Shown in pieces: positions 1 through 32,008 of a DNA stretch of 32,008 nucleotides. Source of the DNA: Planctomycetaceae bacterium (GTDB taxonomy: Bacteria; Planctomycetota; Planctomycetia; Planctomycetales; Planctomycetaceae); NCBI GenBank assembly GCA_028284885.1, contig JANQQW010000304.1:1-32008 (forward strand). Reading direction: 5' to 3'. The notes beneath the pieces were generated by a model that did no database searches, was not told where the DNA came from, and was given only the letters and a program-made list of their open reading frames with translations. Position 1 is the stretch's first letter. Every line of letters begins with the position of its first letter. A program made the translations under genes and the position numbers.

Positions 1-357
1 CTGTTCCGGCCGCCGAGCGTGAAGGGGTGGGACGGTGCCGGCGACTGGCTCGACTCGCGGTCGATGCTCGCCCGGCAGCAGGCCACGATCGAACTCACCC
101 GCGGTCAGGGGCTCGGGCAGCGGACCGACCCGGCTCGGCTCGTCGAGTCCCGCGGCGACCAGGAACTCGCCGCCGAGTTCCTCGACCTGCTGCTGCAACG
201 GCCGGACCACCCCGCTCGCGAGACGATTGCCGAGCACCTCGCCGGCGAACGGCGGCGGTTGCGGAGTCCGTTCACCAGCGACGCGGTCGTCGACCGACAA
301 CTCGCCCGCACGGCCGCTCAGCTCGTCACCGCCCTGCCCGACTACCAACTCGTCTAG
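1..357 (+). CDS. DUF1800 family protein, C-terminal part (5' end outside window)
   Basis: The reading frame is open from base 1 and stops with TAG at 355-357, so only the last 118 residues are present. It opens with LFRPPSVKGWDGAGDWLDS and then a LARQQ stretch. This matches the conserved C-terminal block of DUF1800 proteins (Pxx-VKGWDGG-xxW-xxxxxLLARxN). DUF1800 proteins are abundant in Planctomycetes and are almost always followed by a DUF1501 gene, as here, 51 bases downstream. No biochemical activity is established for the family. The GTG at 19 is internal and not the true start. The family call is fairly firm because both motif and neighbour agree; the N-terminal domain cannot be examined. 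Confidence 0.85.
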   Translation: MFRPPSVKGWDGAGDWLDSRSMLARQQATIELTRGQGLGQRTDPARLVESRGDQELAAEFLDLLLQRPDHPARETIAEHLAGERRRLRSPFTSDAVVDRQLARTAAQLVTALPDYQLV

Positions 358-408
358 GCCGTGCCGTCGCAGGCGCCTCTTCGGAATCAGGAACTCGGAG
401 TCTCAGTC

Positions 409-1620
409 ATGCCGTACAGTCGCCGCCAGTTTCTCGCCGGCTCTGCCGCCGTCGGCCTCGCCCTGCCCCCGTTTCTCCGGCGGGCCGCCCTCGCGGCACC
501 ACGGGCCGACGCCCCGGGCGGCGAGGACACCGTGCTCGTCGTCGTCCAGCTGTCCGGAGGAAACGACGGCCTGAACACCGTCGTCCCCTACGCCGACCCC
601 GCCTACCGCCGGCTCCGGCCGACGCTCGCCCAGCCGAGCGGCCGGGTCTTGAAGATCGACGACGAGCTCGCCCTGCACCCGGAGATGACCGGCTTCTCCC
701 AGCTGTTGGAGGACTCCTGTCTGTCGGTCGTCCAGGGGATCGGCTATCCCAACGCGACGCGGTCGCACTTCGAGTCGATGGACACGTGGCACCGGGCGTC
801 GCCGGACGAGTCGGAGCGGTTCGGATGGCTCGGGAAGGCGCGGGTCGGCCTGCCGGGCGGCGGCGGGGTGTTCGTCGGCGAGGGGACGAGCCCGCTCGCC
901 ATGTTCAACGCGACCGGCCATCCGCTCACCGTGCAGTCCCTCGACGAACACCGTTTGCCGCTCGACGGCGAACGGGGCCGGCGAACCCGGTCGACGATCG
1001 AGTCGCTGCTCGACACCGAGCCGACCCGGTCGAACGAGCTGCTCGAGCTCGCTCGGTCGTCGACTCGGTCCATGCTGGAGGCCGAGGAGAGGTTCCGTCG
1101 GGCGGCCGAGGAGAACGCGGCGAGCGGCGACTGGCCCGACAGCGGGCTCGCCCGCAGGCTCCGCGTCGTCGCCCAGTTGCTCGCGGCCAAGTCGCCCGAG
1201 CGGATCTACTACGTGGAACTCGACGGGTTCGACACGCACTCCGGGCAGGCTCCGTCCCACGCCCGGCTGCTCGGCGAGTTGAGCACAGCGGTCGCCGCCT
1301 TCCGCCGGAGTCTCGAGCAGTCGGGCCAGCAGAAGCGAGTCCTGCTGATGACCTTCTCGGAGTTCGGACGGCGGGTGAAGGAGAACGGTTCGCAGGGGAC
1401 CGACCACGGGGCGGCGTCCCAGATGTTCCTCGTCGGGGACGCGGTGAAGCCCGGTGTCGTCGGCGACCACCCGAGTCTCGAGGATCTCGAGCAGGGCGAC
1501 CTGCGGCACCACACCGACTTCCGCAGCGTCTACCGCACGGTCCTCGAAGACTGGCTGCGGGTTCCGGCGGAGACGATTCTCCCCGGCGACCACCCCAAAC
1601 TCGATCTGCTGCAGGCCTGA
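409..1620 (+). CDS. DUF1501 family protein with Tat-type signal
   Basis: This 403-residue protein is the usual partner of the DUF1800 gene just upstream. I start it at ATG 409 because GGAG lies eight bases before it and because the protein then opens with MPYSRRQFLAG, a twin-arginine (S-R-R-x-F-L) signal followed by a hydrophobic stretch and an Ala-rich cleavage region. An in-frame GTG at 361 would add a non-conserved tail. Family landmarks follow the signal: VVVQLSGGNDGLNTVVPYAD near residues 44-63, a YPNATRSHFES block and, late in the protein, MTFSEFGRRVKENGSQGTDH, which resembles the metal-site region of alkaline-phosphatase-superfamily relatives. The protein is probably exported folded. 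The substrate is unknown. The stop lies 19 bases from the end of the convergent GT9 gene, with no terminator visible between them. Confidence 0.9.
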   Translation: MPYSRRQFLAGSAAVGLALPPFLRRAALAAPRADAPGGEDTVLVVVQLSGGNDGLNTVVPYADPAYRRLRPTLAQPSGRVLKIDDELALHPEMTGFSQLLEDSCLSVVQGIGYPNATRSHFESMDTWHRASPDESERFGWLGKARVGLPGGGGVFVGEGTSPLAMFNATGHPLTVQSLDEHRLPLDGERGRRTRSTIESLLDTEPTRSNELLELARSSTRSMLEAEERFRRAAEENAASGDWPDSGLARRLRVVAQLLAAKSPERIYYVELDGFDTHSGQAPSHARLLGELSTAVAAFRRSLEQSGQQKRVLLMTFSEFGRRVKENGSQGTDHGAASQMFLVGDAVKPGVVGDHPSLEDLEQGDLRHHTDFRSVYRTVLEDWLRVPAETILPGDHPKLDLLQA

Positions 1621-1639
1621 GACGGTCGGAAGGCGTCGG

Positions 1640-2746
1640 TCAGGCGACGTGCCGACGTTCGAGCGGGCGACGGATCGAGGGGGTGCGGGCGACGAGTCGT
1701 TCGAAGGCGGCCCAAACTCGTTCGGCCGTCAGTTCGTCGAAGCAGGCCTGGTGGGCGTTGCCGCGGTGCGGGCAACGCTTGTTGTAGCTCGCCGCGCACG
1801 GCAGGTGGGTGCTGACGAGTTCGTGCTCCCCACCCGGCGGTCCGGACCGGACGGCCGAGGTGCAGGTGAAGACGCCGACGACGGGCGTGCCGACGCCGGC
1901 TGCGAGGTGCATCGGGCCGGAGTCGTTGGTGAGCATCACGTCGGCCTCGGCCAACAGGGCCGTCAGCTGCACCAGGGACGTGCCTCCCGTCAGGTCGAGC
2001 ACGCGGCCCTCGGGGTGGAGCCGTTCGATCGTGCGGGCGAGGTCGCGACTCGTCTCGCGTTCGTCTGGGCCGCCGACGAGGACGACGGAGAAGTCGTGCC
2101 CGCGGGCCGCCTTGGTGGCCACCGTGGCGAACCGCTCGACCGGCCACCGCTTCGTCGCCCAGCGGGCCCCGGCGTGCACGGCGAGGTACGGCGGGGGAAG
2201 CGGTCGAAGTCGCTCGGTCACCCAGCGGGAGTCGTCCTCGGAGAAGGCAACGGTCGTCGGCCGCCGGCCCCCCTCCACGCCGAACGCCTCGGCCACCCGC
2301 CAGTAGCGCTCGTGAGCCGGGACGATCTTCCCCGTGCCCGGGAGCGTCGCGTGACAGGCCAGGTGCGCACACTCGCGTGAGGTCTCGAGTCCGAGTCGCA
2401 GCGGAGCACGCGTCGCCCACGTCATCACGGCGGACCGCAGCAGCCCCTGCAGGTCGAGCACGAGGTCGAAGCGTCGTCGTCGCAGCTCCCGCAGGAACTG
2501 CCAGTTCGCCGCCCATCCCGCCTTGCGGTCGAACGGGATCGCCTCGTCCAGGCAGGGGTGGCCGGCGACGAGATCGACGAGTCCCGCGTTCACCACCCAC
2601 GAGAGCCGGGCTCCGGGGAACCGCTCGCGCAGGGCCGGCAGGAGCGGCAACGTCTGCACCACGTCGCCGAAGGCGCTCGGCTTGACGAGACAGACGTTCG
2701 ACGCGTCGAGCGTCTGCAGTCGGGAGAAGTCGAAGGAGCGTCGCAC
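1640..2746 (-). CDS. Glycosyltransferase family 9 (heptosyltransferase-like)
   Basis: The protein has the GT9/ADP-heptose transferase pattern. An N-terminal Rossmann-type segment NVCLVKPSAFGDVVQTLPLL carries the conserved GD used for acceptor binding. A middle segment reads HAGARWATKRWP, and the C-terminal nucleotide-sugar site is MLTNDSGPMHLAAGVGTPVV with the family D-S-G-P-x-H-x-A. Such enzymes transfer heptose or related sugars onto lipid A core or other envelope glycans at the inner face of the cytoplasmic membrane. The exact sugar cannot be read from sequence. The start is uncertain: I use GTG at 2746, which puts the conserved block about 16 residues in; a TTG at 2809 with GGAG upstream is the alternative. 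Any longer reading runs into the tRNA gene and is excluded. A strong terminator separates it from the tRNA, so it needs its own promoter. Confidence 0.82.
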   Translation of the reverse strand: MRRSFDFSRLQTLDASNVCLVKPSAFGDVVQTLPLLPALRERFPGARLSWVVNAGLVDLVAGHPCLDEAIPFDRKAGWAANWQFLRELRRRRFDLVLDLQGLLRSAVMTWATRAPLRLGLETSRECAHLACHATLPGTGKIVPAHERYWRVAEAFGVEGGRRPTTVAFSEDDSRWVTERLRPLPPPYLAVHAGARWATKRWPVERFATVATKAARGHDFSVVLVGGPDERETSRDLARTIERLHPEGRVLDLTGGTSLVQLTALLAEADVMLTNDSGPMHLAAGVGTPVVGVFTCTSAVRSGPPGGEHELVSTHLPCAASYNKRCPHRGNAHQACFDELTAERVWAAFERLVARTPSIRRPLERRHVA

Positions 2747-2837
2747 GCGTGAGCCGTCCGTGGCGTCGGGTCGTGCGGGATCATAGGCGGCATCGTTTGC
2801 CGCCCACAAGACGACTCCGAGCCCTTGTCCGGCAACG

Positions 2838-2860
2838 AAAAAAGCCCCGCGAAGGGGCTT
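2838..2860 (-). terminator. Rho-independent terminator of tRNA-Val
   Basis: On the minus strand AAGCCCC, a five-base loop and GGGGCTT form a perfect 7-bp stem that runs into six consecutive T. It begins six bases beyond the 3' end of the tRNA, so it should end the tRNA transcript and keep it separate from the glycosyltransferase gene downstream. Confidence 0.9.
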
Positions 2861-2866
2861 CTCGAG

Positions 2867-2940
2867 TGGACGCGGCAGGACTCGAACCTGCGACCTCCAC
2901 GATGTCAACGTGGCGATCTAACCAACTGATCTACGCGTCC
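2867..2940 (-). tRNA. tRNA-Val (anticodon GAC)
   Basis: The reverse complement folds into a complete 74-base cloverleaf. The acceptor stem is GGACGCG with CGCGTCC, and the discriminator base is A. The D stem is GATC/GATC around an AGTTGGTTA loop. The anticodon stem CCACG/CGTGG encloses TTGACAT, so the anticodon is GAC, which reads GUC and GUU valine codons. The T arm is GCAGG-TTCGAGT-CCTGC. The 3' CCA is not encoded: the next bases are CTC. The gene has its own candidate promoter upstream and a terminator directly downstream. Confidence 0.97.
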
Positions 2941-2980
2941 GTGTCGGGTCGAGTCGTGTCGAGCTCGCTCCGAGAAGGGA

Positions 2981-3009
2981 AAGGTACGTCTCCAGTCGTG
3001 GGGCGTCAA
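2981..3009 (-). promoter_or_regulatory. Candidate sigma-70-type promoter for tRNA-Val
   Basis: On the minus strand TTGACG (5 of 6 to the -35 consensus) is followed after exactly 17 bases by TACCTT. The predicted transcription start, near 2974, would leave a leader of about 34 bases before the tRNA. The site sits in the gap between the lipoprotein stop and the tRNA, where a promoter is expected. Confidence 0.6.
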
Positions 3010-3034
3010 GCACGGGGGCGGAAGCAGGCGAGGT

Positions 3035-3757
3035 TCAGAACGACCACCAGGGCTTGGCCTGCTCCGGGGCAGGCATCCGGGCGATCCACCCCTCCGAGCG
3101 GACCCGTTCCGCGAGTTCGTCCATCCGAGGGCTCGTGTGCCAGGCCTTCGACTCCCGCCCCTTGTCGATCTGCACGTCGAGGTGGGCCGCCGCGTTCGGC
3201 CTCGTTCCCTCCTCGAAGTAGCCGGTGCGGGCGAGGTCGACGAGGAGCAGGTCGATTTCCTCCCGCGGCACGTCCAGCACCCACACTTCCTCGACGACCG
3301 TGCCGGTCTCGCCGTCCGACTCTGTCCAGGGGACGTAGGCGAGAACCCGGTCCGTGACCGACTTGTCGGCCGACGGCTCGGACGTCGTCGGTCGGGTCGC
3401 CTCGCGGCGGGCCAGTCGCAGTGTCAGTCGGGCCTGTCCGGACTTCGCCTCCGGGTGCGGGGACTCGATCCGGAGCGTGGCCCTGGACCACGCCTTCGTC
3501 GTCGTGCGGATCGCGGCGCCGGCCTCCTCCGAGACGTACTCGACCGGTTGGATGGCCGAGGAGGAGAGGGCCCCGTGGCCGTCCTGGAGGTCGTAGACGA
3601 CTTCCAGCCGGTCGTACTTCGGCGCGCCGGTCGTCGACTTCGCCACGGTGTGGTGTCGGGTGCAGCCGACGACGGGGATCGCGGTCAGAAGCAGCAGGAG
3701 CGTCGCGGCTGGACGGGTCTTCGGAGTCACGGAAGTCTCGGAGCGTGCCTGGCCCAT
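3035..3757 (-). CDS. Putative lipoprotein of unknown function
   Basis: This encodes 240 residues. The N-terminus has a few basic residues, then a run ATLLLLLTAIPVVGC. The VVGC fits a lipobox, so Cys32 is the likely lipidated residue after processing by Lgt (encoded at 11310-12407) and signal peptidase II. The mature part has no motif I can assign. It contains VVEEVWVLDVPREEIDLLLVDLARTGYF, a short region that looks like a folded alpha/beta segment, and ends with two tryptophans in KPWWSF. I start it at ATG 3757; there is no clear Shine-Dalgarno sequence, and a GTG nine codons in is possible. It is divergent from hpnC and upstream of tRNA-Val on the same strand. Function unknown; probably lineage-restricted. 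Confidence 0.75.
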   Translation of the reverse strand: MGQARSETSVTPKTRPAATLLLLLTAIPVVGCTRHHTVAKSTTGAPKYDRLEVVYDLQDGHGALSSSAIQPVEYVSEEAGAAIRTTTKAWSRATLRIESPHPEAKSGQARLTLRLARREATRPTTSEPSADKSVTDRVLAYVPWTESDGETGTVVEEVWVLDVPREEIDLLLVDLARTGYFEEGTRPNAAAHLDVQIDKGRESKAWHTSPRMDELAERVRSEGWIARMPAPEQAKPWWSF

Positions 3758-3936
3758 GGTTCACACCCGCGTGGCGACCGGCCCGGTTCCGTGGCGGCAG
3801 AACGAGCGCGCCGGTGGCGGCACGCGGGTGACGTTGGGGACTATCGTCACGATCGACACCGCCCATCATGCTTCCTCCGTCTGCCGTAAAGGTTCCACAT
3901 CCGCGGTTCGGTGGCGCGCGAGGGAGCGTGGTCCGC

Positions 3937-3964
3937 TTGGATGCCCGCGTCAGCCTGCTAGCAT
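3937..3964 (+). promoter_or_regulatory. Candidate promoter for hpnCD
   Basis: TTGGAT and TAGCAT are spaced by 16 bases and lie about 40 bases upstream of the TTG start chosen for hpnC. The match is moderate (four of six in each hexamer). If it is real, translation cannot begin at the in-frame ATG at 3868, which supports the shorter hpnC reading. Confidence 0.35.
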
Positions 3965-4005
3965 CCGCGAGGGAGTCCGCTGGGGTCGTCGGCCGGGAGC
4001 ACGAG

Positions 4006-4986
4006 TTGGGGGCGTTCGCAGACGAGTTGGCGAAGTGGGGACCGGACGCGCCGGCGAGCGAGCCGCTCTCGGTCGCCGAGGCGGAGGCCTACTGCGCGGA
4101 CCTCGCGAGGTCGCACTACGAGAACTTCCCGGTCGTCTCCGTGTTGCTGCCCCGGCGTTGGCGAGGCCACTTTCGCAACGTGTACGCCTACTGCCGTTGG
4201 GCGGACGACCTCGCCGACGAGTCCGGGGACGCCGAGACGGCGCTCGAACGGCTCGCGTGGTGGCGGTCGCTGCTCGAGGAGTGCTACGCCTCCGAACGGC
4301 CGTCGACGAGCCACCCGGTCTTCACGGCACTGCACGGGACGATTCGCGCCCGGGGGATCCCGAAGCAGCCGTTCGCGGACCTGCTCTCGGCCTTCGAACA
4401 GGACCAACGTGTGACGACGTACGAGAGCTTCTCGCAACTGCACGATTACTGCCGTCGCAGCGCGAATCCCGTGGGGCGACTCGTCCTCCACGTCGTGGAC
4501 GCGGCACGTGACGAGTTCCTCGAGTGGTCGGACGCGGTCTGCACGGGGCTGCAACTGGCGAACTTCTGGCAGGACGTGGCCCGCGACCACGCCATCGGGC
4601 GGGTCTACCTGCCGGCCGAGGACCGCCGTCGCTTCGGCTACGACGACACGGCACTGCACGGGCAAGTCGAGAACGACCCGTTCCGCGAGTTGATGCGGTT
4701 CGAGGTGGACCGGGCCCGCTCGTTCCTGCTGAGGGGGCTGCCCCTCGTGGACGCGGTCGGCGGACCGGTCGCCCCGGTGGTCGACCTGTTCGCGCGGGGC
4801 GGGTTGCGGATTCTGGAGCGAATCGAGGCGATCGACTACGGTGTGTGGAGTCGGCGTCCGGTGGTGAGTCGCTGGGACGTCGCCCGTCTCGTCGTCGGAG
4901 CGACGGGGCGGTCCACGTGGCGTCGCCTTCGTGGGCGGAGAGTTCCGCCGAACACCCGCGACGTACCGACCAAGGCCGGGCGATGA
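4006..4986 (+). CDS. hpnC: Squalene synthase HpnC (trans-isoprenyl diphosphate synthase fold)
   Basis: This 326-residue protein belongs to the squalene/phytoene synthase family. The first Asp-rich site is CRWADDLADES around residues 64-74 and the second is NFWQDVARDHAIGRVYLP around 186-203. Together they would bind the Mg-diphosphate groups of farnesyl diphosphate. The N-terminal HYENFPVVSVLLP block is typical of HpnC. In the HpnCDE route HpnC converts presqualene diphosphate to hydroxysqualene. I start it at TTG 4006 because GGGAG lies six bases upstream and the length then fits the family; an ATG at 3868 would add 46 Arg-rich residues. Its TGA overlaps the ATG of the next gene (ATGA), so the pair is translationally coupled. 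A CrtB/CrtM-type role is the alternative, but the tandem arrangement argues for HpnC/HpnD. Confidence 0.85.
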   Translation: MGAFADELAKWGPDAPASEPLSVAEAEAYCADLARSHYENFPVVSVLLPRRWRGHFRNVYAYCRWADDLADESGDAETALERLAWWRSLLEECYASERPSTSHPVFTALHGTIRARGIPKQPFADLLSAFEQDQRVTTYESFSQLHDYCRRSANPVGRLVLHVVDAARDEFLEWSDAVCTGLQLANFWQDVARDHAIGRVYLPAEDRRRFGYDDTALHGQVENDPFRELMRFEVDRARSFLLRGLPLVDAVGGPVAPVVDLFARGGLRILERIEAIDYGVWSRRPVVSRWDVARLVVGATGRSTWRRLRGRRVPPNTRDVPTKAGR

Positions 4987-5912
4987 GTCCAGACGGCGAA
5001 ACCTGGACGGCGGACGCGACCCTCGACGGCGTCGGTTCGGACCTCGATCGCTCGTTCGCGTGGTGTCGCGAGTTGACGCGGCGAACCGCCGGGAACTTCT
5101 ACTACGCGTTCCGGGTCCTCCCGCGAGACCGCTTCCGGGACACGTGTGCCCTGTACGCGTTCATGCGGATCACGGACGACGTCGGCGACGACCCGACGCG
5201 TGCCGTCGCCGAGCGGCGCGAGGGGCTGCGGAACTGGCGAGCAGCTCTCGCGGCGGCACTGGACGAGGACCGCATGGAGCACCCCTGTCACGCGGCACTC
5301 GTCGACGTCGTTCGCCGACACGGCGTGCCACGCCACTGCCTCGACGACGTGGTCACCGGAGTCGAGTCCGACCTCGACCACGAGGGGTTCGAGACGTTCG
5401 AGCAACTCGAACGGTACTGCTACCACGTCGCGGGGGTCGTCGGGGTCTGCTGCGTGCACGTGTGGGGAATGCGAAACGAACGCGCGGCCGAGGCGGCGGT
5501 CGAACTCGGCACGGCGTTCCAGCTCACGAACATCCTCCGCGACCTCGCCGAGGACGCCCGCAACGGCCGGGTCTACCTGCCACGCGAGGACTTCGAGCGG
5601 TTCGACTGCGACCCGGCCGGGCTCGCGGCCGGCGTTCGTGACGACGGCTTCCGGTCGTTGATGCGGTTCGAGGTCGGTCGCGCTCGGGAGTACTACGAAC
5701 GCGGCAGCCGCGTGTTCGACGACGTCGAGCCCGAGGCCCGCCCCATCCTCTCCGCGATGATCCGCATCTACCGCGGGCTGCTCGACGAGATCGAGCGGAG
5801 GGACTTCGACGTGCTGACCGAACGGGTCGGCCTGTCCCGAACGAGGAAGCTCTGGATCTCGGTCGACACGATCGTCCGCGGCTGGCTCCGTCGCCCGGCC
5901 CCGACCAGCTGA
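4983..5912 (+). CDS. hpnD: Presqualene diphosphate synthase HpnD
   Basis: This encodes 309 residues, homologous to its upstream neighbour. It contains RTAGNFYYAFRVLPRDR near the N-terminus, the first Asp-rich motif MRITDDVGDD (residues 61-70) and the second TNILRDLAEDARNGRVYLP (residues 181-199). HpnD condenses two farnesyl diphosphates to presqualene diphosphate, the substrate of HpnC. The squalene product feeds hopanoids or, in planctomycetes, C30 carotenoids. The start ATG at 4983 overlaps the hpnC stop by four bases. The third enzyme of the route, the flavoprotein HpnE, does not follow here: a strong hairpin and a convergent gene end the operon. A phytoene-synthase-like activity cannot be ruled out from sequence alone. 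Confidence 0.87.
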   Translation: MSPDGETWTADATLDGVGSDLDRSFAWCRELTRRTAGNFYYAFRVLPRDRFRDTCALYAFMRITDDVGDDPTRAVAERREGLRNWRAALAAALDEDRMEHPCHAALVDVVRRHGVPRHCLDDVVTGVESDLDHEGFETFEQLERYCYHVAGVVGVCCVHVWGMRNERAAEAAVELGTAFQLTNILRDLAEDARNGRVYLPREDFERFDCDPAGLAAGVRDDGFRSLMRFEVGRAREYYERGSRVFDDVEPEARPILSAMIRIYRGLLDEIERRDFDVLTERVGLSRTRKLWISVDTIVRGWLRRPAPTS

Positions 5913-5933
5913 CCGGTCTGCCGCAGAACGAAA

Positions 5934-5964
5934 ACACCCCGCCGAACGTCGTTCGGCGGGGTGT
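5934..5964 (-). terminator. Strong terminator between convergent genes
   Basis: A perfect 14-bp inverted repeat (5934-5947 with 5951-5964) has a three-base loop. Read on the minus strand, the stem runs into TTTTCGTT, so it is a good intrinsic terminator for the gene ending at 6014. On the plus strand the tail GAGTTGTCGT is poor in T, but the same hairpin probably also limits read-through from hpnD. Confidence 0.85.
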
Positions 5965-6013
5965 GAGTTGTCGTGTTCCGGCCGCGGGGCGTCGCGGCCG
6001 CGGGGGGCCCCGT

Positions 6014-7759
6014 TCACTCGAACGGGTTGCCCTCCTCCTCGAACGGGTTCTCGTTCTCCTCGCCGTACTCGAACGGGTTGTCGTCCGCAGAGGGCGTCGG
6101 GAGTTGGATGGTCGGGCCGCTCGGCTCGGCCTCGATCACCGCGTCCTCGACGACCTCGTCCTTCGGTTCCTCGCGAACGGTCGGCTCGGTGGAGGGAACC
6201 TCGTTGGAGGCCGGGCGGGCACTGCCGCCGAAGGGGTCGCGGTTCAGCGAGGTGACGAACCGGGTGAGCGTCTCACGGGTGGCGAAGAGGTGCAGCCGGT
6301 CCTTGTACCAGACCGCGTGGTCGAGGCTTCCCTCGACGCGTCGCCCCTCGACGGTGAGCAGGATCACGTCGTGCCCGCTCGCCACCGGAGCGTACTTCTG
6401 CGGGTCCGACTCGAACTTCTGCATCGCGTCCCGAGACGAGAGGTGGTAGGTCCGGGCCTTGTGGACCACCGCGAACTCGGCCTGTGCGTCGACCAGCTGA
6501 CGGTCGTCCCGGAGGGCGACCGGGCAGAAGCCCTTGAGGCCCGTCAGGTCGGCACGTTCCTGGATGCGGCGGACACGCGGATCGACGTCGTCGGACGGGG
6601 CGGGCGGCGCCGTCTCGGCCGGCGTGCTGGCCACTCCACGGGGACGGATCACCGGCGTCTCGTCTTCCGTCGGGGCCGGAGCCGCCGGAGTCTCCTCGGC
6701 GATGCGGGCCGGCTCCGGAGCCTCGACCTCGAACGGGTTCTCCTCGGGCATCGGGGCGGGCTCGGTCACCGGCTCCTCGACCGTCTCGAACGGCGACTCC
6801 TCACCGGCGTCCGCCTCGCTCTCCGAGAGTTCGGGGAACGGGTTGGCGAGCGCGTCGTCCACCGGGCGTTCCTCGGCAACCGTCTCCTCGGGGAGTGGCG
6901 GCATCGGCAGCGGCTCGCGGTCGTCGTCGGTCGTCGGTTCGGGAAGCTCGAACTCGTTCCCGGACTCCGTCTCTCCGGCCTCGGCGACGTCCGTCGGGGC
7001 CGGGGCCACGATCGGTGCCTCGTCCTGGGTCGCAGGCGGCTCGGTCGGACCGGCCACCGCGTCCTCGACGTCGGACTCGACCGGGCTCGTCTCCTCGACG
7101 ACCGGCTCCGGCTTCGGCTTGCGGCCGAAGATGCGGCTCAGGAACGAACGCTTCTCACGCTTCGGCTTCTCCACCGCCACCGGTTGCGGCAGGCGGTTCG
7201 GTTCGATGTCGCCGGAGACCTTCGCCTCGGGAACGCTCCCCTCCACGGCGTCACCCGTGGGGGCGACGACCGCGTCCTCGACCGGCTCCGTCTCCGGGGC
7301 CCCCGGGGGCTCGATCATCGGCTCTTCCGAGCGGTAGCCGAACTTGCGGCGACGGTTCTGCCAGTCGCGTCGCATGCTCGAACGGCCGGCGTTCCGGCGA
7401 GGCCGCGCCTCGGCGACCTGGACGGGCTCCGGGGCGACGACGAACGGCCGCGGTTCCGCGACCGGCGCGGCGACCTCGGCCGTGGGCGCGGTCTCGACCG
7501 ACGGGGCGGACTCGACGACCGACGGCGCGGGGGCGACCGTGTTGCTGGCACGGTCCACCTCGGCGGTGGCGCGGTTGAGGTCCTCGTTGTAGGCGGCGAG
7601 CAGGATCCGGCGTTCGTGCCGGAGTACCTCGAGCCGCTGTTCCTTCAGGCGGGCCGTCCAGCCGGCCGTGGACTCCTGAGCGTCCGTCGGAGACGCCAGG
7701 AACATTCCACAGGCCGCCGCGAGCAACAGCCGCCCCGACTTCGGGGTCGTCGACATCAT
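6014..7759 (-). CDS. Exported protein with tandem YHS-like region and NPF repeats
   Basis: This encodes 581 residues. I start it at the ATG at 7759 (the first of MM) because GGAGGAG lies nine bases upstream; it then opens with a signal peptide, LLLAAACGMFLASPTDAQE. Residues about 30-75 are helical. A very long segment of roughly 330 residues is acidic, Pro/Ala/Glu-rich and probably disordered, broken by a basic patch KPKREKRSFLSRIFGRKPK. Near the C-terminus is a YHS-like region. GFCPVALRDDRQLV begins it, ARTYHLSSRDAMQKFESDP and YAPVASGHDV follow, and a second half with DRLHLFATRETLTRF mirrors the first. Planctomycetes have a family with such tandem YHS-like units; metal binding is often suggested but unproven. 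Five NPF motifs occur, three in the last 25 residues. The site of action is probably periplasmic. Confidence 0.75.
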   Translation of the reverse strand: MMSTTPKSGRLLLAAACGMFLASPTDAQESTAGWTARLKEQRLEVLRHERRILLAAYNEDLNRATAEVDRASNTVAPAPSVVESAPSVETAPTAEVAAPVAEPRPFVVAPEPVQVAEARPRRNAGRSSMRRDWQNRRRKFGYRSEEPMIEPPGAPETEPVEDAVVAPTGDAVEGSVPEAKVSGDIEPNRLPQPVAVEKPKREKRSFLSRIFGRKPKPEPVVEETSPVESDVEDAVAGPTEPPATQDEAPIVAPAPTDVAEAGETESGNEFELPEPTTDDDREPLPMPPLPEETVAEERPVDDALANPFPELSESEADAGEESPFETVEEPVTEPAPMPEENPFEVEAPEPARIAEETPAAPAPTEDETPVIRPRGVASTPAETAPPAPSDDVDPRVRRIQERADLTGLKGFCPVALRDDRQLVDAQAEFAVVHKARTYHLSSRDAMQKFESDPQKYAPVASGHDVILLTVEGRRVEGSLDHAVWYKDRLHLFATRETLTRFVTSLNRDPFGGSARPASNEVPSTEPTVREEPKDEVVEDAVIEAEPSGPTIQLPTPSADDNPFEYGEENENPFEEEGNPFE

Positions 7760-7857
7760 GTCGTGCGTCTCCTCCATGACTGCTGATGGGCCGATCGGAG
7801 CACCGCCCCGCTCTGCGGGGACCTCGTCTCCTCGGTGCAGGCCGATCACGCCGTACG

Positions 7858-7886
7858 TTGCAGATCGCCGTTTCCACGGGGATAAT
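7858..7886 (+). promoter_or_regulatory. Candidate promoter for the SppA-type gene
   Basis: TTGCAG and GATAAT (five of six to TATAAT) are separated by exactly 17 bases on the plus strand. The predicted start near 7893 would give a leader of about 185 bases that includes the palindrome at 7933-7952. Confidence 0.45.
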
Positions 7887-7932
7887 CGAAGCGATCGGAG
7901 CGACCGGATGGTGCAGGGTCTCTATCGTCCTC

Positions 7933-7952
7933 CGTCACGACGCGTTGTGACG
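7933..7952. promoter_or_regulatory. Imperfect 20-bp palindrome, operator-like
   Basis: The arms CGTCAC and GTGACG flank a central ACGCGT palindrome, so 18 of 20 positions are symmetric. It lies in the divergent region and inside the predicted leader of the SppA gene. It could be a binding site for a dimeric regulator or a short RNA hairpin; the sequence does not decide between these. Confidence 0.4.
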
Positions 7953-8079
7953 CCCATGCCGGTCAGACGGCGGTTTCGCAACCTGTCGGATCCACGACCG
8001 CTACGACCCGCACCGCCGGTGCGACCCCTACGGTTTGACGTCGACCGGCCCGAACCCCTTCGCGAACCAAGGACACGAC

Positions 8080-9141
8080 GTGGCCGATCAGCCTGCCGAG
8101 GTCGAGGTGACCAAGACGCCTGGCGACGAGAAGACGGAGATCGTCGTTCGCGTCGAGCCGAGGCCGCCCGGTGCGGGGCGGTGGATCACACGCGCGCTGG
8201 GGGCCTTCCTGGTCCTCTCCGTGCTGGCGAACGTGTCGATGTACGTCGGCTACCGCGACTACTTCGGGGAGTCGACGCCGCCGCTCGAGCGGTACCGTTC
8301 CGGCGAACGGACGGCGACCGCGCGGATCGCCGTCCTCGAGGTCGAGGGGACGATCATGCCCCCCTACACGGAACGCTACCTCCGCATGATCGAACGGGCC
8401 GAGGAGGACGACGACGTAAAGGGGATCCTGCTCGTCGTCGACAGCCCGGGGGGACTCGTCGCCGACAGCCACCAGATCTACCACGCGCTCGTCGAGATGC
8501 GGAAGAAGACGCAGAAGCCGGTCGTCGTCTCGATGCGTCGGATCGCCGCGTCCGGCGGTCTGTACGTCGCGATGGCCGCCGGGCCGGAGGCGACGATCTT
8601 CGCCGAGCCGACCGCCTGGACCGGGTCGATCGGCGTCATCGTGCCGCACTACGACATGACGGGACTCGGCGAGAAGCTGGGCGTCGCCGGCACGCATCCG
8701 GCCCTGAAGACGGGGGAGCTCAAGGACTCGCTCAGCCCGTTGAGGCCGCTCTCCGAGAAGGACGTCGAGGTCTGGAAGGCGATCATCGGCGACTCGTTCG
8801 AGCGGTTCCTCAAGGTCATCGCCGACAACCGGGACAACCTCGACAAGGAGGAGGTCCGAGCTCTCGCGACCGGGCAGATCTACACGGCGAACCAGGCCCT
8901 CGAGAACGGCCTGATCGACGAGATCGGCTTCGAGGAGGACGCGCTGGAGGCGCTCAAGGAACAGATCGGCGTCGAGAAGGTGCGGGTCGTCACCTACCGG
9001 TGGAACCAGACGCTGTACGACGTGCTGACCGGTTCCGTCGAGGCGAGCCAGCCGGAGAACCGCTGGCGGGACGTGATGGAGTCGACCGTGCCCCGAGCGA
9101 TGTACTACTGCTCGACGGCGCCGTTCTACGCCGGACGCTGA
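8080..9141 (+). CDS. sppA: Signal peptide peptidase SppA-type serine protease (S49)
   Basis: This encodes 353 residues from GTG 8080, which has AAGGA six bases upstream; a TTG at 8035 would add 15 residues including NPFANQ. One membrane segment, near residues 38-56 (ALGAFLVLSVLANVSMYVG), anchors it, and the rest should lie outside the cytoplasm. The S49 landmarks are present: LLVVDSPGGLV, the nucleophile Ser158 in RIAASGGLYVAM, and the general base Lys210 in ALKTGELKDSLSPLRPL. The 52-residue spacing between them equals that of Bacillus subtilis SppA (Ser147/Lys199). The family cleaves leftover signal peptides in the membrane, and the length fits the short, single-domain class. The gene ends four bases before the end of the convergent anti-sigma gene, so the two transcripts may overlap. 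Confidence 0.88.
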   Translation: MADQPAEVEVTKTPGDEKTEIVVRVEPRPPGAGRWITRALGAFLVLSVLANVSMYVGYRDYFGESTPPLERYRSGERTATARIAVLEVEGTIMPPYTERYLRMIERAEEDDDVKGILLVVDSPGGLVADSHQIYHALVEMRKKTQKPVVVSMRRIAASGGLYVAMAAGPEATIFAEPTAWTGSIGVIVPHYDMTGLGEKLGVAGTHPALKTGELKDSLSPLRPLSEKDVEVWKAIIGDSFERFLKVIADNRDNLDKEEVRALATGQIYTANQALENGLIDEIGFEEDALEALKEQIGVEKVRVVTYRWNQTLYDVLTGSVEASQPENRWRDVMESTVPRAMYYCSTAPFYAGR

Positions 9142-9145
9142 GCGG

Positions 9146-10522
9146 CTACCGGCGTTCGAGCAGAAGCAGCACGCGGACGTTTGCGACGTCGTCCGCAAGG
9201 TCTTGTCGCGCGGCCTCCTTGGGCGTCGCGTCGGTGGCCTTCTCCGCGACGACGCCCTTCTCCGGCACCCGCTCGCCGGCGGTGGGAACCGCGCGCTTGG
9301 CCCGGTTGGCTGCCGCGACGGGACCCAGCAGCTGATAAGACCCGGACGTCGGCTTCCGACCGCGGCGGGACTCGGCGATCCCCGCGTCTGTTTCTCGGTC
9401 GCCGGGCTTCCCCTCCGCCGCTCGGCTGTCGCCGGATGCTGCCGCTCCCGCGGTGAACTTGCGCGGTCCGCCAAGCGGTGGGACGGGGGCGACTGCCGTC
9501 GGTTCTCCGGGCTTGTCGAAACGACGGTCGTTCGAGGCGACGAGGGTCCGTGGTCCCTCCAGATCGACGACCACCTTGTTGGCTCGCAGCGACTCCAGGG
9601 CAGCCGTCATCTGTTCGGGCGAGGCGGAGACGTACACGGCGTAGGTTCCCGACTCCTTCGACAGCTTCTCGACCGTGGCCGCATCGTTCGCGACGGTCTT
9701 CTCCTCGTCGGCGAGCGGCGTCACGTCGTTTCTCTGCAGCAGCACCTGAACCTCGCCGAGCGCTCGGTGCACGTCGACGACCGTGACGCGAACGACCGCG
9801 ACCTCGCCCGCCCGGGTCTCGTACAACGGGATCACGTCGCCCGCCTCGACGTCTCCGGGGATCGAGCCACGCGGCACGACGAAGTCGCGCCGCGCCGCGA
9901 TCTCTCGTCCGTCGATGTACAGTCTGCGGTTGCGAGTGCCCGCATCTCCAACGCTGTCGGGCTCGTGTTCGACCTCCGCGAGATCGACCGCCATCTCGGC
10001 CGCCGCTGCCTGCGGTCTCTCGAGCCGGGCGACGGACTCTTCGCGTTCGGTGGCGAGGCCGACGGCCGAACCGTCCGCGAGCTCGTCGTCGAACTCCGCG
10101 TCCGTCTCGTTTCGGGCGATGCTTTCCTCGTGATCGACGGACGAGTTCGGTGGCGACAGGAGGAGGGCGGTGACGAGGACCGCAGCCACGCTGGCCGCGA
10201 CCGAGACGGCGGCCGTCCACCGGCCGCCCTTCCGCTTGGCCGCAGACGAGCCCTCGACAACGGCGACCGCCGCCGGTCGCTCCGGCGATCGTGCCGCGGG
10301 AGGCTCGGCAACCGCGCCCTGGACGGCGGCGACGAGATCGACTTCACCCTCCGGAGTCGCGAGTGCCGAACGCAGCATCTCGCCGAGCTCGTCCAGTTCA
10401 CGCAACTCCTCACGGCCTTCGGGCGACTCGTCCAGCCACGTCTCCACGCGGGCGCGCTCCTCGGCCGTCACCTCGTCGTCGAGGTAGGCGGAGAGCAGTT
10501 CGCTGGGGTGGGGAGTCGTCAC
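9146..10522 (-). CDS. Membrane anti-sigma factor, Cys-less N-terminal domain
   Basis: This encodes 458 residues directly downstream of the ECF sigma gene, with 46 bases between them. The N-terminus SELLSAYLDDEVTAEERARVETWL matches the helical anti-sigma domain of ECF regulators. The usual zinc ligands are missing: the helix end that normally carries CPxC reads SPEGREEL. One membrane segment lies near residues 101-124, so the N-terminal domain faces the cytoplasm. The C-terminal 330 residues should be outside. They include LYIDGREIAARRDFVVPRG and an ordered part ending VVVDLEGPRTLVA, then a basic, low-complexity tail. The start is GTG with AGAGG eight bases before. By position and domain order it should hold the sigma factor inactive until an envelope signal releases it; its partner and signal are inferred. 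Confidence 0.75.
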   Translation of the reverse strand: MTTPHPSELLSAYLDDEVTAEERARVETWLDESPEGREELRELDELGEMLRSALATPEGEVDLVAAVQGAVAEPPAARSPERPAAVAVVEGSSAAKRKGGRWTAAVSVAASVAAVLVTALLLSPPNSSVDHEESIARNETDAEFDDELADGSAVGLATEREESVARLERPQAAAAEMAVDLAEVEHEPDSVGDAGTRNRRLYIDGREIAARRDFVVPRGSIPGDVEAGDVIPLYETRAGEVAVVRVTVVDVHRALGEVQVLLQRNDVTPLADEEKTVANDAATVEKLSKESGTYAVYVSASPEQMTAALESLRANKVVVDLEGPRTLVASNDRRFDKPGEPTAVAPVPPLGGPRKFTAGAAASGDSRAAEGKPGDRETDAGIAESRRGRKPTSGSYQLLGPVAAANRAKRAVPTAGERVPEKGVVAEKATDATPKEAARQDLADDVANVRVLLLLERR

Positions 10523-10568
10523 GGATTCTGCCTCTTCGGCCCTCTCGGCCGGGGCTCCTTCGGGTTCG

Positions 10569-11135
10569 TCACTCGGTCATCAGGAGTCTGAGCTTCTCTC
10601 TGAGTTCGCCGCGGGCCCGGTGGATTCGGCTGCGGACGGTGCCGATCGGACAGCCGACGATCTCGGCGATCTCCTCGTACTTCATACCCTCGATCTCCTT
10701 GAGGACCAGCACCGTCCGGTACTCCTCGGAGAGTTGCTCCAAGGCGTGCCGCACCTGTTGGCGCTGCTCGTCGAGCTCGAGTGGCTGCTCGGGGCGGACG
10801 TCGCGGTGCTCGTCCTCGACCTCGAACCCCTTGTCCTCGCGGGCGGCGTCGAGCGAGCCGCGAATCCGCTTCGTCTTCCGCTTGCGGCTGATGGCCGCGT
10901 TCATCGCGATGCGGAAGAGCCAAGAGTAGAAGGCCGAACGGCCTTGGAACGTGTCCAGCTTCCGGAAGGCGTGGACGAACGCATCCTGAGCGACGTCGCG
11001 GGCGTCGTGGGAAGAACCCAGCACGCCAACGAGCGTGTTGTAGAGTCGGTCCTGATAGCGCACGACGAGTTCGCCGAAGGCGTCGGCACGGCCTTCGAGG
11101 CACTCGTCGATGAGCGCTTGGTCTTCGGCTTTCAC
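10569..11135 (-). CDS. ECF (RpoE-type) RNA polymerase sigma factor
   Basis: This encodes 188 residues. Region 2 is present as DAFGELVVRYQDRLYNTLVG followed by DARDVAQDAFVHAFRKL and GRSAFYSWLFRIAMN. Region 4 is LSEEYRTVLVLKEIEGMKYEEIAEIVGCPIGTVRSRIHRAR, containing the helix-turn-helix that reads the -35 element. A Glu/Asp/Gln-rich linker joins them. I choose GTG at 11135, which gives the usual KAEDQALIDECLEG opening; a GTG at 11171 would add 12 residues. Neither has a good Shine-Dalgarno sequence. The adjacent downstream gene is a membrane anti-sigma factor, the standard arrangement. Two candidate promoters lie upstream, one housekeeping-like and one resembling an ECF site, which would allow autoregulation. 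Confidence 0.92.
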   Translation of the reverse strand: MKAEDQALIDECLEGRADAFGELVVRYQDRLYNTLVGVLGSSHDARDVAQDAFVHAFRKLDTFQGRSAFYSWLFRIAMNAAISRKRKTKRIRGSLDAAREDKGFEVEDEHRDVRPEQPLELDEQRQQVRHALEQLSEEYRTVLVLKEIEGMKYEEIAEIVGCPIGTVRSRIHRARGELREKLRLLMTE

Positions 11136-11195
11136 GTTTTTTGGAACGGCCCCTCGACCCGCATCGAGCACGCGAAAGGCTTCCTTCGACCTGTG

Positions 11196-11222
11196 AGACG
11201 TGGAGGGGGCGACGTTCGTTCC
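11196..11222 (-). promoter_or_regulatory. Candidate ECF-type promoter (autoregulatory)
   Basis: On the minus strand GGAAC is followed by 17 bases and CGTCT. This resembles the -35 GGAAC and -10 CGTC elements of many ECF sigma promoters. It lies 60 bases before the chosen start of the ECF sigma gene. A short motif such as this can occur by chance in GC-rich DNA. Confidence 0.4.
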
Positions 11223-11261
11223 GAGAATGTCGCCGTCTGTCGGGCGAACGCCGTCATCGGC

Positions 11262-11290
11262 ATCCTGTTGGGTGCGGTGACGGCTGTCAA
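11262..11290 (-). promoter_or_regulatory. Candidate housekeeping promoter for the sigma/anti-sigma pair
   Basis: A perfect TTGACA on the minus strand is followed by 17 bases and CAGGAT (three of six). It lies between lgt and the sigma gene and would allow transcription of the pair independent of the panC-lgt operon. Confidence 0.45.
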
Positions 11291-11309
11291 GTTCTTGTCG
11301 TCGAGTGGC

Positions 11310-12407
11310 TTACGTCGAGGTGGGCGGTCGTCCCGGCGAGCCGTCGGAGCGGAACCATGTCGCCCAGGCGAGCCAACCGACGAAGACGAGGCCCAAGGGG
11401 CAGATCAGGATGCTGAACAACTGGGAGATCGTGAGCGACGTGCTGAACTGCCCCTTCTCGTCGTTCCGGAGCAGTTCGATGACGAATCGCGTGATCGGGT
11501 AGGTCGCGGCCGCGAGAGCGATCACCGACCCCGGCTTCGGCCGGTACCGGAAGTAGGCGTGCAGCAGTCCGGCGATGAGGAACGCGTTGACCGCGCTGTA
11601 GACCTGCGTGGGGTGCAGCGGCATGGTCGCCGCGGCCTCCGGGCTCAGGAAGCCCCGCGAGAGCAGCACCTCGAAGGGGACGCTCCCGCGTGGGAACTCG
11701 ACCCCCCACGGCAGCGTGCAGCGGTCGCCGAAGCAGCAGCCGTTGAGGAAACAGCCCAGCCGGCCGAAGCCGAGCCCCACGAAGAACGACGGCACGAGCA
11801 CGTCGGCGAGCAGCAGTGCGTCGATCTTCTTCCGCCAGGCGTACAGGGCGAACAGCAGCGAACCTCCGACGATGCCGCCGTAGAGGACGAGTCCGCCTTC
11901 CTGGAGTTCGAACAGGGCACGGAACGCGGCCGCCCCGGTCTTTCCACGGAAGACCTCGTTCCGGTACTGGACGAGGTACCACACACGGGCTCCCGCGATG
12001 CCGCCGACCAGCAGGATCATCGCCCCGTCCCAGACGTTGTCCAGCGAGAGCCCGACGACCTTCGCACGCCGACCGGCCCACCAGGTGGCCAGCAGGAACC
12101 CGACGAACAACATGAAGCCGTAGCCGTACACCGGCAGGAAGGCGAACCCGTGTTGCTGGTAGTACCCGGTTCGCTCGGTCCAGAGTGGCGCGGTCGCGAG
12201 GACGGCCAGGACGCCGATGCCGAGGTACGCGGTCGTGGAGGACTCGCTGCCGGTCCAGTCGATCGAGTCCCGCTTGTGGTACAGCCACCAGCCGAAGGCC
12301 GGAACGAGGACGAGCAGCAGCCAGCCGATCCCGACGGTCGTGATCCCCTCGAGCGGCGTCGACGTGAAGAACTCGTCGAGGCGAATCCGGAGCAGCGTCT
12401 GTCGCAT
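11310..12407 (-). CDS. lgt: Prolipoprotein diacylglyceryl transferase Lgt
   Basis: This encodes 365 residues with about seven or eight hydrophobic segments. Lgt moves a diacylglyceryl group from phosphatidylglycerol to the lipobox cysteine of prelipoproteins in the cytoplasmic membrane. The signature region is GLGFGRLGCFLNGCCFGDRC, with the conserved G-R-x-G-x-x-x-N-G pattern. The cysteine-rich ending replaces the ELWGR of enterobacterial enzymes. The late TRFVIELLRNDEKG block supplies the conserved Arg and Glu. LPVYGYGFMLFVGFLLATWW corresponds to the early conserved Y-G segment. The protein is longer than the E. coli enzyme (291 residues), mainly through about 85 extra N-terminal residues with two hydrophobic stretches. 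The start ATG has GGAG eight bases upstream, overlapping the panC stop; the 14-base gap indicates co-transcription with panC. Confidence 0.93.
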   Translation of the reverse strand: MRQTLLRIRLDEFFTSTPLEGITTVGIGWLLLVLVPAFGWWLYHKRDSIDWTGSESSTTAYLGIGVLAVLATAPLWTERTGYYQQHGFAFLPVYGYGFMLFVGFLLATWWAGRRAKVVGLSLDNVWDGAMILLVGGIAGARVWYLVQYRNEVFRGKTGAAAFRALFELQEGGLVLYGGIVGGSLLFALYAWRKKIDALLLADVLVPSFFVGLGFGRLGCFLNGCCFGDRCTLPWGVEFPRGSVPFEVLLSRGFLSPEAAATMPLHPTQVYSAVNAFLIAGLLHAYFRYRPKPGSVIALAAATYPITRFVIELLRNDEKGQFSTSLTISQLFSILICPLGLVFVGWLAWATWFRSDGSPGRPPTST

Positions 12408-12421
12408 CGGCGTGTCTCCGG

Positions 12422-13273
12422 TCAGTTCGGGGCGTCGAGTTCGACGAGCACGTTGTCGATCAGTCGCGTCGATCCGACTCTCGCGGCGACGAGGGCGACC
12501 ATCCGGGACTGCGGCCGGTCGAGTTCCTCGAGGGACTCGGGGTCGCAGATCGTCGCGTAGTCGAGTTCGACGCCCGGTGTGGCGGCGAGCCGCTCGGCGA
12601 ACAAACGACGCTCGGTGGAGACGTCGTGGGCTCCGGACACGAGCAGGTCGCGAACGGTATGCAACTCTCGCGACAGGGCGAGTGCCGTCGTTCGCTCCTC
12701 CTTCGAGAGGTACGCGTTCCGGCTGCTCATCGCGAGTCCGTCCTCCTCGCGGACGGTCGGGCAGCCGACGATCTCGACCGGCATGTCGAGGTCACGGACC
12801 ATCCGGCGGATCAGCATCAGCTGCTGGTAGTCCTTGCGGCCGAAGAACGCCTTGTCCGGCTGGACGAGGTTCAACAGCTTGGCGACGACGGTCGTCACGC
12901 CGCGGAAGTGCGTCGGCCGGTGTATGCCCTCGAGCACGCCCGAGAGTCCCTCGACCTCGACGTACGTCTTGAAGTCGGCCGGGTACAGCAGTTCGGCCGT
13001 CGGTTCGAAGACGAGGTCGACCCCTGCGTCCCGACAGGCGGCACGGTCGGCCTCGAGCGGCCGCGGGTACTGGTCGTAGTCCTCGCCTGCGCCGAACTGC
13101 GTGGGGTTCACGAAGATCGAGGCGACGACGAATCCGCACTCCCGCCGCGCTCGCTCGACCAGCGAGAGGTGCCCTTCGTGGAGGGCCCCCATCGTCGGGA
13201 CGAGGCCGACGACGTCCGCGCGCCGGCTAAGGACGGCGTCGCGGAGTTCACCGACGTCCTCGACGACTTGCAT
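12422..13273 (-). CDS. panC: Pantothenate synthetase PanC
   Basis: This encodes 283 residues, the normal length. PanC joins pantoate and beta-alanine using ATP, giving pantothenate for coenzyme A, in the cytoplasm. The nucleotide-binding HIGH-like motif is PTMGALHEGHL (residues 26-36). FVNPTQFGAGEDYDQYPR (54-71) and FFGRKDYQQL (143-152) are the pantoate and ATP contacts, and MSSRN (182-186) is the KMSKS-like loop. All expected residues are present. It lies between a DUF1571 gene (31 bases upstream) and lgt (14 bases downstream) on the same strand; the functional link to these envelope genes is not obvious. Confidence 0.96.
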   Translation of the reverse strand: MQVVEDVGELRDAVLSRRADVVGLVPTMGALHEGHLSLVERARRECGFVVASIFVNPTQFGAGEDYDQYPRPLEADRAACRDAGVDLVFEPTAELLYPADFKTYVEVEGLSGVLEGIHRPTHFRGVTTVVAKLLNLVQPDKAFFGRKDYQQLMLIRRMVRDLDMPVEIVGCPTVREEDGLAMSSRNAYLSKEERTTALALSRELHTVRDLLVSGAHDVSTERRLFAERLAATPGVELDYATICDPESLEELDRPQSRMVALVAARVGSTRLIDNVLVELDAPN

Positions 13274-13304
13274 GCGTGACGTTCCGACGGGATCGGGCTC
13301 GCGG

Positions 13305-14084
13305 TCAGAACCCGTAGGCCGGGTTCCGCGGGTCGAAGTCCGCCCCCGTGAGGTTCTGGTCCACCTTGACCCGCGAGAACGTGTACTGCTCGAGGAGCGG
13401 CGGTCGGGCTCCCGGCCCGGCGGGGAAGCCGTACTGCTCGACGCGGACCGGAAGGTTCGTCTTCTTGTCGATGAACAGCCGGGTCATGTGGAACTTGAAC
13501 TGCTTCCGCGGGCGGGGGTGGCTCGACTGGATGACCTTGCACTCCATCTCCTGGAGCTTGGCGTTCGGGAAGTACTTCACCTCCGTCTCGCCGTACTTGG
13601 ACTCCTCCTCCCACTGGTCGATGACGCCCTGCACCATCGACTTCAGCCCCATGCGGGTGATCGGATAGCGGTTGTTCGACATCGCCTTCGGGCTGTTGAC
13701 CGGGATGGCGACGGTGCCGACGAGGCTGGCGATGCCGCTCTCGTGGGCGAGGATGTTGCCGTCGTTCTGCCCGTCGACGTAGATCACCTCACGTCCCTCG
13801 TGCGGCTTGAGGAACTTGAGGTAGACGCTGAACGGCTGGTGCCGAATCTTGACGAACATGAACTCCGGATCCTGCAGCCGGCCGTTCACGAGTTCCTGCT
13901 TGGAGAAGACGCCCTGGTAGTCGGCGATCCCGTCCAGCGTCTTGCGGCTGGACTTCGCGACCCGAATCGCCGGGGCGAGCGGGTGTTCCTTCTGCTGGGC
14001 GAGGGCGGGAACGGCCGTCACGGCGAGAACCGTGAGTGCGGCGACCGTGCGGACGAGACGTGGGCGTGCAGTCGGTGCGGTCAT
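13305..14084 (-). CDS. DUF1571 exported protein
   Basis: This encodes 259 residues beginning at ATG 14084, which has an unusually strong Shine-Dalgarno match upstream. The N-terminus is a classical signal peptide (LVRTVAALTVLAVTAVPALAQQ). The mature part reads LDGIADYQGVFSKQELVNGRL, then VYLKFLKPHEGREVIYVDGQN and a C-terminal LFIDKKTNLPVRVEQYGFP. This pattern matches DUF1571, a family found mainly in Planctomycetes that resembles outer-membrane lipoprotein-sorting (LolA-like) folds. No activity is established. It is the first gene of a run with panC and lgt, and lgt's role in lipoprotein maturation makes an envelope role plausible. A longer open frame to 14555 is low-complexity and non-coding in character. 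Confidence 0.82.
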   Translation of the reverse strand: MTAPTARPRLVRTVAALTVLAVTAVPALAQQKEHPLAPAIRVAKSSRKTLDGIADYQGVFSKQELVNGRLQDPEFMFVKIRHQPFSVYLKFLKPHEGREVIYVDGQNDGNILAHESGIASLVGTVAIPVNSPKAMSNNRYPITRMGLKSMVQGVIDQWEEESKYGETEVKYFPNAKLQEMECKVIQSSHPRPRKQFKFHMTRLFIDKKTNLPVRVEQYGFPAGPGARPPLLEQYTFSRVKVDQNLTGADFDPRNPAYGF

Positions 14085-14096
14085 CCTGATCACCTC
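14085..14096 (-). promoter_or_regulatory. Near-perfect Shine-Dalgarno site of the DUF1571 gene
   Basis: GGAGGTGATC on the minus strand pairs with ten bases of the usual 3' end of 16S rRNA, and GGAGGT ends seven bases before the ATG. It is the strongest ribosome-binding site I see in the window and fixes the start. Confidence 0.85.
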
Positions 14097-14202
14097 CGTT
14101 GTGTGGGCGTGGGCGACGGTCTCCCTCCGTCGCGGCCGGCGTCGATCGCGTGGCGCGGGCGACGGGCGAGCACTCGGGCGCGGCGAGCCCCGCTGGGCTG
14201 GT

Positions 14203-14232
14203 AGCCTAGTGGACCGGCGAGCGGCGACGCAA
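14203..14232 (-). promoter_or_regulatory. Candidate promoter for the DUF1571-panC-lgt operon
   Basis: On the minus strand TTGCGT and TAGGCT are spaced by 18 bases. The match is weak to moderate, but the position, about 120 bases before the first gene, is suitable. Confidence 0.3.
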
Positions 14233-14270
14233 ACCCAATCAGTGGCCGTTTCGCAGCCGGCGAACTCGCA

Positions 14271-14299
14271 TTGCGGCGTTTCCCCACCCGGCGTAGGAT
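14271..14299 (+). promoter_or_regulatory. Candidate promoter for the 14360-scpB pair
   Basis: TTGCGG and TAGGAT (four of six to TATAAT) are spaced by exactly 17 bases, about 60 bases before the ATG at 14360. Confidence 0.4.
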
Positions 14300-14359
14300 T
14301 CGCGCGCTGACGGAGGACGGGAGGTTCTCCGCTTCGAACGCGGTCAGGGGCTTGCACGG

Positions 14360-15079
14360 ATGCGTGGCTTCTTGAACTCGGTGCTGGCGACCCTTCTCGT
14401 CCTGGTCCTGCTGATCGTCGCCCCGCTCCTGGTGGTCTTCGGGATCCCGGAGTTCGTGCCGGTCGTCGCCTTGTCCTCCCAGGACGTGACGGAGGCCCCG
14501 CGGTCGGAAGTCGTCGTGGAGGTCGGCGTGGGTCAGTCGGCCCGGTGCGAACCACACGACCTCTTCGCCTCGCTCGACGAGGAGCTCCCGCCTTCCGCCG
14601 TCTCCGCCTTCGACGTTCAGCGCATTCCCGTGAGGTCGCGCGTTCCGGCCGTCGCGGACACCCCGATAAGATGGGACGTCGACGACCGTGGTCGCGTCGT
14701 GAGGACCGCGAGCACGACCGAGACAGGGTTCACGACGGCGACCACGAGTGCCGTGTCCGCCGAGGAGTACCACGTCGGCGACTCGGTCTCCATCGACGGT
14801 CCGGCGACCGGGGGACCACGCGAAACGGCCGACGTGCCCGAGTCGATGGGCGTCGACCGTGTGACTTGGCAGTCGGCGGTGCGGCGGCTGAACGAGCTCG
14901 GGATCAGCGACTACAACCTGACCCGTGGCCGGGACGGTCGTGACTTCCGCTTCACCTGTGCGTACGAGCCGGGTGGCGACCTGGCCGGGCGGCGTTTCGA
15001 GGCGGCGGCTCCCGAGCCGTTGCTCGCCGTTCGCCACGTCCTGCTGCAGATCGACGACTGGAACGCCCGCCGCCGATGA
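14360..15079 (+). CDS. Membrane-anchored protein of unknown function, coupled to scpB
   Basis: This encodes 239 residues. Residues 8-30 form one hydrophobic segment (VLATLLVLVLLIVAPLLVVF), without a clear cleavage site, so it is probably a membrane anchor. The middle (about 40-165) is polar, rich in Thr, Val and Asp, and probably extended. The last 75 residues look folded: VTWQSAVRRLNELGISDYNL, then FRFTCAYEPG, then RRFEAAAPEPLLAVRHVLLQI. The W...RLNELGI and EPLLAVRHVL...W pattern seems conserved in planctomycetes from memory, but I know no function. AGGGG lies nine bases before the ATG. The stop overlaps the scpB start (ATGA), so the two are translated together, which hints at a shared process such as chromosome or cell-cycle work. 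Confidence 0.7.
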   Translation: MRGFLNSVLATLLVLVLLIVAPLLVVFGIPEFVPVVALSSQDVTEAPRSEVVVEVGVGQSARCEPHDLFASLDEELPPSAVSAFDVQRIPVRSRVPAVADTPIRWDVDDRGRVVRTASTTETGFTTATTSAVSAEEYHVGDSVSIDGPATGGPRETADVPESMGVDRVTWQSAVRRLNELGISDYNLTRGRDGRDFRFTCAYEPGGDLAGRRFEAAAPEPLLAVRHVLLQIDDWNARRR

Positions 15080-15861
15080 CGAGCGACGTGCCCGGCCAGA
15101 CGTGGGGATCGTCGTACCTGCCGAGTGGGCTTGCGGCACGGACTACCCGCGAGTGGTTCGCCCGTCGAGAGACGACGCGGTCCTCGCCCTTTCTGCACCG
15201 GTCGCCCGAGGACGGGGCGAACGTCGAGCCGGTCGTCGCCGGTCGGCGGTCGCCGAGAGTGGCCCGGGTCGAGGCGGCCCTGTTGGTCGCCGACGCTCCG
15301 CTGTCGCCACGTCGCCTCGTCCAGCTGGCCCGGCTGCTCGACGTGGCCGAGGCCCGTGCCGTCGTCGAGCAGTTGAACGAGTTGTTCGACGAGGACGGAA
15401 CGGCGTTCCGAGTCGAGTGGGTCGCCGGAGGGTTCCAACTGCTGACCCGGGCACGGTACGCCGCGTGGCTGGAACGACTCCACGAGCGGCGTGCCCGCGT
15501 GCGGCTCTCGCGTTCGGCGATGGAGACGCTGGTCGTCGTCGCCCACCGGCAACCGGTGACGCGTGCCGACGTCGACGCCGTTCGCGGTGTGCAGTCGACC
15601 GAGGTGCTGCGACAGCTGATGGAGCGGGGGCTGGTCCGAATCGTCGGCGAGGCCGACACGCTGGGGCGGCCCTACCAGTACGGAACCACGCGGGCGTTCC
15701 TCGAGACCTTCGGCCTCCGCACCCTGGCCGACCTTCCGATGGCCGAGGAACTGCGAGTGCCCGCGCCCGTCGACGAGACCGAACCGGACGAGGTCGTCGA
15801 GGTCGTCGAGTCCGATTCGGACGACGAGGCGATCGTGGACGGCGACGCCGACGCGGCGTGA
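15076..15861 (+). CDS. scpB: Segregation and condensation protein B (ScpB)
   Basis: This encodes 261 residues. The core, residues about 60-225, contains two winged-helix domains: PRVARVEAALLVADAPLSPR opens the first, and LSRSAMETLVVVAHRQPVTR with the following VRGVQSTEVLRQLMERGLV is the classic second. GRPYQYGTTRAFLETFGL completes the family pattern. ScpB binds the kleisin ScpA and the SMC ATPase to make the condensin-like complex that compacts the chromosome. The first 60 residues and the acidic C-terminal tail (many Asp/Glu) are extra to the usual domain. ScpA is not adjacent, unlike the common scpA-scpB order. The stop lies six bases from the end of the convergent tmk gene. Confidence 0.9.
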   Translation: MTSDVPGQTWGSSYLPSGLAARTTREWFARRETTRSSPFLHRSPEDGANVEPVVAGRRSPRVARVEAALLVADAPLSPRRLVQLARLLDVAEARAVVEQLNELFDEDGTAFRVEWVAGGFQLLTRARYAAWLERLHERRARVRLSRSAMETLVVVAHRQPVTRADVDAVRGVQSTEVLRQLMERGLVRIVGEADTLGRPYQYGTTRAFLETFGLRTLADLPMAEELRVPAPVDETEPDEVVEVVESDSDDEAIVDGDADAA

Positions 15862-15867
15862 CGACGG

Positions 15868-16548
15868 TCAGGTCTCGGTCTGCAGACGCTCGTGGACGAG
15901 TCCGGCGATCTCGTCCCCGATCTCGGCAATCGGTCGGGCGACGGCGTCCCGGGCACCGGAGACGGTTTGCCAGTTCCGCTCGCGACGAGCGAGGAGGCGG
16001 TACGCCTCGAGCACGCTGTCGAGGTAGCCCTCGTCCGCCTCGTGCAGGTCGGCGGCGCGTTCGGTGTAGTCTCGTCGGGACTTCGCCGCGATCTGTCGGA
16101 CGGCCACCGCGACCGGGACGTCGAGCAGGATGACGAGGTCCGGTCGGGGCAGCGAGTAGACGTCGTGTTCCAGCCGGAGAATCCAGTCGACGAGGTCGGG
16201 ACGCTCCGTCTCGCCAACCCGGGCGCCTTGGTGAGCAACGTTCGACGGGACGTACCGGTCGGCGACGACGACGTCGTGCGAGGCGAGCAGTTCCTCGAGG
16301 TACGGACGCGACTCGAACCGGTCGCCGGCGAACAACGCGGCCGCGAGGTGCGGGTCGACGTGTGCGAGCGGACCGAACCGGCCGTTGAGGTACTCGCCGA
16401 TCGCCGAGCCGAAGAAGGTCTCGGAGTACCGCGGGAACGAGACGAGGGCGGCCGTCCGACCCTCGGCCACGAGGCGGTCGCGGAGGCGGGCCGCCTGGGT
16501 TCCCTTGCCGGAACCGTCGATGCCCTCGATGGCGACGAGCAACCCCAC
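15868..16548 (-). CDS. tmk: Thymidylate kinase Tmk
   Basis: This encodes 226 residues from GTG 16548, which has GGGGGA six bases before and gives the usual opening MGLLVAIEGIDGSGKGTQ. A GTG at 16569, whose first bases overlap the stop of the STAS gene (GTGA), is an equally possible start and would add seven residues. The P-loop is EGIDGSGKGTQ, the nucleotide DRY motif is VVADRYVPSNVAHQGARVG, and the lid region is AKSRRDYTERAADLHEAD. Tmk phosphorylates dTMP to dTDP for DNA synthesis. It is the last gene of the minus-strand run topA to tmk and is translationally linked to the STAS gene. Confidence 0.92.
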   Translation of the reverse strand: MGLLVAIEGIDGSGKGTQAARLRDRLVAEGRTAALVSFPRYSETFFGSAIGEYLNGRFGPLAHVDPHLAAALFAGDRFESRPYLEELLASHDVVVADRYVPSNVAHQGARVGETERPDLVDWILRLEHDVYSLPRPDLVILLDVPVAVAVRQIAAKSRRDYTERAADLHEADEGYLDSVLEAYRLLARRERNWQTVSGARDAVARPIAEIGDEIAGLVHERLQTET

Positions 16549-16565
16549 CGCACGTCCCCCGGTCG

Positions 16566-16943
16566 TCACGCGTCCGCGTCGAAACGGCGCACCGCGTCGG
16601 CAACGCTCTCCGCGACGTCGAAGTACTCCAGCAACTTCGCCGTCGCGAGGACGTCCCGGACGGTCTCGCTGAGTCGGCAGAGCACGAGGCGACCCTCGCC
16701 ACGGCCCAGCTTGCGGTGCAGTCCGATGATCTTGCCGATCACCGAACTCGTGGCGTACTCGACCGCCTCGAGGTCGAGGACGATCTGGCTCTTCTCGTAC
16801 TGGTCCACGAGGGCGAACATCTCCAACCCGAGCTGGTCGATGTTCTCCTCGTCGTTCAGGTGCGGTCGCGTGAGCCGCGCGACGACCACGTCGCCGTGCT
16901 CGGTGACCTGCAGGAACGACGGGTTGAAGTTCTCGAGGCTCAC
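16566..16943 (-). CDS. Single STAS-domain protein (anti-sigma-antagonist-like)
   Basis: This encodes 125 residues. The fold pattern of STAS/SpoIIAA-like proteins is visible: beta segment GDVVVARLTRPHLNDEENID, then helix LGLEMFALVDQYEKS, then IVLDLEAVEYATSSVIGKII, which carries the S-S at the site that is phosphorylated by a partner-switch kinase in related proteins, then RLVLCRLSETVRDVL. Such proteins bind a serine kinase/anti-sigma factor. No kinase gene is adjacent, so its partner is unknown. The GTG start at 16943 has GGAG six bases upstream and overlaps the mtaB stop (GTGA). Its own stop overlaps a possible tmk start, so it sits in a tightly coupled three-gene unit. Confidence 0.83.
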   Translation of the reverse strand: MSLENFNPSFLQVTEHGDVVVARLTRPHLNDEENIDQLGLEMFALVDQYEKSQIVLDLEAVEYATSSVIGKIIGLHRKLGRGEGRLVLCRLSETVRDVLATAKLLEYFDVAESVADAVRRFDADA

Positions 16944-18298
16944 GACACGCTCCGGGAACGTTCGACGAGGGGACGGGAGGGAGTCGCGGCCAGGTGTTCG
17001 ACACGGGCCGTCGTTCGGTCGGACAGAGGCTCGGCCGTCACGCCACGGTCGCCGACACCCGTGACGCGGATCCGGACGAGCTCTCCCGGGTTGCCTGCGG
17101 TCGACGGCAACTCGACCGGGACGTAGCGTTCGTCCGTTCCGCGGGACCAGCCTTCGCGGGTTGCCGAGGGACGTTCGACCAGGACCTCGACCTCGCGACC
17201 GACGACGGTCTGCCACTGCTCGCGGGCGAGTTCGGCGTCGACCGCGATCAGCCGCTCGACGCGTTCCTTCCGCACCTTCGGATCGACCTGGTTCGACATG
17301 TCGGCGGCAGGCGTTCCGCTGCGGGGGCTGAACGGGAAGACGTGCGTCTTCAGGAAGCGAGCTCGTCGGCAGGCCGCGACGGTCTCGTCGAACTCGTCCT
17401 CCGTCTCGCCGGGGAAGCCGACGATGACGTCGGTCGTGAACGTGGGCTGGTCGAGTCGTTCGCGCATCCGCTCCATCTTCTCGAGGAACCGTTCGACGCG
17501 GTACCGGCGCCGCATGCGGGCGAGCACGCGGTCCGACCCGCTCTGGAGCGACGGGTGGAACTGCGGGCACAGGCGTTCGCAGTCGGCCGCGGCCGAGATG
17601 AAGTCCTCGTCGACCTCGGCGGCCTCGATGCTGGAGAGACGCATGCGCCAGTGACCCGGAATCCGGTCGAGCCGCTGGAACAGGTGCCACAACCGGAACG
17701 GCGGCAGACCGGACTTCCCGCGGGTCCGCTCCACGCCGTAGTGCCCGACGTGGATGCCGCTGAGGACGATCTCGGAGTGCCCGGAGCCGACGAGCCGGCG
17801 GACCTCCTCCTCGATCGACTCCGGCGTGCGGCTGTGGAGCCCCGGCCGGACGTACGGGATGATGCAGTAGCTGCAGCGGAGAATGCAGCCGTCCTGGACC
17901 TTCACGAATGCTCGCTGCCGGCCGTCGAAGCGGCTGATGCCCGCGGGCATGTCGACGAGGCCGAACCGCTGCAGGACGTCGGGGAGTTCTCGCTTGTCGC
18001 GGACGACCTCGACCACGCCGGGGAGTTCGGCGACCGCCCGGGGATCCCGTGTCGCGTAGCAGCCCATCACGATCGTCCGGGCTGCGGGGTTCTCGCGTGC
18101 CAGGCGACGGACGACCTGCCGCGACTTCGAGTCGCCGGTGTTGGTGACCGTGCACGTGTTGACGACGTTGAGGTCCGCTGGCTCGCCGTCCGCCGCCTCG
18201 CGGTAGCCGGACGAGAGGAGAGCCTCCCTGACCAGTTGCGTCTCGTACTGGTTCACCTTGCAACCCAAGGTGATCAGACGGCAGGTACGGTCGTTCAT
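16940..18298 (-). CDS. mtaB: tRNA t6A37 methylthiotransferase MtaB (radical SAM)
   Basis: This encodes 452 residues. MtaB adds a methylthio group to t6A at position 37 of certain tRNAs, using two [4Fe-4S] clusters. The N-terminal UPF0004 cysteines are Cys13 (LGCKVNQYETQ), Cys49 (NTCTVTN) and Cys80 (GCYATR). The radical SAM triad CILRCSYC gives Cys138, Cys142 and Cys145. LGCKVNQ rather than a MiaB-type GCQMN favours MtaB. VIVGFPGETEDEFDET is the conserved late radical-SAM segment, and a C-terminal TRAM-like region (RYVPVELPS, GELVRIRVTGV) should bind tRNA. The ATG at 18298 is preferred although its Shine-Dalgarno sequence is weak. Its stop overlaps the STAS gene start. Confidence 0.92.
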   Translation of the reverse strand: MNDRTCRLITLGCKVNQYETQLVREALLSSGYREAADGEPADLNVVNTCTVTNTGDSKSRQVVRRLARENPAARTIVMGCYATRDPRAVAELPGVVEVVRDKRELPDVLQRFGLVDMPAGISRFDGRQRAFVKVQDGCILRCSYCIIPYVRPGLHSRTPESIEEEVRRLVGSGHSEIVLSGIHVGHYGVERTRGKSGLPPFRLWHLFQRLDRIPGHWRMRLSSIEAAEVDEDFISAAADCERLCPQFHPSLQSGSDRVLARMRRRYRVERFLEKMERMRERLDQPTFTTDVIVGFPGETEDEFDETVAACRRARFLKTHVFPFSPRSGTPAADMSNQVDPKVRKERVERLIAVDAELAREQWQTVVGREVEVLVERPSATREGWSRGTDERYVPVELPSTAGNPGELVRIRVTGVGDRGVTAEPLSDRTTARVEHLAATPSRPLVERSRSVS

Positions 18299-18378
18299 CG
18301 AGAGTCGTCGCAGACGGAGGCGACAGGGCCAAGCCTTGAGACTACACGTTTCCACGGAACTCGACCAGTCGCCGGCAG

Positions 18379-19725
18379 TCAGTCGCGGTCCGGGCGTCGG
18401 CGTCCGCGGCGTCGTGAACGGGATCGCGACCGGCCGCCGCCGTTCCCGCGTCCGTCGCTCATAGACGGGGAGTTCTTGACGAGGACGCCGATGGTGTCCG
18501 CCCACGTCGGGATGTTCCGGTACGACTGCGGCACGACTTCGTCCTCCTCGGCGACGTCGTCCGTTTCCTCCTCGTCCGACTCGTCCTCCGCGTCGTCGTC
18601 GTCCGAGGCTTCGATCCTCGACGAGGAACGCCGTCGCCGACGTCGCCGCCGCCTGCGGCGAGGCCGTTCCTCCTCCTCTTCGTCCTCGCCGTCCGACGAC
18701 TCGGTCTCGGCGACCTCCTCCTCTTCGTCGTCGTCGACGGCGGCCAAGCCGGACGAGAACGGATCGTCGTCCTCTGTGGAGTCGTCGATCTCCGGGACGT
18801 CGTCCGCTGCCACGGTGGACGACGAACGACGACGCCTGCGTCGTCGACGGCGTCGACGTGGACGCTCGCGTTCCTGTTCGTCTCCCTCCGAGTCCTCCTC
18901 GACGTTCGCTGTCGGCGGCTCGTCGGCTTCGGCAGCGGGTTCGTCGTCGTCGGAGAGGCCGTCCGAGAACGGGTCGTCCTCGGGTTCCTCTCGTTGGGCG
19001 CGGCTACGACCGCGGCGTGAACGGCCCGAGCGAGAACGGCGACGGCGGGACGTCCGGGCCGGCTGCTCCTCGGCCTCCTCCTCGTCCCCGTCCCCGTCTT
19101 CTTCGTCTTCGTCGTCAGACCGGTTGCGTGTCGCCGCTGGCCTCTTCAAGTCGCGGTCGGCCCCGCTCCAGTCCCAGTCGTCCAACTGGGCCCAGAAGTC
19201 GTCGGGCGGGGCGGGGCCTTCGTCCTCGACGGCTTCTTCGGCCGGTTCCGGAGCGGCCGTCGCGGCGGCGTCCACGGTTTGCGACTCGACCTCGACCTCG
19301 TCGACGTCAACGTCATCGGCCGCGACCGGTTCGTCCGCTTTCGCCGGCTCGTCGAGCAGCGCGTCGGCGAACCCGTCCTCGGCCTTCGGCTTCCGCGAGG
19401 ACTTCAGCTTTCGACGCTTGGGGGCCGGTTTCGACGCTGCCGGCTCGGCCGGCTTCGCGACGGAGGCGGGCTCGGGCTCCGGAGGCAGGTCGTCCAGCAA
19501 CCCGAAACCGAATCCGTCGTCGACGGCGTCCTCGGTCGTGTCCTCGACCTCGGGCACGGCGGAGTCGGTCGCCTCGGGCTCGTCCTCACCGAGGTCGAGT
19601 TCGGGGACGACGTCGGCTGGAAGGTCGATCTCCGAGGCGTCGAAGTCGATTCCGAAGAGGTTGGAGGCGGCCTGTTCGATCGACTTGTCGTCGTCGGGCC
19701 GCGAGCCGGGCGTGTTCGAGTTCAT
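18379..19725 (-). CDS. Low-complexity acidic/poly-Arg repeat protein, probably RNA-binding
   Basis: This encodes 448 residues with almost no ordinary folded region. The first 220 residues are acidic with short ordered-looking patches (ASNLFGIDFDASEIDLP, DDFWAQLDDWDWSG). Then comes an Arg/Ser patch (ARTSRRRRSRSGRSRRGRSR), and two modules, each an acidic segment starting EDDPFS or DDDPFS and ending in a run of 11 Arg followed by SSS, 66 codons apart. After these, a short conserved-looking block (SYRNIPTWADTIGVLVKN) precedes a Gly/Arg/Ser tail with RGNGGGRSRSRSRRRGRRR. Such alternation suggests a disordered RNA- or DNA-binding protein, but I do not recognise a named family. An in-frame ATG 12 codons upstream (19761) is possible; neither start has a clear ribosome site. 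The gene lies between the thioredoxin-like gene and mtaB. Confidence 0.7.
   Translation of the reverse strand: MNSNTPGSRPDDDKSIEQAASNLFGIDFDASEIDLPADVVPELDLGEDEPEATDSAVPEVEDTTEDAVDDGFGFGLLDDLPPEPEPASVAKPAEPAASKPAPKRRKLKSSRKPKAEDGFADALLDEPAKADEPVAADDVDVDEVEVESQTVDAAATAAPEPAEEAVEDEGPAPPDDFWAQLDDWDWSGADRDLKRPAATRNRSDDEDEEDGDGDEEEAEEQPARTSRRRRSRSGRSRRGRSRAQREEPEDDPFSDGLSDDDEPAAEADEPPTANVEEDSEGDEQERERPRRRRRRRRRRRSSSTVAADDVPEIDDSTEDDDPFSSGLAAVDDDEEEEVAETESSDGEDEEEEERPRRRRRRRRRRRSSSRIEASDDDDAEDESDEEETDDVAEEDEVVPQSYRNIPTWADTIGVLVKNSPSMSDGRGNGGGRSRSRSRRRGRRRPDRD
18628..18660 (-). repeat. Second run of 11 arginine codons
   Basis: Eleven consecutive Arg codons (CGC, CGG, CGA, CGT and AGG mixed) end in SSS. 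The run is exactly 198 bases from the first, and its codon order differs, so it is not a simple DNA slippage product. Confidence 0.85.
18826..18858 (-). repeat. First run of 11 arginine codons
   Basis: Eleven consecutive Arg codons (mostly CGT and CGA, with CGC and one AGG) follow ERERP and precede SSS. It is the N-terminal member of the 66-codon repeat. Confidence 0.85.
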
Positions 19726-19782
19726 CCCGAGGACGTTATCGGGCGAATTCCGCCGATTCAAGCGTTGCCCGCGGTGTTCCCG

Positions 19783-20256
19783 TCACCGAGAGGTCCGGTG
19801 ACGAATCTGCTGGACGCGGCCCTGCAGGTTGCGGGCGGCGACGAGCGACTCGTGGTACTTCTCCGGCTCGACGTAGCCGACGAGCCGGCCGAGCAGGTCC
19901 GCTTCCGGGCTGAGGACGAGCGTGCAGGGCAGCGACTTCACCTCCAGCACGCGAGCGAGCTCCCGGTCCTCGTCGTAGTCGAGGTGGACGGGGACGAACG
20001 ACTCCGAGACCAGCGTCTCGACGTCGGGGTGGGCGAGCGTCTGGCTGTCGAGTTTCCCGCAGTAGCGGCACCACTCGGCCCCGATCACGACGAGGATCGG
20101 CCGGTTCGACGCGACCGCCTCCGCGTGGGCGGCCTTCAGTTCGGTCTTCCACTCGATGCCGGTCTTGTCGTCGCCCTTCGCTCCGGTGAGGAACAGGGCG
20201 CCGACGCTGACGGCGGCCAACATGGCGGTGGTGCAGACGGTCCAACGACGGCTCAT
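19783..20256 (-). CDS. Exported or membrane-anchored thioredoxin-like protein
   Basis: This encodes 157 residues from ATG 20256, which has AAGGGA six bases upstream. A hydrophobic N-terminus (TAMLAAVSVGALFLTG) acts as signal or anchor. The thioredoxin fold follows: RPILVVIGAEWCRYCGKLDS with the redox pair Cys63/Cys66 (CRYC), then FVPVHLDYDEDRELARVLEV and the cis-proline region LPCTLVLSPEADLLGRLVGY. A C-x-x-C of this type resembles the DUF255/thioredoxin_7 group rather than CGPC thioredoxin. It probably reduces or isomerises disulphides, or delivers reducing power to cytochrome maturation, in the periplasm. The target is unknown. It sits between clpS and the poly-Arg protein on the same strand. 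Confidence 0.82.
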   Translation of the reverse strand: MSRRWTVCTTAMLAAVSVGALFLTGAKGDDKTGIEWKTELKAAHAEAVASNRPILVVIGAEWCRYCGKLDSQTLAHPDVETLVSESFVPVHLDYDEDRELARVLEVKSLPCTLVLSPEADLLGRLVGYVEPEKYHESLVAARNLQGRVQQIRHRTSR

Positions 20257-20399
20257 CGCGCGATTCCCTTCGCAACGGAGACGTTTTCCGTTCCGTTTCC
20301 TCGGCACGGACCGGCCGACGATTCCACGCGTTTCCACCCGCACGGCCGTCACGACTGGAACCGGGTCCGGTTGTGCGGGTTGCGCGGGCGGGCCGCCGG

Positions 20400-20792
20400 T
20401 CAGCTGCCAGGGGCGGGCTCGATCACGCAGGACATCGAGCCGGCGCAGCCCGCCATCAGCGGGTCGGGTCCGAAGGCGTGAATCTGGTCCTGCTTCAACT
20501 CCGCGTGCTCCTTCGTCGTCGTCAGCACGATCACGCGGCCGGTCGCATCGACCTCGCAGGCCATCTGGAAGGACTTCTCGACCGTGTGGCCGAACAGGCG
20601 GCCGAGCATCTGGATGACGTACTCGTACGTGTGGTCGTCGTCGTCCAGCAGGATCACGTTGTACGGCGGCTGCCGCTTCTGCTTCTCGTCCTTCTTCGAC
20701 TTCGACTTCGGCTTGGAGGGGGCCACCACGACGGTGGTCGCGGCGTCGGACTCCTCGGCAACCATCGGGTCGGCTTCGAGTGGCTCGCTCAT
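20400..20792 (-). CDS. clpS: ATP-dependent Clp protease adaptor ClpS
   Basis: This encodes 130 residues. A disordered, charged N-terminus of about 45 residues ends in a Lys-rich stretch (KPKSKSKKDEKQKRQ). The ClpS core follows: PPYNVILLDDDDHTYEYVIQ, then FQMACEVDATGRVIVLTTTK and HAELKQDQIHAFGPDP. The acidic DDDDHT motif forms the N-degron pocket. ClpS brings N-end-rule substrates to the ClpA/ClpC unfoldase. No clpA/clpC gene is adjacent, which is common. The core is complete; the C-terminus has a non-core Cys-containing tail (AGCAGSMSCVIEPAPGS). The gene lies downstream of topA on the same strand, 62 bases away. Confidence 0.93.
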   Translation of the reverse strand: MSEPLEADPMVAEESDAATTVVVAPSKPKSKSKKDEKQKRQPPYNVILLDDDDHTYEYVIQMLGRLFGHTVEKSFQMACEVDATGRVIVLTTTKEHAELKQDQIHAFGPDPLMAGCAGSMSCVIEPAPGS

Positions 20793-20854
20793 GCCCCGAT
20801 TGTACAGCGGCGGTCGCGGTAGGCGAGACCGAATCGGCCGGGTCCGGGCGTCGG

Positions 20855-23539
20855 TCAGTCGTCCGACTTCGCCTTCTTCTTGGCGGCCGACTTCGCCTTC
20901 GGCGACTTCTTCTTGGAGCTCTTCTTCTTGGCCTTCTTCTTCGGGCCGGCCTTCTTCTTCTTGGCCTTCACGCCCTTCTTGGCGGCCTTCTTGGTGATCA
21001 GGTCGAGGGCTCGTTCGAGGGTGATTCCGTCGATGCCGAGGTCCTTCGGGACGGTGGCGTTGACCTTGTGCCACTTCACGTAGGGCCCGTACTTGCCCTC
21101 GTAGACGCCGATCTTCTCGCCGTCCTCAGGGTGCTCGCCGAGGACCTTGATCGGCTCCGGGGCGGACCGCCGCTTGGCGGTCTTCAGCATCTCGACCGCG
21201 TCCGCCAGCGTGACGGACAGCACGTCGACGGTCCGGCCGTCCGGCGTCTGCCAGGTGTGGGTCTTGTCGAAGGACTTGTAGGTCTTGCCGTGCTTGACGT
21301 ACGGGCCGTACATGCCGATGCCGGCGTTGACGACCTTGTCGTCGACCGGGTGGTGGCCGAGTCGCTTGGGGAGCTCGAACAGCTTCATCGCCATGTCGAG
21401 GTCGAGTGTCTCGACGTCGACGTTCTTGGGGATGCTGCACCGCTTCGGCTTCGGTTCGCCCCCTTCGGGGGTCTCGCCGAGCTGCAGGTACGGACCGAAC
21501 GGGCCGATCATCTTGAAGACGGGCAGCCCCTCCTCGGGGTGCATGCCGATCGACTCGGGGCCCTTCTCCTTCAGGGCGATCAGCTTCTCGGCCTCGTCGT
21601 TGTCGAGGTCGGCCGGGGCGACGTCGTCGGGAATCGAGGCAGTCACCTTCTCGCCGTTCTTCTGCTTCTCGAAGTACGGACCGTACCGGCCCACGCGGAC
21701 GTCGGCGTCGAAGCCGTCGAGCTTCAACGTGCAGGCGACGCGGGGGTCGATCTCCTCCTCGTGCGTCTTCACCTGCGAGTCGATTCCCTCGTCGCCGAGG
21801 TAGAACTCCTTGAGGTACGGCAGCCGGTCGGCGTCGCCGGAGGCGATCTCGTCGAGCGTCCGCTCCATCTTCGCGGTGAACTCGTACTCGACGAGGTGGT
21901 GGAAGTGCCGGTCGAGCATCTGGGTGACGGCCATGCCGGTGAAGGTCGGGACGAGGGCCTTCCCCTGCTTCCGCACGTAGCCGCGGTCCTGGATGGTCCC
22001 CATGATGCTGCTGTAGGTACTCGGCCGGCCGATCCCCTTCGCCTCGAGTTCCTCGACGAGCGACGCCTCCGTGAAGCGGGCGGGCGGCTTCGTCTCGTGC
22101 GGGATCGCCACGATCGCCTTGCACTCGACTTTGTCGTTCTCGGCGAGCGGCGGGAGTTCGACCTCGTTCTCGCGGAGCTTCGCCTCCGGGTCCGGCGAGC
22201 CCTCGAAGTGGGCCCGGCGGAAGCCGGAGAAGACGGTCTTCGTGCCGGAGGACCGGAACTCGGCGTCGCCCGCCGTGATGCCGACCGAGACCGTCTCACG
22301 GATCGACGGGGCCATCTGCGTGGCGATCGTCCGCTTCCAGATGAGGTCGTACAGCTGGGCCTCGCGGCCGGAGAGCCCGAGCTCCTTCGCCGTCTTCATG
22401 GCCGTGCCGGCCGGGCGGATCGCCTCGTGGGCCTCCTGGGCGTTCTCGGACTTCGAGGCGTAGGTTCGCTTGGTGTCGTGCAGGTAGTCGCTGCCGTAGC
22501 GGTCCTCGACCGAACTCCGGGCCGCGTCGACCGCCTCGCCGGAGAGGTTGACGCTGTCGGTCCGCATGTAGGTGATGTGCCCGTCCTCGTAGAGGCGTTG
22601 GGCGACGGCCATCGTCTCGCGGGTGGAGAGGCCGATCTTGTTGCCGGCGTCCTTCAGCAGCGAGTTCGTCGTGAACGGCGGGCCGGGGTTCGAGGACGAC
22701 TGCTTGGTGGTGACCTCGCTGACGACCCAGTCCCCCTTCTCGATCCGCTCGCGGAGTTCGGTGGCGGCCTTCTCGTCGAGTAGGACGACGTCGGCCCCTT
22801 CGTGCAGTTTGCCGGTCTTCTCGTCGAAGTCCTTCGTGCTGGCGACCCGCTTGCCGCCGACGTTACGGAGCTCTGCCTCGAAGGTGGCGTCGCCCCCCTT
22901 CGCGAGGTCGGCCTTCAGGTCCCAGTAGGTTCCCGAGCGGAAGGCGAGCCGTTCGAGTTCCCGCTCGACGACGAGCTTCACCGCCGGCGACTGCACGCGG
23001 CCGGCCGAGAGCTTCGGCTTGATCTTCTTCCAGAGCAGCGGGCTGAGCGTGTAGCCGTAGAGTCGATCGACGACGCGGCGCGTCTCCTGGGCCTGGACGA
23101 GGTCGAGGTCGATGTCGCGGGTCTTCTCGACCGCCTCGAGGATGGCCCCCTTGGTGATCTCCGAGAAGACCATCCGTTTGACGGGGACCTTGGGCTTCAG
23201 CTCCTGGACGAGGTGCCAGCCGATGCTCTCCCCTTCGCGGTCCTCGTCCGTCGCGATGAGGAGTTCGTCGACGTTCTTGAGGTCGGATTTGAGCTCCTTG
23301 ACGATCTTCTTCTTCTCCGGGGCGACGACGTAGAGCGGCTCGAAGTCCTTCTCGACGTTCACGCCCAGGCGGGACCACTCCTCCTTCTTGACGGCCGCGG
23401 GGATCTCCTTGGCACTGGAGGGGAGGTCGCGGATGTGGCCCACGCTGGCCTTGACGATGTAGTCGGAGCCGAGGAACCCGCCGATCTTGCGGGCCTTCGC
23501 CGGCGACTCGACGATGACCAGTGCCTTCTTCTTCGCCAC
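20855..23539 (-). CDS. topA: DNA topoisomerase I TopA
   Basis: This encodes 894 residues from GTG 23539. TopA relaxes negative supercoils by single-strand passage through a covalent 5'-phosphotyrosine. The N-terminal TOPRIM domain opens with ALVIVESPAKARKIGGFLG and carries TDEDREGESIGWHL (residues 97-110), whose acidic residues bind Mg. SAGRVQSPAVKLVVERE follows, and the active Tyr324 is in GHITYMRTDSVNLS. GIGRPSTYSSIMGTIQDRGYV is the conserved late core. No zinc ribbon is visible (few cysteines). Instead four glycine-rich repeats of the GxYGPY/GPFGPY type occupy the C-terminal third. The last 45 residues are Lys/Ala-rich, like a histone H1 tail, and probably add DNA binding. It is divergent from the PpiD-like gene and first of a seven-gene minus run. 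Confidence 0.96.
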   Translation of the reverse strand: MAKKKALVIVESPAKARKIGGFLGSDYIVKASVGHIRDLPSSAKEIPAAVKKEEWSRLGVNVEKDFEPLYVVAPEKKKIVKELKSDLKNVDELLIATDEDREGESIGWHLVQELKPKVPVKRMVFSEITKGAILEAVEKTRDIDLDLVQAQETRRVVDRLYGYTLSPLLWKKIKPKLSAGRVQSPAVKLVVERELERLAFRSGTYWDLKADLAKGGDATFEAELRNVGGKRVASTKDFDEKTGKLHEGADVVLLDEKAATELRERIEKGDWVVSEVTTKQSSSNPGPPFTTNSLLKDAGNKIGLSTRETMAVAQRLYEDGHITYMRTDSVNLSGEAVDAARSSVEDRYGSDYLHDTKRTYASKSENAQEAHEAIRPAGTAMKTAKELGLSGREAQLYDLIWKRTIATQMAPSIRETVSVGITAGDAEFRSSGTKTVFSGFRRAHFEGSPDPEAKLRENEVELPPLAENDKVECKAIVAIPHETKPPARFTEASLVEELEAKGIGRPSTYSSIMGTIQDRGYVRKQGKALVPTFTGMAVTQMLDRHFHHLVEYEFTAKMERTLDEIASGDADRLPYLKEFYLGDEGIDSQVKTHEEEIDPRVACTLKLDGFDADVRVGRYGPYFEKQKNGEKVTASIPDDVAPADLDNDEAEKLIALKEKGPESIGMHPEEGLPVFKMIGPFGPYLQLGETPEGGEPKPKRCSIPKNVDVETLDLDMAMKLFELPKRLGHHPVDDKVVNAGIGMYGPYVKHGKTYKSFDKTHTWQTPDGRTVDVLSVTLADAVEMLKTAKRRSAPEPIKVLGEHPEDGEKIGVYEGKYGPYVKWHKVNATVPKDLGIDGITLERALDLITKKAAKKGVKAKKKKAGPKKKAKKKSSKKKSPKAKSAAKKKAKSDD

Positions 23540-23564
23540 GTGGGATCGTTTCGGTGTGGGGTGA

Positions 23565-23584
23565 GGCAGACGGTTCGGTCTGCC
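23565..23584 (-). promoter_or_regulatory. Hairpin in the topA leader
   Basis: GGCAGAC and GTCTGCC pair over a six-base loop. It begins about 25 bases upstream of the topA start codon. There is no T-tract, so a terminator is unlikely; a translational or stability role is possible. Confidence 0.35.
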
Positions 23585-23696
23585 CGGGGCTGGGGTTGGC
23601 GTCTGGGTCGGAACGGAGGACGGCCGAGCCGCGGGGCGAGCGTCCCCACGGAATTCGACCTTCCGGCGTAAACCCCTAGTGGCAAGGCCGTTGGCC

Positions 23697-23724
23697 TTGT
23701 GGGGCGGGTGCCCGAAACTACAAT
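23697..23724 (+). promoter_or_regulatory. Candidate promoter for the PpiD-like gene
   Basis: TTGTGG and TACAAT (five of six to TATAAT) are spaced by 16 bases. The leader would be about 190 bases long. It overlaps a small inverted repeat (23683-23699). Confidence 0.45.
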
Positions 23725-23858
23725 GCGGCCGTTCGCACGGCGGACGATCGATAAACCAACGCTGCGCCGGCTGTCAAGAGTCATGCCTCGCCAACGGGTG
23801 GCGGGACCGGCTCGCGACGCGTGTTTCGGACCGCTTCCCGAGGACGGAACCGAATCCG

Positions 23859-23883
23859 GGAACCGAGACCGACCGGGCACGTC
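23859..23883 (+). promoter_or_regulatory. Candidate ECF-type promoter for the PpiD-like gene
   Basis: GGAAC, a 16-base spacer and CGTC lie 35 bases before the ATG at 23919. It resembles the motif before the ECF sigma gene (11196-11222) and would suit an envelope-folding gene under ECF control. The match is short. Confidence 0.35.
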
Positions 23884-23918
23884 GAAAGAGACGCGCGACC
23901 TCCAGACGGAACACCGAG

Positions 23919-26900
23919 ATGGCCTCTCCCTTCAGCTTGTTTCGCAAGAACCAGAAGACCCTGATGGTGGTCCTCACGGTGCTTGCCATGTTCGCGTTCG
24001 TCCTGCTCGGCAACGCCGACCCGAACGCCCCGGGCTCCTCCCTCGTGTTCGCCGTCATGGCGATCTGTGCCGTCGCCGGGATCGGCTGGGGGCTCGGCTA
24101 CCGGCAGGGCAAGGGGACCGACTACGCCACCACCGGCGCCGTCGCGGCGCTCGCGGGAATCGTCGCCGTCTGGTTCTTCGCCGGACCGGAACCGTACGTC
24201 ACCACGGCCGAGGGGAACATCAGCCGGAACCAGTTCGAGACGCTGCGGGCGCGGCGGATGCTCGCCAACGACTTCGTCCAGCGGCTGTACGTCGCCGCGT
24301 TCCCCTACCCGGCCGAACTCCCCCCCGAGACCGAGAAGCTGCTCGAGAACTTCCCGGACGAGAACCAGAAGGAGATGCTGCGGGCGCAGCTGCTGCAGCC
24401 GCAGATCAACGAGTGGCAACGCGGGTTGGCCGGCATCCAGTTCGACTTCGGTCGCGGCAGTCGCGACCTGAACCGGGACATCGTGTTCGGCTACCTGATG
24501 GGCAAAGAGGCCGACCGGCTGGGCGTGGAGATCTCCGACCAGGCGGTCAGCGACTTCCTGAAGTCGATGCGGACGCAGGTCCGGAAGGAGACCTACATGG
24601 GAATCCTCGCCGAGATGGGCGTCGCCGAGACCGAGATGTACGACGCCCTCCGGGAGGAGATCCGGGCCTCGGAGGCGTTCCGGCTGCTGCTCCCGCCGAC
24701 GTACACCACCCCGGACGAGTACTGGGACATCTACAAGCGGTTGACCGTGAGCCAGAAGCTGGTGGCGACGGCCGTGCCGGTCTCGGCCTTCGTGGACGAG
24801 GTCGAGGAGCCGAGCGAGGACGAGCTGAACGTCCTGTTCGACCAGTTCCAGGACAAGACGCCCAACGCCGAGAACGCCGGCGACCCCGGCTTCCTGCAGC
24901 CCTCGAAGGTCCGTCTCGGCTACGTCTCGATCGACACGTCGAAGTTCGAGAAGTCGGTCACGCCGCCGACCGAGGCGGAGATGCTCGCCTACTACGAGGC
25001 GAACAAGGACATCCTGTTCCTCAAGTCGGACTTCCCGGACGACGAGTTCGGCCCGGCTCCCGCAGGAACCGAGTTCTCCCCGTCCGATTTCTCCGGCGAA
25101 GAGACTCCGACCGACGAGCCCTCCGACGAGGGCAAGCCGGCGGGCGAGGAGAAGCCGGAGGACAGCGAGCAACCGGAGGACAGCGAGAAGCCAGACGGTG
25201 GCGAGAAGCCGGAGGGTGGCGAGACGCCGACCAAGACTCCCGACTCGGACGGCAAGACGGAGACGCCTGCTCCGGCAGGTGAGGAGGGGGAGAAGCCGGC
25301 CGAACCGAAGCCGAACGAGCCCGCACCTGCGGAGAAGGAGTCCGAGGCCGATCCCGCGGAGTCGGACGAGCAGTCGGCCCGGCCGACGAACTCGGGGGCA
25401 ACGCTGCTCTCCGTCAGCGACGATCCGGCCGAGACGTCGGACCCGAAACCGAAGGCCGAAGCCGAGTCGGAAGCCCCCGCCGATCCGCCGGCCGAGGAAC
25501 CGAAGGGCGACGAGAAGCCGACCACACCGGCCGATCCGGACTCGAAACCGCCGAAGGGCGACGAGCCGCTCGACGTCGAGCTCGTGAAGCCGGACGACAC
25601 CGAAGAGCCGCGTGAACCCGTCGATCCGCCGGCTGGCGACGAACCGGCGGAGCCGGAGGAAAAGAAGCCGGAGTACAAGCCGTTCGACGAGGTTCGCGAG
25701 ACGATCGAGAAGACGTTGACCGGCCAACGGGCCGACGCCGCGGTCGAGGCGGCCGTCCAGGAGACGTTCGACTTCATGCGTTCCCTCGGCCTTGACTACG
25801 CCCGGCTGTCGCTCGACCAAGAGGGCGTGATCACGGACCGCGAGTTGAAGAAACGCGTCTCGAAGTTCGCCAAGGACCGCGGGTTCGTCTACCTCGAGAC
25901 CGAGCTGATGAGCTACCGGGAACTGCAGGAGTCCTCTGACTACGAGATTGGCTCGGCGATCGCGACCGACGGCGGGCCCCGCGGCGGATCGGTGGTGGAC
26001 CAGTTCTTCCAGGGCATCTCCGAGTTCCTCGTCTCGCCGGTCCAGGCCCGGTCGTCCGTCCGCATCGGGCTGAACGAGCAGGAGGCGTTCGGCGACTACC
26101 GCTACGTCGTCTGGAAGCTGGCCGGCGTGCCGTCGCACCGCCCGCTGCTCAAGTCGTTCGACCTCACCGCTTCGGCGAAGCTCGACGACCTGGCTGACGA
26201 ACTCGGCTTCGACGAGGGGGACCGTGTGAAGCTGTTCCCGCGACGCGGCCAGTTGAACACCGTCGGCGAGTACTTCGAGAAGAGCGTCGGTGGTGAGCCG
26301 AAGGAGGGGGACGCGGTCGACGTCGGCCAGTTCCGCTTGATCGCCAAGAAGGGAGGCGGCTTCCAGCTGTACGAGCCGGGCGTGAAGGACGAGGTGACGG
26401 AGGCGTGGAAGCGGCAGCGGGCCCGGCGGCTCGCCGAGGAGCGGGCCGACGAACTCGCCGAACTCGCCAAGGAGAAGCCCGCCACCGAGATGGCGCTCGT
26501 CTTCGAGGACCAGACCCTTTCGGGCAAGAAGGACGGGCAGAAACTCGAGGTCCGCACGACGGGCCAGTTCAGCTGGTACGAACGCTCGACCGTGCCGCAG
26601 AGCCGGTTCGAGCAGCCGCAGCCGCCGCGGCTCGGCACCGTCTCCGGCATCCCCAACGTCGGCGAGTCCTTCATGCGGGAGGTGTTCGAGGGGCTGGGGA
26701 ACTCGGAGATCGGCGTCGTCCCCGACTTCGACCTGTCGAACTACTACGTGGTGAAGGTGATCGAGCGCGATCCCGAGAACCCGGTCGCGATCGAGTCCCA
26801 GCTGGAGGAGTTCATGGACGTCGTCCGCGACGAGGGGAACCCGACGACCGGCGGCGACTACGTCACGCTCGCCGGGGCCGAGCGGAACCTCGTCAACGCG

Positions 26901-26969
26901 ACCTGGTTCCAGAAGATCGAACAGGACCGCTACAACGTGAGGTACAACACGGCGTTCCCCGACCCGTGA
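23919..26969 (+). CDS. SurA_N/PpiD-like membrane folding protein with acidic insert
   Basis: This encodes 1016 residues. Unlike PpiD, which has one membrane segment, the N-terminus has three hydrophobic stretches near residues 14-31, 41-60 and 72-88. Helical N-terminal chaperone sequence follows, typical of SurA_N domains (VFGYLMGKEADRLGVEISDQAV and FLKSMRTQ). Residues about 371-590 are acidic, rich in Pro, Glu, Asp and Lys, and include an 18-base tandem repeat. I see no clear parvulin catalytic core. The C-terminal part is a mix of folded segments (VWKLAGVPSHRPLLKSFDL, FMREVFEGLGNSEIGVVPDF) that may be degenerate PPIase-like domains. The ATG at 23919 has only a weak ribosome site. It probably helps fold exported proteins at the membrane; the enzymatic activity is unproven. 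Confidence 0.7.
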   Translation: MASPFSLFRKNQKTLMVVLTVLAMFAFVLLGNADPNAPGSSLVFAVMAICAVAGIGWGLGYRQGKGTDYATTGAVAALAGIVAVWFFAGPEPYVTTAEGNISRNQFETLRARRMLANDFVQRLYVAAFPYPAELPPETEKLLENFPDENQKEMLRAQLLQPQINEWQRGLAGIQFDFGRGSRDLNRDIVFGYLMGKEADRLGVEISDQAVSDFLKSMRTQVRKETYMGILAEMGVAETEMYDALREEIRASEAFRLLLPPTYTTPDEYWDIYKRLTVSQKLVATAVPVSAFVDEVEEPSEDELNVLFDQFQDKTPNAENAGDPGFLQPSKVRLGYVSIDTSKFEKSVTPPTEAEMLAYYEANKDILFLKSDFPDDEFGPAPAGTEFSPSDFSGEETPTDEPSDEGKPAGEEKPEDSEQPEDSEKPDGGEKPEGGETPTKTPDSDGKTETPAPAGEEGEKPAEPKPNEPAPAEKESEADPAESDEQSARPTNSGATLLSVSDDPAETSDPKPKAEAESEAPADPPAEEPKGDEKPTTPADPDSKPPKGDEPLDVELVKPDDTEEPREPVDPPAGDEPAEPEEKKPEYKPFDEVRETIEKTLTGQRADAAVEAAVQETFDFMRSLGLDYARLSLDQEGVITDRELKKRVSKFAKDRGFVYLETELMSYRELQESSDYEIGSAIATDGGPRGGSVVDQFFQGISEFLVSPVQARSSVRIGLNEQEAFGDYRYVVWKLAGVPSHRPLLKSFDLTASAKLDDLADELGFDEGDRVKLFPRRGQLNTVGEYFEKSVGGEPKEGDAVDVGQFRLIAKKGGGFQLYEPGVKDEVTEAWKRQRARRLAEERADELAELAKEKPATEMALVFEDQTLSGKKDGQKLEVRTTGQFSWYERSTVPQSRFEQPQPPRLGTVSGIPNVGESFMREVFEGLGNSEIGVVPDFDLSNYYVVKVIERDPENPVAIESQLEEFMDVVRDEGNPTTGGDYVTLAGAERNLVNATWFQKIEQDRYNVRYNTAFPDP
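25152..25223 (+). repeat. Four tandem copies of an 18-bp unit
   Basis: Units start at 25152, 25170, 25188 and 25206. They read K/Q-P-E/D-D/G-S/G-E with a few substitutions, giving KPEDSE, QPEDSE, KPDGGE and KPEGGE. The units keep the reading frame and lie inside the disordered acidic part of the PpiD-like protein. Confidence 0.9.
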
Positions 26970-27016
26970 GTCGGGATCGTGTGAGCCTGCCCCGCGTGCG
27001 GTTTCGCCGTACGTGC

Positions 27017-27046
27017 TGGACAGGACCCAACGTCGGTCGGTAACTA
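27017..27046 (+). promoter_or_regulatory. Weak candidate promoter for the ABC/Gld operon
   Basis: TGGACA (five of six to TTGACA) is followed after 18 bases by TAACTA, a poor -10. The 222-base gap upstream of the ATPase gene is a sensible place for a promoter, but the match is weak. Confidence 0.25.
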
Positions 27047-27191
27047 TGCGTAGCTTGGAGTGGGTGGGGGGCACATCCCCCTGCCCCGGCACGGAGCGCG
27101 AACCGAGCCACCCAGCTTTCCCGGAACGCGTTCGCCTCCGTGGCCACGTCGATCGACCGACCCGGATCGTTCGTTTTCTCGAGGTGCCACA

Positions 27192-27977
27192 TTGAGTGAA
27201 ACGACCTCCGACGCCCCGCCCGTCGAGCCCGCCCCGTCGCCCGAGAAGGAGCCCGGCGGCCCGCCCATGATCGAGGCGGCCGGGCTGACCAAGTTCTACG
27301 GCTCGTTCACCGCCGTCCGGGACGTCACGTTCTCGGTCCCCCGCGGCCAGGTGGCGGCCTTCCTCGGACCCAACGGCGCCGGCAAGTCGACCACGATGAA
27401 GCTGCTGACCGGCTTCCTCGCCCCGTCGGAGGGCTCCGCCCGCATCGCCGGGTTCGACGTCCGCGACGAGCGACTGCAGGCCGTCGAGGCGATCGGCTAC
27501 CTGCCCGAGAACGGCCCGCTCTACCCCGAGATGACGCCCGAGGGCCTGCTGCACCACGTGGCCGAGGTCCGTCGGATGCCGCGGGCCGAACGCGAGGCCC
27601 GCATGGAGTTCGTCGCGGAGAAGTGCTCGCTGGGGAGCGTCTGGCGGAAGAAGGTCGGGCAGCTCTCGAAGGGCTTCCGGCAGCGGGTCGGCATGGCGCA
27701 GGCCCTGCTGCACGACCCGGACGTGCTCATCCTCGACGAGCCGACCGCCGGGCTGGACCCCAACCAGGTGCACGACGTCCGCGACCTGATCCGCGGCCTC
27801 GGCAAGACGAAGACGATTCTGTTCTCGACCCACATCCTCCAGGAGGTGCGGGCCGTCTGCGACCGCGTGCTGCTCGTCAACGAGGGGCGGCTCGTCTTCG
27901 ACGGACCGACCGCCGAACTCGCCGAGGACGCGGGCGTGATGGAGAAGAAGTTCCGCGAGTTGACGGTCGCCGGCTGA
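27192..27977 (+). CDS. ABC transporter ATP-binding protein (GldA-like)
   Basis: This encodes 261 residues from TTG 27192, which has GAGGTG five bases upstream; an ATG at 27267 would drop the 25-residue disordered N-terminus. All ABC motifs are present. Walker A is GPNGAGKST, the Q-loop region is IGYLPENGPLYPEMT, the signature is LSKGFRQRVGMAQALL, Walker B is VLILDEPTAGLDP and the switch His is in STHIL. The GYLPENxPLY form is typical of ABC-2 ATPases related to GldA. It should drive the permease encoded 49 bases downstream. In Bacteroidetes the GldA/F/G set is linked to gliding, but in planctomycetes its substrate is unknown. Confidence 0.9.
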   Translation: MSETTSDAPPVEPAPSPEKEPGGPPMIEAAGLTKFYGSFTAVRDVTFSVPRGQVAAFLGPNGAGKSTTMKLLTGFLAPSEGSARIAGFDVRDERLQAVEAIGYLPENGPLYPEMTPEGLLHHVAEVRRMPRAEREARMEFVAEKCSLGSVWRKKVGQLSKGFRQRVGMAQALLHDPDVLILDEPTAGLDPNQVHDVRDLIRGLGKTKTILFSTHILQEVRAVCDRVLLVNEGRLVFDGPTAELAEDAGVMEKKFRELTVAG

Positions 27978-28026
27978 CCCGCCGCGGCGTCCTCCGACCA
28001 CGACACGACACACGAAGGAGACCGGG

Positions 28027-31000
28027 ATGCTACGCTGCGGCGTCGTCTGGGCGATCTTCAAGCGAAACTTCGCCAGCTACTTCACCGGGTCGCTCGGCTA
28101 CCTGTTCATCTCGGCGTTCGTCTTCGCGGACGCGTTCCTCACGTTCACGGCGGACTTCTTCACGTCCAACGTGGCGACGCTGGAACACCTGACGGCGAAC
28201 ATGCCGCTGCTGCTGCTGTTCTTCGTCCCTGCGATCACCATGTCGGTCTGGGCGGACGAACGGAAGCAGGGGACCGACGAACTCCTCTTCACGCTGCCGA
28301 CGACCGACGTCGAGATCCTGCTCGGCAAGTACTTCGCCGTGCTGGGCGTGTACACCGTCTCGCTGGCGTTCACGCTCACGAAGATCGCGGTGTTCGCGTG
28401 GCTCGCCTCGCCGGACGGCTGGCTGATCGCCGCGACCTACCTCGGCTACTGGCTGGCCGGGGCGGCCCTCCTCGGGGCGGGCATGTTCGCCTCGGCCGTC
28501 ACGTCGAGCGCGACCGCGGCGTTCGTCCGCGGTGTCGTCGTCTGCTCGATCCCCGTCTTCGTCGATCTGTTGCCGCTCACGCCGGACCTCTCCGAGACGC
28601 TCAGCATCGGCCACCACCTCGAACAGTTCGGCAAGGGGCTCGTCCCGCTCGCCGGACTGGTCTACTTCGTCTCGCTCGCGGCCTTCACGCTGTACCTCAA
28701 CTACGTGCTGATCACCCGCCGGCACTGGGGGGCCGAGAGCCGCGTGAACATGGAGGCCCACTACGCCGTGCGACTGGTCGCCGTGCTGGTCTTCGTCGTG
28801 GGGCTGAACTACGCGGTCCGCTGCGAGTCCGAGGTGACGACGCTCCGGATCGACGCGACGGCCGAGAAGGTGCACACGCTCTCGAAGGAGACCCGCACGA
28901 TCGTCGCCGAGGTTCCCGAGCAGACGCCCGTGACGATCGAGGCGTTCGTCAGCCCGAACCTGCCGCCCGAGCACGTCGCCCAGGGGAAGTCGCTGCGAAA
29001 CCTGCTCCGGCAGTACGACCGCCTCGGCGGCGACCTCGTCTCGACGAAGCTCCTGGAGACCCGGCCGCACACGGCGGAGGCGACGGCCGCCGAGAAGTGG
29101 GAGATTCAACCGCGGTCGATCGCCTACCAGGACGAGACCGGTCAGCGACGGTCCGACGTGTTCCTCGGGGCCGTCGTGCACAGCCCCCGTGGGCAGGTCG
29201 TGATCCCCTTCTTCGACGAGGCGCTCTCGATCGAGCACGAGCTCACGCGGGCCGTCTCGGCCGTCACCCAGCGGGAACGGCTCAGGATCGGGATCGTCGC
29301 GACCGACGCCGAGGTGCTCGGCGGGCAACGCAGCCGTCAAATCGCGTTCGCCGACTTCCTCGAGGAGTACTACGAGGTCGAGTCGGTCTTCCCGAGCTCC
29401 GCGATCGACCTCGACCGCAACGTCGAGTTCGCCCTGCTCGACGCGAAGCGGAAGGAGTTCCGCGAAGAGCACGCCGCGAAGGTGGCGGAACGCGAGGCCG
29501 CGAAGAAGGCCGCCGAGGAGGCCAAGAAGGAACCCGAACTGAAGCCGATGCCCGAACCCGCACCGGGCGAGGAGAGCGAGGAGGGGGACGGCTCCGACCC
29601 TGAGTCCCCGACGGACGACGGGGCTCCGAAGGACGAAGGTGCCGCGGACGAGGAACCGGCCGACGACGCGGAACCGGCCGACGAGGAGGAGACTGAACCC
29701 GCGGACGAGCCGGCCGACGCCGAGGCCACCGAGGACGATCCCCCCGCAACGGAGCCCGAGCCCGAGCCGCTGCCGGACGTCGACGAGTACGTCGCGGACG
29801 CCATGAAGGCGTACGAGAAGGAGACGCCCCGCAGCGAGTACTTCGAGGAGGACCCGACCGAGTCCCTCGACGCGGCGAAGATCTCCGACGACCTTCGCAA
29901 ACGGTTCGGCTGGCGGAACGTCCGGCTGTCGCCGTCGGCGAAGGTGAAGGTCGTCGAGAAGGGCAAGAAGTGGACGGTCACGGACGTGAACCCCGAGAAG
30001 GAGTACACGGTCGAGAAGACCGACGGCCAGATCCGGGTGACGATGCCCCGTTACGACGTGCTCGTGGCCGTGATGCCCTCGACGCTCGACGAGCCGCAAA
30101 TGAAGAACCTCGTCGACTACGTGAAGACGGGCCGTCCGGTGCTCGTCTTCGACGACCCCCTGCCCTTCCACCTGCCGCCGCGGTTCGCCGTGGACCTCTC
30201 TCCCGTGCAGCCGAAGCCGCAGCAGAGCCCGCAGATGGCGCCGGGCAACACGCCGAAGAAGGCGGCCGGCGGGCGGGCGACGCCGTTGCTCGACGCGCTC
30301 GGCATCACCTGGACCTACGACGAGATCGTGTGGGACGAGTACGACCCGCACCCCAACCTGCGTCGCTTCCCGGTCGACGGCACGATCGACCCGAAGCTGC
30401 TGTACGTCGGCCCCGGAAACGGGACGCCGACGGCGATCGCGGGCAGCGTGGCCCCCGGGCTCGGCGAGTTGCTGTTCGTCTACCCCGGCCGTGTGAACCC
30501 CTTGACCGACGCGAAGTTCGACTTCGACCCGCTGGTCCGCGTCGGCACCAGCGCGGGCACGTACGACTGGACCGACGTCGTGCAGACGTTCCCGCCCGGA
30601 TCCTCCCGCGGTCGTCCGGTCGGCATCGTCACCTCGCCCAAGCAGACCCCGGAGAAGACGAAGGACGGTGAGCGGAAGTCGCAGTTCTGCATCGCCGCCC
30701 ACATCACGACCAAGTCGTCCGGGAAGGAGTCCGCCGACGGGGCGGCAGCCGTCGAGGCGCAGGACGACGCGACCGAGAAGCGGAACGTGATCTTCGTGGC
30801 CGACGTCGACGCGATCGGGTGGATTCCGATGGTCGCGTTCGTCGAGCAGAGCATTCGCGAGTACTACGAGATCGAGTTCGCGATCGACAACCGGGCCTTC
30901 GTGCTCAACGCGATCGACGTGCTCGGCGGCCGGGGGGACCTCGTCGAACTCCGTGACCGCCGACCCCGGCTCCCGACGCTGCGGACGATCGAGCGGAGCA

Positions 31001-31404
31001 AGCAGAAGCTGGAGGAGGACAAGGCCGAGTTCGTCCGCGAGACCCGGCAGAGGGAGGAGGACAAGATCGAGGAGTACCGCGAGGCGGTGAAGTCCAAGCA
31101 GCAGAAGATCGCCGAGTCCGAGGGGCTGACGCGGACCGAGCAGCTGCAGGAGAGCGTGATGGCGCTGTACTCGGAGGGGGTCAATTTGGACCGCAACCTC
31201 AGGCAGATCCGCGAGGAGGCCGAGGAGGAGATCGACAAGTACGAGGCGGGCTACCGGCAGGAGGTGGCCGGGCTGCACGAACGGGCCCGCATCGCCGCGA
31301 ACGTCTTCGCGAACGTCCCGTCGCTGCTGTTGTGGATCGTCGGGGCGATCTGGCAGTTCACGCGGGAACGGTCGAACGTCGACCCCCGCCGCGCCCGTGA
31401 CTGA
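28027..31404 (+). CDS. ABC-2 permease fused to GldG-type periplasmic protein
   Basis: This encodes 1125 residues with AAGGAG six bases before the ATG. Residues 1-240 are an ABC-2 permease with about six membrane segments; FVPAITMSVWADERKQGTDELLF is the usual early conserved block (GldF-like). A further membrane segment (VRLVAVLVFVVGLNYAV) starts the GldG-like part. That part includes KVHTLSKETRTIVAEVPEQT and VTIEAFVSPNLPPE and later DVLVAVMPSTLDEPQMKNL with VLVFDDPLPF. Residues about 472-590 are a Glu/Pro/Asp/Ala-rich disordered insert. A long charged coiled coil (about 987-1088) precedes a final membrane segment near 1097-1112. Normally GldF and GldG are separate genes. It probably forms one transporter with the upstream ATPase and works with the DUF4340 protein downstream; the substrate is unknown. 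Confidence 0.85.
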   Translation: MLRCGVVWAIFKRNFASYFTGSLGYLFISAFVFADAFLTFTADFFTSNVATLEHLTANMPLLLLFFVPAITMSVWADERKQGTDELLFTLPTTDVEILLGKYFAVLGVYTVSLAFTLTKIAVFAWLASPDGWLIAATYLGYWLAGAALLGAGMFASAVTSSATAAFVRGVVVCSIPVFVDLLPLTPDLSETLSIGHHLEQFGKGLVPLAGLVYFVSLAAFTLYLNYVLITRRHWGAESRVNMEAHYAVRLVAVLVFVVGLNYAVRCESEVTTLRIDATAEKVHTLSKETRTIVAEVPEQTPVTIEAFVSPNLPPEHVAQGKSLRNLLRQYDRLGGDLVSTKLLETRPHTAEATAAEKWEIQPRSIAYQDETGQRRSDVFLGAVVHSPRGQVVIPFFDEALSIEHELTRAVSAVTQRERLRIGIVATDAEVLGGQRSRQIAFADFLEEYYEVESVFPSSAIDLDRNVEFALLDAKRKEFREEHAAKVAEREAAKKAAEEAKKEPELKPMPEPAPGEESEEGDGSDPESPTDDGAPKDEGAADEEPADDAEPADEEETEPADEPADAEATEDDPPATEPEPEPLPDVDEYVADAMKAYEKETPRSEYFEEDPTESLDAAKISDDLRKRFGWRNVRLSPSAKVKVVEKGKKWTVTDVNPEKEYTVEKTDGQIRVTMPRYDVLVAVMPSTLDEPQMKNLVDYVKTGRPVLVFDDPLPFHLPPRFAVDLSPVQPKPQQSPQMAPGNTPKKAAGGRATPLLDALGITWTYDEIVWDEYDPHPNLRRFPVDGTIDPKLLYVGPGNGTPTAIAGSVAPGLGELLFVYPGRVNPLTDAKFDFDPLVRVGTSAGTYDWTDVVQTFPPGSSRGRPVGIVTSPKQTPEKTKDGERKSQFCIAAHITTKSSGKESADGAAAVEAQDDATEKRNVIFVADVDAIGWIPMVAFVEQSIREYYEIEFAIDNRAFVLNAIDVLGGRGDLVELRDRRPRLPTLRTIERSKQKLEEDKAEFVRETRQREEDKIEEYREAVKSKQQKIAESEGLTRTEQLQESVMALYSEGVNLDRNLRQIREEAEEEIDKYEAGYRQEVAGLHERARIAANVFANVPSLLLWIVGAIWQFTRERSNVDPRRARD

Positions 31405-31452
31405 CACGTCTTCGAGGCCCACGCACAACCGGATTCCACCGAAGTCGAACCG

Positions 31453-32008
31453 ATGAACGCGTCAACCAAGACCATCGTCTACGTCGCCGCCGCCCTCGCC
31501 GCGGTCGGGCTCGCGTTTCTCGAGCACCAGCGGGCGAAACCCCGCCCCGTCGAGGGGTACGAGGAGGTCGGCACGCTCTTCTACCCGGACCCGGACTCGC
31601 CCGAGCAGCCGCTGTTCGACGACCCGTCCGAGGCGAAGTCCCTGCTGCTCGCCGTGTTCGACGACGAGTCCGAGGAGCTCGACACGTTCGAGATCGCCCA
31701 CCGCGACGGCGTGTGGCGGCTGGTCGACTACAACGGCTACCCGACCGACGCCCAGACGCAGCTGGCGAAGACGCTCGCCAGCGTCTCGATGGTCCGACGC
31801 GAGGCCCTGCAGACGCGGCGGAAGTCCGACCATGCCGAGCTGGGCGTCCTCGACCCGCTCGACGAGGACAGCTACGTCGAGCAGGGGCACGGGGAGCGGG
31901 TCACCATCTCCGACGAGGACGGCAAGCCGCTCGTCGATCTCATCATCGGGAAGCGGGTCCCCGACAGCGAGCCGTCGGAGAACCTGTACTTCGTGCGGCG
32001 GGCGGACC
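31453..32008 (+). CDS. DUF4340 family protein, 5' part (cut by window end)
   Basis: The frame is open from ATG 31453 to the last base, so at least 185 residues are present and the C-terminus is missing. An N-terminal membrane segment (TIVYVAAALAAVGLAFL) is followed by TFEIAHRDGVWRLVDYNGYPTD, the characteristic DUF4340 region in which a side-chain-binding beta domain repeats around a W-R-L motif. LGVLDPLDEDSYVEQGHGER and VDLIIGKRVP continue the pattern. DUF4340 genes very often follow GldG-type genes, as here, 48 bases downstream. The protein is probably anchored in the membrane with its bulk outside the cytoplasm. Function unknown. Confidence 0.83.
   Translation, partial: MNASTKTIVYVAAALAAVGLAFLEHQRAKPRPVEGYEEVGTLFYPDPDSPEQPLFDDPSEAKSLLLAVFDDESEELDTFEIAHRDGVWRLVDYNGYPTDAQTQLAKTLASVSMVRREALQTRRKSDHAELGVLDPLDEDSYVEQGHGERVTISDEDGKPLVDLIIGKRVPDSEPSENLYFVRRAD

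Follow-up and report, generated by a model that had tools for sequence, protein, structure and literature searches.

The window, that is, the whole 32,008-nucleotide stretch of a Planctomycetaceae bacterium contig analysed here, carries on its minus strand a gene for a 448 aa protein built of alternating acidic and Arg blocks. Its frame opens with an ATG at 19725 and has a codon-position GC of 0.76/0.51/0.82, the pattern expected of coding sequence where a genome is as GC-rich as this one. The reading frame, on whose conservation the original prediction depended, is kept in relatives. The gene and its main features are as follows (all on the minus strand):

18379..19725, coding sequence of the disordered protein, in which acidic and Arg blocks alternate (ORF translation, charge analysis, model, orthologues)
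19642..19689, N-terminal conserved motif DKSIEQAASNLFGIDF, family consensus DxWExLAxDLFGID (alignment; predicted helix aa 13-24)
19486..19521, DDxFGxGL motif copy 1, DDGFGFGLLDDL (motif scan)
19348..19380, degenerate DDxFGxGL-like copy, EDGFADALLDE (sequence)
19168..19206, central conserved motif PDDFWAQLDDWDW (alignment; predicted helical turn aa 180-183)
19000..19056, Arg/Ser patch RTSRRRRSRSGRSRRGRSR (aa 224-242)
18943..18981, DDxFGxGL motif copy EDDPFSDGLSDDD, opening repeat unit 1 (motif scan)
18826..18858, Arg run 1, R11 (aa 290-300)
18727..18771, DDxFGxGL motif copy DDDPFSSGLAAVDDD, opening repeat unit 2 (motif scan)
18628..18660, Arg run 2, R11 (aa 356-366)
18472..18525, C-terminal conserved motif SYRNIPTWADTIGVLVKN (alignment; predicted helix aa 408-416; P406 and W408 invariant)
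18382..18456, basic RS/RG-rich C-terminal tail (sequence; aa 424-448)
16940..18298, neighbouring gene for MtaB, a tRNA methylthiotransferase (adjoins the orthologue in several relatives)
19783..20352, neighbouring gene for a thioredoxin-like protein (adjoins the orthologue in several relatives)

The gene order Trx - gene - mtaB - STAS - tmk recurs in part among relatives, and clpS and topA lie upstream of the stretch that runs from the thioredoxin-like gene to mtaB. A plus-strand ORF at 16994-19801 lies opposite the gene and mtaB and was rejected as a shadow ORF. The gene is unlinked to rne: RNase E is encoded separately, on this genome's contig C217. Elsewhere in the window, an acidic disordered protein (6014-7849, minus strand) carries another repeated acidic aromatic short motif, of the NPFE/SPFE type (ANPFPE, ESPFETVEE, EENPFEVE, DDNPFEYGEENENPFEEEGNPFE); TopA ends in a Lys/Ala-rich, histone-H1-like tail (KKAAKKGVKAKKKKAGPKKKAKKKSSKKK; 20855-21000, minus strand); and two adjoining squalene/phytoene-synthase-like genes (3868-5912, plus strand) are, from their translations, probably of the hpnC/hpnD type.

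In the charge-hydropathy plot the protein lies far into the disordered region. AlphaFold, in a single-sequence model that is weak evidence, returned a mean pLDDT of 43 with helical elements only at aa 13-24, 180-183 and 408-416, which are the same three motifs that the alignment independently marked as conserved. The disorder proposed in the original prediction is borne out by both measures. Twelve charge blocks alternate along the chain and are segregated far above chance (z = 17.1), with acidic blocks dominating to give a net charge of -70. The Arg/Ser patch is real, while the tail previously described as RGG-like is rich in RS/RG and not canonical RGG. Altogether, the nucleic-acid-binding character suggested earlier is supported, with RNA as the probable ligand.

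The two R11 runs lie 66 codons apart, as had been noted, each after an acidic segment (EDDPFS at aa 249, continuing as EDDPFSDGL, and DDDPFS at aa 319, continuing as DDDPFSSGL) and each followed by SSS. Their codon orders do differ: run 1 uses CGT five times, CGA three times, CGC twice and AGG once, and run 2 uses CGG four times, CGC, CGA and CGT twice each and AGG once, leaving 23 of 33 nucleotides and 2 of 11 codons in common (random synonymous R11 pairs at local codon usage are expected to share 24.7 ± 1.7 nucleotides). Across 44 Arg runs of the family, 105 neighbouring codons were identical against 101.3 ± 6.6 by chance; since adjacent-codon identity is no commoner than chance, these runs bear no slippage signature. 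Recent slippage was consequently rejected as their origin, the codons differing as random synonymous choices would, and the idea that the runs are held at the protein level stands. The conserved 11-Arg run as such did not survive comparison: in relatives the runs measure 5-10 residues and are often interrupted by Gly or Lys, a run of at least 5 is absent in 5 of 34 members (most of which retain a basic block at that place), and one genus-level group has Lys/Arg blocks in place of pure Arg. It is the block pattern with its flanking short motifs, not the length of 11 Arg, that is conserved.

That no family was recognised at the outset is confirmed for Pfam and NCBIfam, neither of which matches the window protein. 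None of 24 family members has a Pfam match, RNase E/G (PF10150) included; weak NCBIfam matches were obtained to the mycobacterial RNase E model RnaseEMycob in 3 of the 24 (best E 5e-4) and to SCO2400_fam in one family member. Within the taxonomic family to which the window belongs, a profile search of 150 genomes gave matches in 94, the weakest of which are perhaps not orthologues. The family, which has no name, was found in Planctomycetia. Its shared parts are the N-terminal DxWExLAxDLFGID (a WxxLAxxL(F)G helix), the central DxFWDxLxDWDW (DxFWxxLxDWDW), DDxFGxGL in repeated copies, as a rule between one and four basic runs, and the C-terminal Yxx(I/V)P(T/S)WxEAIxxL (an (I/V)P(S/T)WxxAI helix) leading into a basic tail; among 24 diverse members, P406 and W408 do not vary. 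A further match in the window's own genome (contig C15, E 1e-6) lacks this architecture.

The form of the protein varies by lineage. Taxonomy was taken from named GTDB genomes, some of whose MAG labels may be wrong, and the unnamed families f2-f7 were equated with Isosphaeraceae, Gemmataceae and others by sequence likeness to named loci. An assignment of f1 to Pirellulaceae was rejected, its genomes matching Schlesneria and Planctomyces MAGs contig by contig and thus belonging to Planctomycetales. The stand-alone gene is present in Schlesneria, Planctomyces-type, Aeoliella, Thermoguttaceae and Gemmataceae genomes and in a Blastopirellula-labelled MAG; the profile search detected no copy in Rhodopirellula, Rubripirellula, Fuerstiella or Isosphaeraceae genomes. 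Gemmataceae-type genomes encode shorter forms of about 180-220 aa (DDWxELAREL, R8-10, NVPSWDxIV) without DDxFGxGL; Thermoguttaceae- and Lacipirellulaceae-type genomes encode forms with two WxxLAxxLG motifs, and DDxFGxGL is absent from the Lacipirellulaceae/Thermogutta-type forms.

Disordered sequence in the RNase E of these bacteria differs by lineage. RNase E/G in the window's family genomes is short, with an S1 insert of 30-44 aa where measured and without a disordered C-terminal domain. S1 inserts span 30-87 aa in Planctomycetales and Pirellulales, the lineages of the stand-alone protein, and 31-72 aa in Schlesneria, Planctomyces, Fuerstiella, Rhodopirellula, Rubripirellula, Thermogutta and Aeoliella records. 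Among ten measured genomes of f2, f3 and f4, RNase E reaches 950-1473 aa because an insert of 448-941 aa interrupts the S1 domain, the Pfam S1 match stopping at profile position 38-40; a C-terminal tail was rejected as the source of these long Planctomycetia frames. In named MAGs of Gemmatales and Isosphaeraceae (Isosphaerales) the inserts are 220-781 aa (long inserts of 220-941 aa overall were seen at loci L137-L146, L157-L161, L174, L186, L189 and L198), and in many Phycisphaerae RNase E instead bears C-terminal tails of 160-465 aa, which in many cases include Arg runs. Every genome in which the long stand-alone form was found has a short RNase E insert. This complementarity is imperfect, reflecting few evolutionary events and leaving gaps in the pattern. 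Simple gene fission from RNase E was rejected because Gemmataceae combine a short stand-alone form with a long insert and because Rhodopirellula, Rubripirellula and Fuerstiella have a short insert and no detectable stand-alone copy.

Run against phycisphaeral genomes, the stand-alone family profile matched poly-Arg RNase E C-terminal tails (shown for L070, L073, L252 and L253), a similarity that is partly compositional; its other matches in the genome-wide search likewise fell in RNA enzymes: a DEAD-box helicase, a poly(A) polymerase and Rho. The tail at L252 holds an IF2_N domain between its poly-Arg runs (PF04760, E 1.3e-10; 1945-2088, plus strand), and that at L253 likewise, below the cut-off. 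Planctomycete nucleoids are condensed, and the strong basic blocks could be taken for those of a nucleoid-associated, histone-tail-like DNA-binding protein; we consider this very unlikely, given that related regions occur in RNA enzymes and not in DNA proteins and that acidic blocks dominate the charge of the protein.

The link to RNase E lies in the DDxFGxGL motif. The f2-f4 S1 inserts combine acidic stretches with this motif (for instance SFGLGIFEE and GFGEGLFDDLD at L138, DFGMGLFEA at L146 and GFATGLLEG at L139), in a context near-identical to that of the stand-alone protein (DDDGFGAGLLDAF in the latter, DDDGGFGEGLFDDLD in RNase E). The pattern F[GAS]xG[LIV] occurs 23 times in the inserts, in 10 of 10 of them, where shuffling predicts 0.27 copies; the 29 stand-alone proteins have 45 copies where it predicts 0.43, and the enrichment is more than 80-fold. 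Among 1,105 fetched proteins (non-redundant ORFs of fetched loci, not whole proteomes), the stand-alone family accounted for 28 copies of the strict motif and RNase E for 13; the 950 others had none. L197 alone looked like an exception, but it is itself a phycisphaeral RNase E: about 360 aa of disordered, basic sequence extend its N terminus and carry one DDxFGxGL (L197:2480-5095). The motif was defined post hoc, after both protein sets had been seen; the census controls for composition: across 25,350 aa of acidic, low-hydrophobicity disordered segments from 136 other proteins, the strict motif was absent and the loose one occurred twice (0.08 per 1000 aa of such sequence, compared with 2.95 in the stand-alone family and 1.46 in RNase E). 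Thus, outside the stand-alone family, DDxFGxGL is confined to RNase E within the sample. Arg runs of at least 5 are present in all four f2 inserts and in two of the three f4 inserts and absent from all three f3 inserts; what ties the stand-alone protein to RNase E throughout is therefore the motif and not the Arg run.

These data leave little room for compositional drift, in which GC-rich acidic/Arg low-complexity sequence would have no specific function. Run length (5-11) and repeat number do vary widely, and some members have no run, as drift would produce; an invariant Pro and Trp, motifs conserved across orders, the lack of a slippage signature and the excess of the motif over shuffles make it hardly credible. 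A general RNA chaperone or ribosome-associated disordered protein, condensing RNA independently of RNase E, has more to recommend it: Arg blocks, acidic blocks and a basic tail would be enough for non-specific RNA binding, and the neighbour mtaB encodes a tRNA-modifying enzyme. Such a protein would nevertheless explain neither why, within the sample, only RNase E has DDxFGxGL in common with this family nor why helical motifs are conserved at both termini, and we regard it as unlikely. A motif in common with RNase E is also what a trans-acting regulator or inhibitor of that enzyme might carry, its acidic stretches mimicking RNA and competing for the active site; the cyanobacterial RebA would be its analogue in role. 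Acidic S1-insert residues of Caulobacter RNase E have indeed been proposed as RNA mimics (PMC4245959). Repeated Arg blocks, however, favour RNA recruitment over mimicry, making inhibition distinctly unlikely.

We therefore favour, at somewhat better than even confidence, a stand-alone, disordered and polyvalent scaffold that acts in trans in the planctomycete RNA-decay machinery. The same putative docking motif occurs in the RNase E of related bacteria, so that the protein is probably a separate RNA-decay scaffold, filling in trans the role that RNase E's own disordered part would have in cis elsewhere; a trans-acting degradosome scaffold is the most economical reading. The Arg blocks would bind RNA, and the protein probably condenses, which the Arg and acidic blocks could jointly bring about. 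The repeated DDxFGxGL would dock the partner that the same motif presumably docks in the Gemmatales/Isosphaerales S1 insert, and the N- and C-terminal helical motifs may be further docking sites, possibly for RNase E itself. More tentatively, at a little under an even chance, DDxFGxGL and the charge blocks could form a single docking-and-condensation module, placed either in the RNase E S1 insert or on a stand-alone protein; dividing scaffold from enzyme would then allow condensate formation to be controlled independently of the nuclease. If a trans-acting scaffold is correct, these lineages offer a natural separation of scaffold and nuclease for testing the role of the disordered region in RNA decay and condensation, and DDxFGxGL provides a specific peptide for finding the shared partner.

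A 2011 survey reported planctomycete RNase E of 509-588 aa and predicted no degradosome (PMC3071783), and the literature searched yielded no later paper on a planctomycete degradosome. Our data indicate long disordered RNase E regions in whole planctomycete orders, and the same motif on a separate protein in others. In known systems, alternating charge patches and Arg-rich blocks of RNase E drive BR-body formation, the Arg-rich blocks binding RNA and forming RNA-dependent condensates with the alternating acidic blocks (PMC10412687, PMC12691583), and short scaffold motifs dock PNPase, helicases and other enzymes (PMC11964227). The window protein shares with the C-terminal scaffolds of Caulobacter, Sinorhizobium, E. 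coli and Pseudomonas RNase E a long disordered region of alternating acidic and Arg blocks and short helical docking motifs (putative here), and it holds a motif common to the disordered region of RNase E in related lineages. It differs in being a separate protein, encoded away from rne and without a nuclease domain (no PF10150 catalytic, S1 or thioredoxin-like domain), and the likeness to the proteobacterial C-terminal domains shown here is one of features rather than of sequence homology.

In cyanobacteria, the RNase E nonapeptide RRRRRRSSA binds PNPase (as cited in PMC11964227 and PMC12489471). That both R11 runs end in SSS is a resemblance only: relatives have Gly, Lys or other residues at that place, and no R6SSA nonapeptide is conserved. 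The phycisphaeral RNase E tails have the same repeated acidic-DRPRRRRRRRRRG units, where the family profile matches, but they form one chain with the catalytic domain and have neither the N-terminal nor the C-terminal motif; some contain IF2_N. S1 inserts of alpha-proteobacteria and plants (50-150 aa) are likewise charged and disordered, though far shorter than the 220-941 aa of planctomycetes; in the Caulobacter enzyme, this insert is part of the region through which the catalytic half contacts the helicase RhlB (PMC4245959). The Gemmatales/Isosphaerales S1 insert carries DDxFGxGL and often Arg runs, as does the window protein, which is free-standing.
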